Positions 1 through 64,000 of a DNA stretch of 64,000 nucleotides are shown piece after piece. The translations under genes and the position numbers were made by a program. A model generated the notes under the pieces. The model saw only the letters and a program-made list of their open reading frames with translations, did no database searches and was not told where the DNA came from. The DNA comes from Azospirillum sp. Its GTDB lineage: Bacteria > Pseudomonadota > Alphaproteobacteria > Azospirillales > Azospirillaceae. Position 1 is the first letter of the stretch; each line of letters opens with the position of its first letter. Location of the stretch: the NCBI GenBank assembly GCA_027486405.1, contig JAIXPD010000025.1, positions 1 through 64,000 of the forward strand. The letters are read 5' to 3'.

Positions 1-95
1 AGCGCGATCGTGAGAACCTCCAGGAGGTCATGCCGCTTGGCATTCCCCGTGCGAGGGTCTGGTAATGCGGCAAACACTTTAGCGTACCACGACAT
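1..95 (-). CDS. ISAs1-family transposase, N-terminal fragment
   Basis: An open frame on the minus strand starts with ATG at 95 and runs off the window edge after 31 codons. It begins MSWYAKVFAALPDPR, and the following residues (G-N-A-K-R-H-D-L-L-E-V-L-T-I-A-L) match the N-terminal domain that precedes the DDE domain of ISAs1/H-repeat transposases (F..L.DPR....H.L.E.L.IA.). A strong ribosome binding site, GAGGAGGAG, lies a few bases upstream. The catalytic part is outside the window, so whether the gene is intact cannot be judged. It would catalyse transposition of the IS whose end is at 181-185. Confidence 0.8.
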   Translation of the reverse strand, partial: MSWYAKVFAALPDPRTGNAKRHDLLEVLTIA

Positions 96-185
96 CGGGG
101 GCTCCTCCTCTGACCGTCAGAGCCTCCCTACAGAATCCTTTTCAGAGCGACGCGCTACACTCTTTTCTCAAATGCGATTCCCCTG
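1..185 (-). mobile_element. ISAs1-family insertion sequence, one end
   Basis: The transposase start is followed outward by about 90 bases of untranslated sequence ending in CCCTG at 181-185. Read inward this end is CAGGGGAATCGCATTTGA. ISAs1-family elements have ends beginning CAGGG and make 8-10 bp target duplications, so 186-195 (GGGAATGGGG) would be the right-hand duplication. The other end is outside the window. The stretch 186-418 between this end and the next gene is GC-rich and shows no gene that I can support. Confidence 0.65.
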
Positions 186-418
186 GGGAATGGGGGCGTG
201 TCCGGCATGGCAGAGGCCGCGCGGCGTTCGGTCCCGCCCCCTTCGCGGATCGGGCGCGGGTTGGGCGCGGATTGGGTGTTGACGTTGCCCACCCCCCGGC
301 CCAACTCTAGGTTCCCGCATGGGGAAACCGCGCGGGTTCCGCCCCTGTGGCCCGGTCCTGGCGGTTTCCGCCTGGCCGACCGTTCGGATATCGGCTCAGA
401 CATCAAAGGCTTTGGCCC

Positions 419-643
419 ATGGATTCCGTGAAAGCCGCGTTGGAGCGCCTGAATCGCGCGGTGGATCGCTTGGAACACGCCGCCACCGGGCGCGAGGCGC
501 GGGCGAGCCGCCGCGAACAGGATTTGACCCAGGCGCTTGATACGGCGCGGGCCGAACGGGCCAGCGCGCAGGCCGCTGCGGACACGGTGTCGCAGCGGTT
601 GGAGGTGGCGATCGGCCGCCTGGAACAGGTGTTGGAGAATTGA
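419..643 (+). CDS. DUF4164-type small coiled-coil protein
   Basis: A 74-residue protein starting MDSVKAALERLNRAVDRLEHAA. It is almost entirely charged heptad-like helix, rich in Ala, Arg, Glu and Gln, with no membrane segment or signal peptide. Size, composition and position directly before zapA match the DUF4164 family seen beside zapA in alphaproteobacteria; the function is unknown, and a role with ZapA in the divisome is only inference from position. The start at 419 is preferred because upstream in-frame codons give arginine/proline-rich sequence unlike the helix. The stop is 4 bases before the zapA start. Confidence 0.6.
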   Translation: MDSVKAALERLNRAVDRLEHAATGREARASRREQDLTQALDTARAERASAQAAADTVSQRLEVAIGRLEQVLEN

Positions 644-647
644 TGCC

Positions 648-962
648 ATGGCCCAGGTCGATCTGGAGGTCAACGGACGCGCCTACCGCATGCTCTGCGA
701 AGACGGGCAGGAGGGGCGCTTGCGCGAGTTGGCGGCCTATGTCGATGGCCGCTTGCGCCACCTGACCGGCGGCGGGAAATCCGGTTCCGACGCCCAAATG
801 CTGCTGATGACCTGCCTGGTGATGGCCGACGAGCTGCAAGAGCTGCTGACCGGGCGCGGCGTGGTTCCGGTGTCGGTGGTGGAGCAGGCCGAGGTGGTCG
901 CCGGACTCGATCGTGTCACAAAACGCATCGAAGAGGTTGCTGTTCGGCTCGAGCGCGCCTAG
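648..962 (+). CDS. zapA: Cell division protein ZapA
   Basis: A 104-residue ZapA. It opens MAQVDLEVNGRAYRMLCEDG, the typical beta-strand start (V.V.I.GR.Y...C..G), followed by E..L..LA..VD.R and a long C-terminal helix with the M.A..L.DEL pattern. ZapA binds FtsZ in the cytoplasm and bundles protofilaments at the division ring. The ATG at 648 follows the upstream stop by 4 bases, so the two genes are probably co-transcribed. The order DUF4164-zapA-6S RNA-fau is a conserved arrangement, which supports the call. Confidence 0.85.
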   Translation: MAQVDLEVNGRAYRMLCEDGQEGRLRELAAYVDGRLRHLTGGGKSGSDAQMLLMTCLVMADELQELLTGRGVVPVSVVEQAEVVAGLDRVTKRIEEVAVRLERA

Positions 963-972
963 ATTGGGTGGT

Positions 973-1141
973 GGAAGGTCGCTGCCCGGTTCGACAGGTC
1001 GCATTCATCCCCAGGGCCGATAACCTTGATCCATTAGGGAACTGTCCCTGTCCAGGCCCTTGGCCTGGGTACACGGTGCCCACCTGCTCATGCAGGCCAT
1101 GGAGGATAGGCACATGATCATCGGCCAGGGTGGCCCCTTCC
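973..1141 (+). ncRNA. ssrS: 6S RNA (ssrS) candidate
   Basis: The 228-base gap between zapA and the 5-formyl-THF cyclo-ligase gene is where 6S RNA sits in many proteobacteria. The sequence can close into one long hairpin: GGAAGG at 973-978 pairs with CCTTCC at 1136-1141, and further paired blocks lie inside (for example CCAGGCCC/GGCCTGGG around 1052-1068). About 170 nt fits the family. A T-rich stretch follows at 1143-1170. 6S RNA mimics an open promoter and sequesters sigma-70 RNA polymerase in stationary phase. The ends are my estimate. Confidence 0.7.
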
Positions 1142-1190
1142 GCTTTCTCTCTTCCCACACCCCTTTTTTCCCCACCATCATGACACGCGC

Positions 1191-1838
1191 ATGAGCCAGC
1201 CGCAGGGCCGTGATGGCGAAGGCTCGCACCCGATGGGGGGCGACGCTCTGGGGACCGTTCCGCTGGACAAGACCACCGCCCGTGCGGCGGCCCGCGCGGT
1301 GCGCGACGCGCTGACCGATCCGACGCTGCGCGCCGATGCCGCGCGCGCGGTGCGCGACCGGGTGGCGGCCTTGGGAATTCCTGCGATCATTCAGGGCGGT
1401 TGTGTCGGCGGTTATTGGCCGTTGGGATCGGAACTCGACGTTCGGCCCGCCATGCTCCATCTTCATCAGGCCGGTTGCGCGCTGGCGTTGCCGGTGTCGG
1501 GTCCGCGCGGGACGGCGTTGACCTTCCGCGACTGGGACCCCGACGCGCCGATGGCGGCCGGGCGCTACGGCATTCAGGAGCCGGGGGCGGACCGCCCGAT
1601 GCTGCGGCCGTGCGCGCTGCTGGTTCCGTTGCTGGCCTTCGACCGGCGCGGCGGGCGGTTGGGCTATGGCGCGGGCTATTACGACCGCACGCTGGCCGCG
1701 CTGCGGGCGGGCGGGCCGGTGCTGGCGCTGGGCGTGGCCTTTGCCGCGCAGGAACGGGACGCGGTGCCGTGCGACGCGCACGACGAAGCGATGGATTGGA
1801 TTGTGACGGAGCGTGAGACGCTCCGCTTTGGCGGATAG
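1191..1838 (+). CDS. fau: 5-formyltetrahydrofolate cyclo-ligase
   Basis: A 215-residue protein of the YgfA/FAU family, which converts 5-formyl-THF to 5,10-methenyl-THF using ATP. The family signature near the C-terminus is clear: PLLAFDRRGGRLGYGAGYYD, with the GxGxGYYDR loop that binds the phosphates and folate. The centre (VGGYWPLGSELDVRP) matches the conserved substrate-binding segment. The coding region follows 6S RNA, as in many proteobacteria. The first ~20 residues are not typical of the family, and ATG 1232 (MGGDALGTVPLDKT) is a possible alternative start. The next gene begins 11 bases after the stop. Confidence 0.88.
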   Translation: MSQPQGRDGEGSHPMGGDALGTVPLDKTTARAAARAVRDALTDPTLRADAARAVRDRVAALGIPAIIQGGCVGGYWPLGSELDVRPAMLHLHQAGCALALPVSGPRGTALTFRDWDPDAPMAAGRYGIQEPGADRPMLRPCALLVPLLAFDRRGGRLGYGAGYYDRTLAALRAGGPVLALGVAFAAQERDAVPCDAHDEAMDWIVTERETLRFGG

Positions 1839-1849
1839 GCGGGTTTCAG

Positions 1850-2674
1850 ATGCGGATTTTGTTTTTCGGGGATGTGGTGGGCCGTGCGGGCCGGGATGCG
1901 GTGATCGCGCACATGCCGACGCTGCGCGACCGGCTCGACCCCGACCTGACCGTGGTCAACGGCGAAAACGCCGCCGGGGGCTATGGCGTCACCGTGAAGA
2001 TCGCCGAGGAGTTCTTCGCCGCCGGAATCGACGTGGTGACGTTGGGCAACCACACCTGGGACCAGAAGGATTTGGTCGGGACCATCGACCAGCAGCCCCG
2101 CATCGTCCGCCCGGTGAATTACCCGGAGGGCACGCCCGGACGCGGCTTCGTGCTGTTGCAGGCGCGCGGCGGGCGCAAGGTGCTGGTGGTCAACGCCCTG
2201 CTGCGCCTGTTCATGGAGCCGATGGACGATCCGTTCGTCGCCGTGGACCGGGTGTTGAAGGCGCACCGGCTGGGGGCGGGCGGGGTGGACGCCATCCTGA
2301 TCGACATCCATGGCGAGGCGACCAGCGAAAAGATGATCATGGGCCATTTCTGCGATGGCCGCGCCTCGTTGGTGGTGGGCACGCACAGCCATGTGCCGAC
2401 CGCCGACCACACCATCCTGCCCAAGGGAACGGCCTATCAGACCGATGCCGGCATGTGCGGCGATTACGACAGCGCCATCGGCATGAAGAAAGAGGTCGCC
2501 ATGGCCAAGATGGTGCGCAAGCTGCCGACCGAACGCCTGTCTCCGGCGGAAGGGGAGGGGACGGTTTGCGGCTGCTACGTCGAGACCGACGACCGCACCG
2601 GGCTGGCCCTGCGGATCGAGCCGGTGCGCATCGGCGGCCGTCTGAGCCAGTCGGTGCCGGAACGGCGGCAGTGA
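1850..2674 (+). CDS. YmdB-like metallophosphoesterase (TIGR00282)
   Basis: A 274-residue cytoplasmic phosphoesterase beginning MRILFFGDVVGRAGRDAV, the hallmark start of the TIGR00282/YmdB family. Metal-binding motifs are visible in order: FGDVVG, the NGENAAGGYG segment, LGNHTWDQK (GNH motif), IDIHGEATSEK and the VGTHSHVPTADH histidine cluster. Bacillus YmdB hydrolyses 2',3'-cAMP, and 2',3'-cyclic nucleotides are the likely substrates here. It follows fau by 11 bases and is probably in the same transcript. From 2675 to 2843 I see no gene; the stretch holds the likely promoter region of yebC. Confidence 0.85.
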   Translation: MRILFFGDVVGRAGRDAVIAHMPTLRDRLDPDLTVVNGENAAGGYGVTVKIAEEFFAAGIDVVTLGNHTWDQKDLVGTIDQQPRIVRPVNYPEGTPGRGFVLLQARGGRKVLVVNALLRLFMEPMDDPFVAVDRVLKAHRLGAGGVDAILIDIHGEATSEKMIMGHFCDGRASLVVGTHSHVPTADHTILPKGTAYQTDAGMCGDYDSAIGMKKEVAMAKMVRKLPTERLSPAEGEGTVCGCYVETDDRTGLALRIEPVRIGGRLSQSVPERRQ

Positions 2675-2843
2675 CGGAATCCGGGCTGCGGTGATCTCTG
2701 CCGCACTCTCGCCATATTGACTTTCTAATCGGGTGGGTGTCGTCTGCCGCGCCGAAAGCGTGCGGTGGCGTGGCAGACCTGTTACATGTGTCCTGCGCCG
2801 ATCCACCTGATTAACCCGTTTTTGTTCGAGGCTCGTTCGACCC

Positions 2844-3596
2844 ATGGCCGGTCATTCCCAGTTTAAGAACATCATGCACCGCAAGGGCGCGCAGGACGCC
2901 AAGCGGTCCAAGATTTTCAACAAGCTCGCCCGCGAAATCACCGTGGCCGCGAAATCCGGCCTGCCCGATCCGGCGGCCAACCCGCGCCTGCGCGCCGCCA
3001 TTCTGGCGGGCCGCGCGCAAAACATGCCGCGCGACCGCATCGACCGCGCCATCAAGCAGGGCACGCCCGGCGGCGGCGACGACGCCAACTATGAAGAGGT
3101 CCGGTACGAGGGCTACGGCCCCGGCGGCACCGCCCTGATCGTCGAGGCGCTGACCGACAACCGCAACCGCACCGCCTCGGAAGTCCGCTCCGCCTTCACC
3201 AAGCATGGCGGCAGCCTGGGCGAGACCAACTCGGTCAGCTTCATGTTTAACCGGGTCGGCGCGATCCTCTACCCCGTCGCCGCCGCGACCGCCGACGCCA
3301 TGTTCGAAGCCGCGCTGGACGCCGGGGTCGACAACGTCGAGTCCGACGAGAACGGCCATCAGGTGACGAGCACGGTCGAGAATTTCGGCTCGGTGCGCGA
3401 CGCGCTGGAAGCCAAGTTCGGCGCGCCGGAAAGCGCCCGCCTGACCTGGATCCCGCTGAACACCGTCGCCCCCGGCGAAGACGCGGCGGCGAGCCTGTTG
3501 AAGCTGATCGACGTGCTGGAAGACAACGACGACGTTCAGGTGGTCGAAGGCAACTTCGACATCTCCGACGAACTGATGCAGAAGCTCACCGCCTGA
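2844..3596 (+). CDS. yebC: YebC/PmpR family regulatory protein
   Basis: A 250-residue YebC/PmpR (TACO1) protein. It opens [22 protein letters not shown], close to the classic MAGHSKWANI.HRK..QDAKR start, and continues [17 protein letters not shown]. The YEGYGPGG and [10 protein letters not shown] motifs of the second domain are present. The family includes DNA-binding transcriptional regulators and factors that ease ribosome stalling, so the exact role is not fixed by sequence. Length is normal. It lies immediately upstream of ruvCAB, a classic yebC-ruvC arrangement, and the gap of about 95 bases allows one operon. Confidence 0.93.
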
Positions 3597-3690
3597 TCGG
3601 ACGGGGGCTGCACGGGCAAGGTTGGAGCGAGCGGGGGATCGTGGTGTGTTTGCGCAGGCCGGACGACACGGAACGGCACCGCCCAAGGCG

Positions 3691-4731
3691 GTGCGGCTGC
3701 TGGGCATCGACCCCGGCCTGCGCCACACCGGGTGGGGCGTCATCGATGTGGTCGGCAACCGCCTGATCCACGTCGCCGATGGGGCCGTCCATTCCGACGC
3801 CGGTTGCTCGCTGGCCGAACGTCTGGTCCAGTTGCACGACGCCCTGTCGGCGGTGCTGGACGACCATCGCCCCGACGAGGCGGCGGTGGAGGAAACCTTT
3901 GTCAACGCCAACGCCGCCTCGACCCTGAAGTTGGGGCAGGCGCGCGCGGTGGCCCTGCTGGTCCCGGCGTTGGCCGGGCTGGCGGTGGCCGAATACGCCA
4001 ACAACATGGTGAAAAAGGCGGTCGTCGGCCAGGGCCGCGCCGACAAGGCGCAGGTGCAGGCGATGATCCGCCTGCTGCTGCCCGGCTGCACCATCAGCAC
4101 CCCCGACGCCGCCGACGCCCTTGCCGTCGCCATCTGCCACGCCCACCACCGCGCCAGTTGGTCCACATGGCGACGCCCCGCCGCGTCCCTCTCCCCCCCG
4201 GGGAGAGGGGGGGGACCCGCCGCAGGCGGGGAGGGTGAGGGGGCTGCGTCGCGGCTTCGGTCCGAGCTTCTCGCCGCCCCCCCCTCACCCCGACCCTCTC
4301 CCCGGGGGGGAGAGGGGGGTGGTCCGGTTGCGGCGGCCAAGGCCAAGCCTGATGAGCTGTTGACCGAACGCGCGCGCGCGCTGCGGCAATCCTCGACCGA
4401 TGTTGAAAAGATGGTCTGGCAGAAGCTGCGCAACGCCCAGCTTGGCACGAAATTCCGCCGACAGGAGCCGATCCTTGGCTATGTGGCGGATTTCGTCTCG
4501 CACGATCACCGTCTGATCGTCGAACTCGATGGCGGGCAGCACGCCGAGCAAACCGCCGCCCACGACGAACATCGGACCAAACTGCTGGAACAGGCGGGGT
4601 TCCGGGTCCTACGCTTTTGGAACACCGACGTGATCGCGAATCTCGACGGCGTTCTGGAAACCATCCGCGCCCGTCTGGACGAAACGCCGACGCTCCGCCA
4701 TCAACCATCCGGTCGGGAAACGCTTCTATGA
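3691..4731 (+). CDS. ruvC: RuvC resolvase fused to DUF559 nuclease-like domain
   Basis: A 346-residue protein if GTG 3691 is the start, giving [18 protein letters not shown] as in RuvC; GTG 3646 is an in-frame alternative with a better ribosome binding site (GGGGGA). Residues 1 to about 160 are a complete RuvC: LGIDPG, VEETFVN and [16 protein letters not shown] supply the four acidic residues that cut Holliday junctions. RuvC normally ends here (about 170 residues). The frame instead continues through about 45 Pro/Gly-rich residues encoded by the inverted repeat at 4187-4319 into about 120 residues of a DUF559 (Vsr-like restriction fold) domain: [23 protein letters not shown] and [12 protein letters not shown]. 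The stop overlaps ruvA by 4 bases. Whether the long form is stable is unknown. Confidence 0.85.
4187..4319. repeat. 133-bp inverted repeat inside the ruvC frame
   Basis: Two near-palindromes of the type CCCTCTCCCC..GGGGAGAGGG lie at 4187-4210 and 4294-4319. Between them are facing blocks GAGGGTGAGGGGG (4231-4243) and CCCCCCTCACCCC (about 4278-4290), so the whole stretch can fold into one long structure. It separates the RuvC part from the DUF559 part and is translated in frame. Repeats of this general composition are scattered in many GC-rich proteobacterial genomes, and I recall them next to DUF559 genes. Confidence 0.8.
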
Positions 4732-5363
4732 TCGCCAAACTCACCGGAATCGTCGATTCCACCGGAACCGACTGGCTCATCCTCGACGTCAACGGGGTTG
4801 GCTATCTGCTGTCCTGTTCCAACCGCACGCTGTCGCGGATGGCGGTGGGGGAGCGGGTCTCGCTGGTGGTGGAAACCTTTGTGCGGGAGGAACGGATCGT
4901 CCTGCACGGCTTTGGCGACGCGGGCGAACGGGATTGGTTCAAGCTGTTGACCACCATCCAGGGGGTGGGCGCGCGGTTGGCGCTGTCGATCCTGGGGGTG
5001 CTCGATCCCGATCAATTGACCCGCGCCATCGCCGCACAGGACAAGACGGCGCTGATCCGCGCCGACGGCGTCGGGCCGAAGGTGGCGGCGCGCATCCTGA
5101 ACGAGTTGAAGGACAAGGTCGGTCATCTGTCGCTGGGACCGGCGGCGGCCACCGCTCCGGCCACGGCGGCCAAGGGGGCGGCTCCGGCGCTGGCGTCGTC
5201 GGCGGCCAACACGGCGCTGGCCGACGCGGTGTCGGCCCTGGTCAATCTTGGCTATGGCCGGTCGGAAGCCTTTGGCGCGGTGGTCGCCGCCGGGCGGGCG
5301 TTGGGCGATGAGGCCAGCGTTTCCGACCTGATTCGCCAGGGCTTGAAGGAACTCAGCCAATGA
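4728..5363 (+). CDS. ruvA: Holliday junction branch migration protein RuvA
   Basis: A 211-residue RuvA beginning [20 protein letters not shown]. The N-terminal OB-fold carries GVGYLL, followed by the paired helix-hairpin-helix segments [14 protein letters not shown] and [18 protein letters not shown] that bind DNA, then an Ala/Pro-rich linker and the RuvB-binding domain III ([16 protein letters not shown]). RuvA tetramers clamp the four-way junction and load RuvB. ATG 4728 overlaps the ruvC stop (ATGA), and the ruvA stop overlaps the ruvB start in the same way, so the three genes are translationally coupled. Confidence 0.96.
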
Positions 5364-6433
5364 GCGGCGCACAGCCCGGCGGGCCGGATCGTCTGGTGGG
5401 GACGGGGCCGACCAGCGGCGACGGGGCCGACGCCTCCATCCGTCCGCTGACGCTTGCCGAGTTCATCGGCCAGAAGCAGGCGCGCGAGAACCTGTCCATC
5501 TTCATCCAGGCCGCCCGCGCGCGTGGCGAGGCGCTGGACCATGTGCTGCTGTTCGGCCCGCCGGGGTTGGGCAAGACCACGCTGGCGCAGATCGTCGCGC
5601 GCGAGTTGGGGGTGGGGTTCCGCGCCACCTCCGGCCCGGTCATCGCGCGGGCGGGCGATCTGGCGGCGCTGCTGACCAACCTTCAACCCCACGATGTTTT
5701 GTTCATCGACGAGATTCACCGCCTTAATCCTGCCGTGGAGGAGGTGTTGTATCCCGCCATGGAGGATTTCCAACTCGATCTCATCATCGGCGAAGGGCCA
5801 TCGGCGCGGTCGATCCGCATCGATCTGCCGCCTTTCACGCTGGTTGGTGCCACGACGCGCAGCGGCCTCATCACCCGGCCCTTGCGCGAGCGTTTCGGGA
5901 TTCCGGTGCGGTTGCAATTCTACGAGCCGGAGGAATTGGAACTGATCGTGCGCCGCGCCGCCGGGGTGCTGAACATGGCGATCACGCCGGAGGGTGCGCG
6001 GGAAATCGCCAACCGGTCGCGCGGAACGCCGCGCGTGTCGGGGCGTCTGCTGCGCCGGGTGCGCGACATCGCCGCCGTCGCCGGAGTCCCGGAGGTGGAC
6101 CGCCGGGTGGCCGACGCCGCCCTGACCCGGCTGGAGGTCGACCGCCGGGGCCTGGACAGCATGGATCACCGTTATCTCGGCCTGATCGCCGGGAATTACG
6201 GCGGCGGCCCGGTGGGCGTGGACACGTTGGGTGCGGCGCTGGGCGAACAGCGCGACGTGCTGGAGGAGGTGGTCGAACCCTATCTGATCCAGCAGGGCTT
6301 TTTGCAGCGCACGCCGCGCGGGCGGATGCTGACCGACCAGGGATTCCGCTACCTCGGCCTGACGCCGCCCAACGCGGCGGTGCGCCAACTCGACCTGCTC
6401 GACCGTGTGGGCGGGGAGGACGCTGATGAGTGA
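5360..6433 (+). CDS. ruvB: Holliday junction DNA helicase RuvB
   Basis: A 357-residue AAA+ motor of the RuvAB complex. [18 protein letters not shown] opens the conserved domain, Walker A is [13 protein letters not shown], Walker B is [15 protein letters not shown], sensor 1 is LVGATTRSG, and the winged-helix C-terminus contains DHRYLGLI...[10 protein letters not shown] and IEPYLIQ-like [18 protein letters not shown]. Hexamers pump DNA through RuvA to drive branch migration before RuvC cleavage. The start overlaps ruvA by 4 bases and the end overlaps ybgC by 8 bases. Length is normal for the family. Confidence 0.97.
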
Positions 6434-6962
6434 CGCAGTGCCCGCCGCGCCGTCGCTGTCGGGCTGGTTCGCCCCGGACGGGACGCACCGTTTTCCCGTG
6501 CGCGTCTATTACGAGGACACCGACGCGGGCGGCATCGTCTATCACGCCAACTACCTGCGCTTCGCCGAGCGGGCGCGGTCGGAGATGCTGAGTTTGCTGG
6601 GATTCCGGCAAACCGCGATGGCGGCGGGCGACGCCGACACGCCGGGTGTGTCATTTGCGGTACGGCGGACGACGATTGACTTCGCCGCCCCGGCCCGGCT
6701 TGAGGATACGCTTGAAGTGGAAACCCGGATCGCCGATATCGGCGGGGCATCCTTCGCAGTTGCACAATCGATCCGCCGGAACGAGCGCCTGCTTGTCCGG
6801 GCGGAGTTGCAATTGGTAACGATCAACGCCGCCGGGCGGGCCGTGCGCCTGCCGGGCGCGGTGCGCGCGGCGATCGAACGGCTGCGACGGACGCAACACG
6901 ACAGCCTTGACACCGTTCAACCCGGCCCGGATGGGGCCAACACCCAGCAATCACGAGACTGA
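6426..6962 (+). CDS. ybgC: Tol-Pal associated acyl-CoA thioesterase YbgC
   Basis: A 178-residue hotdog-fold thioesterase. The family motif [21 protein letters not shown] is present, with the catalytic Asp in DTDAGG and the downstream ERARSEML helix. YbgC enzymes hydrolyse short- or acyl-chain CoA/ACP thioesters at the inner membrane and are encoded with tol-pal in most proteobacteria. ATG 6426 lies inside the ruvB end (8-base overlap); the region before the fold ([19 protein letters not shown]) is a short extension common in alphaproteobacteria. The tolQ start is 5 bases after the stop. Confidence 0.9.
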
Positions 6963-6967
6963 CCGCG

Positions 6968-7702
6968 ATGGATGCTCTGCAAACCGCCCAGATGGTTGGC
7001 ACCGCTGCCGCCACCAAGGCCCCCGAGATCACGATCCTCGGCCTGTTCTGGCAGGCCGATGCGGTCGTCAAGATCGTCATGCTGATGCTTGTCGTCGCCT
7101 CGGTCTGGTGCTGGGCGATCATCATCGAAAAGCTGATGCGCATCCGTCGCCTGAACGCCCAGGCCGACGCGTTCGAGGAAAGCTTCTGGTCGGGCGGCTC
7201 GCTCGACACGCTCTATGACCGCATCGGCCAGAACCCCACCGATCCGATGTCGGCGACCTTCTCCGCCGGGATGCGCGAATGGCGGTTGGCCGCCGACCGT
7301 GGCCTGTCGGGGCCGATGAAAGGTTCGCTGCAACAGCGGGTGGACCGCGTCATGGCGGTGACGATCGGGCGCGAGATGGCGCGGGCCGAACGTTACATGA
7401 CCTTCCTGGCTTCGGTCGGTTCGACCGCCCCCTTCATCGGCCTGTTCGGCACGGTGTGGGGCATCATGAACTCCTTCACCTCCATCGCCGGGTCGGGCAA
7501 CACCAGCCTCGCCGTGGTGGCGCCGGGCATCGCCGAGGCGCTGTTCGCCACCGCCATGGGCCTGCTCGCCGCCATTCCCGCCGTGCTGTCCTACAACAAA
7601 TTCTCCACCGATCTCGGCCGCTACGCCGACCGTCTGGAAACCTTCTCGGGCGAGTTTGCGGCGATCCTGTCCCGCCATCTCGAGGAGCGGGGAGCCGCCT
7701 GA
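6968..7702 (+). CDS. tolQ: Tol-Pal system proton channel subunit TolQ
   Basis: A 244-residue inner-membrane protein of the MotA/TolQ/ExbB family. Three membrane segments are visible: about 30-50 (VKIVMLMLVVASVWCWAIIIE), about 138-160 (LASVGSTAPFIGLFGTVWGIM, with the conserved GLFGTVWGIM) and about 172-200 (APGIAEALFATAMGLLAAIPA). TolQ with TolR uses the proton gradient to energise TolA and drive outer-membrane invagination at division. The first ~25 residues are Ala/Thr-rich and family-variable. The tolR start follows after 3 bases. Confidence 0.95.
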   Translation: MDALQTAQMVGTAAATKAPEITILGLFWQADAVVKIVMLMLVVASVWCWAIIIEKLMRIRRLNAQADAFEESFWSGGSLDTLYDRIGQNPTDPMSATFSAGMREWRLAADRGLSGPMKGSLQQRVDRVMAVTIGREMARAERYMTFLASVGSTAPFIGLFGTVWGIMNSFTSIAGSGNTSLAVVAPGIAEALFATAMGLLAAIPAVLSYNKFSTDLGRYADRLETFSGEFAAILSRHLEERGAA

Positions 7703-7705
7703 ACC

Positions 7706-8185
7706 ATGGCCGCACAACTCGCAGGCAAATCCCACGGGCGCGGCAAGCGCCGGGGCTATCGCGCGATGGCCGACATCAACATGACGCCCTTCATCGACGT
7801 CATGCTGGTGCTGCTGATCGTCTTCATGGTCGCCGCCCCGATGCTGACGGTCGGCGTGCCGGTCGATCTGCCCAAGACCAACGCCGCGCCGCTGGAGCAG
7901 CAAAAGGATCCGCTGTTCGTCACCGTGCAGCCCGATGGCCGGATCTTCGTGCAGGAAACCGTGGTCGAGCTGACCAACATGGTCCCGCTGCTGATCGCCG
8001 TGACCAACAACAACCCCGAAGCCCGCATCCTGGTGCGCGGCGATCGGACCATCGCCTATGGCAAGATGCTGGAGGTGATGGGGACCATGAGTGCGGCCGG
8101 ATTCAAGAAGGTCGGTCTCGTCGCCGAGATGCCGAACGGTCCCGCCGCGCCGTCGGCGCGCGTCGGCGCGACCCCGGTGCGTTGA
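7706..8185 (+). CDS. tolR: Tol-Pal system protein TolR
   Basis: A 159-residue ExbD/TolR protein with a short basic cytoplasmic N-terminus (GKSHGRGKRRGYRAMADINMTP) and a single membrane segment, FIDVMLVLLIVFMVAAPML. That segment carries the conserved Asp (F-I-D-V) that takes part in proton flow through the TolQ channel. The periplasmic part follows (VDLPKTNAAPLEQQKDPL; DRTIAYGKMLEVMGTMSAAGFKKVGLV). It lies between tolQ and tolA with gaps of 3 and 16 bases, consistent with one operon. Confidence 0.95.
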   Translation: MAAQLAGKSHGRGKRRGYRAMADINMTPFIDVMLVLLIVFMVAAPMLTVGVPVDLPKTNAAPLEQQKDPLFVTVQPDGRIFVQETVVELTNMVPLLIAVTNNNPEARILVRGDRTIAYGKMLEVMGTMSAAGFKKVGLVAEMPNGPAAPSARVGATPVR

Positions 8186-8201
8186 GACGGGCGGATTTTC
8201 C

Positions 8202-9581
8202 ATGCGCAAGCCTCTGATCGCCTCGGCTGTTCTGCACGTCGCGCTGGTCGCGCTGATGGTGCTTGGCATGCCGCCCAGCGATCGCAAGCTCGAAATCGCC
8301 CCGTCCATCCCGATCGAGATCGTCGAGATGGGCGAGGTGACGGAGGCCGCCCGCGTCGAGCAGGGCGAACCCAAGCCCGCGACCGCCACGCCCCGGCCCC
8401 CGGTGCCGGACGCCAAGCCGACACCGCCCGCACCGACGCCGCCGGACGACCAGGACGAACCGCCGCCGCCGCCGCCCTTGCCGCAGCGTGCGCCGGAGCC
8501 GCCGAAGGTTGCCCAGGTGCCGCCGCCCCCGCGTGAACCGACGCCGCCGCCCAAGCCGGCTCCGCCCCCGCCGCCGCCTCCCCCGGCTCCGCCACCGCCC
8601 CCCCCTCCGCCGCCTCCACCCCCGGCACCGCCGCCGCCGGAACCCTCGCCGGTGCCGACGCCCAAGCCGCCCGAACCCAAGCCGGAGCCGAAGCCGGAGC
8701 CGCCGCGCCCGCCGGAGCCGCCGCGTCCCGAGCCGCCGAAACCGGAGCCGCCCAAGCCGCCGGAACCCCCACGGCCGCCCGAACCGCCGAAGCCGGAACC
8801 GAAAAAGCCGGAGCCGCCGAAGCCGGAAGCCCCCAAGCACGAGCCGACCCCGGCCAAGCCCGAACCGGCCAAGCATGAGCCTGCTCCGGCCAAACCGGAC
8901 GCGCCCAAGCACGACCCGGTCAAGCATGACCCGGCCCCGGCCAAACCGGAACCGGCGAAGCCCGCGCCCGCCAAACCGGCGGAACCGGCCAAGCCGACCG
9001 AAACGGCCAAGGGCGATCCGAAAAAGACCGACGCCCCCGCCAAACCGGCGGAAAAGGCGGCGGCCAAGACGGATCCCCTGTCCGATCTGCTGTCCAACGT
9101 CGGCAAGATGAAGCCGTCGGACTCGGCCAAGGCGGACGGCAAACCCGCCCCGGCGGCCTCGGCCAGCAGCGCGGCGGCCAAGCCCAGCCAGCAAACCGCT
9201 TCGGCGGCTCCCTCCGGGGCGGCCAAGGCGGTGAACGGGCCGGACAAGCCGTTCAAGCCGTCGGGCCGGGCGCTGGACGCCATCCGTGGGCAGCTCAGCA
9301 AGAACTGGAACTTCGATTCCGGCCGCAAGGACGCAGGATCGATGCAGATCGAAATTCACGTCGAGGTCGGTCGGGACCGTTCGGTCATCCAGGCCTACAT
9401 CGACGAGAAGTATCGCTCGCGCTACATGACCGATGCGGCCTTCCGCGCGTCCGCCGACGCCGCCGTGCGCGCGGTCAAGCGGTCCAGCCCGTTGGAGCTT
9501 CTGCCCAGCGAGTTCACGCCGGACAAATACGATCAATGGCGCTATATCGTGTTCAATTTCGATCCAAAGGACATGTTCTGA
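8202..9581 (+). CDS. tolA: Tol-Pal system protein TolA, proline-rich
   Basis: A 459-residue protein with one N-terminal membrane segment ([19 protein letters not shown]) and a C-terminal TonB/TolA-like domain of about 110 residues ([15 protein letters not shown]... [18 protein letters not shown]). The linker, about residues 55-330, is dominated by Pro-Pro, Pro-Glu-Pro and Lys-Pro repeats instead of the Ala/Lys/Glu-rich helix of enterobacterial TolA, suggesting an extended polyproline-type spacer across the periplasm. TolA transduces TolQR energy to TolB and Pal. The start MRKPLIAS at 8202 is 16 bases after tolR. The linker codons are highly repetitive. Confidence 0.92.
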
Positions 9582-9583
9582 CC

Positions 9584-10936
9584 ATGACGACGAAGACGAG
9601 GCTTCTGCTGAAGCTCGCCGGGTTGACCGGTGCGCTTCTCTTGTCCTTCGGAGTTGCCGCTCCGCAGGAGGCGCGCGCCGAGTTGCGCATCGACATCACG
9701 CGGGGCGTGGTCGAACCGCTGCCCATCGCCATCACCAGCTTTGCCGGTTCGGGCGGGCGCGACGCCCAGACCGGGGCCGACATCGCCAAGGTGATTTCCG
9801 CCGATCTGGAACGGTCGGGCCTGTTCCGTCCGCTCGACCCGCGTGGGTTCCTGCAAACGCCCGAACAGCTCCGCACCGGCGATCCGCGTTACCAGGATTG
9901 GAAGGCGCTGGGCGCGCAGGCGCTGGTGGCGGGCAACACCACCACCGGCCCCGATGGCCGGATGAAGGTGGATTTCCGCCTGTGGGACATCGCGTCCGCC
10001 CAATACATGCAGGGCCTGAGCTACACCGCCCCGCCGCAGGAATGGCGTCGCATCGCCCACATCGTCGCCGACGCGATTTACAAGCGTCTGACCGGCGAGG
10101 ACGGCTATTTCGACACCCGCATCGTCTACGTCGCCGAATCCGGGCCGTCGAACGCCCGCAAGAAGCAGCTCGCCATCATGGATCAGGACGGTGAGAACCA
10201 CCAGTTCCTGACCGATGGGCAATCGCTGGTCCTGACGCCGCGCTTCTCGCCGACGACCCAGGAAATCACCTACATGTCGTACTTCAACAAGAAGCCGCGC
10301 GTGTATCTGTTCAACATCGACACCGGCCGCCAGGAGGTGTTGGGTGATTTCCCGGGCATGACCTTCGCCCCGCGCTTCTCGCCCGATGGCAACCGCGTCA
10401 TCATGAGCATGGCGCAGAACGGCAACACCGACATCTACACGCTGGATCTGCGCACCCGCCGCCAGACCCAGTTGACCGACTCGCCCGGCATCGACACCGC
10501 TCCCAGCTATTCGCCCGATGGCCAGAAGATCGTCTTCGAGTCGGACCGTGGCGGCAGCCAGCAGCTCTACATCATGGGCGCGGATGGCTCGGGCGTGAAG
10601 CGCCTGAGCTTTGGCGAGGGTCGCTATGGCACGCCGGTGTGGTCGCCGCGCGGCGATTTGATCGCATTCACGCGTCAGCGTGGTAGCAGCTTTGCAGTGG
10701 GCGTGGTTCGTCCCGATGGCAGCGGCGAGCGAATCCTGAGCGAAGGCTATCACGTTGAGGGGCCGACCTGGGCGCCGAACGGCCGCGTTCTGATGTTTTT
10801 CAAGGACTTGCCGTCGGGTGACGGGCGTGGCCGCAACGCCAAGCTTTATTCCATCGACATCACCGGGGCCAACGAGCGCCGCGTCATCACGCCGCTGGAC
10901 GCCTCCGATCCGGCGTGGTCGCCCTTGATTCCCTAA
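9584..10936 (+). CDS. tolB: Tol-Pal system periplasmic protein TolB
   Basis: A 450-residue periplasmic protein. A signal peptide is visible ([26 protein letters not shown].., cleavage likely after the EARA motif), followed by the N-terminal domain starting [18 protein letters not shown] and a six-bladed beta-propeller of repeated units such as [28 protein letters not shown] and [11 protein letters not shown]. TolB binds Pal and TolA and cycles Pal under the septum. The ATG at 9584 follows the tolA stop by 2 bases. Length is normal. Confidence 0.96.
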
Positions 10937-11084
10937 TCAACTGCTCCTATTTTGCGGCAGCGCGAAGACAAGGCTAAAGACGTTGGTCGGACGTCCTCCC
11001 TTTCGTCGGGGTTGGCGAAAGAATAAGCGGTCTTCGCATTGTTGCCCGATCAAACAATCGACGTCGTTTCAAGGGGTCTCCACC

Positions 11085-11549
11085 ATGCGCATGAAGTTCC
11101 TGGCTCTGGCCGCTGTTGCTCTGCTCGCCGCTTGCGAAACCGCTCCGAAGGACGCCAACACCGGCGCGGCCTCCAACTCCTCCTCGATCCGTCCGGGTTC
11201 GCAGGAAGATCTGGCCGTCAACGTTGGCGACCGTGTGTTCTTCGGTCTCGACCGTTACGACCTGTCGCCGGAAGCCCGCGCCACCCTGGACCGTCAGGCC
11301 AAGTGGATGCAGACCTACGGTTCGGTCACTGTGACCATCGAAGGCCACGCCGACGAGCGCGGCACCCGCGAGTACAACCTGGCGCTCGGCGAACGCCGCG
11401 CCAACTCGGTCAAGAACTACCTGGCCGCCAAGGGCGTCCCGGCCAACCGCGTGAAGGTCGTGTCCTACGGCAAGGAAAAGCCGGCCGTCGTCGGTTCGAC
11501 CGAAGCCGCCTGGTCGCAGAACCGTCGTGGCGTGACCGTCGTCGATTGA
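11085..11549 (+). CDS. pal: Peptidoglycan-associated lipoprotein Pal
   Basis: A 154-residue outer-membrane lipoprotein. The signal peptide ends in a lipobox (VALLAAC, Cys at about residue 18), followed by a Ser/Asn-rich tether and an OmpA-like domain with FFGLDRYDLSPEARATLDRQ and the peptidoglycan-binding signature TIEGHADERGTREYNLALGERRA. It binds diaminopimelate in the cell wall and TolB. The start MRMKFLALA follows a purine-rich site (AAGGGG). It is 148 bases after tolB, so it may also have its own promoter. A strong terminator follows. Confidence 0.96.
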   Translation: MRMKFLALAAVALLAACETAPKDANTGAASNSSSIRPGSQEDLAVNVGDRVFFGLDRYDLSPEARATLDRQAKWMQTYGSVTVTIEGHADERGTREYNLALGERRANSVKNYLAAKGVPANRVKVVSYGKEKPAVVGSTEAAWSQNRRGVTVVD

Positions 11550-11578
11550 TCGACCGACGGACTCCCGCGAGTCTGACG

Positions 11579-11616
11579 AAAAACGCCGCGTCCGGGTTTC
11601 CGGGCGCGGCGTTTTT
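11579..11616 (+). terminator. Rho-independent terminator after pal
   Basis: AAAAACGCCGCGTCCGG pairs with CCGGGCGCGGCGTTTTT across a GTTT loop, and the 3' arm ends in a T-run. It closes the ruv-tol-pal transcript about 30 bases after the pal stop. The next gene, cpoB, starts 210 bases on and probably has its own promoter. Confidence 0.9.
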
Positions 11617-11826
11617 GTTTGGGGGTGCGGCGTCATGGCCGTTTCGCGGGGGAACCCGTGTCGGGGCGGGTGCACCGGGCGGTGTGATCTGCTAAACAGC
11701 CGTCATCACTTTGCCTTTTTCGGTCGGCACGGTTCCACCGTTGTCCGAACCGGTCGGGCAGCGTCGCAACGGGATCATCAACGATTTGGGAATGACCCAG
11801 GAACGACCCGGACAGGAAGATCGCGC

Positions 11827-12678
11827 ATGACCAAAGCCTCCTCCTTTGCCGCTCTGCTGATGGGCGGTCTGCTGTGCGGAACCTCCGCTGTGGCCCAAAC
11901 GGCCTCCCAGATCGACCGCCTCCAGCGCTTGGAGGTGCAGATGGCGGCCTTGGACGGCACGGTGCAGGTGGCGCAGGACTCCTCGCTCGCCGCCGATTTC
12001 GAGGTGCGGTTGCAGCGCCTCGAACGCGACGTGTCGGTGGTGACGGGCCGGTACGAGGAAACCGCCTATCAGTTGGTCCAGATGCGCGAACGTCTGGAAA
12101 AAATGAACGCCGACATCGATTTCCGTCTGAAGGAGATGGAATCGAAGGGTGGCGGGGCGATGAGCGGCAGCGCCCTGGGCGATGGCGCGTTGGGTCCGAA
12201 GCCGTCGAAGGCGGCGGAGAAGCAACCGGAGCGCGCGCCGGAGAAAAGCCCGGAGAAACCCGCTCCGACTCCGGCCCTTCCGGCCAACGCCAGCCCCGAG
12301 AAGCAATACGAACACGCCTTCGAACTGTTGCGCCAATCCGATTACGACAAGGCGGAAAAGGCGTTGCAGGAGTTCATCGTCAAGAACAAGAGCCATCCCT
12401 ACGCCGCCAACGCCCAATATTGGCTGGGCGAAAGCTATTTCGTTCGCAACAAATTCACCGACGCGGCCCAGGCCTTCGCCGAAAACCTGTCGAAATACCC
12501 GAAGAACCCCAAGGCCCCCGACAGCCTGCTCAAGCTGGGCATGACCTTGCAGCAGTTGAACAAGAAGAGCGAGGCTTGCACCGCCTTCAACCAGTTGATG
12601 ACCAAGTTCCCGGAGGCCTCGGCCAGCGTGAAGCGGCGCGCCGACACGGAGCGCAAGCGCATCAATTGCCCGAGTTGA
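11827..12678 (+). CDS. cpoB: Cell division coordinator CpoB (YbgF)
   Basis: A 283-residue periplasmic protein of the Tol-Pal cluster. The order is: signal peptide (SSFAALLMGGLLCGTSAVAQ), a coiled-coil segment (about 25-105, QIDRLQRLEVQMAALDG...), a Pro/Lys/Glu linker, and C-terminal TPR repeats starting SPEKQYEHAFELLRQSDYDKA and ending in LMTKFPEASASVKRRADTERKRI. CpoB links TolA with peptidoglycan synthesis at the septum. ATG 11827 has a suitable AGGAAGA site 7 bases upstream. The stop is 1 base before the tilS GTG. Confidence 0.93.
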   Translation: MTKASSFAALLMGGLLCGTSAVAQTASQIDRLQRLEVQMAALDGTVQVAQDSSLAADFEVRLQRLERDVSVVTGRYEETAYQLVQMRERLEKMNADIDFRLKEMESKGGGAMSGSALGDGALGPKPSKAAEKQPERAPEKSPEKPAPTPALPANASPEKQYEHAFELLRQSDYDKAEKALQEFIVKNKSHPYAANAQYWLGESYFVRNKFTDAAQAFAENLSKYPKNPKAPDSLLKLGMTLQQLNKKSEACTAFNQLMTKFPEASASVKRRADTERKRINCPS

Positions 12679-12679
12679 C

Positions 12680-14047
12680 GTGACGGCCGACTCCGCCACC
12701 ACGCAACCGGTGTCCGACGCGGAGTTCGCCGCCGCGATGGCGCGGGTGGGTGGGTTTGAGCGCGCACCCCGGATCGTGGTGGGTCTTTCGGGCGGTGGCG
12801 ACAGCGTGGCGCTGACCCTGTTGCTGCGCCGCTGGTTGGCGGCGCGCGGCGGTGATGTGTTGGCCGTTACCGTCGATCACGGTTTGCGTCCCGAATCGGC
12901 GGTGGAGGCGGCGGCGGTTGGCGCGCTGATGGCGCGGTTGGGCGTGCCCCACCGGGTGTTGCGCTGGGTGGGGGACAAGCCGTCCTCCGGCCTTCAGGCG
13001 GCGGCGCGTTCGGCCCGGCGGCGTCTGTTGGAGGCGGCCTGCGTCACGGCGGGAGCCTTGCATCTGGCCTTGGCGCACAACCGCGACGACCAGGCGGAAA
13101 CCCTGCTGCTGCGCCTGTCGCGCGGGTCTGGAATCGATGGGCTGGCGGGGATGGCGGCGAGCAGCACCGCCGGGCCGGTTCGGGTCATCCGCCCCTGTCT
13201 TGTGTTTTCCCACGATCGCTTGCTTGCCACCTGCCGCGCGGATGGTGTAGCGTGGGTCGAGGATCCCTCCAACCGCAACCCGCGCTTCGCCCGCGCCCGC
13301 CTGCGCGCCGTGGGCGATCTGCTGGCGGGGGAGGGGTTGACCACCGACCGGTTGGCGGAGAGCGCGCATCGCGCCGCCCGTGCCCGCGTGGCTTTGGAGC
13401 ACGCCACGGCGGCGCTGTTGGCCCGAACCGCGTCCCTTCACCCCGAAGGCTGGATCCGGCTGGATCCGGTGACGTTGGCCGACGCGCCCGAGGAAATCGG
13501 GTTGCGCGCCCTGACCCGCTGCCTGACCGTGGTTGGAGGGGACGAGCATCCACCGCGCGACGCGGCGGTCGAGCGGCTGTATGGGGAGCTGTGCGACGCC
13601 GGGGGAGACAGCGCCGCCGCCTTCAAGGGGCGGACCTTGGCGGGCTGCCGGATCGCGCCGCGTCGGGGTGGCGTGGTGATCGCCCGTGAAGCGACGGCGG
13701 TGGCCGAATCGCAAGAGGCCGCAGCCGGGGAAACTCTCTGGTGGGATCGCCGCTTCACCGTCACCCCCAGCGCGGAGCGCGCGACCCCGGTGACGGTGGC
13801 GGCGCTGGGGGCGGCGGGATGGGCGCAACTGGTGGCGGATCAACCCGGCTTGCGCGGCCACGAGGCCCCGGCGCTGGTCCGCCCGACGCTGCCCGCCCTG
13901 TGGTCGGACGACCGTCTGTTGGCGGTTCCCAGCCTGGGATTCCGGCGGGCGGGGGAGCCGCCGGGGGACGCAGCGCGTTTTTCTCCGGCCTTGCCGTTGG
14001 CGGGGCCAGCTTTTCCGGTTGTCTCGGCGCGCGGCAGCATTATTTAA
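12680..14047 (+). CDS. tilS: tRNA(Ile)-lysidine synthetase TilS
   Basis: A 455-residue enzyme that converts cytidine 34 of tRNA-Ile(CAU) to lysidine, so that the tRNA reads AUA and is charged with Ile. The PP-loop SGGGDSVALTLLL is at about residues 37-49, followed by VDHGLRPES, the LALAHNRDDQAETLLLRLSRGSGI metal/ATP segment and WVEDPSNRNPRFARARLR. The start is GTG 12680, one base after the cpoB stop. Its substrate tRNA is encoded in this same window at 56755-56830. Confidence 0.93.
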   Translation: MTADSATTQPVSDAEFAAAMARVGGFERAPRIVVGLSGGGDSVALTLLLRRWLAARGGDVLAVTVDHGLRPESAVEAAAVGALMARLGVPHRVLRWVGDKPSSGLQAAARSARRRLLEAACVTAGALHLALAHNRDDQAETLLLRLSRGSGIDGLAGMAASSTAGPVRVIRPCLVFSHDRLLATCRADGVAWVEDPSNRNPRFARARLRAVGDLLAGEGLTTDRLAESAHRAARARVALEHATAALLARTASLHPEGWIRLDPVTLADAPEEIGLRALTRCLTVVGGDEHPPRDAAVERLYGELCDAGGDSAAAFKGRTLAGCRIAPRRGGVVIAREATAVAESQEAAAGETLWWDRRFTVTPSAERATPVTVAALGAAGWAQLVADQPGLRGHEAPALVRPTLPALWSDDRLLAVPSLGFRRAGEPPGDAARFSPALPLAGPAFPVVSARGSII

Positions 14048-14128
14048 TCAGGAAACGTGCCCGTGCACACCGGGGGGCGGCTTCACCGCCGCACCGCACG
14101 GCGATGGGTTCGCAGAAAGGCGTGTGAC

Positions 14129-16054
<1,926 letters not shown>

Positions 16055-16133
16055 CCGGATCGCCCCAACTCTCGCTCCACCGGACTCATAGAGTTCGGTG
16101 GATGGGGGAGGCGAGGCTCCCGCGCAGCATCCG

Positions 16134-16179
16134 CACACGAAAAAGCCGACCTCCTCGCGGGGGTCGGCTTTTTCGTGTG
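16134..16179. terminator. Bidirectional terminator between ftsH and a convergent gene
   Basis: CACACGAAAAAGCCGACC pairs perfectly with GGTCGGCTTTTTCGTGTG. The A-rich 5' arm and T-rich 3' arm let it serve both ftsH (plus strand) and the gene ending at 16200 (minus strand). Confidence 0.88.
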
Positions 16180-16199
16180 TCGAAACCGGGGAGGGGAGG

Positions 16200-17369
16200 T
16201 CAGAAGGACCCTTTCTGCTCGCGCCGACGGTCCAGTGCGACGTCGAACTGACGCAGCAGCTTCTGCGTGCCTTCGAAATACAGCCGGCGCGACGGTGTGT
16301 TCTTCATGCAACGGGCGTCCAGATGCGAAACGCTGGTCAGCGCCGACACGCAATAGCCCAACAGCCAATAGCGCGACCGGATGGTGCGCAGATACTCGCG
16401 GAAGGGTTCCGGCTTTCCGGCCATGAAGGCGCTGAAGGCGGTTTCGTAATCGGCCAGAATGCCCCGGATGTCCATCAAGGTGGTGTCGAGCAGCTTGCCG
16501 ACCCGTTCGATGTGCATCAGCAATTGGGTTTCGTAAGGCTTGTGCATGCGGATGTCGATCGGCACGCAATCCTTCGATTTCAGCCAGTTCAGGATCAGAC
16601 GCGCGCGCGGCGCGATCCGGCGGAGCTGGTATTCGTAGAAGGTCGTTCCCTTCCACGCGCTGAAGATCGTGTCGGCTTCGCTGCGCTCGATGCCGAAGGC
16701 CGACACGAACAGCCCGGCTTCCTCCAGATTGGGGTTCCAGATCGCTTCCAAGAAGCGTTCGATGCTCTGGGCGTTGCCATTGCCACCGCTCAACGCCTTG
16801 CGGACGATCGGTTCGATGCGGGCACGGATCAGGCGGCGGAGCTGGTGATCCTCTTCCGCGCTGATCAGCCAGTGGCGGGGATCAACCGTGACCTTTTGCG
16901 ATTCGAAGCAGGTCTTCAGCAGGAAGGCGTCCAGCGACGGCACCTCGTCAATCAACTGCAGGATGCGCATGTCGCTGATGGTCCCGCCTTCGCTCGGGCC
17001 ATCCTTGATGCCGAACTGCTCTTCCAGCAACAGCTCGCTGTTGTGGCCGCGCAGATAGATGGCGATGCCGCCGGATTCCGGAGATTTGGCGTTGTGCGGC
17101 ATGTAGATGCCGGTTTCCACCGGCCGACCGGCGTTTTCCGACACATCATCGTCCCCCGAAATCGGGCCGCCGATGCCGTCGTCCATGCCGTTGAAGCTGG
17201 GGTACTTGAACAGGATGCAGTTGTTCAGGCCCTGGGCCTTGAACATGCGCTCGTTTTCGGGGATGTCGCGCGTGATCGCGATCAGATTCATCGAAACGCT
17301 GGAACCGCCGTACAGAATCTGTTCCAGAATCGGGGAGACCGAATCATTGACCTTGCGAGCGCGCATCAA
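16200..17369 (-). CDS. Hypothetical protein, 389 residues, unrecognised
   Basis: I do not recognise this protein. It is 389 residues, begins MMRARKVNDSVSPILEQILYGG and has no signal peptide or membrane segment, so it is probably cytoplasmic. The first ~110 residues look like an alpha/beta domain (VSMNLIAITRDIPENERMF, GIAIYLRGHNSELLLEEQFG). The rest is mostly helical and rich in Arg, Leu and Glu (RRLIRARIEPIVRKAL, LLMHIERVGKLLDTTLMDIR). No catalytic signature stands out. Codon use matches the neighbours, so it is not evidently acquired. It faces ftsH, shares a terminator with it, and stands alone. The reading frame is clean. Confidence 0.75.
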   Translation of the reverse strand: MMRARKVNDSVSPILEQILYGGSSVSMNLIAITRDIPENERMFKAQGLNNCILFKYPSFNGMDDGIGGPISGDDDVSENAGRPVETGIYMPHNAKSPESGGIAIYLRGHNSELLLEEQFGIKDGPSEGGTISDMRILQLIDEVPSLDAFLLKTCFESQKVTVDPRHWLISAEEDHQLRRLIRARIEPIVRKALSGGNGNAQSIERFLEAIWNPNLEEAGLFVSAFGIERSEADTIFSAWKGTTFYEYQLRRIAPRARLILNWLKSKDCVPIDIRMHKPYETQLLMHIERVGKLLDTTLMDIRGILADYETAFSAFMAGKPEPFREYLRTIRSRYWLLGYCVSALTSVSHLDARCMKNTPSRRLYFEGTQKLLRQFDVALDRRREQKGSF

Positions 17370-17424
17370 AATTACCCGACGTCAGGAAGAGTGGGCAGAG
17401 CATAGACGCCATGGACACAAACGA

Positions 17425-17454
17425 AAAGGGGGATCCACCAACGGATCCCCCTTT
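17425..17454 (-). terminator. Terminator after fabI
   Basis: AAAGGGGGATCC and GGATCCCCCTTT form a perfect hairpin 28 bases beyond the fabI stop. On the minus strand it is followed by TTTTCGTTT. It separates fabI from the hypothetical gene downstream. Confidence 0.85.
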
Positions 17455-17481
17455 GCAATCAGCGCGTACAAAAACGAAACG

Positions 17482-18330
17482 TCATTCAGCCTTCGGCGTG
17501 CCGCCCAGCGAGTTCAGAAGCTGCGCCACCCCGGCGGCCTCATCCACGGCAACCATGCCGACGGTGTGATAGCCGCTGTCCACATGCATCACCTCGCCGG
17601 TCACGCCGGTCCCCAGGTCGGACAGCAGGAACAGACCGGCCCCGCCCACCTCTTGGATGGTGACGTTGCGCTTCAGCGGGGCGTTCAGCTCGTTCCATTT
17701 CAGGATGTAGCGGAAATCGCCGATGCCGCTGGCCGCCAGAGTCTTGATCGGCCCGGCGGAAATGGCGTTGACACGGATGGCCTTGCTCCCCAGATCGACA
17801 GCCAGGTAGCGCACGCTCGCTTCCAACGCCGCCTTGGCGACGCCCATCACGTTGTAGTGCGGCATCACGCGTTCCGCCCCATAATAGGACAGGGTCAGCA
17901 GGCTGCCGCCGTCGGCCATCAGCGGCACGGCGCGTTGGGCGATCGCGGTGAAGGAGTAGCAGGAAATGTCCATGGTGCGGAGGAAATTGCCCCGCGTGGT
18001 GTCGAGATACAGGCCGTCCAACTCGTTCTTGTCGGAAAACGCGATCGCATGAACCACGAAATCCAGCTTGCCCCATTCGGCTTCGATGGCGGCGAAGGTC
18101 GCGTCGATGCTGGCCTCGTCGGTCACGTCGCACGGCAGCAGCAGGCGCGCGCCAACCTGCTCGGCCAGTGGCTTGACCCGCTTCAGCAGGGCGTCGCCCT
18201 GATAGGTGAAGGCCAACTCGGCCCCATGCTGGGCCAGGGTGGACGCAATCCCCCAGGCGATCGAGCGGTCGTTCGCCACGCCCATAATCAGGCCACGCTT
18301 GCCAGCCATCAGGGGCATCGGATTGGTCAT
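17482..18330 (-). CDS. fabI: Enoyl-[acyl-carrier-protein] reductase (NADH) FabI
   Basis: A 282-residue short-chain dehydrogenase-type enzyme that performs the last reduction in each fatty-acid elongation round. The FabI-type nucleotide site GLIMGVANDRSIAWGIA replaces the usual TGxxxGxG. The active-site Tyr and Lys appear in YYGAERVMPHYNVMGVAKAAL (Tyr-x6-Lys), followed by VRYLAVDLGSKAIRVNAISAGPIKTLA. The triclosan-binding surface is typical. I chose ATG 18330 (MTNPMPLMAGKRG) with AGGAACCG upstream, because longer in-frame starts add Arg-rich residues. It is monocistronic, with a terminator downstream and a mobile element 92 bases upstream. Confidence 0.94.
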   Translation of the reverse strand: MTNPMPLMAGKRGLIMGVANDRSIAWGIASTLAQHGAELAFTYQGDALLKRVKPLAEQVGARLLLPCDVTDEASIDATFAAIEAEWGKLDFVVHAIAFSDKNELDGLYLDTTRGNFLRTMDISCYSFTAIAQRAVPLMADGGSLLTLSYYGAERVMPHYNVMGVAKAALEASVRYLAVDLGSKAIRVNAISAGPIKTLAASGIGDFRYILKWNELNAPLKRNVTIQEVGGAGLFLLSDLGTGVTGEVMHVDSGYHTVGMVAVDEAAGVAQLLNSLGGTPKAE

Positions 18331-18421
18331 CGGTTCCTCGTGAACTGCGCTATTGTCGCGAAAAGTGGGGCGCATCCTACACGAAAGCGTTCGCCGGTCA
18401 AACCGACGGCGCGGTCGCAGG

Positions 18422-18595
18422 TAGGGCAATCGCTTGAAGGTATATAAACCTATGAGAAGAATTTACCGTCATCCCCGCGAAGGCGGGGATCCAGGCTTTC
18501 CCGTCAGAGCCATTCTGCGAACTCTGGATCCCCGCCTTCGCGGGGATGACGAATGTCCTAATAGAGGAATTTTAAGCCTTCACCCGATTGCCCTG
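18422..18595. mobile_element. Non-autonomous ISAs1-type element (MITE), copy 1
   Basis: A 174-bp element with inverted ends: left TAGGGCAATCGCTTGAAGG, right (read inward) CAGGGCAATCGGGTGAAGG. It is flanked by a perfect 10-bp direct repeat, CGGTCGCAGG, at 18412-18421 and 18596-18605. CAGGG ends and a 10-bp target duplication are ISAs1-family traits. It has no transposase and holds the 83-bp palindrome listed separately. It sits between the divergent fabI and yihY genes, 49 bases before the yihY start, and so may carry or displace promoter signals. Confidence 0.75.
18468..18550. repeat. 83-bp inverted repeat inside the copy-1 element
   Basis: The left arm begins GTCATCCCCGCGAAGGCGGG and the right arm ends CCCGCCTTCGCGGGGATGAC. 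The arms are perfect for about 27 bases (18468-18494 against 18524-18550), with a 29-base loop. Repeats with these arms are widespread in proteobacterial genomes. No clear target duplication flanks this inner unit, so it may be part of the element or an older nested insertion. Confidence 0.9.
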
Positions 18596-18644
18596 CGGTC
18601 GCAGGGGGCCTCGTGGACGCAGGGTTGGGTGGAAGGGGGGCCGC

Positions 18645-20030
18645 ATGGCCGGGGATGATCCACGGGGGCATTCCCCAGGGACGTTTGGGCGGCTGGCGCT
18701 TGGCCGCCGGGCGCTTGGTCTGCAACAGGCTGGCGGGCGGCTGCGCGATCTGGTCGGGTTCTTCGGCCATTCGATGCTGCGCTTCTACAACGACAACTGT
18801 TTTCAAACCGCCGCGTCGCTGACCTACACGTCGCTGTTGGCCATTGTGCCGCTGATGACGATCGGTTTTGCCATCTTCTCGGCCTTCCCCGCTTTCAGCG
18901 CGTTGCAGACCGAAATCCAGATGGCGATCTTCAAGAATCTGGTCCCGGAGATCGGCGACGCCATTCTGAATTACCTGTCCACCTTCATGGCGAACGCCGG
19001 GCAGATGCCGATCTTTGGCGTGGTCGGTCTGGCGGTGTCGGCGGTGCTGCTGATCTGGACCATCGAGGGGGCCTTCGCCACCGTCTGGCGGGTGCGCGAG
19101 CCGCGCTCCTACGTGATGCGCATCCTGTCCTTTTGGGCGGTGGTGTCGCTGACGCCGCTGTTCGTCGGTGCCAGCCTGTCGCTGTCGAGCAGCCTGTGGG
19201 CGGCGCTGGAGTTCACCCACCTGGATGGCGTGGCGATGCCGTTGTCGGGCGGTGGCCTGTTGCTGCCGTTGCTGTTGCAGGTGATCGGTTGCTCGCTGCT
19301 CTACCTCATCATCCCCAACCGCGAGGTGTTTTGGATCGACGCGCTGTTCGGCGGCATGGTCGGGGCGCTGCTGTTGGAGGCGTCCAAGGCGATCTTCGCC
19401 TGGTACATGCGGGCCTTTCCCGCCTATCAGACCATCTATGGCGCTTTGTCCACCGTGCCGATCTTCCTGTTTTGGCTGTACATCGCCTGGTCGACCGTGC
19501 TGTTCGGGGCGGTGGTCGCGGCCTCCCTGCCGGAATGGCGGGCGGGGAAGATCACGCGCGGCGGGCCGGAGGGGCTGTCCCCCGCCCAGCGGTTGGCGTT
19601 GGCCCTGGCGGTGCTCGGTGCGTTGAAGGACGCGACCCGACTCGGGGTCGGGCTGCCGCGCCGTGTGTTGGCGGAGCGGGTGCCGGTTGGCAGCCTGCTG
19701 ATCGACGCCATCCTGGAGCAGCTGCGCGACGCCCATTGGGCCGCACACACCACGCGGGATTCCTGGGTGGTGACGCGCGATCTGGCCGACTCGACCCTGC
19801 TCGACCTGATGAAAGCGTTGGGAATCGGCATGCGCGGGTCGGTGCGCGACCTGGGTGGGCTGAACAGCGGGTGGCAGGACCAGGTCGCTCGGCTTCTGGA
19901 TCTGGCCGACGGGCAACAGGCCGCCGTGCTGAACGTCCCGATCAAAACGCTGTTGACCAGCGCCCCGGTGGAGCCGGGGATTCACGCTTTGCCCGCCCTT
20001 GCGATGGCAAAGCGTGACCTCGGTCAATAA
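18645..20030 (+). CDS. YihY/UPF0761 family inner membrane protein
   Basis: A 461-residue protein. The YihY/BrkB core spans about residues 35-300: FYNDNCFQTAASLTYTSLLAIVPLMTIGFAIFS, LIWTIEGAFATVWRV and the conserved FPAYQTIYGALSTVPIFLFWLYIAW, with about six membrane segments. A soluble C-terminal region of about 160 residues follows (LALAVLGALKDATRLG..., LADSTLLDLMKALGIG), as in longer members. The function of the family is not settled (once called ribonuclease BN in error). ATG 18645 has GGAAGGGGGG upstream. The gene stands alone, just downstream of a mobile element. Confidence 0.85.
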   Translation: MAGDDPRGHSPGTFGRLALGRRALGLQQAGGRLRDLVGFFGHSMLRFYNDNCFQTAASLTYTSLLAIVPLMTIGFAIFSAFPAFSALQTEIQMAIFKNLVPEIGDAILNYLSTFMANAGQMPIFGVVGLAVSAVLLIWTIEGAFATVWRVREPRSYVMRILSFWAVVSLTPLFVGASLSLSSSLWAALEFTHLDGVAMPLSGGGLLLPLLLQVIGCSLLYLIIPNREVFWIDALFGGMVGALLLEASKAIFAWYMRAFPAYQTIYGALSTVPIFLFWLYIAWSTVLFGAVVAASLPEWRAGKITRGGPEGLSPAQRLALALAVLGALKDATRLGVGLPRRVLAERVPVGSLLIDAILEQLRDAHWAAHTTRDSWVVTRDLADSTLLDLMKALGIGMRGSVRDLGGLNSGWQDQVARLLDLADGQQAAVLNVPIKTLLTSAPVEPGIHALPALAMAKRDLGQ

Positions 20031-20141
20031 CGGCTTGGGCCAATAACGGCTTGGCGGGTTTGGCGACGAGTGGATCACCCGGACAGAGCCGGGCGGGCCG
20101 TGGCCGTCACGCGGAGGGGGAGGGAGACCGCTGGACGGCCG

Positions 20142-21098
20142 TCACTCCAACCCCGCCTTTTTGCGAACGTCGTAGCTGCGGGTCTTGGACCATTGCTCCA
20201 TGAAACGCACCAGTTCAGCGTCGGGCGGGTCGGGCAGCATGACCTTGAGCTTCACATACTGGTCGCCCGTGGTCCCGGCCGATTGGCTGACCACGCCCTT
20301 GCCGCGCAGACGCAGCACCGATCCGGTGTTGGCCCCCGGCGGGACCTTCACCGCCACCTTGCCACTGATGGTCGGCACCGTGATCGTCGCGCCCAGAACC
20401 GCTTCGTTCAGCGTGATCGGCACCTCGACATGGATGTCGCCATCCTGACGGGTGAAGAAGGGATGGGGTTCGACGTGGACCTCGATGATCGCGTCGCCGT
20501 TGGGCATGCCGCCCATGCCGGGCAACCCCTGGCCCTTCAGCCGCAGCTTTTGCTCGTTCTCCGTGCCGGGGGGAACCGACACGTCGATGCTTTTCCCGTT
20601 GGACAGGCTGATGCGGCGCTTGGTCCCCTGCGCGGCCTCCACAAAGGGAACCGTCACCGAATAGGCGATGTCGCTGCCGCGCACCTTCGGCCCGGTGCCG
20701 GACCCGGTGCCAGCGCTGGCACCGGCGGCCCCCCGGCGGCGACCGCCGCCGAACAGGTCGGAAAACCAATCGTCGCCGCCGCCGCCGCCGAAGAAGGAAT
20801 CATCGGCGGTCCCGCTGTAGGCGCGGCCCCGCCCCGCGTGGCCGCGCGGCCCGGCGTGGCGTTCCTGGCCGGAGGCGTCGATCTCGCCCCGGTCAAACTT
20901 GGCGCGTTTCTCCGAATCGGACAGCAGGGTGTAGGCTGCCGAGATTTCCTTGAAACGCTCCTCGTTCGCCGCATCGCCCGGTTTCAGATCCGGGTGATGC
21001 AGCTTGGCGAGTTTCCGATACGCCTTTTTGATGTCATCGGCGCTGGACGAACGGCTGACGCCGAGAACGCTGTAGGGGTCACGCGTGGCCACGGGCAA
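20142..21098 (-). CDS. DnaJ-like co-chaperone (CbpA type)
   Basis: A 318-residue type II J-protein. The J-domain is at residues 7-70 ([36 protein letters not shown]) with the HPD tripeptide that stimulates DnaK ATPase. A Gly/Arg-rich linker follows, with no CxxCxGxG zinc repeats, then the two C-terminal substrate-binding sub-domains ([43 protein letters not shown]). This architecture fits CbpA/DnaJ C-terminal proteins rather than DnaJ itself. It is downstream of a lipoprotein gene on the same strand, 35 bases apart. From 20031 to 20141 only a short duplication (AATAACGGCTTGG twice) is visible. Confidence 0.88.
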
Positions 21099-21133
21099 AG
21101 CAATCCTGCCCCCTGGATCGGGGCATCATAAGG

Positions 21134-21607
21134 TTACTGGTTGGCCACGATCTTCCACGCACCATCGGGTTGTTTGCAAGCGGTTCCGTAAGCAACCTCC
21201 GTCCGGCCGCCCACCGTGACCGTCTGCTGGTACTCGCGGCAATAGGTTCCGGCGTTGCTGTAGCCGTCGCGGGTGGTGGTGACGCTGCCGGAATTGCCCG
21301 ATTGCGGGTTGTTCCAGACGATGCGGTCGCCCACCGGGCCGGCGTAGGCGCGCCGCGCGGCCCCGCTGGCGAATTCGGCGTCGGCCTTGTCCAGCGACGC
21401 GCCGATCTCGCGGCCGACGAAGGCACCCAGCAGGGTGCCGACGCCGGTGGCGACCAGCTTGCCCGAGCCGCCGCCGATCTGGGAACCGATCAGGCCGCCA
21501 GCGACGGCACCACCCAGGGTGCCGACCGTCTCCTTCGTGCCGCCGGTGGTGCAGCCCGCCAGAAGGGCCACGGTCAGAACGGTCGGGACGAGTTTCTTCA
21601 CGAGCAT
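21134..21607 (-). CDS. Glycine-zipper (17 kDa antigen-like) lipoprotein
   Basis: A 157-residue outer-membrane-type lipoprotein. The signal peptide ends in a lipobox (VALLAGC, Cys about 19). Residues 27-72 form a Gly-zipper double hairpin (GTLGGAVAGGLIGSQIGGGSGKLVA, GVGTLLGAFVGREIG) typical of the rickettsial 17 kDa surface antigen family. The C-terminal domain contains NPQSGNSGSVTTTRDGY and YCREYQQTVTVGG..EVAYGTACKQPDGAWKI, the RT0821/Lpp0805-type ending. The function is unknown; an envelope-structural role is likely. It may be co-transcribed with the DnaJ-like gene downstream. Confidence 0.88.
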   Translation of the reverse strand: MLVKKLVPTVLTVALLAGCTTGGTKETVGTLGGAVAGGLIGSQIGGGSGKLVATGVGTLLGAFVGREIGASLDKADAEFASGAARRAYAGPVGDRIVWNNPQSGNSGSVTTTRDGYSNAGTYCREYQQTVTVGGRTEVAYGTACKQPDGAWKIVANQ

Positions 21608-21766
21608 CTCTGCCTCAAAAGGTTTGGGTGCCGCCTGCGCCTTATCCGATGGCGCGGTGGTGGACAGTGGTATAAGCGAGCCTATCCTTGCTGTGAATTG
21701 GCATGAGCGTTTGACCTTTGTTTTTCACAGCCCCCGCCATGCCCGGATGGAACAGGACGAATCGCG

Positions 21767-22366
21767 ATGACCGATGTGAACGACCGCAACCCGTATGAGC
21801 TGTTCAGCGAATGGCTGGACGAAGCCGGGCGGAGCGAACCGAACGACCCCAACGCCATGGCGCTGGCCACCGCCGACGCCTCGGGCATTCCGTCGGTGCG
21901 CATGGTGCTGTTGAAGGGCATCGATGAGCGCGGGTTCGTGTTCTACACCAACACCGAAAGCCGCAAGGGCGAACAGCTTCTGGCCAACGCCAACGCCGCC
22001 CTGTGCTTCCACTGGAAATCGCTGCGCCGGTCGGTGCGGGTGGAGGGGGCGGTGGAGCAGGTGACGGACGCCGAGGCCGACGCCTATTTCGACAGCCGCC
22101 CGCGCGAAAGCCGGATCGGGGCCTGGGCCTCGCAGCAATCCCGCCCGCTGGAAGGCCGGTGGGAGTTGGAAAAGCGCGTGGCACAATTCGCCGCCAAACA
22201 CGCGGTTGGCCGGGTGCCGCGCCCGCCGCATTGGACCGGCTTCCGCGTGCTGCCCGCGCGCATCGAGTTCTGGCAGGACCGTCCCTTCCGCCTGCACGAC
22301 CGCTTGCTCTACCGCCGGGACGAGGGGCAAACAAGCGGTTGGGCCACCGAACGCCTGTACCCGTAA
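21767..22366 (+). CDS. pdxH: Pyridoxamine 5'-phosphate oxidase
   Basis: A 199-residue FMN enzyme that oxidises PNP/PMP to pyridoxal phosphate. FMN- and substrate-binding motifs are visible: [56 protein letters not shown] and the C-terminal [27 protein letters not shown]. The last residues are the family's conserved R-L-x-P end. Length is normal. It is divergent from the lipoprotein gene, with about 160 bases between. PLP-dependent metC lies elsewhere in the window but is not linked. Confidence 0.95.
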
Positions 22367-22524
22367 ACCGGCGCTGGTCCCCCAGTGCTGGTCCCTTGGT
22401 GCCGGGCACCGTCCTGTGGGCTGGGTCGTGCTGGTCGCGACTCGGCCACCGGGCGGCCTCATCGGCTTCGGGGAAACCCGGATTTGGTGTTTCGCCTCGA
22501 TCCACTACAATCTTTTTGCGCATG

Positions 22525-22553
22525 TTGACGCTAGGGTATGCGACCAATGGATA
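22525..22553 (+). promoter_or_regulatory. Possible sigma-70 promoter of the chemoreceptor gene
   Basis: TTGACG (22525-22530), a 17-base spacer and TGGATA (22548-22553) resemble a -35/-10 pair about 100 bases before the chemoreceptor start. The rest of 22367-22655 shows no gene; it contains a short run of CTGGTCCC-like repeats. Confidence 0.35.
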
Positions 22554-22655
22554 AGGGGGGTACCCCTCAATTGGGGGGTTCCACCGGTTGCGAGAAAACC
22601 CAAAGGGCGCAATAATTGTGCGCGGGAGAACGCGTTCGCAAACAAATCTACAAGA

Positions 22656-24059
22656 ATGGTGGCGAAGATGGACGGTGCATTCGGGATTCGGCCTCATCTG
22701 ATTGAAGACATCGCCAAAGAAGCGGGCAATCTGGGCATCGAAATCGCCGACATCGCCGGACACATCGAGGATGTGAACGTTCGCGTGAACCGCCAGTCCG
22801 CCGTTTTTTCCGAACTGCGCGTGACCGGGGCCAAGATGGCGCACAGCACGCAGCGGATTTCGGCCGCTTCGGCCATCGCCCGCACCGTCACCGAACAGGC
22901 CCGGCAGGAGGTGGAAACGTCGCAGGACCGTGTTCAGGCGTCGTTGGCCGACATCCACGCGCTGGTCGCGTCGGTCACGGGGATCGAACAGCAGATCGTC
23001 GGTCTGCGCGGCGCGCTCGACCGGGTGGGCAAGGTCGCCAAGGAGATTTTCGCCATCGCCAAGCAGACCAACCTGCTGGCGCTCAACGCCACGATCGAGG
23101 CGGCGCGGGCGGGCGAGGCCGGGCGGGGGTTCGCCGTGGTCGCCAACGAGGTGAAGGCGCTGTCCTCCAAAACCAGCGAGGCGACGACGGAGATCGACGC
23201 CACCGTGAAATTCCTCAACGAGCAGGCCCAACGGCTGATGAGCGAGAGCGCGGCCAGCGGGGTGAAGGCCCGCGCCGTCAGCGAGGGGACCGCCGCCATC
23301 GGCACGGTGATCGAAACGGTCGGCCGGGCGATGCGGGAACTGCACGGCGAAACCGACAAGATCGAAGCGGCCTCCACCGACATCGCCACTGACTGCGCCG
23401 ATCTGGAGCATGAGATCAACGATCTGGCGGCGGGGGTGAAGCTGTCGAGCGACAACCTGTCCCAGGCGCGCGACCGGGTGAACACCCTGGTGGGAATGAG
23501 CGAGCGGTTGATCGGCATCACCGCTGAGTTGAACATCGAAACGGTGGACACCCCCTTCATCAAGATGGTGATGGCGGCGGCGGCGCGGGTTTCGGTGGCG
23601 TTCGAAGACGCCATCGCGCGTGGCGACATCGGTGAATCCGATCTGTTCGACCGGCAATACCGTCCGGAACCGGGAAGCGACCCGCAGCAGTTCACCACCC
23701 GGTTCACCCAGATTTGCGACCGTCTGTTGCCCGGCATCCAGGAGGAAATCCTCGTCGGCAACGACCGCATCGTGTTCTGCGTGGCGGTGGACGAAAACGG
23801 TTATCTCCCCACCCACAACCGGAAATTCAGCCAACCCCAGGGGCGGGATCCGGTTTGGAACGCGGCCCATTGCCGGAATCGCCGCATCTTCAACGACCGA
23901 GTCGGGTTGGCCGCCGGGCGCAACACCAAACCCTTTCTGCTGCAAACCTACCGCCGCGACATGGGCGGGGGGCAATTTGCCCTGATGAAGGACGTTTCCG
24001 CACCGGTGATGGTGCGCGGGCGGCACTGGGGTGGTTTGCGCGTGGCCTACAAGGTGTAA
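22656..24059 (+). CDS. Soluble methyl-accepting chemotaxis protein
   Basis: A 467-residue receptor without signal peptide or membrane segments, so probably cytoplasmic. The signalling hairpin is at about residues 115-190, with the tip motif [40 protein letters not shown] that binds CheA/CheW. The C-terminal ~120 residues ([70 protein letters not shown]) form the PAS/Cache-like domain found after the hairpin in many alphaproteobacterial receptors, and may sense the ligand. The start could be ATG 22656 or 22668. The ligand is unknown. Confidence 0.85.
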
Positions 24060-24135
24060 GATGGTGCGGCGTTGCGCTAGAGTGTGGCGCATCGACGACG
24101 ACGGTGCGCGGCGGCGCGTGTGAAGGGGCGGACGC

Positions 24136-24960
24136 ATGGGGTTTTCTGTCACCTTTTGGGGCGTCCGGGGGACCATCCCATGCCCCATGGCGTCGCATCT
24201 GGGCTTTGGTGGCAACACGTCCTGCGTCGAGGTGGTGGCGGGCGAACAGCGCATCATCCTGGACGCCGGAACCGGCCTGCGCCCGCTGGGGCGCAAGCTG
24301 CTGGCCGAAGGGGTGACGGCGGCCACGCTTCTGCTCAGCCACACCCATCTTGATCACATCAGCGGCTTTCCCTTTTTCGCCCCGGCCTACACCAAGGGGT
24401 TTTCGCTGCGGGTGATGTCCGGTCATCTGATGGGCAGCCCGAACATCGAAACGGTGATGTCGCGCCAGATGGAGCGGCCGCTGTTTCCGGTGCCGTTGCG
24501 CACCATGGGCGGCGACATCAGTTTCATCGAGATTCCGGCGGGCCACAGCTTCAAATTGGCCGGGGGCGTGCGCATCCACACCGCGCCCTTGAACCACCCG
24601 GACGGGGCGACCGGCTTCCGCATCGAGCACCAGGGCCATTCGGTCGCCTACGTCACCGACACCGAGCATGTGCCGGACCGGCTGGACAGCCGCATCCTGA
24701 ACCTCGTCGATGGGGCCGACCTGCTGCTCTATGATTCGACCTACACCGACGAGGAATGGTCGCAGCGCGTCGGCTGGGGGCATTCGACCTGGATGGAGGC
24801 GGTGCGCATCGCGCGCGCCGCGCATGTGAAGCAACTGGGGCTGTTCCATCACGACCCAGACCACGACGACGCCATGATGGAAGGCATCGAAGCGGCGGCG
24901 CGGGCCGAGTTTCCCAACTGCTTTGCCGCCCGCGAAGGGACGACCGTTGTTCTGGGATGA
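24136..24960 (+). CDS. MBL-fold metallo-hydrolase
   Basis: A 274-residue metallo-beta-lactamase-fold protein. It starts MGFSVTFWGVRGTIPCP, then GGNTSCVEV, DAGTGLRPLG and the zinc motif SHTHLDHISGFPFF (HxHxDH), followed by HPDGATGFRIEH, VAYVTDTEH, LYDSTYTDEEW and GHSTWMEAVRIA with FHHDPDHDD near the end. The combination matches PhnP/cyclic-nucleotide phosphodiesterase-like members, so a phosphodiester substrate is likely but not proven. It lies 76 bases after the chemoreceptor gene on the same strand. Confidence 0.8.
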   Translation: MGFSVTFWGVRGTIPCPMASHLGFGGNTSCVEVVAGEQRIILDAGTGLRPLGRKLLAEGVTAATLLLSHTHLDHISGFPFFAPAYTKGFSLRVMSGHLMGSPNIETVMSRQMERPLFPVPLRTMGGDISFIEIPAGHSFKLAGGVRIHTAPLNHPDGATGFRIEHQGHSVAYVTDTEHVPDRLDSRILNLVDGADLLLYDSTYTDEEWSQRVGWGHSTWMEAVRIARAAHVKQLGLFHHDPDHDDAMMEGIEAAARAEFPNCFAAREGTTVVLG

Positions 24961-25099
24961 CAGGCGTTCTGGTGGAACAGGCGTTTTGGCGTGACGATCC
25001 GTCGGGGCTGATGTTCGTTCTGGACCGACGACGCCCAGCCGGGGATGGGGTATAGGGGCGGGGACCGCCTTTTCCGATCCCGCTGCTTGGTTTTCCCCC

Positions 25100-26332
25100 A
25101 TGACCGCCGTCATTCTCAGCCTGTTCACCATCACCTATGTGGGCATGGCGTTGGGGCGCTTTCCCGGTCTGCGCATCGACCGCACCGGCATCGCGCTGGT
25201 CGCCGCGATCCTGCTGCTGACCGTCGGCGCGCTCGACACCAAACAGGCGGTCGAAGCGGTCGATTTTCCCACCATCTTCATCTTGCTGGGCCTGATGATC
25301 CTGTCGGCCCAATACGCGGGTAGCGGTTTTTACGATTGGTGCGCCTTGCGCCTGGCGCGGGCGGCGCGCTCTCCGGCTCGTCTGCTGGCGGTGGTGGTGG
25401 CGGTCGGCGGCGGTCTGTCGGCGGTGCTGGCCAACGATGTGGTGGTCTTTGCCATGACGCCGATGCTGTGCGCCGGGTTGACCGCGCGTCGGCTCGATCC
25501 GCGCCCCTATCTGATCGGTCTGGCCGGGGCGGCGAACGCCGGGTCGGCGGCCACCATGATCGGCAACCCGCAAAACATCCTGATCGGCCAGATCGGCCGC
25601 CTTGATTTTTGGCGCTTTCTGGAGGTCTGTGCGGTTCCGGCGCTGGCTGGGCTGGTGATTGTCTACGCCACCGTCTGGCTGGTCTGGCGCGGGCGTTTTG
25701 GTGAACCGCAAGGCGATGGGGAGGTTCCGGCCGTCCCGCTCGACCGTTGGCAATTGGGCAAGGCGGTGGCGGCGACCGTGGCGTTGCTGGTGCTGTTTGC
25801 CCTGCCGATCCCGCAGGAACACGCGGTGCTGCTGGTGGCAGGGCTGGTGATGATCAGCCGCCGCATGGCCAGCCGCGACATGCTGGGCATGGTGGATTGG
25901 CATCTGCTGGTGCTGTTCGCCGCGCTGTTCGCCATCAACCACGCCCTGGGCCTCACCGGGCTTCCGGCGGCCTTGATCGGCGATCTGACGGCGGCGGGCT
26001 GGCTGCCCGACCGGCTGTCGGTGATGCTGCCGCTGGCGCTGGCGGGCAGCAACAGCATTGGCAATGTTCCGGCGGTGATCCTGCTGCTGGCGGCCTGGCC
26101 GTCGCCGCCGGAAGGGGCGCTGTATGGGTTGGCGGTGCTGACGACGCTGGCGGGCAATTTTCTGCTGCCCGGCAGCCTTGCCAACATCATCGTCGCCGAA
26201 CGTGCGGCGGCGTCCGGGGTGCGGCTGGGCTTTGCCGAGCACGCCCGTTGCGGGGTGCCGATGGCGCTGCTGTCGATGGCGCTGGCGGCGTTGTGGTTGT
26301 GGGGCCGGGGATGGATGCCGTTCACCGGCTGA
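25100..26332 (+). CDS. SLC13/ArsB-type anion permease
   Basis: A 410-residue inner-membrane protein with about ten hydrophobic segments in two halves. Features of the ion-transporter superfamily are ILLTVGALDTKQAVEAVDFPTIFILLGLMIL, LSAVLANDVVVFAMTPMLC and the hairpin motif AATMIGNPQNILIGQIGRLDF; the second-half counterpart is LALAGSNSIGNVPAVILLL with LPGSLANIIVAERAA. Members carry arsenite, dicarboxylates or sodium/proton; the substrate cannot be told here and no arsenic genes are nearby. It follows the MBL gene by 139 bases. Confidence 0.75.
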   Translation: MTAVILSLFTITYVGMALGRFPGLRIDRTGIALVAAILLLTVGALDTKQAVEAVDFPTIFILLGLMILSAQYAGSGFYDWCALRLARAARSPARLLAVVVAVGGGLSAVLANDVVVFAMTPMLCAGLTARRLDPRPYLIGLAGAANAGSAATMIGNPQNILIGQIGRLDFWRFLEVCAVPALAGLVIVYATVWLVWRGRFGEPQGDGEVPAVPLDRWQLGKAVAATVALLVLFALPIPQEHAVLLVAGLVMISRRMASRDMLGMVDWHLLVLFAALFAINHALGLTGLPAALIGDLTAAGWLPDRLSVMLPLALAGSNSIGNVPAVILLLAAWPSPPEGALYGLAVLTTLAGNFLLPGSLANIIVAERAAASGVRLGFAEHARCGVPMALLSMALAALWLWGRGWMPFTG

Positions 26333-26421
26333 TGTTGACGCATAGGGTGACGTTGACCCCGAATGAGGTTGACCCAAATGACGTTGACCCAAATGACGTT
26401 GGCCCAAATGACGTTGGTCGG
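26331..26421. repeat. Tandem 15-bp repeat, about five and a half copies
   Basis: Units of TGACGTTGACCCAAA, some with one to three changes, run from the last bases of the permease gene to 26421: 26331, 26348, 26364, 26379, 26394 and 26409. The first two units are spaced by 16-17 bases, the later ones by exactly 15. The repeat ends about 60 bases before the HD-GYP start, so it lies in that gene's upstream region. Confidence 0.85.
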
Positions 26422-26483
26422 CGCCGCGCGCATCCCCTTTCCTCCGCCGGAGAGCGTGCGTAAGGTGATTGGGGGACACGCGC

Positions 26484-27731
26484 ATGGGGGTGCGCGCCGT
26501 TGGGGGAGTGTGGGTGGTGGATCTGGTTGGTCAGTTTCTGGAATTCATTGAACAATCGCCCAACCAGTCTTTGCAGGCGGTCAGCGACCGCGTGCTGCGC
26601 AAGTGCCGGGAATTGACGCGGGCGGAGGCGGGCAGCGTCTTCATGCTGCGCGGCCAGGGGCGCAGCCGCCATCTGGAGGCGGTCTGCGCGCAGAACGACG
26701 TCATTCGGACGAAAACGGCGGCCTTCACCGTGCCGCTCAACACCACCTCCATCGTCGGCTATGTCGCGGCCACCGGCAACACGGTGCTGATCGACGACGC
26801 TTACTCCATCCCGGTGGATGAGCCGTACCGCTTCAACCCGGGCTTCGACCAGCGCACCGGCTACCGCACCCGCTCCATCATGGCCTTCGCGCTGAAGGGC
26901 ATGCAGGACAAGCCGGTGGGGGTGGTCCAACTCATCAACCGCCGTCCCGAGGGGGCGGGAGAGCCGCTGACCTTTCTGCCCGACCACGAGACGATGATCG
27001 CCCCGGTCAACCATCTGGTCGGCCGGGCGCTGGAGCGCGCGGCGACGATGGAACGGCTGAAGGAGCGCAACCGCGAACTGACGCGGGAACGCCGCCGGGT
27101 GGCGGAGTCGCAGGTGGAGACCGAACGCGCTTTCATGGTGTCGGTCAATCTGCTGGCCAAGGCCGCCGAGGTGCACGACGAGGACACCGGCAACCACATC
27201 CTGCGCGTCAACGAATACTCCCACGCCCTGGCGCAATGGGCGGGCTGCACGCGGGCCTTTTGCAAGGAAATCCGTTTTTCCGCCGCCCTGCACGATGTCG
27301 GCAAGATGAGCGTCGATCAGGCGGTGCTGCACAAGCAGGGGCGTTTGGACGAACGGGAACTGGCCGAGATGCAGCGCCATCCCGTCTATGGCTATGAAAT
27401 CCTGATGGCGTCCGACCGGCTGAAGATGGCCGCCGACATCGCGCTGTGCCATCACGAGCAATGGGCCGGAACCGGCTATCCCCGTGGCTTGAAGGGGGAG
27501 GAGATCCCCTTGGCCGCGCGCATCGTCTCCATCGCCGACTGCTACGACGCCTTGCGCAGCAAACGCCCCTACAAACCATCCTTCAGCCACGACAAGGCGG
27601 TGTCGATCCTGCTGAACGGCGACGACCGCATCGACCCGGCCCGCCATTTCGACCCGCGCCTGATGGCGCTGTTCGCCGAGCGTCACGCGGAGTTCGACCG
27701 GATTTGGAACGAACTCCGCGACGAGGAATAG
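26484..27731 (+). CDS. GAF-HD-GYP cyclic di-GMP phosphodiesterase
   Basis: A 415-residue cytoplasmic signalling protein. An N-terminal GAF domain (about 10-175; FIEQSPNQSLQAVSDRVL..., SIVGYVAATGNTVLIDDAYS, SIMAFALKG.. GVVQLINR) is followed by a short coiled coil and an HD-GYP domain (about 205-410). The catalytic HD is in AALHDVGKMSVD; the HHExxxGxGYP signature is HHEQWAGTGYPRGLKGEEIP, with ARIVSIADCYDALRSKRPYK after it. It should degrade c-di-GMP under control of a GAF ligand. ATG 26484 is preferred over TTG 26469. Confidence 0.88.
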   Translation: MGVRAVGGVWVVDLVGQFLEFIEQSPNQSLQAVSDRVLRKCRELTRAEAGSVFMLRGQGRSRHLEAVCAQNDVIRTKTAAFTVPLNTTSIVGYVAATGNTVLIDDAYSIPVDEPYRFNPGFDQRTGYRTRSIMAFALKGMQDKPVGVVQLINRRPEGAGEPLTFLPDHETMIAPVNHLVGRALERAATMERLKERNRELTRERRRVAESQVETERAFMVSVNLLAKAAEVHDEDTGNHILRVNEYSHALAQWAGCTRAFCKEIRFSAALHDVGKMSVDQAVLHKQGRLDERELAEMQRHPVYGYEILMASDRLKMAADIALCHHEQWAGTGYPRGLKGEEIPLAARIVSIADCYDALRSKRPYKPSFSHDKAVSILLNGDDRIDPARHFDPRLMALFAERHAEFDRIWNELRDEE

Positions 27732-27752
27732 AACGGATGCCGGGGCGGCGGA

Positions 27753-28936
<1,184 letters not shown>

Positions 28937-28940
<4 letters not shown>

Positions 28941-29440
28941 GGGTGTTTCTCCTGACAATCTTTGCAGACGCCGCGCACCTCCACGGTGGGACGCTGAACA
29001 CGGAAACCGCGCGCGATGGCGGCGGACTCGATGGCGGTGCGGATCGACGAATCGTCGATCTCGGCGGCGTCGCCGCACCCCTCGCACACCAGGAATTGCC
29101 CGGAATGGCTGGCACCGGGAGACGCACAGCCGACATAGGCGTTGAGCGATTCGATGCGGTGGACCAACCCCTGTTCCACCAGGAACTCCAAGGCCCGGTA
29201 CACCGTCAGCGGTGCGGTGGACTTGCCGTCCTGTTGGCTCAGATCCTCCAGAATGGCGTAGGCCCCGCGCGGGCGATGGCTGGACCACACCAGTTCCAGC
29301 ACCCGGCGGCGCAGCGTGGTCAGCCGCGCGCCGCGCTGGGCGCACAGCGCGTCGGCGCGGGCGAGCGCGTCTGCCACGCAATGGGCGTGGTCGTGCCGGG
29401 CGTGAGGCGTCGGGGTGGGGGGGGCGGTGTCGATGCTCAT
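28937..29440 (-). CDS. zur: Zinc uptake regulator Zur (Fur family)
   Basis: A 167-residue Fur-family repressor. The winged helix is at about 25-100 (ALCAQRGARLTTLRRRVLELVWSSHRPRGAYAILEDL...TVYRALEFLVEQGLVHRIE), and the dimer/metal domain has HSGQFLVCEGCGDAAEID and a terminal CKDC, the two CxxC pairs of the structural zinc site. Assignment to Zur rather than Fur rests on the coupled COG0523 gene and the TGTTAT-type palindrome directly upstream. There is no ribosome binding site before ATG 29440, only the operator. Confidence 0.88.
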
Positions 29441-29459
29441 GATGTTATTTTATAACATC
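29441..29459. promoter_or_regulatory. Zur box overlapping the zur promoter
   Basis: GATGTTATTTTATAACATC is a perfect 8-3-8 palindrome ending next to the zur ATG (29438-29440). It resembles the alphaproteobacterial Zur consensus TGTTAT...ATAACA. On the minus strand it contains TATAAA ending about 8 bases before the ATG, a good -10 position for a leaderless transcript. Zur bound here would block its own operon. Confidence 0.8.
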
Positions 29460-29517
29460 TCTGCGAGCGATGGAAACCCCGCTTCATCGCCAGGGCGGGA
29501 AAAAGCAGCGGAACGGA

Positions 29518-29549
29518 AAGGGGGCGGCTCCGTGCGGAGCCGCCCCCTT
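29518..29549 (-). terminator. Terminator after phoX
   Basis: AAGGGGGCGGCTCCG and CGGAGCCGCCCCCTT form a perfect hairpin about 32 bases beyond the phoX stop on the minus strand. The trailing T-run is short (TTTCC). Confidence 0.75.
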
Positions 29550-29580
29550 GCGTGTCGTGCGCGTCGCGGTCAGGCGGCGA

Positions 29581-31611
29581 TCACAGCCCCAGAACGCCGC
29601 CGTCCTTCTTGGTGATGACGATCACCGAGGGGCGGGGCGGCATGCCGGGCTTGAAGTCGGGCCAGCGGGTGGCCGGTTCCTCGAAGGTGGAGAGCTTGCC
29701 GAAGGGCTTGTACTGGTCCACGCCGTCGGTCGCCGGATGCTGGACGGAGATGAACAGGGCCTTGTCGTCGGGGGTGAAGAAGGGGCCGCAGATCTCGGCA
29801 CCCACCGGGTTGCGGTAGAACATGCGGGACAGGCCGCGCAGTTCGCCATCGGTTTCCACCGCCCAAATGCCGTCGGCCGTCCCCGACGCCTTGGCCCAGT
29901 TTTCGCCTTGGTCGGTGCCGACCCACAGGCGGCCATGGTTGTCCACCGCGACGTTGTCGGGGCAGGCGAACCAGCCGTTGGCGCTGGTGTCGGCGTGATA
30001 TTGGCCGCCGACCTTGGTGTCCTTCGGGTTGCCGCCGCGCAGCAGCATCTTCCAGGTCGCCTTGGTCGCGGTGTGGTCGCCGTCGTTCGGGGTGATTTCC
30101 AGGATCTGGCCCCAATCATTGACCGCGCGCGGGTTGGCGGCGTCCACCTGTTCGGGCTTGCGCTTGTTGTTGTTGGTCAGAACAACGTAAACGGTGTCCT
30201 TTTTCAGGTTGATTTCCACGTCTTCCGGGCGGTCCATCTTGGTGGCGCCCAGGATGTCGGCGGCCATGCGGGCGTTGATGAGGACGGTGGCCTGATCGGG
30301 GAAGCCCTTTTCGGCGGTCAAACCGTTCTGGCCCTGGACCAGCGGCATCCACGTGACCGAGCCGTCCGCGCCGAACTTGCCGACATACAGCGTGCCCTCG
30401 TCCAGGATGCCGAGGTTGGCGGCGCGGTTGGCCGGATCGTACTTCTTCGCCGCGACGAACTTGTAGACATACTCGAAGCGCTCGTCGTCACCCATGTAGG
30501 CCACGACGGTGCGGTCCTTCATGATGACGACGTTGCACGCTTCATGCTTGAAGCGGCCCAGCGCGGTGCGCTTGCGCGGGGGGGACGACGGGTTGTAGGG
30601 GTCGATCTCGACGATCCAGCCAAAGCGGTTGGCCTCGTTGGCTTCCTTGGTCACGTCGAAACGGTCGTGGTAAGCCCCCCAATTGTACCAGCCGCCCGGA
30701 ATGCCATAGCGCTTGAACGCGGCGGCGTTCTTGTGGTCGTCGGCCAGCTTGCCCCAGAAATAGCCGTTGATGTTCTCTTCCGCCGACAGCCAGGTGCCCC
30801 ACGGGGTCATCCCGCCGGCGCAGTTGTTCAGCATGCCGCGCACGACGGTTCCGGTGGGGTCGGCGGCGGTGCGCATCAGCGGATGACCGGCGGCCGGGCC
30901 GGTGATGCGGCATTCGGTTTCACCGGTGATGCGGCGGTTGTATTTGGAATTGGGGTCGTAGGTCCATTTGCCCTTCACCTTGCGGATTTCGACGACCGAA
31001 CCGCCATGGGCGGCGATTTCGATGTCGGCCAGATCCTTGGTCATGCGGGCGAAATTGACCTTCTGCTGCTCCCCGTTCAGGCCCGGGAACATCACCTCTT
31101 CGTCGGTGTATTCGTGGTTGGTGCAGAGCAGGCCGTGATCGGCGGACTTGGAACCGAGCGGCAGCGGCGCGAAGCCGTTGAAATCGTTGTTGTAGCCGAA
31201 CTGCGTCGCCTGGGCGGCGGCGGTCTGCTTCATCGGATCGAAGGCGGGCGCGCCCGGCAGCACCGGATCGCCCCAGCGGATCAGCACGTTCACGTCGTAA
31301 CCCGGCGCAACATGGTGGGTTTCGTCCACGCCGTGGGCGATTTCCTCAAAACGGAAGCTGGGGGCGGACCCGGCGGCGGCCTTCGGCGTCGCGGCTTCAG
31401 CCTCGGCGCTGCCGCCGAACAGCGCGACCGGCCCGACCAGCGCGCTCAGGGCGGAGGACGCCAGCATACCGCCGATCAAGCCACGGCGACCGACGCGCTC
31501 GTTCAGCACATCACCCAGGGTCGGGTTGGACGACGGGTTGATGCCGATGTCTTCCTGGCTGTCAAAGGTCAGGTATTTGGTGCCCTTGCGGGTGGTCTCT
31601 TCGCCGTTCAT
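29581..31611 (-). CDS. phoX: PhoX-family alkaline phosphatase
   Basis: A 676-residue exported protein of the PhoX (DUF839) family. A twin-arginine signal is visible after an ~40-residue cytoplasmic lead: VGRRGLIGGMLASSALSALVGPVALFG. The family segments NHEYTDEEVMFPG, GGMTPWGTWLSAEENINGYF, FKHEACNVVIMKDRTVVAYMGDDERFEYVYKFV, and WVGTDQGENW are present. These calcium/iron enzymes release phosphate from organic phosphoesters in the periplasm. It lies downstream of phrB with 121 bases between. I found a single CTGTCAT half-site upstream but no convincing Pho box. Confidence 0.9.
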   Translation of the reverse strand: MNGEETTRKGTKYLTFDSQEDIGINPSSNPTLGDVLNERVGRRGLIGGMLASSALSALVGPVALFGGSAEAEAATPKAAAGSAPSFRFEEIAHGVDETHHVAPGYDVNVLIRWGDPVLPGAPAFDPMKQTAAAQATQFGYNNDFNGFAPLPLGSKSADHGLLCTNHEYTDEEVMFPGLNGEQQKVNFARMTKDLADIEIAAHGGSVVEIRKVKGKWTYDPNSKYNRRITGETECRITGPAAGHPLMRTAADPTGTVVRGMLNNCAGGMTPWGTWLSAEENINGYFWGKLADDHKNAAAFKRYGIPGGWYNWGAYHDRFDVTKEANEANRFGWIVEIDPYNPSSPPRKRTALGRFKHEACNVVIMKDRTVVAYMGDDERFEYVYKFVAAKKYDPANRAANLGILDEGTLYVGKFGADGSVTWMPLVQGQNGLTAEKGFPDQATVLINARMAADILGATKMDRPEDVEINLKKDTVYVVLTNNNKRKPEQVDAANPRAVNDWGQILEITPNDGDHTATKATWKMLLRGGNPKDTKVGGQYHADTSANGWFACPDNVAVDNHGRLWVGTDQGENWAKASGTADGIWAVETDGELRGLSRMFYRNPVGAEICGPFFTPDDKALFISVQHPATDGVDQYKPFGKLSTFEEPATRWPDFKPGMPPRPSVIVITKKDGGVLGL

Positions 31612-31732
31612 CGTGTGTGCCTCACCTGGTGCCGCCGGTGTTCGGGGCGTGTCTCTGGGTTGGCGTCACACTAGTTCGGCTCCATGACAGTTTCTTTGCG
31701 GCGACGTAACGGTCCGATGAAATGACGTACCG

Positions 31733-33199
31733 TCAGAGGGATTGCTCCTTGCGTTCGGCAAACAGCGCCAACGCGCGGTTGCGGGCCAGACCATGGTCGA
31801 TGATCGGTTTGGGATAGGTCTCGCCCAACCGCAGCCCGGCCCGGCGCAGGACATCCGCCGGGGCCTCCCACGGCTTGTGAATCCAGCGGGATGGCAGGTG
31901 GCGCAGTTCGGGCACGAAGCGGCGGACGTAATCGCCCTCGGGGTCGAACTTCTCGCCCTGAAGCACCGGGTTGAAGACGCGGAAGAAGGGGGCGGCGTCG
32001 GCCCCGCAGCCCGCCACCCATTGCCAGCCCCCGGCGTTGTTGGCGGGATCGGCGTCCACCAGCGTGTCCCAGAACCATTGCTCCCCCACCTGCCAGGGCA
32101 GCAGCAGATCCTTGACCAGGAAGGACGCGGCGATCATCCGCACCCGGTTGTGCATCCACCCGGTTTCCCACAACTCGCGCATCCCGGCGTCGACGATGGG
32201 ATAGCCGGTGCGGCCGCGCCGCCACGCCGCCAACCCATCCGCGTCCGACCGCCACGGGAAATCGGCGAATCGTTCGTCCAGCGGCTGGTCCAGCATGTGG
32301 GAGGCGTGGTGCAGCAGATGGTGGTTGAACTCGCGCCAGCCGATTTCCCGCAGGAAGGATTCGGCCCCCTTTTGCCGCTCCGGGTGGGCGTCGGCGCTGT
32401 GGCGGGTGGCGTGCCAGATCTGGCGCGGGCTGATTTCGCCAAAGGCCATATGGGGCGACAGCCGGGCGGTCCCCATCAGGTCCGGCCGGTCGCGGTCGCT
32501 GGCGTAGGTGGCGACCGGCCCGTCGAGGAAGGCCGACAGCCGCGCCCGCGCCGCCGCTTCGCCCGGGACCCAGGCCGCGCGCAGGCCCCCGGCCCAGTCC
32601 GGCGCGGTCGGCAGCAGGCCCCAACCCGCCAGCCGGTCGCTGGCCGGGGCGTTGGCCGGTGGGATCAGGCGGTCCGGAGCGGGCAGGGGGGCGGGCGGGG
32701 TCAGGCTGGCCGACAGGCTGCGCCAAAAGGGGGTGAAGACCTTGAACGGTCCGCCGCTCTTGTTCTGCACCGTCCAGGGTTCGGCCAGCAGATGGGCGCA
32801 AAAGCTGCGCGCCTCCACCCCGTCGCGCTTCAACCCGTCCTTGATCGCGGCGTCGCGGGCGGTGTGGATCGGGCTGTAACGCCGGTTCCACAGCACGGCT
32901 CCGGCCCCGCTCTCGCGCCGCAGGGCGTCGATCACCGCCGCCGGATCGCCCCGCCGCAGGATCAGCGGCGATCCCAGCGCCGCGCAGTCCGCCGCCAACC
33001 GCTCCAGGCTGCCGTGCAGCCACCAGCGCGACGCCCCGCCCAGCGGGCGCGGGTCGCCCGCCACCTCCTCCAACACGAAGAGCGGCAACACCGGCACGCC
33101 CTGGCTGGCGGCGGCGTGCAGCGCCGGGTTGTCCGACAGGCGCAAATCGGTGCTGCGGAACCAGACGATGACCGGGTTGGTCGTGTTGAAAGCGGACAT
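31733..33199 (-). CDS. phrB: Deoxyribodipyrimidine photolyase
   Basis: A 488-residue class I photolyase/cryptochrome. It has an N-terminal antenna-binding domain (PVIVWFRSTDLRLSDNPALHAA) and a C-terminal FAD domain with RPDLMGTARLSPHMAFGEISPRQIWH, EFNHHLLHH, GYPIVDAGMRELWETGWMHNRVRMIAASFLVKDLLLPWQVGEQWFWDTLVDADPANNAGGWQWVAGCGADA and PYFR-like APFFRVFNPVLQGEKFDP (given here in parts). The Trp triad context is kept. It repairs cyclobutane pyrimidine dimers with blue light. It is the last gene of the minus-strand series that also holds PdeM and an Lhr-type helicase. Confidence 0.93.
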   Translation of the reverse strand: MSAFNTTNPVIVWFRSTDLRLSDNPALHAAASQGVPVLPLFVLEEVAGDPRPLGGASRWWLHGSLERLAADCAALGSPLILRRGDPAAVIDALRRESGAGAVLWNRRYSPIHTARDAAIKDGLKRDGVEARSFCAHLLAEPWTVQNKSGGPFKVFTPFWRSLSASLTPPAPLPAPDRLIPPANAPASDRLAGWGLLPTAPDWAGGLRAAWVPGEAAARARLSAFLDGPVATYASDRDRPDLMGTARLSPHMAFGEISPRQIWHATRHSADAHPERQKGAESFLREIGWREFNHHLLHHASHMLDQPLDERFADFPWRSDADGLAAWRRGRTGYPIVDAGMRELWETGWMHNRVRMIAASFLVKDLLLPWQVGEQWFWDTLVDADPANNAGGWQWVAGCGADAAPFFRVFNPVLQGEKFDPEGDYVRRFVPELRHLPSRWIHKPWEAPADVLRRAGLRLGETYPKPIIDHGLARNRALALFAERKEQSL

Positions 33200-33271
33200 G
33201 GTGGTGGCTCTCGCGGCGAAACGACGGGCAGGCCATCGGATATAGGCGGATCGCCCCGTTCGACCAGGGGG

Positions 33272-33991
33272 TTACAGGCCGCGATCCGGCGACAGACGGT
33301 CGCGGGGGAAGCGATGCAGCCGCCCGCGCGCCATCAACAGCGCCTCGAACCGGGGGGCGAGCAGCCCGGCGATGGCCGGGTGCAGCGCGTTCAGCCCGCC
33401 GGTGAAGGCCCCGAAGGCGGGCAGGATCAGCTTGACCCCGTCGGTGACGAAGCAGCGTTCGCGCACCCGCCGCCCGGCCAGCGCCAACGCCGCCGCAGGG
33501 TGCAGATGGCCGGAGATCTCGCCCGCCACACCCGGCTGCGCCTCGTGCCGGAAGACCAGCGGGCCGAGCGCGAGGTCGGCGACGATCCGGCCGCCCAGCC
33601 CATCGGGCGGGTGGGGGTCGTGGTTGCCGGTGATCCACACCCAATCGGTGGCGGCGGTCAGCGCCCGCAGGCGGTCGGCGTCCGCGCCGGTCAGGCGTTC
33701 CCCCGCCCGGCGGTCGTGGAAGCTGTCGCCCAGGCACAGGACGCGCCGGGGCCGCTCCCGTTCGATCACCGCCGCCAGCCGGTCGAGCGTGGCGCGGGTG
33801 TCGTAGGGCGGCAGCATCCGCCCGCGCGCGGCGAAGGCCGATCCCTTTTCCAGATGCAGATCGGCGACCGCCAGCACCCCTTCGTCGCGCCACAGCAGCG
33901 CGCCGGAGGCGTCGGCCAGCAACGGGACCCCGGCCAGCGTCAGCGCCGCTTGGCCGTCGTCGGTTGCCGGGGGTGTGGGAAAGCCCCTCAC
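33272..33991 (-). CDS. pdeM: Ligase-associated DNA damage endonuclease PdeM
   Basis: A 239-residue calcineurin-like phosphoesterase. Metal motifs in order are VLAVADLHLEKGSAFAARG (DxH), VLCLGDSFHD (GDxxHD), WVWITGNHDPHPP (GNHD), and GEISGHLHPAA (GHxHP). The pattern ADLHLEKGS..LPPYDTRATL is the signature of the PdeM family, which travels with Lhr-like helicases, an exonuclease and an ATP-dependent ligase in DNA repair clusters. Here only the helicase is adjacent, with a 4-base overlap. The Gly-rich N-terminus (TPPATDDGQ) is variable in the family. Confidence 0.88.
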   Translation of the reverse strand: MRGFPTPPATDDGQAALTLAGVPLLADASGALLWRDEGVLAVADLHLEKGSAFAARGRMLPPYDTRATLDRLAAVIERERPRRVLCLGDSFHDRRAGERLTGADADRLRALTAATDWVWITGNHDPHPPDGLGGRIVADLALGPLVFRHEAQPGVAGEISGHLHPAAALALAGRRVRERCFVTDGVKLILPAFGAFTGGLNALHPAIAGLLAPRFEALLMARGRLHRFPRDRLSPDRGL

Positions 33992-36480
33992 AACAAGCGC
34001 CCCTGCCGGTGATCAGGCCGGTTTGGCCCCCGTCGGTTTGGGGGCGAGGACGATTCCGCCATCGCTTCGGCCACCAGCTCCGCCGCTGCGGCGGCCAGCA
34101 ATTCGTCGGTGGCCTCGCCGTCGATCCGCTCCCGCCCGATCTCCAGGATGACCGGCACGGCGAGTGGCGAAATCCGGTCGAGATCCTGCCGGGTGATCCG
34201 CCCGCGCACGCGCGCCAGGAAATCGGACAGGCGGCGGATGTCGGTCAGGCCGCCCGCCGCGTCCGCCCGTGTGGCCCGCAGCAGCACATGGTTGGGATCA
34301 TGCTTGCGCAGCACGTCATAGATCAGATCCGACGAGACGGTGACTTGCCGTCCGTTTTTCTCCTGTCCGGGATGGCGGCGTTCGATCACCCCGGCGATCA
34401 GGGCGACGTTGCGGAAGGTTCGCCGCAGCATCGAGGATTCGTCCATCCAGGCTTCCAGATCGTCGCCCAGCATGTCCTGGTCGAACAGCGTGTCGAGCCG
34501 ATCGGGGGAGCGCAGCGACCACACCGCCAGCGCATAATCGGTGGCGACGAAGCCCAGCGGACCCAAGCCCATCCGTTCCATCCGCCGGGTCAGCAGCATG
34601 CCCAGGGTCTGATGCGCGTTGCGCCCCTCGAAGGCGTAGGCAACAAGGAAACGCTTGCCGTTGCGGGGAAACAGCTCCACCAGCAGCCCGTCGCGGTCGG
34701 GCAGGACGGAGCGCTGGCGCTGCAACGCCAACCAGTCCCGCACGTCGTCGGGCAGGCCATCCCACGCCGCCGGATCGGCCAGCATCGCCCGCACCCGCTC
34801 GGCCAGATGGGTGGTCAACGGCAACCGGCCCCCGGCATAGGCGGGGATCTTCGGCTCGCCGGTTCCACCCTTGGCCACCTGCGCCTCCATCTCGCGCACG
34901 CCCAGGAATTTCAGCACCTGCCCGGCGAACAGGAAGGTGTCGCCCGGCGTCAGGCCCTGGATGAAATACTCCTCCACCTCGCCCAGCACCGGGCCACGGT
35001 TCAGGCGCACGCGCAACAGCGGTTCCTGCGTGATGGTCCCGACGTTCATCCGGTAGAGCCGGGCCACCGCCGCGCCGCTGATGGCGACGCGCCCATCCTC
35101 CCGCGTCCGCAGCCGTTGGAAGCGCTCATAGGCCCCCAGCGCGTAGCCGCCGGTCGCGACGAAATCCAACACGTCGTCGAAGCTGTCGCGGTCGAGATCG
35201 GCGTAGGGGGCGGCGGTGATGACCTCCTCATACAGATCATCGGGGCGGAAGGGGGCGGCGCAGGCCATGCCGAGGATGTGTTGCGCCAGCACGTCGAACC
35301 CGCCGGGGCGGGGCGTGTCGCCGTCCAACGCGTTGGCGCGCACGGCGTCCAGCGCGGCCCGGCATTCCAGCACCTCGAAGCGGTTGGCGGGGATCAGCAG
35401 GGCGCGGCTTGGCTCGTCCAGCCGGTGGTTCGCCCGGCCGATGCGCTGGATCAGGCGGCTCGATCCCTTGGGCGCGCCGATCTGCACCACCAGATCCACC
35501 GCCGCCCAATCGATGCCAAGGTCGAGCGAGGAGGTGGCGACCACCGCCCGCAAGTCCCCCCGGGCCATCGCCGCTTCCACCTTGCGCCGTTGCTCGACGG
35601 CGAGCGAGCCGTGGTGCAGGGCGATCGGCAGCGTCTCGTCGTTCACCTTCCACAGCGCCTGAAACACCATTTCGGCCTGCGCGCGGGTGTTGACGAAGAT
35701 CAGCGTCGTCCGCTGCTGCCGGATGCGCTGGTACAGCTCCGCCATGGCGTGCAAAGCGCTGTGCCCGGCCCAGGGCAGGCGCGCCCGGCTGTCCAGGATG
35801 TCAATGGCGGGATCGGCTCCGCTGCGACCCTGGACCAGCCGGACATCGCCGTCACCCGCCCCACCACCCGCGCGACCGCTGCGCGACAGCCACGCCAGCA
35901 GGTGATCGGGATCGGCCACCGTCGCCGACAGCCCGACCCGCCGCGCCAGCGGGGCGAGCCGTGTCAACCGGGCCAACCCCAGGGCCAGCAGGTCGCCGCG
36001 CTTGGTCCCGGCCAGCGCGTGCAGTTCGTCCACGATGACGCAGCGCAGTCCGCCGAACAGCCGGGCGCTGTCGGCGTAGGACAGCAGCAGCGCCAGACTT
36101 TCCGGCGTGGTCATCAGGATGTGGGGCGGGTGGGCGCGCTGGCGGCGGCGCTTGGCCTCCGGCGTGTCGCCGGTGCGGGTTTCCGCCCGGATCGGCAGCC
36201 GCATTTCGGCGATGGGCGTTTCCAGATTGCGTTGAACATCCACCGCCAGCGCCTTCAGCGGCGAGATGTACAGCGTGTGCAGCCCATCGCGCGGGCGTTC
36301 CGCCAACTCGATCAGGGAGGGCAGGAACCCGGCCAGCGTCTTGCCGCCGCCGGTCGGCGCGATCAGCAGCGCGCTCGCCCCATCCGTCGCCGCCGCGACC
36401 ATGGCGACCTGATGGGCGTGCGGCGACCACCCGCGCGACCGGAACCACGCCGCGACGTTGGCGGGGATGAGGTCGGTCAA
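33988..36480 (-). CDS. Ligase-associated DEXH-box helicase (Lhr-like)
   Basis: An 830-residue superfamily 2 helicase: Q-like SPHAHQVAMVAA, motif I APTGGGKTLAGFLPSL, Ia ISPLKALAVDVQRNL, II VDELHAL (DELH), III GLSATVADPDHL, V ATSSLDLGIDWAAVD and VI LIQRIGRANHRLDEPSR, then the Lhr core C-terminal domain. The length agrees with the ligase-associated subfamily rather than the ~1400-residue Lhr. I prefer the TTG start at 36480, because it overlaps the upstream stop (TTGA) and gives LTDLIPANVAAWFRSRGW, the typical family beginning. It shares 4 bases with pdeM. Confidence 0.85.
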   Translation of the reverse strand: MTDLIPANVAAWFRSRGWSPHAHQVAMVAAATDGASALLIAPTGGGKTLAGFLPSLIELAERPRDGLHTLYISPLKALAVDVQRNLETPIAEMRLPIRAETRTGDTPEAKRRRQRAHPPHILMTTPESLALLLSYADSARLFGGLRCVIVDELHALAGTKRGDLLALGLARLTRLAPLARRVGLSATVADPDHLLAWLSRSGRAGGGAGDGDVRLVQGRSGADPAIDILDSRARLPWAGHSALHAMAELYQRIRQQRTTLIFVNTRAQAEMVFQALWKVNDETLPIALHHGSLAVEQRRKVEAAMARGDLRAVVATSSLDLGIDWAAVDLVVQIGAPKGSSRLIQRIGRANHRLDEPSRALLIPANRFEVLECRAALDAVRANALDGDTPRPGGFDVLAQHILGMACAAPFRPDDLYEEVITAAPYADLDRDSFDDVLDFVATGGYALGAYERFQRLRTREDGRVAISGAAVARLYRMNVGTITQEPLLRVRLNRGPVLGEVEEYFIQGLTPGDTFLFAGQVLKFLGVREMEAQVAKGGTGEPKIPAYAGGRLPLTTHLAERVRAMLADPAAWDGLPDDVRDWLALQRQRSVLPDRDGLLVELFPRNGKRFLVAYAFEGRNAHQTLGMLLTRRMERMGLGPLGFVATDYALAVWSLRSPDRLDTLFDQDMLGDDLEAWMDESSMLRRTFRNVALIAGVIERRHPGQEKNGRQVTVSSDLIYDVLRKHDPNHVLLRATRADAAGGLTDIRRLSDFLARVRGRITRQDLDRISPLAVPVILEIGRERIDGEATDELLAAAAAELVAEAMAESSSPPNRRGPNRPDHRQGRLL

Positions 36481-37853
36481 GCCGGAACGCGGTTGGCCGC
36501 CAACGCCCGCAGATCGCGCAGCATGGCGTCGAACACCGGCCCCCAATCCTCGTCCGCACCCTGGCGATGGAGCCGCATCGACGGATACCAGGGGGTGCGG
36601 TCGCCCGTCATGCCGAAAACCCAGTAGGGAACACGCTGCAACAGCACCCACACCGGAACACCGAGCGTGCCGGTCAGGTGGGCGACCGAGCTGTCGGTCA
36701 TCACCACCAGATCAAGCTGTTCGATCACCGCCGCCGTGTCGGCAAAATCGCTCATCTCCGGCCCCAACGGCGTGATCGGGGTTTCTGCGGGCAAGCGGGT
36801 CAGTTCGCCTTCCATCGGGCCTTTTTGCAGGCTGAAAAGGCGCAGGCCGGGAATGTCCAGCATCGGCAGGAAGCGGTCCAGGCTGGCCGCCCGGATGGCG
36901 TTGTCGGCAAAGGTCGGGCTGCCGCTCCACACAAAGCCGACGCGCAGGCGGCCGTCCCTGGGTCCCAGCAGGGCCGCCGCCTTGGCGCGGGCCTCGTCGG
37001 GGATGGTGAGGGGGTGCGGTGGCGGAATCCGGTCGATCCGGGTCTCAAAACACCGGGGCAGGCTCATGATCGAGCTGTGATAATGGTAAAGTGGCGGCGG
37101 CGTCTGGTCCCGCTCGATCCAGGAATCCACCCCGGGCAGGTTGGCGAACAGGCGACGCAACTCCGGCTGGCATTCAACGACGACGCGCTTGGCCCCGCGT
37201 TGCTTGAGCATCGGCAGGTAGCGCGCCATCAGCAGCGTGTCGCCGAACCCCTGCTCGACCGTGATCATGATGACCTTGCCGTCCAGCGGTTGACCCGACC
37301 AGCGGGTTCCCCGGTGAAGGCGGTAGACATACTCCCGCATGTCATAACGGGATTCGTAATCCTCCCAGCCATCCGCATAGTCACCACGATGCAGGCGAAT
37401 CTGGGCGCGTGGCCAAGCGTGGGTTGAGGTTGTCGGATCCAAACGCACCAGCCAGTTCGTCAGCTTCAGAGCATCGTCAAAGGAGCCGGTTCGGAGTTGA
37501 GTGGAAACGCGGCTTCGGAGCCGTTCCGGCCCGGATGGTTCCAGCGCAATGGCGCGTTGGCTGGCGTGGATCGCCTCGGCGTGGCGGCTGGCGTTGGTGA
37601 AGGCCAAGGCCAAGGCGCTCCACGCCGCCGCGTGGTCCGGGGCGAGACGAACCGCCCGGTGCAGGCAGTTCCGCGCGTCGGGGTGACGGGCGCGGTCCAG
37701 CAATTCCCCGAGCACACGCCACCAGTCAGCGCTGTCCGGTGTCGCGGCGATTTGCGCGCGCGCTTGGTCCTGGGTCGGCTCCGGTGCAGGCCTCAGGCCC
37801 GCGTTGGGCGGAAAGGGCATCGCCGCGAGCGCTTCAACCGCCGGAACCATCAT
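36477..37853 (-). CDS. TPR protein with glycosyltransferase-9-like domain
   Basis: A 458-residue protein. Residues about 30-160 hold TPR repeats (WWRVLGELLDRARHPDARNCLHRAVRLAPDHAAAWSALALAFTNASRHAEAIHASQRAIALEP). Residues about 185-450 resemble GT9/heptosyltransferase-type C-terminal domains joined to TPRs: GKVIMITVEQGFGDTLLMARYLPML, RVGFVWSGSPTFADNAIRA, FSLQKGP and VVMTDSSVAHLTGTLGVPVWVLL. No signal peptide is visible. The acceptor is unknown; glycosylation of protein or envelope polymers is possible. It lies 39 bases after plsY and overlaps the helicase start. Confidence 0.75.
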   Translation of the reverse strand: MMVPAVEALAAMPFPPNAGLRPAPEPTQDQARAQIAATPDSADWWRVLGELLDRARHPDARNCLHRAVRLAPDHAAAWSALALAFTNASRHAEAIHASQRAIALEPSGPERLRSRVSTQLRTGSFDDALKLTNWLVRLDPTTSTHAWPRAQIRLHRGDYADGWEDYESRYDMREYVYRLHRGTRWSGQPLDGKVIMITVEQGFGDTLLMARYLPMLKQRGAKRVVVECQPELRRLFANLPGVDSWIERDQTPPPLYHYHSSIMSLPRCFETRIDRIPPPHPLTIPDEARAKAAALLGPRDGRLRVGFVWSGSPTFADNAIRAASLDRFLPMLDIPGLRLFSLQKGPMEGELTRLPAETPITPLGPEMSDFADTAAVIEQLDLVVMTDSSVAHLTGTLGVPVWVLLQRVPYWVFGMTGDRTPWYPSMRLHRQGADEDWGPVFDAMLRDLRALAANRVPA

Positions 37854-37892
37854 CGCGTCTGTCCTGTGTTGCTCTGTTGGTGTGCGGGGGGA

Positions 37893-38525
37893 TCAGGCCG
37901 CCGTTTTCTTGCTGGCCCCGATCTTCGGTTCTTCGCCCTTCAGCAGGCGGCGGATGTTGGTCTCGTGGCGGATGAAGACCAGGACGGCGATGAACAGGCA
38001 CAGGCCCGCCACCAGCGGCCCGCCGAAATACCAGCCGGTCAGCGGGCTGAGCGCGATGGCGGTCAAGGCCGACAACGACGAGATGCGGAACAGGGCCGCC
38101 ATCGCCAGCCAGCTCAGGCAGGCCAGCAGCCCCACCGGCCAGCAGACGGCCAGCAGCACGCCCAGCGCGGTGGCGACGCCCTTGCCGCCCTTGAAGCCCA
38201 GCCAGACCGGGAAGCTGTGGCCCAGCATCGCCCCGCCCGCCGCCAGCACCGCCGCGAGCAGCGCTGTGTCCGGCCCGGCGAACCGTCCGGCCAGATCCAG
38301 CGCCACCAGGGCGGCGACGGCCCCCTTGCCGCTGTCCAGCAGCAGGGTGGCCAGCGCCAACGGCTTGTTGCCGGTGCGCAGGACGTTGGTGGCCCCGATG
38401 TTGCCGGATCCGATCTGGCGGATGTCGCCCAGACCGGCGATCCGGGTCAGCACCAGACCGAAGGGGATGGACCCCAGCAGATAGCCCAGCAGGGCGGCGG
38501 CTATGGCGGTCAGCACGGCGATCAA
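37893..38525 (-). CDS. plsY: Acyl-phosphate:glycerol-3-phosphate acyltransferase PlsY
   Basis: A 210-residue membrane enzyme with about five hydrophobic segments that makes lysophosphatidic acid from acyl-phosphate. PlsY motifs are LLGYLLGSIPFGLVL, the SGNIGATNVLR loop (motif 1), LDSGKGAVAAL, GHSFPVWLGFKGGKGVATALG (motif 2 with the catalytic GKG) and RHETNIRRLLKGEEPK (motif 3). The start overlaps the pyrC stop by 4 bases. pyrB-pyrC-plsY is the usual alphaproteobacterial order, where dprA and topA often come next; here other genes follow. Confidence 0.94.
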   Translation of the reverse strand: MIAVLTAIAAALLGYLLGSIPFGLVLTRIAGLGDIRQIGSGNIGATNVLRTGNKPLALATLLLDSGKGAVAALVALDLAGRFAGPDTALLAAVLAAGGAMLGHSFPVWLGFKGGKGVATALGVLLAVCWPVGLLACLSWLAMAALFRISSLSALTAIALSPLTGWYFGGPLVAGLCLFIAVLVFIRHETNIRRLLKGEEPKIGASKKTAA

Positions 38526-39808
38526 CCCTCCGCCCAGACGGTGCGGCCATCGACGATGGTGCGCAACGGACGGCCCTGGACCGGACGCTTGTCAAAGGGC
38601 GAGTTCTTCGACTTCGACTTGAAGCGGCTGATGTCGATCTGCCACGGCTGATCGAGGTCGAACACCACCAGATCGGCGGCGGCCCCCTTGGCGATGCGGC
38701 CCAGCGGCAGGCCCAGAATGTCGGCGGGCTTCACGGTGACGCAGGCCAGCGCCTGCGACAGGCTCATCGCCCCCTTGTGCACCAGCTCCAGCATCAGCGG
38801 GAACAGGGTTTCCAGGCCGCTGATGCCGCAGGCGGCCTGCGCGAAGGGCAGGCGCTTCTGGTCCTGGTCCTGCGGCACATGGTCGGACGCGATGGCGTCG
38901 ATGGTCCCGTCGGCCAAACCGGCGACGATGGCGCGGCGGTCCATTTCCCCGCGCAGCGGCGGCGACACCTTCGCAAACGTGCGGTAATCGCCAACATCCA
39001 CCTCGGTCAACGCGAAGTAATGCGGGGCGGTGTCGCAGGTCACGCGCAGGCCGCGCGCCTTGGCCCGGCGGATCAGGTCAACCGACTCTCCGGTGGTGAC
39101 GTGGGCAAAATGCAGCCGCCCGCCGGTCAGTTCCACCAGACGCAGATCGCGTTCGATCATGATGATCTCGGCCTCGCGCGGGATGCCGACCAACCCCAGG
39201 CGGGTGGCGATCTCGCCCGAATTCATCATGCCGCCGCCCAGGCTCGGCTCTTCGGGATGCTGAACGATCAGCTTGTCGAAGGTCTTGGCGTAGCTGAGCG
39301 CCCGGCGCATCGTCTTGGCGCTGCCGATGGCCTTGGTCCCGTCGGTGAAGGCGACCGCCCCGGCCTGGGCCAGCAGGCCCATTTCGGTGATCTCGTTGCC
39401 CTCGGTTCCGCGCGTGGCGGAGCCATAGGCGAAGACCTTGACCATCTTCGCCTCGCGGGCGCGGCGGGCGACGAACTCCAGCCCGGCGACCTCGTCCAGC
39501 ACCGGGTCGGTGTTGGGCAGCAGGGCCATGGCGGTGATGCCACCGGCGGCGGCGGCGCGGGACGCGCTCTTGATCGTGTCCTTTTCCTCGTCGCCCGGCT
39601 CGCCGATCAGAACGCGCATGTCCACCAGACCGGGGGCCAGGCACAGGCCGGAGAGGTTGATCGCTTCCGCGTCGGCGGGTACGCCGCCCGCAAACAGGTC
39701 GGTGCCGAAATCAACGATCTTGCCGCCGTCTGTCAGCAGATCGGCGCGCTGGTCGAACCCGCTGGCCGGGTCGATCACGCGGGCGTTCAGATAGGCGACG
39801 CGGCTCAT
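38522..39808 (-). CDS. pyrC: Dihydroorotase
   Basis: A 428-residue class I dihydroorotase. It begins with [15 protein letters not shown] and shows [16 protein letters not shown] where active enzymes have D-x-H-x-H: the expected DxHxH reads D-M-R-V-L here, so the two zinc-binding histidines are missing. Later motifs [13 protein letters not shown] and [31 protein letters not shown] are retained. Missing His in this motif is typical of the PyrC' pseudo-dihydroorotases that form a complex with PyrB, so it may be structural rather than catalytic. It overlaps pyrB by 4 bases. Confidence 0.85.
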
Positions 39809-40782
39809 TGGTCAGCTTTCTGGCGGTCGGTGTTGCGGCGGTCACGGGTGAGCAGGTCAAGCACGGCCATGCGGACGGCGACCCCCAGCTCGACCTGATC
39901 GAGGATCATGGAGCGCTTGAGATCGTCGGCCACCTCCGAGTCGATCTCCACCCCGCGATTCATCGGGCCGGGGTGCATGATGACCGCGTCGGGCTTGGCG
40001 ACCTCCAGCTTTTCGTAATCCAGGCCGTAGAAGTAGAAGTATTCCCGCGTGGACGGGATGAACTGGCCGCTCATCCGTTCGGTCTGAAGCCGCAGCATCA
40101 TGACGACGTCGGCGTCCTTCAGCCCGGTCTTCATCGAATGATGGACCTCCACCCCCAGCCGGTCGATCTGGGCGGGCAGCAGGGTGGGCGGGGCGACGCA
40201 GCGCACCCGCGCGCCCATGGCGTTCAAAAGATGGATGTTGGAGCGCGCGACGCGGCTGTGCAGGATGTCGCCGCAGATCGCCACAATCAGCCCTTCCAGG
40301 CGGCCCAGACGGCGGCGGATCGCCAGCGCGTCCAACAGGGCCTGGGTCGGGTGTTCGTGATGGCCGTCCCCGGCGTTGATGACCGCGCAGTTGACCTTGT
40401 CGGCCAGCAGCTTCACCGCGCCGGAGTCGGCGTGGCGAACCACCAGCGCGTCCAGATGCATGGCGTTGAGCGTCATCGCCGTGTCGATCAGCGTTTCGCC
40501 CTTCTTCACCGAGCTGCCGTCCGACGACATGTTGATGACGTCGGCCCCCAGCCGCTTGCCCGCCAGCTCGAAGCTGGTGCGCGTGCGGGTGGAGTTCTCG
40601 AAGAACAGGTTCACCAGCGTCCGCCCGTCGAGAAGGGACGACTTCTTCACGGGCTGGCGGTTCTGCTCGACGTAACCGTTGGCGAGGTCGAGGATCTGGG
40701 TGATCTCGGCGGACCGCAACCCCTCGATGCCGAGAAGGTGGCGGTGCGGGAAGATCGCGTCGGTGGTGGGGTTCGCGCTCAT
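39805..40782 (-). CDS. pyrB: Aspartate carbamoyltransferase catalytic subunit
   Basis: A 325-residue enzyme of pyrimidine synthesis joining carbamoyl phosphate and aspartate. Motifs are [24 protein letters not shown] (STRTR carbamoyl-phosphate loop), [39 protein letters not shown] (HPTQ) and [15 protein letters not shown]. No pyrI regulatory subunit is nearby, consistent with class A ATCases that need a PyrC partner, here the adjacent overlapping pyrC. It is the first gene of the long minus-strand series. Confidence 0.96.
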
Positions 40783-40851
40783 GGGCGCGGACTATAGGAG
40801 CGGGGCGGGACGCCCGCAAGCGCCCCGACAGCCACCCACACAGCCCCACGG

Positions 40852-41742
40852 TCAAGGGGTGCGCTCGGCTTCTTCGAACAGCCAGTCGCGGAAGGCTTTG
40901 ACCTTGGGACGGCTGAAATAATGGGGTGGGGCGGCGACGTAATAGGCCAGGCTGCCGGGCATGTGGACGTCGAACAGACGCACCAGCCGCCCGGCGGCGA
41001 TGTCGTCGGCGACCAGCACGCCGCGCGCCAGCGCGATGCCGTGGCCGCTCATCGCCGCCTGAAGGGTGAAGGACGAATCGTCGAACCGCAAACCGCGCTC
41101 CACATCCGCCCCGTCGATCCCCGCCGCCCGGAACCAGACCGCCCAGGAGATGTTGTAATCGTCGTGCAGCAGCGTGTGGTGGCGCAGATCCTCTGGGCAG
41201 GTCAGCGGCGGCCCGTTCCTCAGCAGCGACGGGTGGCCGACGGGAAAGATGTCCTCCGTCAGCAGCCGTTCCACCTGCAAATCCGGCCAATGACCGTTGC
41301 CGAAGCGGATCGCCAGATCGACGTCCTGCCGGGTGAAATCGACGATCTGCGTCGTGCTCTGCACTCGCACATCCAGATCGGGATGACGCTTTTGAAAGCG
41401 CATCAGGCGCGGGACCAGCCATTTCGACGCGAAGCTGGGCATGGCGGAGATGGTCAACGGCCCGGTGCTGTCGTTGCGGATCAGCTTTTCGGTGGCTTGC
41501 GCCAGGGTGTCCAGCGCCTCCCGCACCGAGGGGACGTAGCTTTGCCCGGCCTCCGTCAGGGCCAGCGCCCGGTTCATTCGACGAAACAGGGGTAATCCGA
41601 GCCATTCCTCCAGCGCCTTGATCTGGTGGCTGACGGCGGCCTGGGTGACGTGCAGTTCCTCGGCCGCCTTGGTGAAGGACAGATGGCGGGCGGCGGCGTC
41701 GAAGGCGCGCACCGCGTTCAGCGGGGGCAGGCGGCGGGGCAT
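40852..41742 (-). CDS. LysR-family regulator, GcvA type
   Basis: A 296-residue regulator. The helix-turn-helix is at residues 4-63 (LPPLNAVRAFDAAARHLSFTKAAEELHVTQAAVSHQIKALEEWLGLPLFRR), the GcvA-type pattern, and the effector domain starts TGPLTISAMPSFASKWLVPRL. The ligand is unknown. It is divergent from a DUF1127 gene, a pairing common in alphaproteobacteria, and a CTAAT palindrome lies between them. Autoregulation and control of the DUF1127 gene are likely. Confidence 0.88.
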   Translation of the reverse strand: MPRRLPPLNAVRAFDAAARHLSFTKAAEELHVTQAAVSHQIKALEEWLGLPLFRRMNRALALTEAGQSYVPSVREALDTLAQATEKLIRNDSTGPLTISAMPSFASKWLVPRLMRFQKRHPDLDVRVQSTTQIVDFTRQDVDLAIRFGNGHWPDLQVERLLTEDIFPVGHPSLLRNGPPLTCPEDLRHHTLLHDDYNISWAVWFRAAGIDGADVERGLRFDDSSFTLQAAMSGHGIALARGVLVADDIAAGRLVRLFDVHMPGSLAYYVAAPPHYFSRPKVKAFRDWLFEEAERTP

Positions 41743-41781
41743 GGCGAACCAACAGGAGGGGGAGGACGGGCGGCGATTCGG

Positions 41782-41796
41782 ATTAGCTTTCCTAAT
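41782..41796. promoter_or_regulatory. LysR/GcvA-type operator
   Basis: ATTAG-CTTTC-CTAAT is a perfect 5-5-5 palindrome 40 bases upstream of the LysR start and 136 bases before the DUF1127 gene. Its half-site CTAAT equals the published E. coli GcvA half-site. Bases 41743-41931 hold no other gene. Confidence 0.6.
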
Positions 41797-41931
41797 TCAG
41801 TCTATGAGAAAGCGTCGTTTGCCCGCAAGGACCGGGTGGTTCAAGGTTGGTTCCACGAGCGAGGGTGAGCGCAGCAACGGCCCCCAACCACCGCCGAAGC
41901 AACCACCACCCATCCGTGACGGAGCGAGATC

Positions 41932-42162
41932 ATGAGCCAGAGCACCCAATCCCCCATCACCCTGTCCGGTTCCAGCGCGACGCGTGTCGGTGGTGGCCTT
42001 GGCGGGGTCGTCACCGCGCTGTTCGATGGTTTGGCGACCTGGGCCGACCGCCGCCGTCAGCGTCGCACGCTGACCCAGATGCCCGATCACCTGTTGGCCG
42101 ACATCGGCCTGTCGCGCGCCGACGCCGAACAGGAAGTCACCAAGCCGTTCTGGCGGGGGTGA
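41932..42162 (+). CDS. DUF1127 small protein
   Basis: A 76-residue protein with a Ser/Thr/Gly-rich N-terminus and the C-terminal DUF1127 motif: WADRRRQRRTLTQMPDHLLADIGLSRADAEQEVTKPFWR. Such Arg-rich proteins are small RNA-linked regulators of phosphate and carbon metabolism in Agrobacterium and Rhodobacter; the molecular role here is not known. GGAGCGAGATC precedes the ATG. It is divergent from the LysR gene, and its stop overlaps the GTG of the next gene. Confidence 0.88.
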   Translation: MSQSTQSPITLSGSSATRVGGGLGGVVTALFDGLATWADRRRQRRTLTQMPDHLLADIGLSRADAEQEVTKPFWRG

Positions 42163-42596
42163 GAGCGTTGAGCGACGCACCGAACCCAGCCCCAGAATTG
42201 ACCGGGCGCTGCCTGTGCGGCGGCGTCCGGTTCCATCTGACCGAACGGCCCCTGGGGGTGGCGAACTGCCATTGCGGGCAGTGCCGCCGCTTCCATGGCC
42301 ATGTCGGGGCCTATGTCAGCCTACCGCGCCCGGCGGTGGTGTTCGACTCGGACGACAGCCTGCGCTGGTTCCGCTCCTCCGACCACGCCCAACGCGGCTT
42401 TTGCGGTGTGTGCGGCTCGTCCCTGTTCTGGATGGGCGACAGCGGTGGGCGGCTCGACGTTGCGGCGGGCTGCCTGGACGCGCCGACCGGCCTGATCACC
42501 CTGCGGCACATCTTCGTCGCCGATCAGGGGGATTATTACCGCATCCCCGATGACTCCCTGGACCGCTTCCCCGCGACCACCACCCCGTCCGCCTGA
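42159..42596 (+). CDS. GFA-family (CENP-V) zinc protein
   Basis: A 145-residue protein of the glutathione-dependent formaldehyde-activating (GFA/CENP-V) fold. Zinc-binding cysteines are in GRCLCGGVRF, NCHCGQCRRFHG and GFCGVCGSSLFW. Members bind S-hydroxymethylglutathione or have unrelated roles, and no formaldehyde-oxidising genes are near. The start is uncertain: GTG 42159 overlaps the DUF1127 stop (GTGA); TTG 42168 has a good GGGGGTGA site. The gene is coupled to DUF1127 in either case. Confidence 0.85.
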   Translation: MRALSDAPNPAPELTGRCLCGGVRFHLTERPLGVANCHCGQCRRFHGHVGAYVSLPRPAVVFDSDDSLRWFRSSDHAQRGFCGVCGSSLFWMGDSGGRLDVAAGCLDAPTGLITLRHIFVADQGDYYRIPDDSLDRFPATTTPSA

Positions 42597-42680
42597 GCCT
42601 TTTCCGCCGCTGTGCTGTTCGGTCGCAGGTGATGCGCGCGGATCGCACAGCGCTTTCGGTTGACCGGGTCGGGGATGGGT

Positions 42681-42699
42681 GAGAATGATTGTCAGGTGC
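42681..42699 (+). promoter_or_regulatory. Fur-box-like site before the iron-uptake pair
   Basis: GAGAATGATTGTCAGGTGC matches the left and central parts of the 19-base Fur box GATAATGATAATCATTATC, about 35 bases upstream of the cupredoxin start. This would give iron-dependent control of cupredoxin-FTR1. Confidence 0.5.
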
Positions 42700-42733
42700 A
42701 CATCTGTTTCCTGCCCTGAGGTCGTTTCCCACC

Positions 42734-43084
42734 ATGCGTCACCGGATCGCTCGTCTGACCCTGAGCGCGGCGCTGCTGCTGCCGGTTGCTCCCGCGTTCG
42801 TCACCCCCGTGTGGGCCGACGACGCGCCGATCACCATTATCATCAAGGATCACAGATTCGATCCGGTCGAGGTGAAGGTCCCCGCCAACAAGCGGGTGAC
42901 GCTGCTGGTGGACAACCAGGACGCCACCTCCGAAGAGTTTGAAAGCGCCGAACTGAAGGTCGAAAAGATCGTCGGCGGCCGCAAACAGATCAAGGTCGCC
43001 ATCGGGCCGTTGAAGCCCGGCAAATACCCGTTCTTCGGGGAATTCCACGAGGCCACGGCCAAAGGGACCGTCATCGCCGAGTGA
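42734..43084 (+). CDS. Periplasmic cupredoxin-domain protein for iron transport
   Basis: A 116-residue exported protein. The signal peptide (MRHRIARLTLSAALLLPVAPAF...WA) is followed by one cupredoxin fold: DDAPITIIIKDHRFDPVEVKVPANKRVTLLVDNQDATSEEFESAELKVEK... and YPFFGEFHEATAKGTVIAE. The EEFES/ELKVEK segment is the acidic pattern of the EfeO/P19-linked cupredoxins. A copper site is not complete by eye. It probably binds or oxidises iron for the FTR1 permease encoded next. The last codons lie in a 17-bp tandem repeat. Confidence 0.8.
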   Translation: MRHRIARLTLSAALLLPVAPAFVTPVWADDAPITIIIKDHRFDPVEVKVPANKRVTLLVDNQDATSEEFESAELKVEKIVGGRKQIKVAIGPLKPGKYPFFGEFHEATAKGTVIAE

Positions 43085-43116
43085 CCGTCATCGCCGAGTG
43101 ACCGTCATCGCCGCGT
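43066..43116. repeat. Three copies of a 17-bp repeat at the cupredoxin gene end
   Basis: GACCGTCATCGCCGAGT occurs at 43066-43082, 43083-43099 and 43100-43116 (the last ending GCGT). The first copy contains the last codons of the gene, so the stop region has been duplicated twice, apparently recently. No product is implied. Confidence 0.9.
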
Positions 43117-43179
43117 GACGTGTCCGCGCGTCCCTTCGGCCTCTGTTCCGCGTTCTGATTCCCGCAGCGGGAGAATCCC

Positions 43180-44019
43180 ATGCTTGCCAGTCTCATCATT
43201 GTCTTCCGCGAGGTGCTGGAGGCCGGTCTGATCGTCGGCATCGTTCTGGCGGCGACGGAGGGCGTGGCCGGGCGCGGGCGCTGGGTGACGATGGGCATCG
43301 CCGCCGGGATCCTCGGATCCTGCGTTGTGGCCTGGTTCGCCGACGCCATCAGCGGCCTGTTCGCCGACACCGGGCAGGAGCTGTTCAACGCCGGTGTGCT
43401 GCTGGTCGCCGTGGCCATGTTGGCGTGGCACAACGCCTGGATGGCCCAGCATGGGCGGGAGATCGCCCGCGATATGGCGGCCATGGGCCGCGCGGTGTCG
43501 AGCGGTGAGCGGTCGCTCGCCGCGCTGGCGGTGGTGATCGGCGTGGCGGTGCTGCGCGAGGGGGCGGAGGTCGTTCTGTTCCTTACCGGCATCCTGGCGT
43601 CGGAGGAGGGCGGTGTCGGCACCGTCCTGGCCGGTGGGCTGGGCGGCGTGGCGTTGGGCGCGCTGATGTCGGCCCTGATGTACGCGGGTTTGCTGCGCAT
43701 CCCCACGCGCCACCTGTTCCGGGTGACGACGTGGCTGTTGACCCTGCTGGCGGCGGGCATGGCCGCCACCGCCGTGTCCTTTCTGGCCCAGGCCGGGGTT
43801 TTGGAACGCGGCGGGGACATCCTGTGGGACAGCTCCGGCCTGCTGCGCGACAAGAGCGTGATCGGGCAGGCGCTGCACGTCCTGATCGGCTACACCGACC
43901 GCCCGACCGAAGCCCAGCTTCTCGCCTATCTCGCCACCGTCGTGGCCATTCTCGGCCTGACCCGTCTTGCGGCGGGATCGGCCCAGCCGGTCCGCCGCGC
44001 GGCCAACCCGGCGGAGTGA
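43180..44019 (+). CDS. FTR1-family iron permease
   Basis: A 279-residue inner-membrane permease of the Ftr1/EfeU family with about seven segments. Both iron-binding RExxE motifs are present: IIVFREVLEAGLIVGIV near the start and GVAVLREGAEVVLFLTG near residue 125. It imports ferric iron after oxidation, with the upstream periplasmic cupredoxin as a likely partner, forming a two-gene system without EfeB. The gap is 95 bases. Confidence 0.9.
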   Translation: MLASLIIVFREVLEAGLIVGIVLAATEGVAGRGRWVTMGIAAGILGSCVVAWFADAISGLFADTGQELFNAGVLLVAVAMLAWHNAWMAQHGREIARDMAAMGRAVSSGERSLAALAVVIGVAVLREGAEVVLFLTGILASEEGGVGTVLAGGLGGVALGALMSALMYAGLLRIPTRHLFRVTTWLLTLLAAGMAATAVSFLAQAGVLERGGDILWDSSGLLRDKSVIGQALHVLIGYTDRPTEAQLLAYLATVVAILGLTRLAAGSAQPVRRAANPAE

Positions 44020-44055
44020 CCGGCCTCTTTGGTTTTGGCCTCAGCGATCCCGGCC

Positions 44056-44622
44056 TCAGCGATCCCGGTTGAAACGGTCCTCGCCGAAACGGTCCTCGTC
44101 GTCGTTGTCGGTGTCCTCGGCGTCGTCCTGTTCAGCCTGACGGCGCTGGTTGGCCAGCATGTCGAGCGCGCCTTGCAGGATGTAGGCGGCGGCCATCTTG
44201 TCCACCACCTCGTCGCGCCGTTTGCGGGTCATGTCGGCCTCGCCGATCATGAAGCGTTCAACCGCCGAGGTGGACAGACGTTCGTCCCAAAAGGCGATCT
44301 GCGCGTCCCAACCCAGCAGGTCGGCGCGCTCCAACAGGTTCTTGGCGAAGGCGCGCACGGATTCGGCGCGCGGGCCTTCGGTGCCGTCCATGTTCAGCGG
44401 CAGGCCGATGACCAGACCGCCGACGCTGTAATCGCGAATGGTCCGCGCCAGCTCGCGCGCGTCCTGGGTGAATTTGGTGCGCATCAGCACCCCGATGGGG
44501 GAGGCGACGACCAGACCGGGGTCGGCCACCGCCAGACCAACGGTTTTGCTGCCAACATCCAGCCCCAGCAGGCGTTGGCCACGGCCCAGCCGGGCCGCAA
44601 GTTCGGAAAGCTCGTGTATCAT
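44056..44622 (-). CDS. ruvX: RuvX/YqgF family RNase H-like protein
   Basis: A 188-residue YqgF-family nuclease: RLLGLDVGSKTVGLAVADP (first acidic motif), VGGLVIGLPLNMDGTEGPRAESVRAFAKNL, AFWDERLSTSAVERFM and DKMAAAYILQGALD. It is a probable Holliday-junction or 16S rRNA maturation nuclease. ATG 44622 (MIHELSELAARLG) is chosen over longer frames that would run into the mobile element. The last ~25 residues are very acidic (DDAEDTDNDDEDR...), a tail not common in the family. It converges with the FTR1 gene. Confidence 0.9.
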   Translation of the reverse strand: MIHELSELAARLGRGQRLLGLDVGSKTVGLAVADPGLVVASPIGVLMRTKFTQDARELARTIRDYSVGGLVIGLPLNMDGTEGPRAESVRAFAKNLLERADLLGWDAQIAFWDERLSTSAVERFMIGEADMTRKRRDEVVDKMAAAYILQGALDMLANQRRQAEQDDAEDTDNDDEDRFGEDRFNRDR

Positions 44623-44673
44623 GCCGGGACCATAAGTCCCCAGCGCCCGCCCGGCAAGACCGCGCGCGGCTCC

Positions 44674-44930
44674 CAGGGCAATCGCTTGAAGCCGCTTGAA
44701 GCATCGTGCGTGCGACCGGAACAAGATTCACCACGGATTTCGCGGATTTTCCCACGGATTTCGCGGAACCCGTCTCAGAGCCATCCTGTTTGCGATCCGG
44801 CGACAAACCTCATGACCGGATGCAGGATGGGGTTGGGGGCGAAAATCCGTGCAATCCCTCATTTTTTCCGTGAAATCCGTGTCCATTCTTGCTTGCGTCG
44901 TGAGGATCGCCTGGTCAAGCGATTGCCCTG
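44674..44930. mobile_element. Non-autonomous ISAs1-type element (MITE), copy 2
   Basis: A 257-bp element with perfect 16-base inverted ends CAGGGCAATCGCTTGA at 44674 and its complement at 44915-44930. It is flanked by near-perfect 10-bp direct repeats: GCGCGGCTCC (44664-44673) and GCGCGACTCC (44931-44940). The interior differs from copy 1 and is itself palindromic: CACGGATTTCGCGGA faces TCCGTGAAATCCGTG, and CCATCCTG faces CAGGATGG. It has no coding sequence. It occupies half of the 519-base gap 44623-45141; the other half holds nothing I recognise and presumably the serA promoter. Confidence 0.8.
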
Positions 44931-45141
44931 GCGCGACTCCCGTCCCGCCGCCGGTTGATCGACCCGGTCCATACGGTGGCGTTCCGCGCGTTTTCCGCCA
45001 CGCCGACATGCGCCACGCACTATGGCAGCGCAGCATCGGTTGGGTGACAAGCCCCGCTGTTGGCGGTACGGTGCGCACTCGCTTTGCCGAGGCCCGCCGT
45101 TTCAACCCCGTTTGGGGCGGACGGGCCATTGACCAAGACGG

Positions 45142-46395
<1,254 letters not shown>

Positions 46396-46434
46396 GAGAC
46401 AGTGGGGCTTGCCGATGGGCGGTGGCGGGGCGAT

Positions 46435-47196
46435 ATGGCTCGCATGACCGCTCATCGGCTTTGCCCTTCCGGATTTTCCTTTTCCGGGCTGTTCCGTTCC
46501 GGTGTCTGCGCTGCGCTGCTGGGTTGGTTTATCTTGCCAACCAGCGCCGTGGCGCAAAGCTGCCCGCCAATGGCGCGGGCCACCCTGTCGTTTGAGGTCG
46601 CGCTTGCCCCCATCGAGCGCAACGACGGCCTGTCCATCGCCCAGCTCGCCCGTCAGCCGGGGCGTGCGCCGGGGCCGGCGGGATCGGCGCGCGGCCATGT
46701 GCTGGGGCTGACCCAGGCCCGTTACGGCGAACAATCGCAAATCAGCGCCCAGTTCCAGCCGATGAGCGACGGCAGCTTTTGCGCCTCGCTGAAGACCCTG
46801 ACGGTGTCCTTTGGTTTTCAGCAGCGCGTGGTTCTGGTGGCCCGCGAATTGCCGATCGCAAGCTGCATCTTCCGCGAGGTGCTGGAGCACGAGATGAAGC
46901 ACATCGCGGTGGACGAGGCGCTGTTGCGCGAGGCCGCCCCGCAAATCCGCCGTCGCCTGGACGAGGCGTTGGCCCAGATCGAGCCGGTGCGCGTGCGCGG
47001 CGAAAACCAGGCGATGCAAGCCTTCCGCCACCGCCTTGACGGGACCATGCGCGCGATCATGCAGGAATTCGGGCGGGAGCGTGACCAGCGTCAGGCCCAG
47101 GTCGACACCGCCGAGGAGTATGAGCGGGTGTCCAAATCCTGCGGCGGCGAGGTCCGCGATTATCTGCCCAAGCCGCCGACACGGCGGCAGGGCTGA
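46435..47196 (+). CDS. Exported protein with HExxH motif (DUF922-like)
   Basis: A 253-residue protein with an N-terminal signal peptide (FSGLFRSGVCAALLGWFILPTSAVAQSC). The centre has FREVLEHEMKHIAVDEALLREA; HEMKH (from about residue 152) is a zincin-type HExxH in a helix with a downstream acidic helix, as in DUF922 putative periplasmic zinc proteases. The N-terminal part is rich in Ala and Gly, and the C-terminal ~80 residues are helical with charged residues. Proteolysis is not proven. It is 39 bases after serA and convergent with the MFS gene. Confidence 0.65.
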   Translation: MARMTAHRLCPSGFSFSGLFRSGVCAALLGWFILPTSAVAQSCPPMARATLSFEVALAPIERNDGLSIAQLARQPGRAPGPAGSARGHVLGLTQARYGEQSQISAQFQPMSDGSFCASLKTLTVSFGFQQRVVLVARELPIASCIFREVLEHEMKHIAVDEALLREAAPQIRRRLDEALAQIEPVRVRGENQAMQAFRHRLDGTMRAIMQEFGRERDQRQAQVDTAEEYERVSKSCGGEVRDYLPKPPTRRQG

Positions 47197-47215
47197 TGCG
47201 GGACCAAGTCAGGCG

Positions 47216-48742
47216 TCAACGATCCCCCTCTGCGGACTCACTCCGGTTGTTCTGGCGGGCGTGGCGCAGCGCCCAAAACACCAGGATCGTCAGGAGGCCG
47301 AGGAGCAGGGCGGCCGCGCCGAGGACCGTTTGGTGGGCGCTGGAAAAGGCGCGCGTCGCCGTCGCGACGATGGCCTCCCCCTCCGCGCCGCCAATCGCCT
47401 GAGCGGCGGTCATCGCGTCGTTGATTGAATTCGCCGCTGTCGCTGGAACGGAGCCAAGGACACCCATCGCGCCCGTAAAGTGGGCGTGATACGCGGCCCC
47501 CAGCAACACCCCGAAAAAGGTGATCCCAAGCCCAGCGCCAAGTTCATAGCCGGTCGCCTCAAGGGAACCGGCGGCCCCCGCCTTGTCGGTGGGCGCGCTG
47601 CTCATGATGGCGACGGACGAGGCCAGCAGGCCGCAGCCCAACGCCGTCCCAAGCAGGCCAAGCAACGCGGCGGCGACGAGGGGGGAGGCGTCGACGCTCA
47701 CGCGCCCAAGCAGGAAGAAGGACGCCGCCGCCGCGCCCATGCTGGCCGTCGCGACCGCGCGCAGGCCGAAACGTTCGGTGAGCATCCCGGACAAGGGGCT
47801 GACAGCGGCGGATGCGGCGGCCAGCGGCAGCATGAACAGCCCCGCTTCCAGCGGCGTCTTGCCGAAGACATATTGAAGCTCCTGCGCCAGGACCAGCTCA
47901 AAGCCCGCCATCGCGCCGGACGCGACGAAGGCCATCAGCAGGCCGACGCTGAAGACGGGCGCGGCGAACAGCGACAGATCCAGCATCGGTGTGGCCGACA
48001 CCCGTTGAATCCGGGCGAACCAAACGAGCATGCCAACGCCGAGAAGCAGCGTCAGCGTCCCGAAGGCCCCTTCGCCGGTCGGCATGAAGCCCGATTTGAT
48101 GGCGTAGGCGGTGGCGATCAAGCCGACGATGAGGATCAACGCCTGTCGGATGTTCCAAGGTCCCAGCGGTTTGGACGGCTGACGGGGCAGGACGAACCAG
48201 GCGGTCGGCAGGACCACCAGCATGACCGGCAGGTTGATGAGGAAAACCGACCCCCACCAGAAATGTTCCAGCAGGGCACCCCCGGCGACTGGCCCCAAAG
48301 CCGCGCCAACCGACGCGACGGCGCTCCAGACGCCAAGGCCCAAGGCGCGCTCCCGTTCATCCTCGAAGCTCTGGCGGATCAGCGCCAGAATCGAGGGCAT
48401 GATCATCGACCCGCCAACCGCCATCAGGGCGCGGGCGGCGATGAGAACCAAAGGCGTGGGCGAGAAGGCGGCCATCACCGAGGCGATGGTGAAGATGGAC
48501 AACCCGATCAGCATCATCGGGCGATGGCCGACGCGGTCGGCCAACGTGCCCATCGGCACCAGAAGCCCGGCCATCATCAGCGAATAGATGTCGATGATCC
48601 AGAGCACTTCGGTCCCGGACGCGCCAAGCCCGGCGGTCAGCGAGGGGACGGCGATGTGCAGAATCGTCATGTCGATGACGATTGGAATGAAGGCGAGAAT
48701 GACGGTGGCGAGAACCAGCCATCGGTTTGACTGCAGATGCAC
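47216..48742 (-). CDS. MFS multidrug efflux transporter, SmvA/QacA type
   Basis: A 508-residue permease with 14 predicted segments (DHA2 family). The antiporter motif A is LADRVGHRPMML, motif C is LGVWSAVASVGAALGPVAGGALLEHFWWGSVF, and motif D1 is IDMTILHIAVPSLTAGL. It is similar to SmvA/QacA, which export quaternary ammonium compounds, biguanides and dyes; the substrate here is inferred only. It is divergent from a TetR regulator, with the operator at 48794-48811. Confidence 0.88.
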   Translation of the reverse strand: MHLQSNRWLVLATVILAFIPIVIDMTILHIAVPSLTAGLGASGTEVLWIIDIYSLMMAGLLVPMGTLADRVGHRPMMLIGLSIFTIASVMAAFSPTPLVLIAARALMAVGGSMIMPSILALIRQSFEDERERALGLGVWSAVASVGAALGPVAGGALLEHFWWGSVFLINLPVMLVVLPTAWFVLPRQPSKPLGPWNIRQALILIVGLIATAYAIKSGFMPTGEGAFGTLTLLLGVGMLVWFARIQRVSATPMLDLSLFAAPVFSVGLLMAFVASGAMAGFELVLAQELQYVFGKTPLEAGLFMLPLAAASAAVSPLSGMLTERFGLRAVATASMGAAAASFFLLGRVSVDASPLVAAALLGLLGTALGCGLLASSVAIMSSAPTDKAGAAGSLEATGYELGAGLGITFFGVLLGAAYHAHFTGAMGVLGSVPATAANSINDAMTAAQAIGGAEGEAIVATATRAFSSAHQTVLGAAALLLGLLTILVFWALRHARQNNRSESAEGDR

Positions 48743-48793
48743 GATACACTCCTTGTGGGGCGTTCACAGGCCCCAACACAGGGGCTATATATA

Positions 48794-48811
48794 AATCCGT
48801 CCGGACGGATT
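48794..48811. promoter_or_regulatory. TetR operator, perfect 18-bp palindrome
   Basis: AATCCGTCCGGACGGATT is a perfect palindrome in the 86-base gap between the divergent MFS and TetR genes. It overlaps an AT-rich stretch (ATATATAAATC) suited to a promoter. It is the likely binding site of the TetR protein, controlling both genes. Confidence 0.8.
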
Positions 48812-48828
48812 GAAAAGAGGGGATCCGA

Positions 48829-49413
48829 GTGGGAAGACGTCAGTCGATTGATCGCGACAGCGTTCTGGACGCCGCCGAACGGGTTGTGGCGCGGGACGGG
48901 GCGCTGGCCCTCACCCTGGACGCCGTCGCCACGGAGGCGGGCGTCAGCAAAGGCGGCGTGCAATATTGCTACACCACGAAAGACGCGCTGATCGAGGCGA
49001 TGGTCGATCGGGTCATGACGAGCTACGACGACAGCGTGAAACGCTACATGGCGGCCCATTCGGGCGAGCCGTCGGCCCGCGTTCTGGCGCATGTCGAGGC
49101 CACGCGGGCCGAAGACGTTGCCAGCGGTGCCCGATCCTCCGCGCTGCTGGCGTCGCTGGTCCGCGCGCCCGACTATCAGCGCGCGATCAAACAGGGGTAT
49201 CGGGAGATCTTTGACGGCGTTGACGCCGGTTCCAACGCGGATTCCGGCACCAATGCCAGCGCCAGGGACCGGGCGCTCATCGCGATGCTGGCCGCCGAGG
49301 GCGCGTTCCTGTTGCGCGGCCTGGGCCTGCACGACATCGGCGAACAGGAGTGGGAGCGGGTCTTCGCCGCGATCCGCACACTCGTCACGGACGCGCCCGC
49401 GCCGACCGAATAA
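48829..49413 (+). CDS. TetR-family repressor
   Basis: A 194-residue regulator. The N-terminal helix-turn-helix (SVLDAAERVVARDGALALTLDAVATEAGVSKGGVQYCYTTKDALIEAMVDR) is typical, and the ligand domain is Ala-rich. The start is GTG 48829 with GAGGGGATC upstream. It probably represses the divergent MFS gene and itself, in the manner of SmvR-SmvA; drug binding would release it. Confidence 0.9.
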   Translation: MGRRQSIDRDSVLDAAERVVARDGALALTLDAVATEAGVSKGGVQYCYTTKDALIEAMVDRVMTSYDDSVKRYMAAHSGEPSARVLAHVEATRAEDVASGARSSALLASLVRAPDYQRAIKQGYREIFDGVDAGSNADSGTNASARDRALIAMLAAEGAFLLRGLGLHDIGEQEWERVFAAIRTLVTDAPAPTE

Positions 49414-49425
49414 AACGGCGCGCCG

Positions 49426-49464
49426 GTCCGTCACACCCCCCGCCATGCGGGAGGTGTGACGGAC
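49426..49464. terminator. Large hairpin between convergent tetR and carA
   Basis: GTCCGTCACACC (49426-49437) pairs perfectly with GGTGTGACGGAC (49453-49464), with more C/G pairs inside. It lies between the two convergent stop codons. There is no T-run, so termination is plausible rather than certain. Confidence 0.6.
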
Positions 49465-49470
49465 GGAGCG

Positions 49471-50643
49471 TCAGGCCGCCGCCTTGTCGGCCATGAAGCC
49501 GACGAAGCGGTCGAACAGATAATGGCTGTCCTGCGGGCCGGGCGAGGCTTCCGGGTGGTACTGCACCGAGAAGACCGGCTTGCCGGTCAGGCGGATGCCC
49601 TCGTTGCTGCCGTCGAACAGGCTGACATGAGTGACTTCGGCGTCGGCGGGCAGCGATTCCGGTAGAACGACGAAGCCGTGGTTCTGGCTGGTGATCTCAA
49701 CCCGGCCCGAGGCCAAATCCTTGACCGGGTGGTTGGCCCCGCGATGGCCCAGCGGCATCTTGGCGGTCTTGGCCCCCAGCGCCAGCGACAGCATTTGGTG
49801 GCCCAGGCAAATGCCGAAGATCGGCAGGCCGGTGGCCAGCAGCGCCTGGATGGTCGGCACGGCGTAGACGCCGGTGGCGGCGGGGTCGCCGGGGCCGTTC
49901 GACAGGAACACGCCGTCGGGCTTGTGACGCAGCACGTCGTCGGCGCTGGCGGTCGCCGGGACCACCGTCACCTTGCAGCCAGCGGCGGCGAGGCAGCGCA
50001 GGATGTTGCGCTTGGCCCCGTAATCGATGGCGACGACGTGGAATTTCGGATCCGTCTGGGTGGCGTAGCCGCCGGAGATGCTCCAGGCCGCCTCGTCCCA
50101 GCCATAGGTCTGGCGGCAGGACACGTCCTTGGCCAAATCCATGCCCTCCAGGCCGGGCCAGTTTTTGGCCTTGGCGACCAGCGCGTCGAGGTCGAACACC
50201 CCGTCCGGCGCGTGGGCGACGACGCCGTTGGGCGCGCCCTGGTCGCGGATGCGGCGGGTCAGGCGGCGGGTGTCGATGCCGCTCAGGCCGATCAGGTTGT
50301 TTTTCTTCAACCAGCCGTCCAGATGGTCGTTGGCGCGCCAGTTCGACGGGTCGGTGATGTCGGCGCGCAGGATCAGGCCCCGCGCCGCCGGAGTCACCGT
50401 CTCGATGTCTTCGGCGTTGGTGCCGGTGTTGCCGATGTGCGGGAAGGTGAAGGTGATGATCTGCCCGGCGTAGCTGGGGTCGGTCAGGATTTCCTGATAA
50501 CCGGTCATCGAGGTGTTGAAGCACACCTCGCCCACCGAATCCCCGACGGCCCCGATGCCTCGGCCACGGAACACGGTGCCGTCAGCCAGAACCAGCACGC
50601 CGGTGTGAACGGCCTTGTCGGAGGGGGGAGAGGCGAGAGTCAT
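49471..50643 (-). CDS. carA: Carbamoyl-phosphate synthase small subunit
   Basis: A 390-residue glutaminase subunit. The start MTLASPPSDKAVHTGVLVLADG leads into GEVCFNTSMTGYQEILTDPSYAGQI, and the class I glutamine amidotransferase domain has VVAIDYGAKRNILRCLAAAGC, FLSNGPGDPAA, the nucleophile Cys in PIFGICLGHQMLSLALGAKT, and FSVQYHPEASPGPQDSHYLF (His-x-Glu). With CarB it makes carbamoyl phosphate for PyrB and Arg synthesis. carB is not in the window. It is divergent from yqeY. Confidence 0.96.
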   Translation of the reverse strand: MTLASPPSDKAVHTGVLVLADGTVFRGRGIGAVGDSVGEVCFNTSMTGYQEILTDPSYAGQIITFTFPHIGNTGTNAEDIETVTPAARGLILRADITDPSNWRANDHLDGWLKKNNLIGLSGIDTRRLTRRIRDQGAPNGVVAHAPDGVFDLDALVAKAKNWPGLEGMDLAKDVSCRQTYGWDEAAWSISGGYATQTDPKFHVVAIDYGAKRNILRCLAAAGCKVTVVPATASADDVLRHKPDGVFLSNGPGDPAATGVYAVPTIQALLATGLPIFGICLGHQMLSLALGAKTAKMPLGHRGANHPVKDLASGRVEITSQNHGFVVLPESLPADAEVTHVSLFDGSNEGIRLTGKPVFSVQYHPEASPGPQDSHYLFDRFVGFMADKAAA

Positions 50644-51086
50644 TCCGTTGGACCTTCCAAAAACCGCGACCGTCGACGGATCGACCAAAACGGATCGACC
50701 AGATGGGGCGGGCGGAACGGCGACGGTCTGGCGTCCCACCGGGCGCGCGCGCAGACCCGCTCGCACCCCATCCCCGCCAAACAGTCGGGCGGTGATGGGA
50801 TCGAGTGGGCGGGTCAGGGCAAGCCGGACATCGTATAGGACGAATGGCCGACCGATTTCCAGCAATAGCTTTGCAGGGCGGCGTTGCGGTTGTGCTTTCC
50901 CCCGCAAATCTGTGAACCTGGCCAGTCGCCCGACCCAGCCAATCGGCAGGCGGGAGTCGCGCATGGGCGGCCGCCGCACTATATAAGGCGTGACCTTTGA
51001 TGGGCGATTGCCGATAGTCGCCCGCCGCCGATGGCCCGCCGCTGATGGCCCCAGGTGCCGTCGGCCAGACGATGAGGAACAGGAAC
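50644..51086. other. Intergenic region between carA and yqeY
   Basis: The 443-base gap between divergent carA and yqeY has no gene I can support. It should hold both promoters. CTATATAA at about 50978-50985 could be a -10 for yqeY. A short direct repeat GGATCGACCA occurs at about 50677-50700. Confidence 0.4.
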
Positions 51087-51545
51087 ATGCTGCGCACCCG
51101 GTTGAACGATGCCTTGAAGGAGTCCATGCGCGCCAAGGACGCGCGCGCCGTCTCCACCCTCCGCATGGTCCTGGCGGGCCTGAAGGACCGGGACATCGCC
51201 GCCCGCACGCGCGGCGTCACCGACGGCATCGACGATGGCGAGGTCATGTCGATGCTGCAAACCCTCATCAAGCAGCGCAACGAATCGGCGACGATGTACG
51301 ATCAGGGCGGCCGCCCCGAACTCGCCCAGCAGGAGCGGGAGGAGATCGCCGTCATCGAACGCTTCCTGCCCAAGCAATTGTCGGAGGAGGAGGTCAACGC
51401 CGCCATCGCCGCCATCGTGGCGGAGTTGGGGGCCACCTCGATCAAGGACATGGGCAAGGTGATGGCGGAGTTGAAGACCCGGCACGCGGGCGAGATGGAT
51501 TTCGCCAAGGCCGGGCCGCTGGTCAAGCAACGTCTGTCGGCGTGA
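51087..51545 (+). CDS. GatB/YqeY domain protein
   Basis: A 152-residue YqeY-type protein: MLRTRLNDALKESMRAKDARAVSTLRMVLAGLKDRDIA, VMSMLQTLIKQRNESATMY, AVIERFLPKQLSEEEV and IKDMGKVMAELKTRHAGEMDF. It is homologous to the tRNA-binding tail of GatB; the function is unknown. ATG 51087 follows GAGGAACAGG; ATG 51072 is possible too. It sits upstream of dnaG, as in the usual yqeY-dnaG-rpoD cluster. Confidence 0.9.
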   Translation: MLRTRLNDALKESMRAKDARAVSTLRMVLAGLKDRDIAARTRGVTDGIDDGEVMSMLQTLIKQRNESATMYDQGGRPELAQQEREEIAVIERFLPKQLSEEEVNAAIAAIVAELGATSIKDMGKVMAELKTRHAGEMDFAKAGPLVKQRLSA

Positions 51546-51656
51546 TGTGAGACCGCCCGTTGCCGGGAGGTTCCGCGCACCGGGTCGCCGCCGCCGCTGA
51601 TGCGGCGCGCGGCGATCCGCGTTACGCTGCCCCCGCATGATCCGGTGATGTGACCC

Positions 51657-54503
51657 ATGGCCTTCCCCCCCCAATTCCTGGAAGAGCTTCGCAACCGGCT
51701 GGCCCTGTCGGACGTGGTGTCCAAACGGCTGCGCCTGATTCGCGCCGGTCGGGAGTTCAAGGCCCCGTGCCCCTTCCACAATGAAAAATCCCCCTCCTTC
51801 TACGTCAACGACCAGAAGGGGTTCTTCCATTGTCTGGCGGCGGAAACCCGTGTGCTGCTGCGCGACGGGGAACGGGCGATTGCCGATTTGGCCGGAACGA
51901 CGCAAACGGTGCTGACACGCGGCGGTGTCTGGGTTCCGGCGGAGTTCCAGTCCTATGGCGTCCAAAAACTTCACCGCATCACGCTGACGCGCAACGGCCA
52001 GACGAAAATTCTTCACGCCACCGCCGGGCATCGCTGGTTTGTGCGTGGGGCGCAAGGCGATGTGCTGACCACCGCGTTGCGGCCGGGGCATCGACTTGAG
52101 GCGGTTCTTCCCGAAGCGCGTCAGGATTGGACCCTGGATCCCGATGGTGTTGCCCACGGCGTGGTGTTTGGCGACGGATCGGTCGATAAGGGCGGTTACG
52201 GTCACGTTCACCTGCATGGCGACAAGGACCGCGTGCTGGCGGAATGGTTTCCCAACCAATCGCCGCAGCCCCGCCTGACGGAGACTGGAAAACCCTATCT
52301 GCGGATTTATGGCGGAAAATCCTTCGGCCACATGAAGGCTGTTCCATCTCTGGACAGCGATGACTCCTATCTGTTGGGATTCTTGGCTGGATACATCGCT
52401 GCCGATGGTCATGTGGCCAAAGATGGAACGGTGATGCTGCACAGCGCCAACCGGGCGCATCTGGAATGGGTGCGCACCGCCGCCTTGCGACTGGGCATCG
52501 GCACCTATGGCATCACGATGGCGACGCGCCAAGGTTTGGCGGCGGAGATGCGGGACATTTTCCGCGTCCATTTTGTGCCGTCCACGCTGCACCCGGCCCT
52601 GTTTTTGGGCGAAACCGCGCGCCAGCGGTTCGAAGCCGCCGACAAATCCTTTGGACGGCTGCGTTGGGTGGTGGAGTCGGTTGAGGAGACGGAGCGGGAG
52701 GAAGAGGTCTTTTGCGCCAGCGTGCCGGGTGAACACGCCTTTGCGTTGGAAGACAACATCCTCACCGGAAACTGCTTTGGTTGCGGGGCGCACGGCGACG
52801 TCATCGGCTTTGTCATGCGCCACGACAACCTCGCCTTTCCCGAGGCGGTGGAGCATCTGGCGGGTGAGGCCGGGTTGCCGGTTCCGCGCCCGACGGAGGA
52901 GGACCGGCACCATTACGAACGCCGCAAGACCCTGCATGATCTGGTCGAGCAGGCGGCGCGCTGGTTCGAACAGCAATTGCAGAGCGGGGCCGGGCGGGCC
53001 GGGTTGGAGTATCTGCGGCGGCGTGGGTTGGATGGCGAGGCGCTGGCGCGCTTCCGGCTGGGCTTCGCCCCCGGCGATTCCGGCGCGTTGCGCCAGCATC
53101 TGCTGCGGCTGAAGTTCGACGAGGAGGACATGGTCACGGCGGGGCTGCTGAAGCGGCCCGACGATGGCCGCACCGCCTACAGCTTCTTCCGCAACCGCGT
53201 GATGTTCCCCGTCACCGACCGGCGCGGGCAGGTCGTCGCCTTTGGCGGGCGCATTCTGGAGGGCGACGGGCCGAAATACGTCAACACGCCCGACACGCCG
53301 CTGTTCCACAAGGGAACGCTGCTCTATGGCCTGTCGCGCGCCCGGCAGGCGGCGGCGGATGGCAAGCCGGTGATCGTCGCCGAAGGCTATATGGACGTCA
53401 TCGCCCTGGTGCGCGCCGGGTTCGAGGGCGCGGTGGCCCCGCTGGGCACAGCCTTGACCGAAACCCAGGTGCAGGAGCTGTGGAAGCTGATCCCGGCGTC
53501 GGAAAAGATCCCCCACCTCTGTTTTGACGGCGACAACGCCGGGCGGCGCGCGGCGTGGCGGGCGGTGGAGCGCATTCTGCCCCATCTGGCCCCCGGCCAA
53601 TCGGCCCGCGTCGTCTTCATGCCGGAGGGTGAGGACCCCGACAGCCTGATCCGCGCCCATGGGCCAAAGGCGATGACCGGGCTGTTGGAGCAGGCGATTC
53701 CGCTCTCCGACGCGCTGTGGCGGATGGAGACGGAGGGGCGTCCCACCGACACGCCGGAAGCCAAGGCGGCGGTCAAGGCGGCGCTGGAGGCGCGCGTGGC
53801 CACCATCGCCGACCGCGACGTTCAGGGCTTTTACCGCACCGAAATGCGCCGCCGGGTGGACGAGGCCTTTGCTCCACCCGCGCGCGACCGGGGCGGGCGC
53901 GGTCCCTGGGTTCCGGGCCGCCGTCCGGGCGAACCGCCGCGCCGCCATGTGCCGGGCACGCCGGGGCGCTTGACCGCCAAGCCGATCGGGCAGGGGCGGG
54001 CCAGCGTGGCCCGGCTGGGGGCGGTGCGCGAACGGATTCTGCTTGCCACCCTCATCAATCACCCGGAACTGTTCGGCGAGGTCGGGGAATCGCTGGGTCT
54101 GTTGCCGTTGGGCGACCCTGAGATGGAAAAATTGCGCTGGGCGGTGCAGGAATGCCTGTCGGACGACCGCAACCGCGACTCGGGACTTGACGCGGCTGCC
54201 CTTTGTCGCCACTTGTCTTCCGCTGGTCAGGAGGAGCTGGTCAGCGCGTTGCTGAGTGAATCGACCTACGTTCACGCCGCCTTCGCCCGCCCGGACGCCT
54301 CGACCGACGAGGCGCGGAAGGGCTGGTGGCCGACGTGGCAGCATCTGCTTCACCGGCGGATGCTCGACGATCTCAGGGAGGCCAAGGCGGCTCTGACCCG
54401 TGACAACAGCGAGGCCAACCTCGCGCGGGTCGTGGCGCTTCAACAGGAGGTCATCAAGTCCGCGATGGGAATGACGGATGGCGATGATTCGGACGATCTC
54501 TGA
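51657..54503 (+). CDS. dnaG: DNA primase DnaG with in-frame intein
   Basis: A 948-residue precursor; residues 59-372 are an intein (next entry), leaving a normal 634-residue primase. The CHC2-type zinc finger is split: Cys38-x2-His41 is in the first extein, and after splicing Cys373 and Cys376 (CFGCGAHGDVIGFVM) complete it. The primase core follows (RMFPVTD-like FRNRVMFPVTDRRGQVVAFGGRIL, KYVNTPDTPLFHKG), then Toprim VIVAEGYMDVIALVRAGFEGAVAPLGTA and LCFDGDNAGRRAAWRA, and a DnaB-interacting C-terminal region. It makes replication primers. If the intein does not splice, the zinc finger is broken. Confidence 0.95.
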   Translation: MAFPPQFLEELRNRLALSDVVSKRLRLIRAGREFKAPCPFHNEKSPSFYVNDQKGFFHCLAAETRVLLRDGERAIADLAGTTQTVLTRGGVWVPAEFQSYGVQKLHRITLTRNGQTKILHATAGHRWFVRGAQGDVLTTALRPGHRLEAVLPEARQDWTLDPDGVAHGVVFGDGSVDKGGYGHVHLHGDKDRVLAEWFPNQSPQPRLTETGKPYLRIYGGKSFGHMKAVPSLDSDDSYLLGFLAGYIAADGHVAKDGTVMLHSANRAHLEWVRTAALRLGIGTYGITMATRQGLAAEMRDIFRVHFVPSTLHPALFLGETARQRFEAADKSFGRLRWVVESVEETEREEEVFCASVPGEHAFALEDNILTGNCFGCGAHGDVIGFVMRHDNLAFPEAVEHLAGEAGLPVPRPTEEDRHHYERRKTLHDLVEQAARWFEQQLQSGAGRAGLEYLRRRGLDGEALARFRLGFAPGDSGALRQHLLRLKFDEEDMVTAGLLKRPDDGRTAYSFFRNRVMFPVTDRRGQVVAFGGRILEGDGPKYVNTPDTPLFHKGTLLYGLSRARQAAADGKPVIVAEGYMDVIALVRAGFEGAVAPLGTALTETQVQELWKLIPASEKIPHLCFDGDNAGRRAAWRAVERILPHLAPGQSARVVFMPEGEDPDSLIRAHGPKAMTGLLEQAIPLSDALWRMETEGRPTDTPEAKAAVKAALEARVATIADRDVQGFYRTEMRRRVDEAFAPPARDRGGRGPWVPGRRPGEPPRRHVPGTPGRLTAKPIGQGRASVARLGAVRERILLATLINHPELFGEVGESLGLLPLGDPEMEKLRWAVQECLSDDRNRDSGLDAAALCRHLSSAGQEELVSALLSESTYVHAAFARPDASTDEARKGWWPTWQHLLHRRMLDDLREAKAALTRDNSEANLARVVALQQEVIKSAMGMTDGDDSDDL
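51831..52772 (+). mobile_element. Intein in DnaG with LAGLIDADG-type endonuclease motifs
   Basis: A 314-residue intein. Block A is CLAAETRVLLRDGERAIADL with Cys1; block B is ILHATAGHRWFV (T122-x2-H125 of the precursor); the endonuclease-type motifs are VAHGVVFGDGS (about 166-175) and LLGFLAGYIAADG (239-251); block F is VFCASVPGEHAFALEDNI; block G is LTGN followed by extein Cys+1. The terminal pair is Gly-Asn instead of the usual His-Asn. The flanks FFH and CFGCGAHGD rejoin to the standard primase sequence. The stretch is less GC-rich by eye than dnaG around it, consistent with acquisition by homing. Confidence 0.93.
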
Positions 54504-54639
54504 CCGCGCAGGCGGTCGTCGTCGGTTGGGCCGCAAGGCGGGTACAGAGCGTGTGGGTGGGGGCGGACGGTGCGGGCAACCGCGACCGGGCGTCCTCTTC
54601 GTATTTTTTTCACTGGGGTAATGCGGGGGCACCGATCGC

Positions 54640-56619
<1,980 letters not shown>

Positions 56620-56650
56620 CCGGACGGGCGCGGTTTTGCCGAGTTGGGAG

Positions 56651-56678
56651 CGGGGGCCTTGCGGCCCCCGTTTCCGTT
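56651..56678 (+). terminator. Terminator after rpoD
   Basis: CGGGGGCC and GGCCCCCG form a hairpin with a TTGC loop, followed by TTTCCGTTT, about 30 bases after the rpoD stop. Confidence 0.8.
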
Positions 56679-56754
56679 TGGGGCCGTGGTTCGACCGTGC
56701 GAACGAAGGGTTGCAAAACGCCCCGGCTTTGTCGCAAAGTGCCGCTCCCTGGAT

Positions 56755-56830
56755 GGGCCTGTAGTTCAGTGGTTAGAACGCGCCGCTCATAACGGTGTTG
56801 TCGTCGGTTCAAATCCGGCCAGGCCTACCA
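56755..56830 (+). tRNA. tRNA-Ile (anticodon CAT, lysidine type)
   Basis: A 76-nt cloverleaf with encoded CCA. Acceptor GGGCCTG pairs with CAGGCCT (one G-U), the D-arm is GTTC/GAAC, the anticodon loop is CTCATAA, and the T-arm is GTCGG-TTCAAAT-CCGGC. The GGGCCTGTAG start and CTCATAA loop are those of tRNA-Ile2, not of elongator Met, so C34 is expected to be modified by TilS (encoded at 12680-14047). Confidence 0.85.
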
Positions 56831-56861
56831 GGGATTCCAGAGGCGCGCCGCCATCCAAGCC

Positions 56862-57059
56862 TTGGCGTTGAACGCCGGAGGCGTGCCCCTGACCGTCAAC
56901 CGCCAGCATCGGCGTGGCGTGGAACAGCCCCGATCACCGCAGCATACCGCCATCCAGCGTCTGGCCGATCAGGGGATGTATTTGGCCAAACAGCAGGGGC
57001 GCAACCGGGTCACGTGCCTGAGCCCGGTGGTCGGCGACCGCATAACCAATAGGTCATGA
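56862..57059 (+). pseudogene. Remnant of a GGDEF diguanylate cyclase C-terminus
   Basis: The frame ending at 57059 encodes RLADQGMYLAKQQGRNRVTC, which matches the conserved end of GGDEF domains (ADxALYxAKxxGRNRV). Nothing upstream in the frame shows the GGDEF motif itself; about 65 codons are open and begin 32 bases after the tRNA. It is best read as a decayed gene fragment. The 318 bases between tRNA and the hydrolase contain nothing else I recognise. Confidence 0.55.
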
Positions 57060-57148
57060 AAATTCCTCAAGCGTTATTGTGTGGACACCGCCATCCGCTT
57101 CCGCCAAGTATTTCGGATGCGAAGCACTTGGCGGTAAGAGGCTGAACC

Positions 57149-58018
57149 ATGGTGGTTTCCGAACTGAGTCTGCCATCGTTGGACGGGCATTCCCTGGGCG
57201 TGACCCTGCGGGAACCGGCGCGGCGGGCGTTGGGGGTTGTGCTGCTTCACCCGGCGACGGCGGTGCCGGAACGGCTTTACGCCCCGATCGCCGACGCGCT
57301 GGCGGCGCGTGGCTTTGCCGTCGTCACCTATGATTATCGGGGGATCGGGCGGTCGCGCCCGCCGCGCCTGCGCGGCTTTTCGGCGACGATGCTGGACTGG
57401 GCCGATTTGGATGTGAACAGCGTCACGGATTGGGCGCGACGGCGCTGGCCGGACGCGCCGTTGCTGGCGTTGGGGCACAGCTTTGGCGGCCACGCCATTG
57501 GCCTGTGCGCGAGCAGCCGACACTTGACCGCCGCCGCGCTGGTCGCCTCGCACGCCGGGTGCCTGCGCTTCATCACCCCCGCCGTCGAACGCTGGCGCGC
57601 CACCGCCTTGCTGAAGCTGGTCTGCCCGCTGACCTCGGCGGTGTTGGGCTATGTGCCCAGCCGCCGGATCGGCATTGGCGAGGATTTGCCCGCCGGGGTC
57701 GCCCGCCAGTGGAGCCGTTGGACCAGCCTGCCACGCTATTTCTTCGACGATCCGGCGGTGGACGCCGCGCAACGCTTTGCCCGCGTGACCACCCCGCTGC
57801 TGATCCTGGGCTTTGACGATGACCCATGGGCCACCCCGCCGGGGATCGATCTGCTGGCCAGCCACTTCACCGCCGCCCGCATCGAGCGTCAACACCTGTC
57901 GGCCAAAGCGGTGGGCAGCGGCCCCATCGGTCATTTCGGTTTCTTCCGCCGTCCGCACGAGGCGACGCTGTGGCCAACCCTGCTTGACTGGCTGGAAGCC
58001 CGTGCGGTGGCGGCGTGA
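57149..58018 (+). CDS. Alpha/beta hydrolase
   Basis: A 289-residue alpha/beta hydrolase. The nucleophile elbow is GHSFGGHAIGLCA (Ser in G-H-S-F-G), the oxyanion region is VVLLHPATAVPERLYAPIADALAARGFAVVTYDYRGIGRSRPP, the acid lies near GFDDDPWATPPG, and the His is in GHFGFFRRPHEATLWP. It is similar to serine aminopeptidase-like/lysophospholipase enzymes; the substrate is unknown. The stop overlaps the GTG of a MarR-type regulator, so the pair is one operon. Confidence 0.82.
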   Translation: MVVSELSLPSLDGHSLGVTLREPARRALGVVLLHPATAVPERLYAPIADALAARGFAVVTYDYRGIGRSRPPRLRGFSATMLDWADLDVNSVTDWARRRWPDAPLLALGHSFGGHAIGLCASSRHLTAAALVASHAGCLRFITPAVERWRATALLKLVCPLTSAVLGYVPSRRIGIGEDLPAGVARQWSRWTSLPRYFFDDPAVDAAQRFARVTTPLLILGFDDDPWATPPGIDLLASHFTAARIERQHLSAKAVGSGPIGHFGFFRRPHEATLWPTLLDWLEARAVAA

Positions 58019-58455
58019 CCGGCGCGGTCGACCGGCGGCTGGTCTATCTGCTCAACGTCGGGCACCGCCGTTTGCAGCGTTGGATTCAGGCCCGCACCGC
58101 CGACAGCGGTGTCACCGCCGCGCAATCGGGGGTGCTGTTCCATCTGGCCCGGCAGGACGGGGCGTTGATCGGCGAGGTGGGGCAGGCGTTGGACGCGGCC
58201 CCTTCGGCGATGAGCGGGTTGGCGGATCGCATGGTGGAGGCCGGTCTGATCGAACGGCGACCCGACCGGCGGGACGGCCGCGCCTGGCGGTTGTTTCTGA
58301 CACCGGCGGGGCACCGGGCGCTGGTGGAGGCCAAGAACGGGCTGGCCGACATCAACGCCCGTCTCAGCGCGGGATTCAGCGAGGACGAGATGCGGATCGT
58401 CGCCCGGTGGCTCTCCAGCCTTCCGGAAAAATTCCCGACCGATCAAGACCGTTGA
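58015..58455 (+). CDS. MarR-family regulator
   Basis: A 146-residue winged-helix protein: LLNVGHRRLQRWIQAR, VTAAQSGVLFHLARQDGALIGEVGQALDAAPSAMSGLADRMVEAGLIERRPDRRDGRAWRLFLTPAGH, with the DxRxxR-type wing. The GTG start at 58015 overlaps the hydrolase stop by 4 bases. It may regulate the hydrolase or related genes; the ligand is unknown. Confidence 0.88.
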   Translation: MTGAVDRRLVYLLNVGHRRLQRWIQARTADSGVTAAQSGVLFHLARQDGALIGEVGQALDAAPSAMSGLADRMVEAGLIERRPDRRDGRAWRLFLTPAGHRALVEAKNGLADINARLSAGFSEDEMRIVARWLSSLPEKFPTDQDR

Positions 58456-58458
58456 TGC

Positions 58459-58525
58459 AAAAAGAAAAAGCCGGACCATCGCGAGGGACGTCCGGCTCAG
58501 TGAATACAGGGAGGTTTAGAGACAA
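58459..58525 (-). ncRNA. Small RNA candidate 1 with terminator
   Basis: On the minus strand TTGTCTCTAAACCTCCCTGT is followed by a hairpin (AGCCGGAC/GTCCGGCT, 58469-58497) and the U-tract CTTTTTCTTTTT: a short RNA of about 65 nt with an intrinsic terminator. A TTGAT-N4-ATCAA site is centred about 41 bases upstream of the proposed start. The CCTCCC segment could pair with ribosome binding sites. The 5' end is inferred from the site spacing. Confidence 0.6.
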
Positions 58526-58557
58526 ACGGACCTTAGTGGTTTGCCAGTCCACCGACG

Positions 58558-58571
58558 TTGATCTGTATCAA
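58558..58571. promoter_or_regulatory. FNR/FixK box before small RNA candidate 1
   Basis: TTGATCTGTATCAA is a perfect match to the FNR/FixK consensus TTGAT-N4-ATCAA. Centre 58564.5 places a class II start near 58524 on the minus strand. Confidence 0.75.
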
Positions 58572-58617
58572 ATGGCGAGCATTTTATCCGCCATCTCGCG
58601 TAAAGCGCTCAGCCCAT

Positions 58618-58682
58618 AAAAAATTGGCCGGGCATTTCTGTGAATGCCCGGCGCAGTCCTATACAGGGAGGGTTTGAGACAC
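58618..58682 (-). ncRNA. Small RNA candidate 2 with terminator
   Basis: On the minus strand GTGTCTCAAACCCTCCCTGT leads to a hairpin (GCCGGGCATT/AATGCCCGGC, 58627-58652) followed by CAATTTTTT. Its 5' segment matches candidate 1 (GTCTC.AAACC.TCCCTGTAT) but the hairpin sequence differs, so the pair looks like a diverged tandem duplication. About 65 nt. It has its own FNR-type box upstream. Confidence 0.6.
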
Positions 58683-58715
58683 CACACTCTCTACACCCGT
58701 TGCCGCTGAAATCCG

Positions 58716-58729
58716 TTGATGTGGATCAA
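58716..58729. promoter_or_regulatory. FNR/FixK box before small RNA candidate 2
   Basis: TTGATGTGGATCAA is a perfect TTGAT-N4-ATCAA site. Centre 58722.5 would give a start near 58682 on the minus strand, at the shared GTCTC segment. Confidence 0.75.
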
Positions 58730-58785
58730 CCCGCCGTCGGAATCCGCGCGCGCGGGCTGCGGCATTCCGACCGGACAGCGCTCAA

Positions 58786-58833
58786 CCCACGGGGCGTCCC
58801 ACGCGGAGTCCCACGCGGAGTCCCACTGGGCGT
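58786..58833. repeat. Four 12-bp tandem repeats after hisI
   Basis: CCCACGCGGAGT occurs at 58798 and 58810, flanked by related units CCCACGGGGCGT (58786) and CCCACTGGGCGT (58822). They follow the hisI stop and occupy the space before the second FNR-type box. No function is evident. Confidence 0.85.
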
Positions 58834-59264
58834 CAGCCGTGGCTGTGGCCGTGATGGCCGCCCGATTGACCGTACAGCACGCTTGGATCGGTTTCGACCT
58901 CCTGGATGATCTCCAGCTTGCCGTCGCGCCAGGCCCGGTAGAAGCAGCTCCGCCGCCCGGTGTGGCAAGCAACCCCATCCTGTTCAACGATCAACAGCAG
59001 CGTGTCGCCGTCGCAATCAACCCGGAACTCCTTCAGCCGCTGCGTCTGGCCGGAGGTTTCGCCCTTGCGCCACAGCCCGCCGCGCGAGCGTGACCAGTAG
59101 CAGACCCGGCCGGTGGACAGGGTTTCCAGGATCGAGTCCCGGTTCATCCAGGCCATCATCAGGATTTCGCCGCTGCCTTCGGCCTGGGCGATGGCGGGAA
59201 CCAGACCGTCGGCGTTGAACCGAACGGCGTCGAGCGCGTCCGCAAAGGCGGTGGCGTCGGTCAT
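58833..59264 (-). CDS. hisI: Phosphoribosyl-AMP cyclohydrolase
   Basis: A 143-residue HisI of histidine synthesis: VRFNADGLVPAIAQAEGSGEILMMAWMNRDSILETL, RVCYWSRSRGGLWRKGETSGQTQRLKEFRVDCDGDTLLLIVEQDGVACHTGRRSCFYR. The catalytic zinc/magnesium Cys and Asp residues (DCDGD, CHTGRRSC) are kept. No HisE fusion is present. A His/Gly tail (GGHHGHSHG) ends the protein. It does not lie in a his operon here. Confidence 0.94.
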   Translation of the reverse strand: MTDATAFADALDAVRFNADGLVPAIAQAEGSGEILMMAWMNRDSILETLSTGRVCYWSRSRGGLWRKGETSGQTQRLKEFRVDCDGDTLLLIVEQDGVACHTGRRSCFYRAWRDGKLEIIQEVETDPSVLYGQSGGHHGHSHG

Positions 59265-59306
59265 GTCACGAACCCTTTCGTCGTCTTCAGGTCGCTTGGC
59301 GTCCGT

Positions 59307-60485
59307 TCACAGGGCGGCGTTCAGCCGACGGAACGCGCTGTCGAGGTCGCGGATCAGATCGTCGGGATGCTCAAGCCCGGCGTGGAATCGCAACAGATGA
59401 CCCGGCTCGTCCCAACGGGTGGCAGTGCGCACCCCGGCGGGGCGGGCGGGCAGGATCAGGCTTTCGAACCCGCCCCAGGAATAACCGATGCCAAACAGCT
59501 CCAGCCCGTCGAAAAACGCGGCGAGTGCCGTGCGCGGAACCGGGGTCAGCTGGGCGGAAAACAGCCCGCTGGACCCGGTGAAGTCGCGTTTCCACAGGGC
59601 GTGGCCGGGGAAATCCGGGCGGGCGGGGTGCAGCACGCGGGTGATTTCGGGGCGGGCGGCCAGCCAATCGGCCAGGATCAGCGCGCTCTCCTGGTGCTGT
59701 TTCAGGCGCACGGCCATGCTGCGCAGGCCGCGCAGCCCCAGGAACAGATCGTCCGGCCCGGCGCAGACGCCGAAGCGGGTGGCGGTCTTCTTCACCGTCG
59801 CCCACAGCGCTTCATCGCGGCAGACGATGGCCCCCAGCATGGCGTCGGCGTGGCCGACCATGTATTTCGTCGCCGCGTGGATCGACAGATCGACGCCGTG
59901 GTCGAAGGGGCGGAAGAACAGCGGTGTCGCCCAGGTGTTGTCGATCATCACCACCGCGCCGACCGTTTTGGCCGCCGCCGCGATGGCCGGAACATCCTGA
60001 ATCTCGAAGGTCAGCGAGCCGGGCGATTCGAGGAAGACGACGCGGGTGTTGGGGCGCAGCAGGGCGGCGATGCCAGCACCGATGTTCGGATCGAAGAACT
60101 CGACCTCGACCCCAAAACCCTTCAGCGTTTCGTTGGCGAAGCGCCGCGTCGGGCCATAGGCGCTGTCGGTGATCAGCACATGGTCGCCCGCCTTGGTGAA
60201 GGCGGACAGGGCGATGGAGATGGCCGAGAGGCCCGATCCGGTGTTCACCGCGCCGAAGCCGCCTTCCAGTTCCGCCACCGCCTTTTCAAAGGCGAAGGTG
60301 GTGGGGGTGCCGACGCGGCCGTAATTGATGACCTCGAACGGGCGGCGGTCGCTGTCCTCCAGCGCGTCCAGCGTCGGAAACAGCACGGTCGAGCAATGAT
60401 AGACCGGCGGATTCACGATGCCGTGGTTGTTCCGGGGATCGCGTCCGGCGTGGACCAGAATGGTGTCCTTGGCAACGTCCTTCAT
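59307..60485 (-). CDS. metC: Cystathionine beta-lyase-type PLP enzyme
   Basis: A 392-residue Cys/Met-metabolism PLP enzyme: NNHGIVNPPVYHCSTVLFP, YGRVGTPTTFAFEKAVAELEGG, TGSGLSAISIAL, VVMIDNTWATPLFFRPFDHGVDLSIHAATKYMVGHADAMLG (PLP Lys in the ATKY motif) and GLRGLRSMAVRLKQH. It resembles alphaproteobacterial cystathionine beta-lyases (Cys to homocysteine route), but paralogues with other substrates exist. ATG 60485 is chosen because upstream codons are Arg/Ser-rich. It is 42 bases upstream of hisI on the same strand. Confidence 0.88.
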   Translation of the reverse strand: MKDVAKDTILVHAGRDPRNNHGIVNPPVYHCSTVLFPTLDALEDSDRRPFEVINYGRVGTPTTFAFEKAVAELEGGFGAVNTGSGLSAISIALSAFTKAGDHVLITDSAYGPTRRFANETLKGFGVEVEFFDPNIGAGIAALLRPNTRVVFLESPGSLTFEIQDVPAIAAAAKTVGAVVMIDNTWATPLFFRPFDHGVDLSIHAATKYMVGHADAMLGAIVCRDEALWATVKKTATRFGVCAGPDDLFLGLRGLRSMAVRLKQHQESALILADWLAARPEITRVLHPARPDFPGHALWKRDFTGSSGLFSAQLTPVPRTALAAFFDGLELFGIGYSWGGFESLILPARPAGVRTATRWDEPGHLLRFHAGLEHPDDLIRDLDSAFRRLNAAL

Positions 60486-60620
60486 CGACTGTCCGCTTCG
60501 TTGGCTGATGTTCGTGTTCGGTCGAACATACTCGCATTCCGCGCTGGGAACGGCCATAGCCGATTCTGCGGGAAGGGTCTGGCGCCGTTGGCTTCTTCTG
60601 GTATCACCAGCGGTGAAGAG

Positions 60621-60660
60621 AGGATTCGACAAGCCGGATCAAGTTGATGCACTCTTGATT
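60621..60660 (+). promoter_or_regulatory. Duplicated leader element, copy 1
   Basis: AGGATTCGACAA and AGTTGATGCACTCTTGA occur here and again at 62011-62048 at equal spacing, before each copy of the binding-protein gene. The conserved block probably holds the shared promoter or operator. Confidence 0.6.
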
Positions 60661-60776
60661 TCAACGCATGTCTGCCGCGCGTTTGGCGGGGGATTCCCTA
60701 TCCGAGCGCCGCAGCGATGTTCGTCATCCGTCCGCTCCAACGTGGATCACACAAGAACAGGGTGGAGTTACAGATT

Positions 60777-61796
60777 ATGAAATCGGGAATCCTGGCTGCC
60801 GCCGCTGCGACCGTGGCGCTTGTTGCCACCGCCGGTGCCAACGCGGGCACGCTGGACACTGTGAAGTCGCGTGGCTTCCTGCAATGCGGCGTCAACGCCG
60901 GTCTGCCGGGCTTCGGCAGCCCGGACAGCGCGGGCAATTGGACCGGGCTGGACGTGGATTATTGCCGCGCGGTCGCCGTTGCGGTCTTCAACGATCTCAA
61001 CAAGGTGAAGTTCACCCCGCTGTCGGCCCAGCAGCGCTTCCCCGCCATCCAATCGGGTGAAGTCGATCTGCTGTCGCGCAACACCACCGTGACGCTGACC
61101 CGCGACACCTCGGTCGGTCTGAACTTTGCGCCCGTCACCTATTACGACGGCCAGGGCTTCATGGTGAACAAGAAGCTGGGTGTGAAGAGCGCCAAGGAAC
61201 TGAACGGGGCCACCGTCTGCGTTCAGTCCGGGACCACCACCGAACTGAACCTCGCGGACTATTTCCGCGCCAACAGCATGGATTACAAGCCCGTCGTCAT
61301 CGAATCGAACGACGAGGTCAACGCCGCTTACTTCGCCGGTCGTTGCGACGTGCTGACCACCGACGTCTCCGGTCTGGCCGGAACGCGCGCCGGTGTGGCT
61401 CCGGTTCCCGACGACCATGTGATTCTGCCGGAAGTCATCTCCAAGGAGCCGCTGGCCCCGGCGGTGCGCCATGGTGACGACCAGTGGTTCGACATTGTGA
61501 AGTGGACCATCAACGTCACCATCCAGGCCGAAGAGTTCGGCATCACCTCCAAGAATGTGGACGAGTTCGTCAATTCGAAGAACCCGGACATTCTGCGTTT
61601 CCTCGGCACCACGCCGGGCATGGGCAAGGCCCTGGGGTTGGATGAGAAGTACGCCTACAACATCATCAAGAAGGTCGGCAATTACGGCGAGATCTTCGAC
61701 CGCAACGTCGGTCCCCGCACCCCGCTGAAGCTGGAGCGCGGTCTGAACGGGCTGTGGACCAAGGGCGGCCTGCAATACTCCGCGCCGTTCCGGTAA
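60777..61796 (+). CDS. Polar amino-acid ABC transporter binding protein, copy 1
   Basis: A 339-residue periplasmic protein of the AapJ/BztA type. Signal peptide MKSGILAAAAATVALVATAGANAG; then LDTVKSRGFLQCGVNAGLPGFGSPDSAGNWTGLDVDYCRAVAVAVF, LSRNTTVTLTRDTSVGLNFAPVTYYDGQGFMV, CVQSGTTTELNLADYF, ILPEVISKEPLAPAVRHGDDQWFDIVKW. These are the glutamate/glutamine/aspartate family motifs. GGTGGAG precedes the ATG at 60777. It is followed by a near-identical copy. Confidence 0.92.
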   Translation: MKSGILAAAAATVALVATAGANAGTLDTVKSRGFLQCGVNAGLPGFGSPDSAGNWTGLDVDYCRAVAVAVFNDLNKVKFTPLSAQQRFPAIQSGEVDLLSRNTTVTLTRDTSVGLNFAPVTYYDGQGFMVNKKLGVKSAKELNGATVCVQSGTTTELNLADYFRANSMDYKPVVIESNDEVNAAYFAGRCDVLTTDVSGLAGTRAGVAPVPDDHVILPEVISKEPLAPAVRHGDDQWFDIVKWTINVTIQAEEFGITSKNVDEFVNSKNPDILRFLGTTPGMGKALGLDEKYAYNIIKKVGNYGEIFDRNVGPRTPLKLERGLNGLWTKGGLQYSAPFR

Positions 61797-61938
61797 GCCG
61801 TTCTCGGAACGCGCGGTCGCGCAGAACGCCCGGGTGCCCGGACAGGGGGAGCCGAGCGGTCTGCGCGGGTCGCGTGCAGACCCATAGCATAGGTCTGAAC
61901 GCCGACCATCGGCCGTCGGCCAACGCGGTGAATGACAT

Positions 61939-61967
61939 CGGACAGTGATCGGCTAAGTCACTGTCCG
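61939..61967. promoter_or_regulatory. Hairpin between the two binding-protein genes
   Basis: CGGACAGTGA and TCACTGTCCG form a perfect 10-bp stem with a 9-base loop in the 355-base gap 61797-62151. No T-run follows, so it is more likely an RNA stabiliser or protein site than a terminator. The rest of the gap holds the second leader element. Confidence 0.6.
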
Positions 61968-62010
61968 ACATGTCTTCGTTGTGAAAAATTGCAGAGGATG
62001 GGCGTTCGGA

Positions 62011-62050
62011 AGGATTCGACAACGGGGTTCCAGTTGATGCACTCTTGAGA
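62011..62050 (+). promoter_or_regulatory. Duplicated leader element, copy 2
   Basis: AGGATTCGACAA and AGTTGATGCACTCTTGA recur at the same spacing as at 60621-60658. The element precedes the second binding-protein gene and suggests that both genes can be transcribed independently. Confidence 0.6.
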
Positions 62051-62151
62051 TATGCGCATGGCTCCCCTGCAAATTCACACTCCGTCAGGGGGCAAGCGCA
62101 GGCATCAGACTGTTCAGTGCGCCAAAACTCAAAAACAGGGTGGAGTAACAC

Positions 62152-63171
62152 ATGAAATCGGGAATCTTGGCTGCGGCCGCTGCGGCTGTGGTCGTTACCG
62201 CTGGCGCTGGCGCTCACGCGGGCCTGCTCGACACTGTCAAGTCGCGCGGCTTCGTGCAGTGCGGTGTCAACGCCGGTCTGCCGGGTTTCGGCAACCCGGA
62301 CAGCGCGGGCAACTGGACCGGGCTGGACGTTGATTTCTGCCGTGCGGTCGCGGTCGCGATCTTCAACGATCCGACGAAGATCAAGTTCACCCCGCTGTCG
62401 GCCCAGCAGCGCTTCCCCGCCATCCAGTCGGGCGAAGTCGATGTTCTGTCGCGCAACACCACCGTCACGCTGACCCGTGACACCTCGGTCGGCCTGAACT
62501 TTGCGCCCGTCACCTATTACGACGGCCAGGGCTTCATGGTGAACAAGAAGCTGGGTGTGAAGAGCGCCAAGGAACTGAACGGGGCCACCGTCTGCGTCCA
62601 GTCCGGGACCACCACCGAACTGAACCTGGCGGATTATTTCCGTTCCAACAACATGGAATACAAGCCGGTTGTTATCGAGTCGGAAGCCGAGGTCAACGCC
62701 GCCTACTTCGCCGGTCGTTGTGACGTGCGCACCGCCGACGTGTCCGATCTGGCCGCCACCCGTGGCAGCGTTGCGTCGGGTGCGGAAGACCATGTGATTC
62801 TGCCGGAAGTCATCTCCAAGGAGCCGTTGGCCCCGGCGGTGCGCCATGGCGATGACCAGTGGTTCGACATCGTGAAGTGGTCGATCAACGTCACGATCCA
62901 GGCCGAAGAGTTCGGCATCACCTCCAAGAATGTGGACGAGTTCGTCAATTCGAAGAACCCGGACATTCTGCGCTTCCTCGGCACCACGCCGGGCATGGGC
63001 AAGGCGCTGGGTGTGGACGAGAAGTACGCCTACAACATCATCAAGAAGGTCGGCAATTACGGCGAGATCTTCGACCGCAACGTCGGCCCGGCCACCCCGC
63101 TGAAGCTGGAGCGCGGTCTGAACGCGCTGTGGACCAAGGGCGGCCTGCAATACACCGCGCCGTTCCGGTAA
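62152..63171 (+). CDS. Polar amino-acid ABC transporter binding protein, copy 2
   Basis: A 339-residue paralogue of the preceding gene, about nine in ten residues identical by eye. Differences cluster in the signal peptide and in two spots: YFRSNNMEYKPVVIESEAEVN and CDVRTADVSDLAATRGSVASGAED, which replaces DVLTTDVSGLAGTRAGVAPVPDD. These loops may alter ligand preference. GGGTGGAG precedes the ATG at 62152. The permease gene follows 210 bases on. Confidence 0.92.
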   Translation: MKSGILAAAAAAVVVTAGAGAHAGLLDTVKSRGFVQCGVNAGLPGFGNPDSAGNWTGLDVDFCRAVAVAIFNDPTKIKFTPLSAQQRFPAIQSGEVDVLSRNTTVTLTRDTSVGLNFAPVTYYDGQGFMVNKKLGVKSAKELNGATVCVQSGTTTELNLADYFRSNNMEYKPVVIESEAEVNAAYFAGRCDVRTADVSDLAATRGSVASGAEDHVILPEVISKEPLAPAVRHGDDQWFDIVKWSINVTIQAEEFGITSKNVDEFVNSKNPDILRFLGTTPGMGKALGVDEKYAYNIIKKVGNYGEIFDRNVGPATPLKLERGLNALWTKGGLQYTAPFR

Positions 63172-63184
63172 GCTTGTTTGTCGG

Positions 63185-63219
63185 GGGCCGCATCGCACCG
63201 GAAACCGGTGCAACGGCCC
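63185..63219 (+). promoter_or_regulatory. Stem-loop between binding protein and permease genes
   Basis: GCACCGG-AAA-CCGGTGC (63195-63211) nests inside GGGCCG/CGGCCC (63185-63190 and 63214-63219). Stem-loops at this place often protect the binding-protein message and lower permease expression. No T-run follows. Confidence 0.7.
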
Positions 63220-63381
63220 GACCGTAAGGAGAGCGGTCGCGAAGGACGCCATCGAAGCGTTCGCGCACACAAGGCCGCAGTGGGAGACATGATCGCATCC
63301 GTCGGTGTGGGAAAAAGACCGGAAAAACGTCCGGTTGCGCGAGGACACCAGACGGGGCGCGATGGTTGGGGGAGAGTATCC

Positions 63382-64000
63382 GTGGCGACAGAGACCCGGA
63401 CCGCACGGGGGGCTTCGGTCCCCGGTGGCTCATCGTTTTCCCTCAGCGACCCGACGGTTCGCGCCGTCGTCTACCAGATTCTGGTGGTCGGCGCGGTCGT
63501 TCTGGTTGGCTGGTTTTTGATTTCCAACACGCTCGACAATCTCGCGCGGCGGTCGATCGCCACCGGATACAGTTTCCTGGAGCGTGAAGCGGCCTTCGGC
63601 ATTGGCGAGCATCTGATCGATTACTCGCCGAAGGACACCTATGGCCGGGCCTTCCTGGTCGGTGTTCTCAACACGCTGAAGGTGTCGATCATCGGCATCA
63701 TTCTGGCGACCATCATCGGCACCCTGGTCGGTGTCGCGCGCCTGTCCAGCAACTGGCTGATCGCGCGCTTGGCCTCGGCCTATGTCGAGATTGTCCGCAA
63801 CATCCCGCCGTTGCTGCAACTCTTCTTCTGGTACGCGTTGGTGTCGGATGGGCTGCCGCCGGTGCGGTCGGCGCTGAATCCGTTGCCGGGCGTCTTCCTG
63901 TCGCAGCGCGGCCTGATCGTTCCGGCCCCGTCGGCCGATCCGGTGTGGAAGATGATGGGGATCGCCGCGCTGGTCGCGGTCGTTCTGACCATCGCCATCC
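63382..64000 (+). CDS. Polar amino-acid ABC transporter permease (AapQ/BztB type), 5' part
   Basis: The gene starts with GTG 63382 (preceded by GGGGGAGAG) and stays open to the window end. The 206 residues seen begin with about 30 Ser/Thr/Ala-rich residues, a membrane segment (VYQILVVGAVVLVGWFLISNTLDNL), a periplasmic loop with SIATGYSFLEREAAFGIGEHLIDYSPKDTYGRAFLVGVLNTLKVSIIGIILATIIGTLVGVARLS, and the EIVRNIPPLLQLFFWYAL permease motif (in parts). This matches AapQ/BztB, which have a long N-terminal part. aapM and aapP would follow. Confidence 0.92.
   Translation, partial: MATETRTARGASVPGGSSFSLSDPTVRAVVYQILVVGAVVLVGWFLISNTLDNLARRSIATGYSFLEREAAFGIGEHLIDYSPKDTYGRAFLVGVLNTLKVSIIGIILATIIGTLVGVARLSSNWLIARLASAYVEIVRNIPPLLQLFFWYALVSDGLPPVRSALNPLPGVFLSQRGLIVPAPSADPVWKMMGIAALVAVVLTIAI

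Follow-up and report, generated by a model that had tools for sequence, protein, structure and literature searches.

A LAGLIDADG intein at a zinc-ligand cysteine of the DnaG primase in Azospirillum, with same-site relatives in actinobacteria, phages and a plasmid

The primase gene dnaG of an Azospirillum genome carries, among the codons of its CHC2 zinc knuckle, an insert that is very probably a full-length mobile LAGLIDADG intein homing to this site, whose excision after translation would join His58 to Cys59 and restore the zinc finger. The gene lies in the window, by which we mean the whole stretch of 64,000 nucleotides analysed here, in an assembly of 5.49 Mb (96 contigs, 93.7% complete). 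As the initial annotation had proposed from the letters of the sequence, the insert splits the zinc finger after His58, just before Cys59, the third zinc ligand, and the +1 cysteine is that ligand itself (Table 1). An intein in DnaG is already known as such; unusual here are the site, the clarity of the trail left by its spread and an active site that mixes classes.

The interrupted primase gene

Table 1 Positions in the window of the interrupted dnaG gene and of the elements of its intein
Feature	Positions	Strand	Remarks
dnaG precursor gene, 948 aa	51657..54503	+	exteins total 634 aa
N-extein, 58 aa	51657..51830	+	zinc ligands Cys38 (51768-51770) and His41 (51777-51779); CHC2 pattern, Pfam PF01807
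Intein, 314 aa	51831..52772	+	same-site homologues exist
Block A, begins with Cys1	51831..51860	+	Cys1 invariant in 15 aligned same-site inteins
Block B core TAGHRW: Thr64, His67, Trp69 (B:7, B:10, B:12)	52020..52037	+	
First LAGLIDADG motif HGVVFGDG, Asp115	52155..52178	+	alignments; predicted fold
Second LAGLIDADG motif YLLGFLAGYIAADG, Asp192	52368..52409	+	Pfam LAGLIDADG_3, intein residues 180-226
Block F VFCASVPGEHAF	52707..52742	+	Cys295 = F:4, 52713-52715; Cys F:4 in 54/54 scan-2 relatives
Block G ILTGN	52758..52772	+	Thr312 (G:5), terminal Asn314
C-extein	52773..54503	+	first residue Cys+1 = third zinc ligand (52773-52775)
Fourth zinc ligand Cys62	52782-52784	+	in C-extein

The host protein retains the CHC2 zinc ribbon, DNAG_N and Toprim. 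A genome search returned a single DNAG_N match in the window's genome, the interrupted dnaG, and one match in each of the genus's seven genomes with the intein, six of which yielded no further CHC2 ribbon. Because the zinc domain of DnaG is required for function, we infer that the protein must be spliced to work, and the earlier proposal that primer synthesis depends on splicing is, with one DNAG_N match in 7/7 of these genomes, very probably right.

The gene is preceded by a YqeY-like gene (51045-51545, plus strand) and, on the minus strand, a carA-like gene (49471-50979), and is followed by an rpoD-like sigma factor gene (54640-56619, plus strand) and a tRNA-Met at 56755; gene names in 49471-56830 were read from the translations. 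Antisense to dnaG runs a 1264-codon open frame (50979-54773, minus strand), most likely an effect of high G+C content and not a gene. The G+C dip of the intein is modest, with equally low values in 5.4% of the 942-base chunks of the window. Elsewhere in the genus, the intein-bearing genome G021 has a further CHC2 zinc ribbon in a frame of 201 residues (G021:C2:141373-141510).

The reading of the insert as an intein is borne out by its sequence motifs and predicted fold, including the splicing blocks and the two LAGLIDADG-type motifs of the initial annotation. Blocks A, B, F and G occur in order, with a nucleophile at each junction, and Thr64, His67 and Trp69 are invariant in a 40-sequence alignment, A3, that includes the window intein. 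The two endonuclease motifs carry the acidic residues Asp115 and Asp192, and LAGLIDADG_3 scores 35.4 bits. A structure model predicts a full intein (Hint)-endonuclease fold, and the insertion is in frame between intact exteins, with clean empty alleles in relatives. General splicing profiles scored below their curated cut-offs (Pfam Intein_splicing, 16.4 bits against 35.8; NCBIfam intein_Nterm, 15.3 bits against 24.5), which are thresholds of the models and not a property defining inteins, and a phmmer search of solved structures with the window intein gave a best E of 0.44, with no match taken as kin. The low profile scores are what speaks for an ordinary domain insertion or an assembly artefact, a reading of negligible probability: the former was rejected on the predicted fold and the clean empty alleles at the identical site, the latter on the presence of the insert in six further genomes of the genus, and a mini-intein form exists as well.

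Distribution within and beyond the genus

A protein search found the intein in 6 of 61 genomes, the window's own and those of relatives, and a profile search in 8 of 82 genomes of the order, namely 7/45 within the genus plus a single genome from its family, the match in the latter having the coordinates of the Skermanella plasmid pSR-4. Among named records, the best matches to the window intein are those of Azospirillum griseum (95% identity) and Azospirillum sp. SYSU D00513 (80%), with DnaG frames identical in reading to those of genus members G031 and G028. The intein-free alleles anticipated in close relatives do exist: of the 32 dnaG loci read among the 45 of the genus, 25 have an empty site, uninterrupted before CFGC. 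On a dnaG tree of these 32 loci, the intein trait requires at least 6 changes, 5 of them forced by well-supported branches; shuffled labels gave a mean of 6.5 changes, close to the observed 6, and so patchy a distribution does not by itself tell repeated gain from repeated loss.

The intein evolves under purifying selection, since in the inteins of two sister pairs non-synonymous change stays far below synonymous change (dN/dS of 0.031/0.380 and 0.037/0.468). Between sister species it changes faster than its exteins (identities of 95 versus 99% and 93 versus 97%). Intein dS exceeds extein dS in the within-genus pairs that were computed, which taken alone does not point to a recent spread; intein and extein also differ in codon bias. 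At Gly61, the codon GGT occurs in 5/7 intein-bearing and 5/25 empty alleles (Fisher p 0.019; a weak, post hoc count made by eye), an excess that perhaps reflects co-conversion.

Beyond the order, the same site recurs. Of 385 genomes sampled across the class, 3 matched, the window's and two others, with DnaG split at the identical codon; in a sample of the window's phylum, the only match among 398 genomes was its own. The order of Nocardioides caldifontis has a homologue in 16 of 293 sampled genomes, in every case in DnaG before CxxC, as judged by the flanks. Fourteen of these copies are full-length, one is cut at a contig start and one (L100), 154 residues long, is a natural mini-intein in which the endonuclease is gone and Cys1, Trp, Cys F:4, Thr and Asn remain. 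In the phylum of N. caldifontis, 3 of 396 genomes matched: N. caldifontis itself, L191 and L192. In L191, DnaG is split at the same site, and the endonuclease has lost its two aspartates to replacement (GNG, AAAG), with the splicing residues intact; L192, in genome G1251, is a related intein in a deaminase-like protein, directly before IAIHAEAN. All these counts are lower bounds, as they come from samples of larger groups and as at most 5 first-look candidates were scored per genome (at most 7 in the Nocardioides order). Intact, dead and deleted endonucleases thus exist alongside empty sites. The N. caldifontis and window sequences are 51% identical in the intein and 33% in the exteins, which speaks for horizontal transfer of the intein, because in this pair the intein is the better conserved part although between sister species it changes faster.

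The family extends to virus contigs and a plasmid. The best virus-contig relative (L015) is 58% identical to the window intein and sits at the same knuckle of a primase, as does L016, both with CHC2 ribbons above the cut-off. Six further virus-contig proteins (L017, L131, L133, L136, L147 and L159) carry the intein before CxxC and match primase PHROGs; in the family scan, which covered 10 virus proteins, the CHC2 ribbon was below the cut-off in L017, and the remaining five had no ribbon match in Pfam. At least 8 distinct primase-like hosts occur in the 124 virus loci that were read. On the Skermanella rosea plasmid pSR-4 (L002:449-5911), the intein occupies a CHC2-like knuckle in the C-terminal part of an annotated MobF relaxase.

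An intein tree of 94 rows (quick, with SH-aLRT support only), built from the distinct scan-2 loci, the remaining loci of L018-L035, six more loci of scan 1 and a selection of genome copies, does not unite the same-site inteins in one clade: it implies 3 changes, of which its starred branches force just 1. Alphaproteobacterial, plasmid and two virus copies fall together (SH-aLRT 92), with the plasmid copy paired with L016 (98) and L015 among the alphaproteobacterial copies (96), and the actinobacterial same-site copies form a separate group (99); the virus copy L017 stands apart from both. In a comparison of 25 copies over the 24 bases around the site, the 15 other chromosomal copies share 15 to 23 bases with the window and the plasmid copy shares 18; L015-L017 agree at 14 to 16 and the five other primases at 12 to 16. 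The conserved zinc knuckle is a plausible shared homing target: the endonuclease would cut intein-free dnaG alleles and repair would copy the intein in, with phages and plasmids bearing the same primase target as likely carriers between lineages.

Other members on virus contigs have different settings. In six (L145, L146, L162, L188, L052 and L068), the +1 Cys starts a short Cys-rich motif (CIGC, CLGC, CWGC, CGGFC and so on) near the protein end. In another six (L037, L045, L060, L063, L067 and L072), Gln precedes the +1 Cys (KQ/C, YQ/C and GQ/C junctions), and these inteins may end in Gln, not Asn.

An active site with class 1 and class 3 marks

Cys1 and Cys295 are the only cysteines of the window intein. 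In the proposed mechanism, Cys1 would attack the N-terminal junction, probably aided by the adjacent Cys295 (F:4), itself part of a Trp-Cys-Thr active site; transfer of the acyl group to Cys59 (+1) and cyclisation of Asn314 would follow, after which Cys59 would be available for zinc. Class 3 inteins are marked by Trp at B:12, Cys at F:4 and Thr at G:5, with no required nucleophile at position 1 (accessible parts of PMC3196547, PMC5050341 and PMC5222942). The window intein has this triplet as Trp69, Cys295 and Thr312, which the initial annotation had missed. It also has the class 1 residue at A:1, and assignment to class 3, defined in sequence by a position 1 devoid of a nucleophile, was rejected on the presence of Cys1. 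The triplet alone proves nothing, because over all inteins Cys is second only to Asp as the commonest residue at F:4 (PMC4031507). With the class 3 triplet in place, Cys1 need not be the sole initiating thiol, and the chemistry may be other than plain class 1.

Residue conservation among relatives bears on this point. Because the pattern of scan 1 (GHRW) was biased for Trp69, residues were counted over the loci added by scan 2, which searched with endonuclease motifs and from which the best 80 of 175 confirmed loci, ranked by likeness to the window intein, were taken. Four loci of odd or cut length (L020, L066, L075 and L076) were dropped from 128, giving a set of 125 with the window intein included, 110 of them distinct and 54 of these new in scan 2. 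Across these 54, His B:10, Trp B:12, Cys F:4 and the terminal Asn are present in all, Cys1 and Thr B:7 in 53 and Thr G:5 in 47. In alignment A3 (27-95% identity to the window intein), Trp and Cys of the triplet are invariant and Thr is present in at least 90%. The near-invariance of both Cys1 and Cys F:4 favours a role for each thiol. One relative, L175, has Pro1 in place of Cys1 and keeps the triplet and Cys+1; its host is a ribonucleotide-reductase-like protein (judged by eye, phage relatives being annotated so), and phmmer against solved structures gave a best E of 0.023 (acetyl-CoA synthase), with none taken as kin. Searched with profile A3, class 1 DnaE inteins come top and the class 3 structure 6bs8 is absent among the 30 matches listed, a ranking that is no test of kinship.

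One account, on which we are evenly divided, is an ordinary class 1 route, in which Cys1 alone initiates, Cys295 stands in for Asp as the proton relay at F:4, and Trp69 and Thr312 are incidental. The retention of Cys1 in all but one of the scan-2 relatives and the frequency of Cys at F:4 fit it, as do Cys+1, which predominates outside class 3 (PMC5222942, available text), the occurrence of Trp at B:12 in some class 1 inteins (PMC7891396) and the presence of Thr64, since the Thr of TxxH is generally missing from class 3 according to the accessible part of PMC6195587. Against it stand the unbroken conservation of Trp and Cys F:4, which, in a set ranked by likeness, exceeds what a relay alone would lead one to expect, and the existence of L175. 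The competing account, which we hold possible though less probable, has Cys295 attack the N-terminal junction itself or relay the acyl group from Cys1 to Cys59. It draws on the conservation of the triplet and on L175, the latter on a long branch of unsure placement; Thr G:5 is missing in 7/54, and the near-invariant Cys1 argues for its own use. Moreover, the available text of PMC5222942 defines class 3 as requiring no Cys1, Thr1 or Ser1 and gives Ser+1 or Thr+1 as its rule, with one known exception, whereas the window intein has Cys+1. The penultimate residue of the intein is Gly in place of the usual His; in a different, phage intein with penultimate Gly, changing it to His caused precursor accumulation (PMC5050341, part of the text).

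The thiols of the active site could also link splicing to zinc or oxidation, as the initial annotation had suggested. In the precursor, Cys1 occupies the sequence position of Cys59, beside Cys38 and His41, and a partly built zinc site might hold it there. A switch by which the precursor senses zinc or oxidation and restrains primer synthesis, compatible with either chemistry, would make use of Cys1, Cys295 and the zinc ligand Cys59 together with Cys38 and His41 of the N-extein. It has a precedent in mycobacterial DnaB: the accessible text of PMC7360933 reports that in the class 3 intein MsmDnaB1 zinc binds the F:4 Cys nucleophile and inhibits splicing, and that of PMC6195587 reports that H2O2 locks this Cys in a disulfide. 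A 2014 paper, however, saw nothing at that date to show that conditional splicing serves a physiological role (PMC4031507). The scattered distribution and intein-free close relatives show that the genus can do without a switch of this kind, which we regard as unlikely.

Known relatives and significance

Tori and Perler reportedly described in 2011 three inteins that mix the Trp-Cys-Thr motif with Ser1 or Cys1, those of mycobacteriophage Catera Gp206, Nocardioides sp. JS614 TOPRIM and Thermobifida fusca Tfu2914. The intein of Thermobifida phage P318 (MK240575) is 34% identical to the window intein over residues 1-214, its host being annotated as a ribonucleoside-triphosphate reductase. Compared with LAGLIDADG inteins of the PI-PfuI (1dq3) and PI-SceI type, the window intein is shorter (314 residues versus 454 in 1dq3, with 16% identity) and differs in its Cys at F:4 and its penultimate Gly. 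The class 3 DnaB intein of M. smegmatis (6bs8) has Ala1, Ser+1 and DxxH and lacks an endonuclease (PMC6195587 and PMC7360933, accessible parts), whereas the window intein has Cys1, Cys+1, TxxH and an endonuclease. The earlier impression that few inteins reside in DnaG does not hold, as the same-site insertion recurs widely and DnaG is listed among the intein hosts of eubacteria, the available text of PMC5874633 naming no site, class or organism. A description of the DnaG zinc-ligand site was not found in the open-access literature, which is no proof of absence.

Taken together, the sole detected primase of these bacteria appears dependent on a self-splicing mobile element lodged at a zinc ligand, with splicing and metal binding sharing one thiol, that of Cys59. 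Related inteins are found at this zinc knuckle in dnaG of alphaproteobacteria and actinobacteria, in primases of phages and in the relaxase of a plasmid, which marks out a clear trail along which they may have moved. A further, doubtful proposal is that the intein belongs to a large phage-borne family that would use Cys1 and the triplet as a relay from Cys1 through Cys F:4 to Cys+1, represents the ancestral type of class 3 and is coupled to zinc in primases. Were it true, class 3 inteins would have arisen from a Cys1-bearing type by loss of Cys1, as in the Pro1 member L175, and a half-formed site of Cys38, His41 and Cys1, the last standing in for Cys59, could hold zinc in the precursor and couple splicing, and hence replication, to it. 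An active site that combines marks of classes 1 and 3 opens the proposed origin of class 3, from a phage intein that lost its first nucleophile, to testing.
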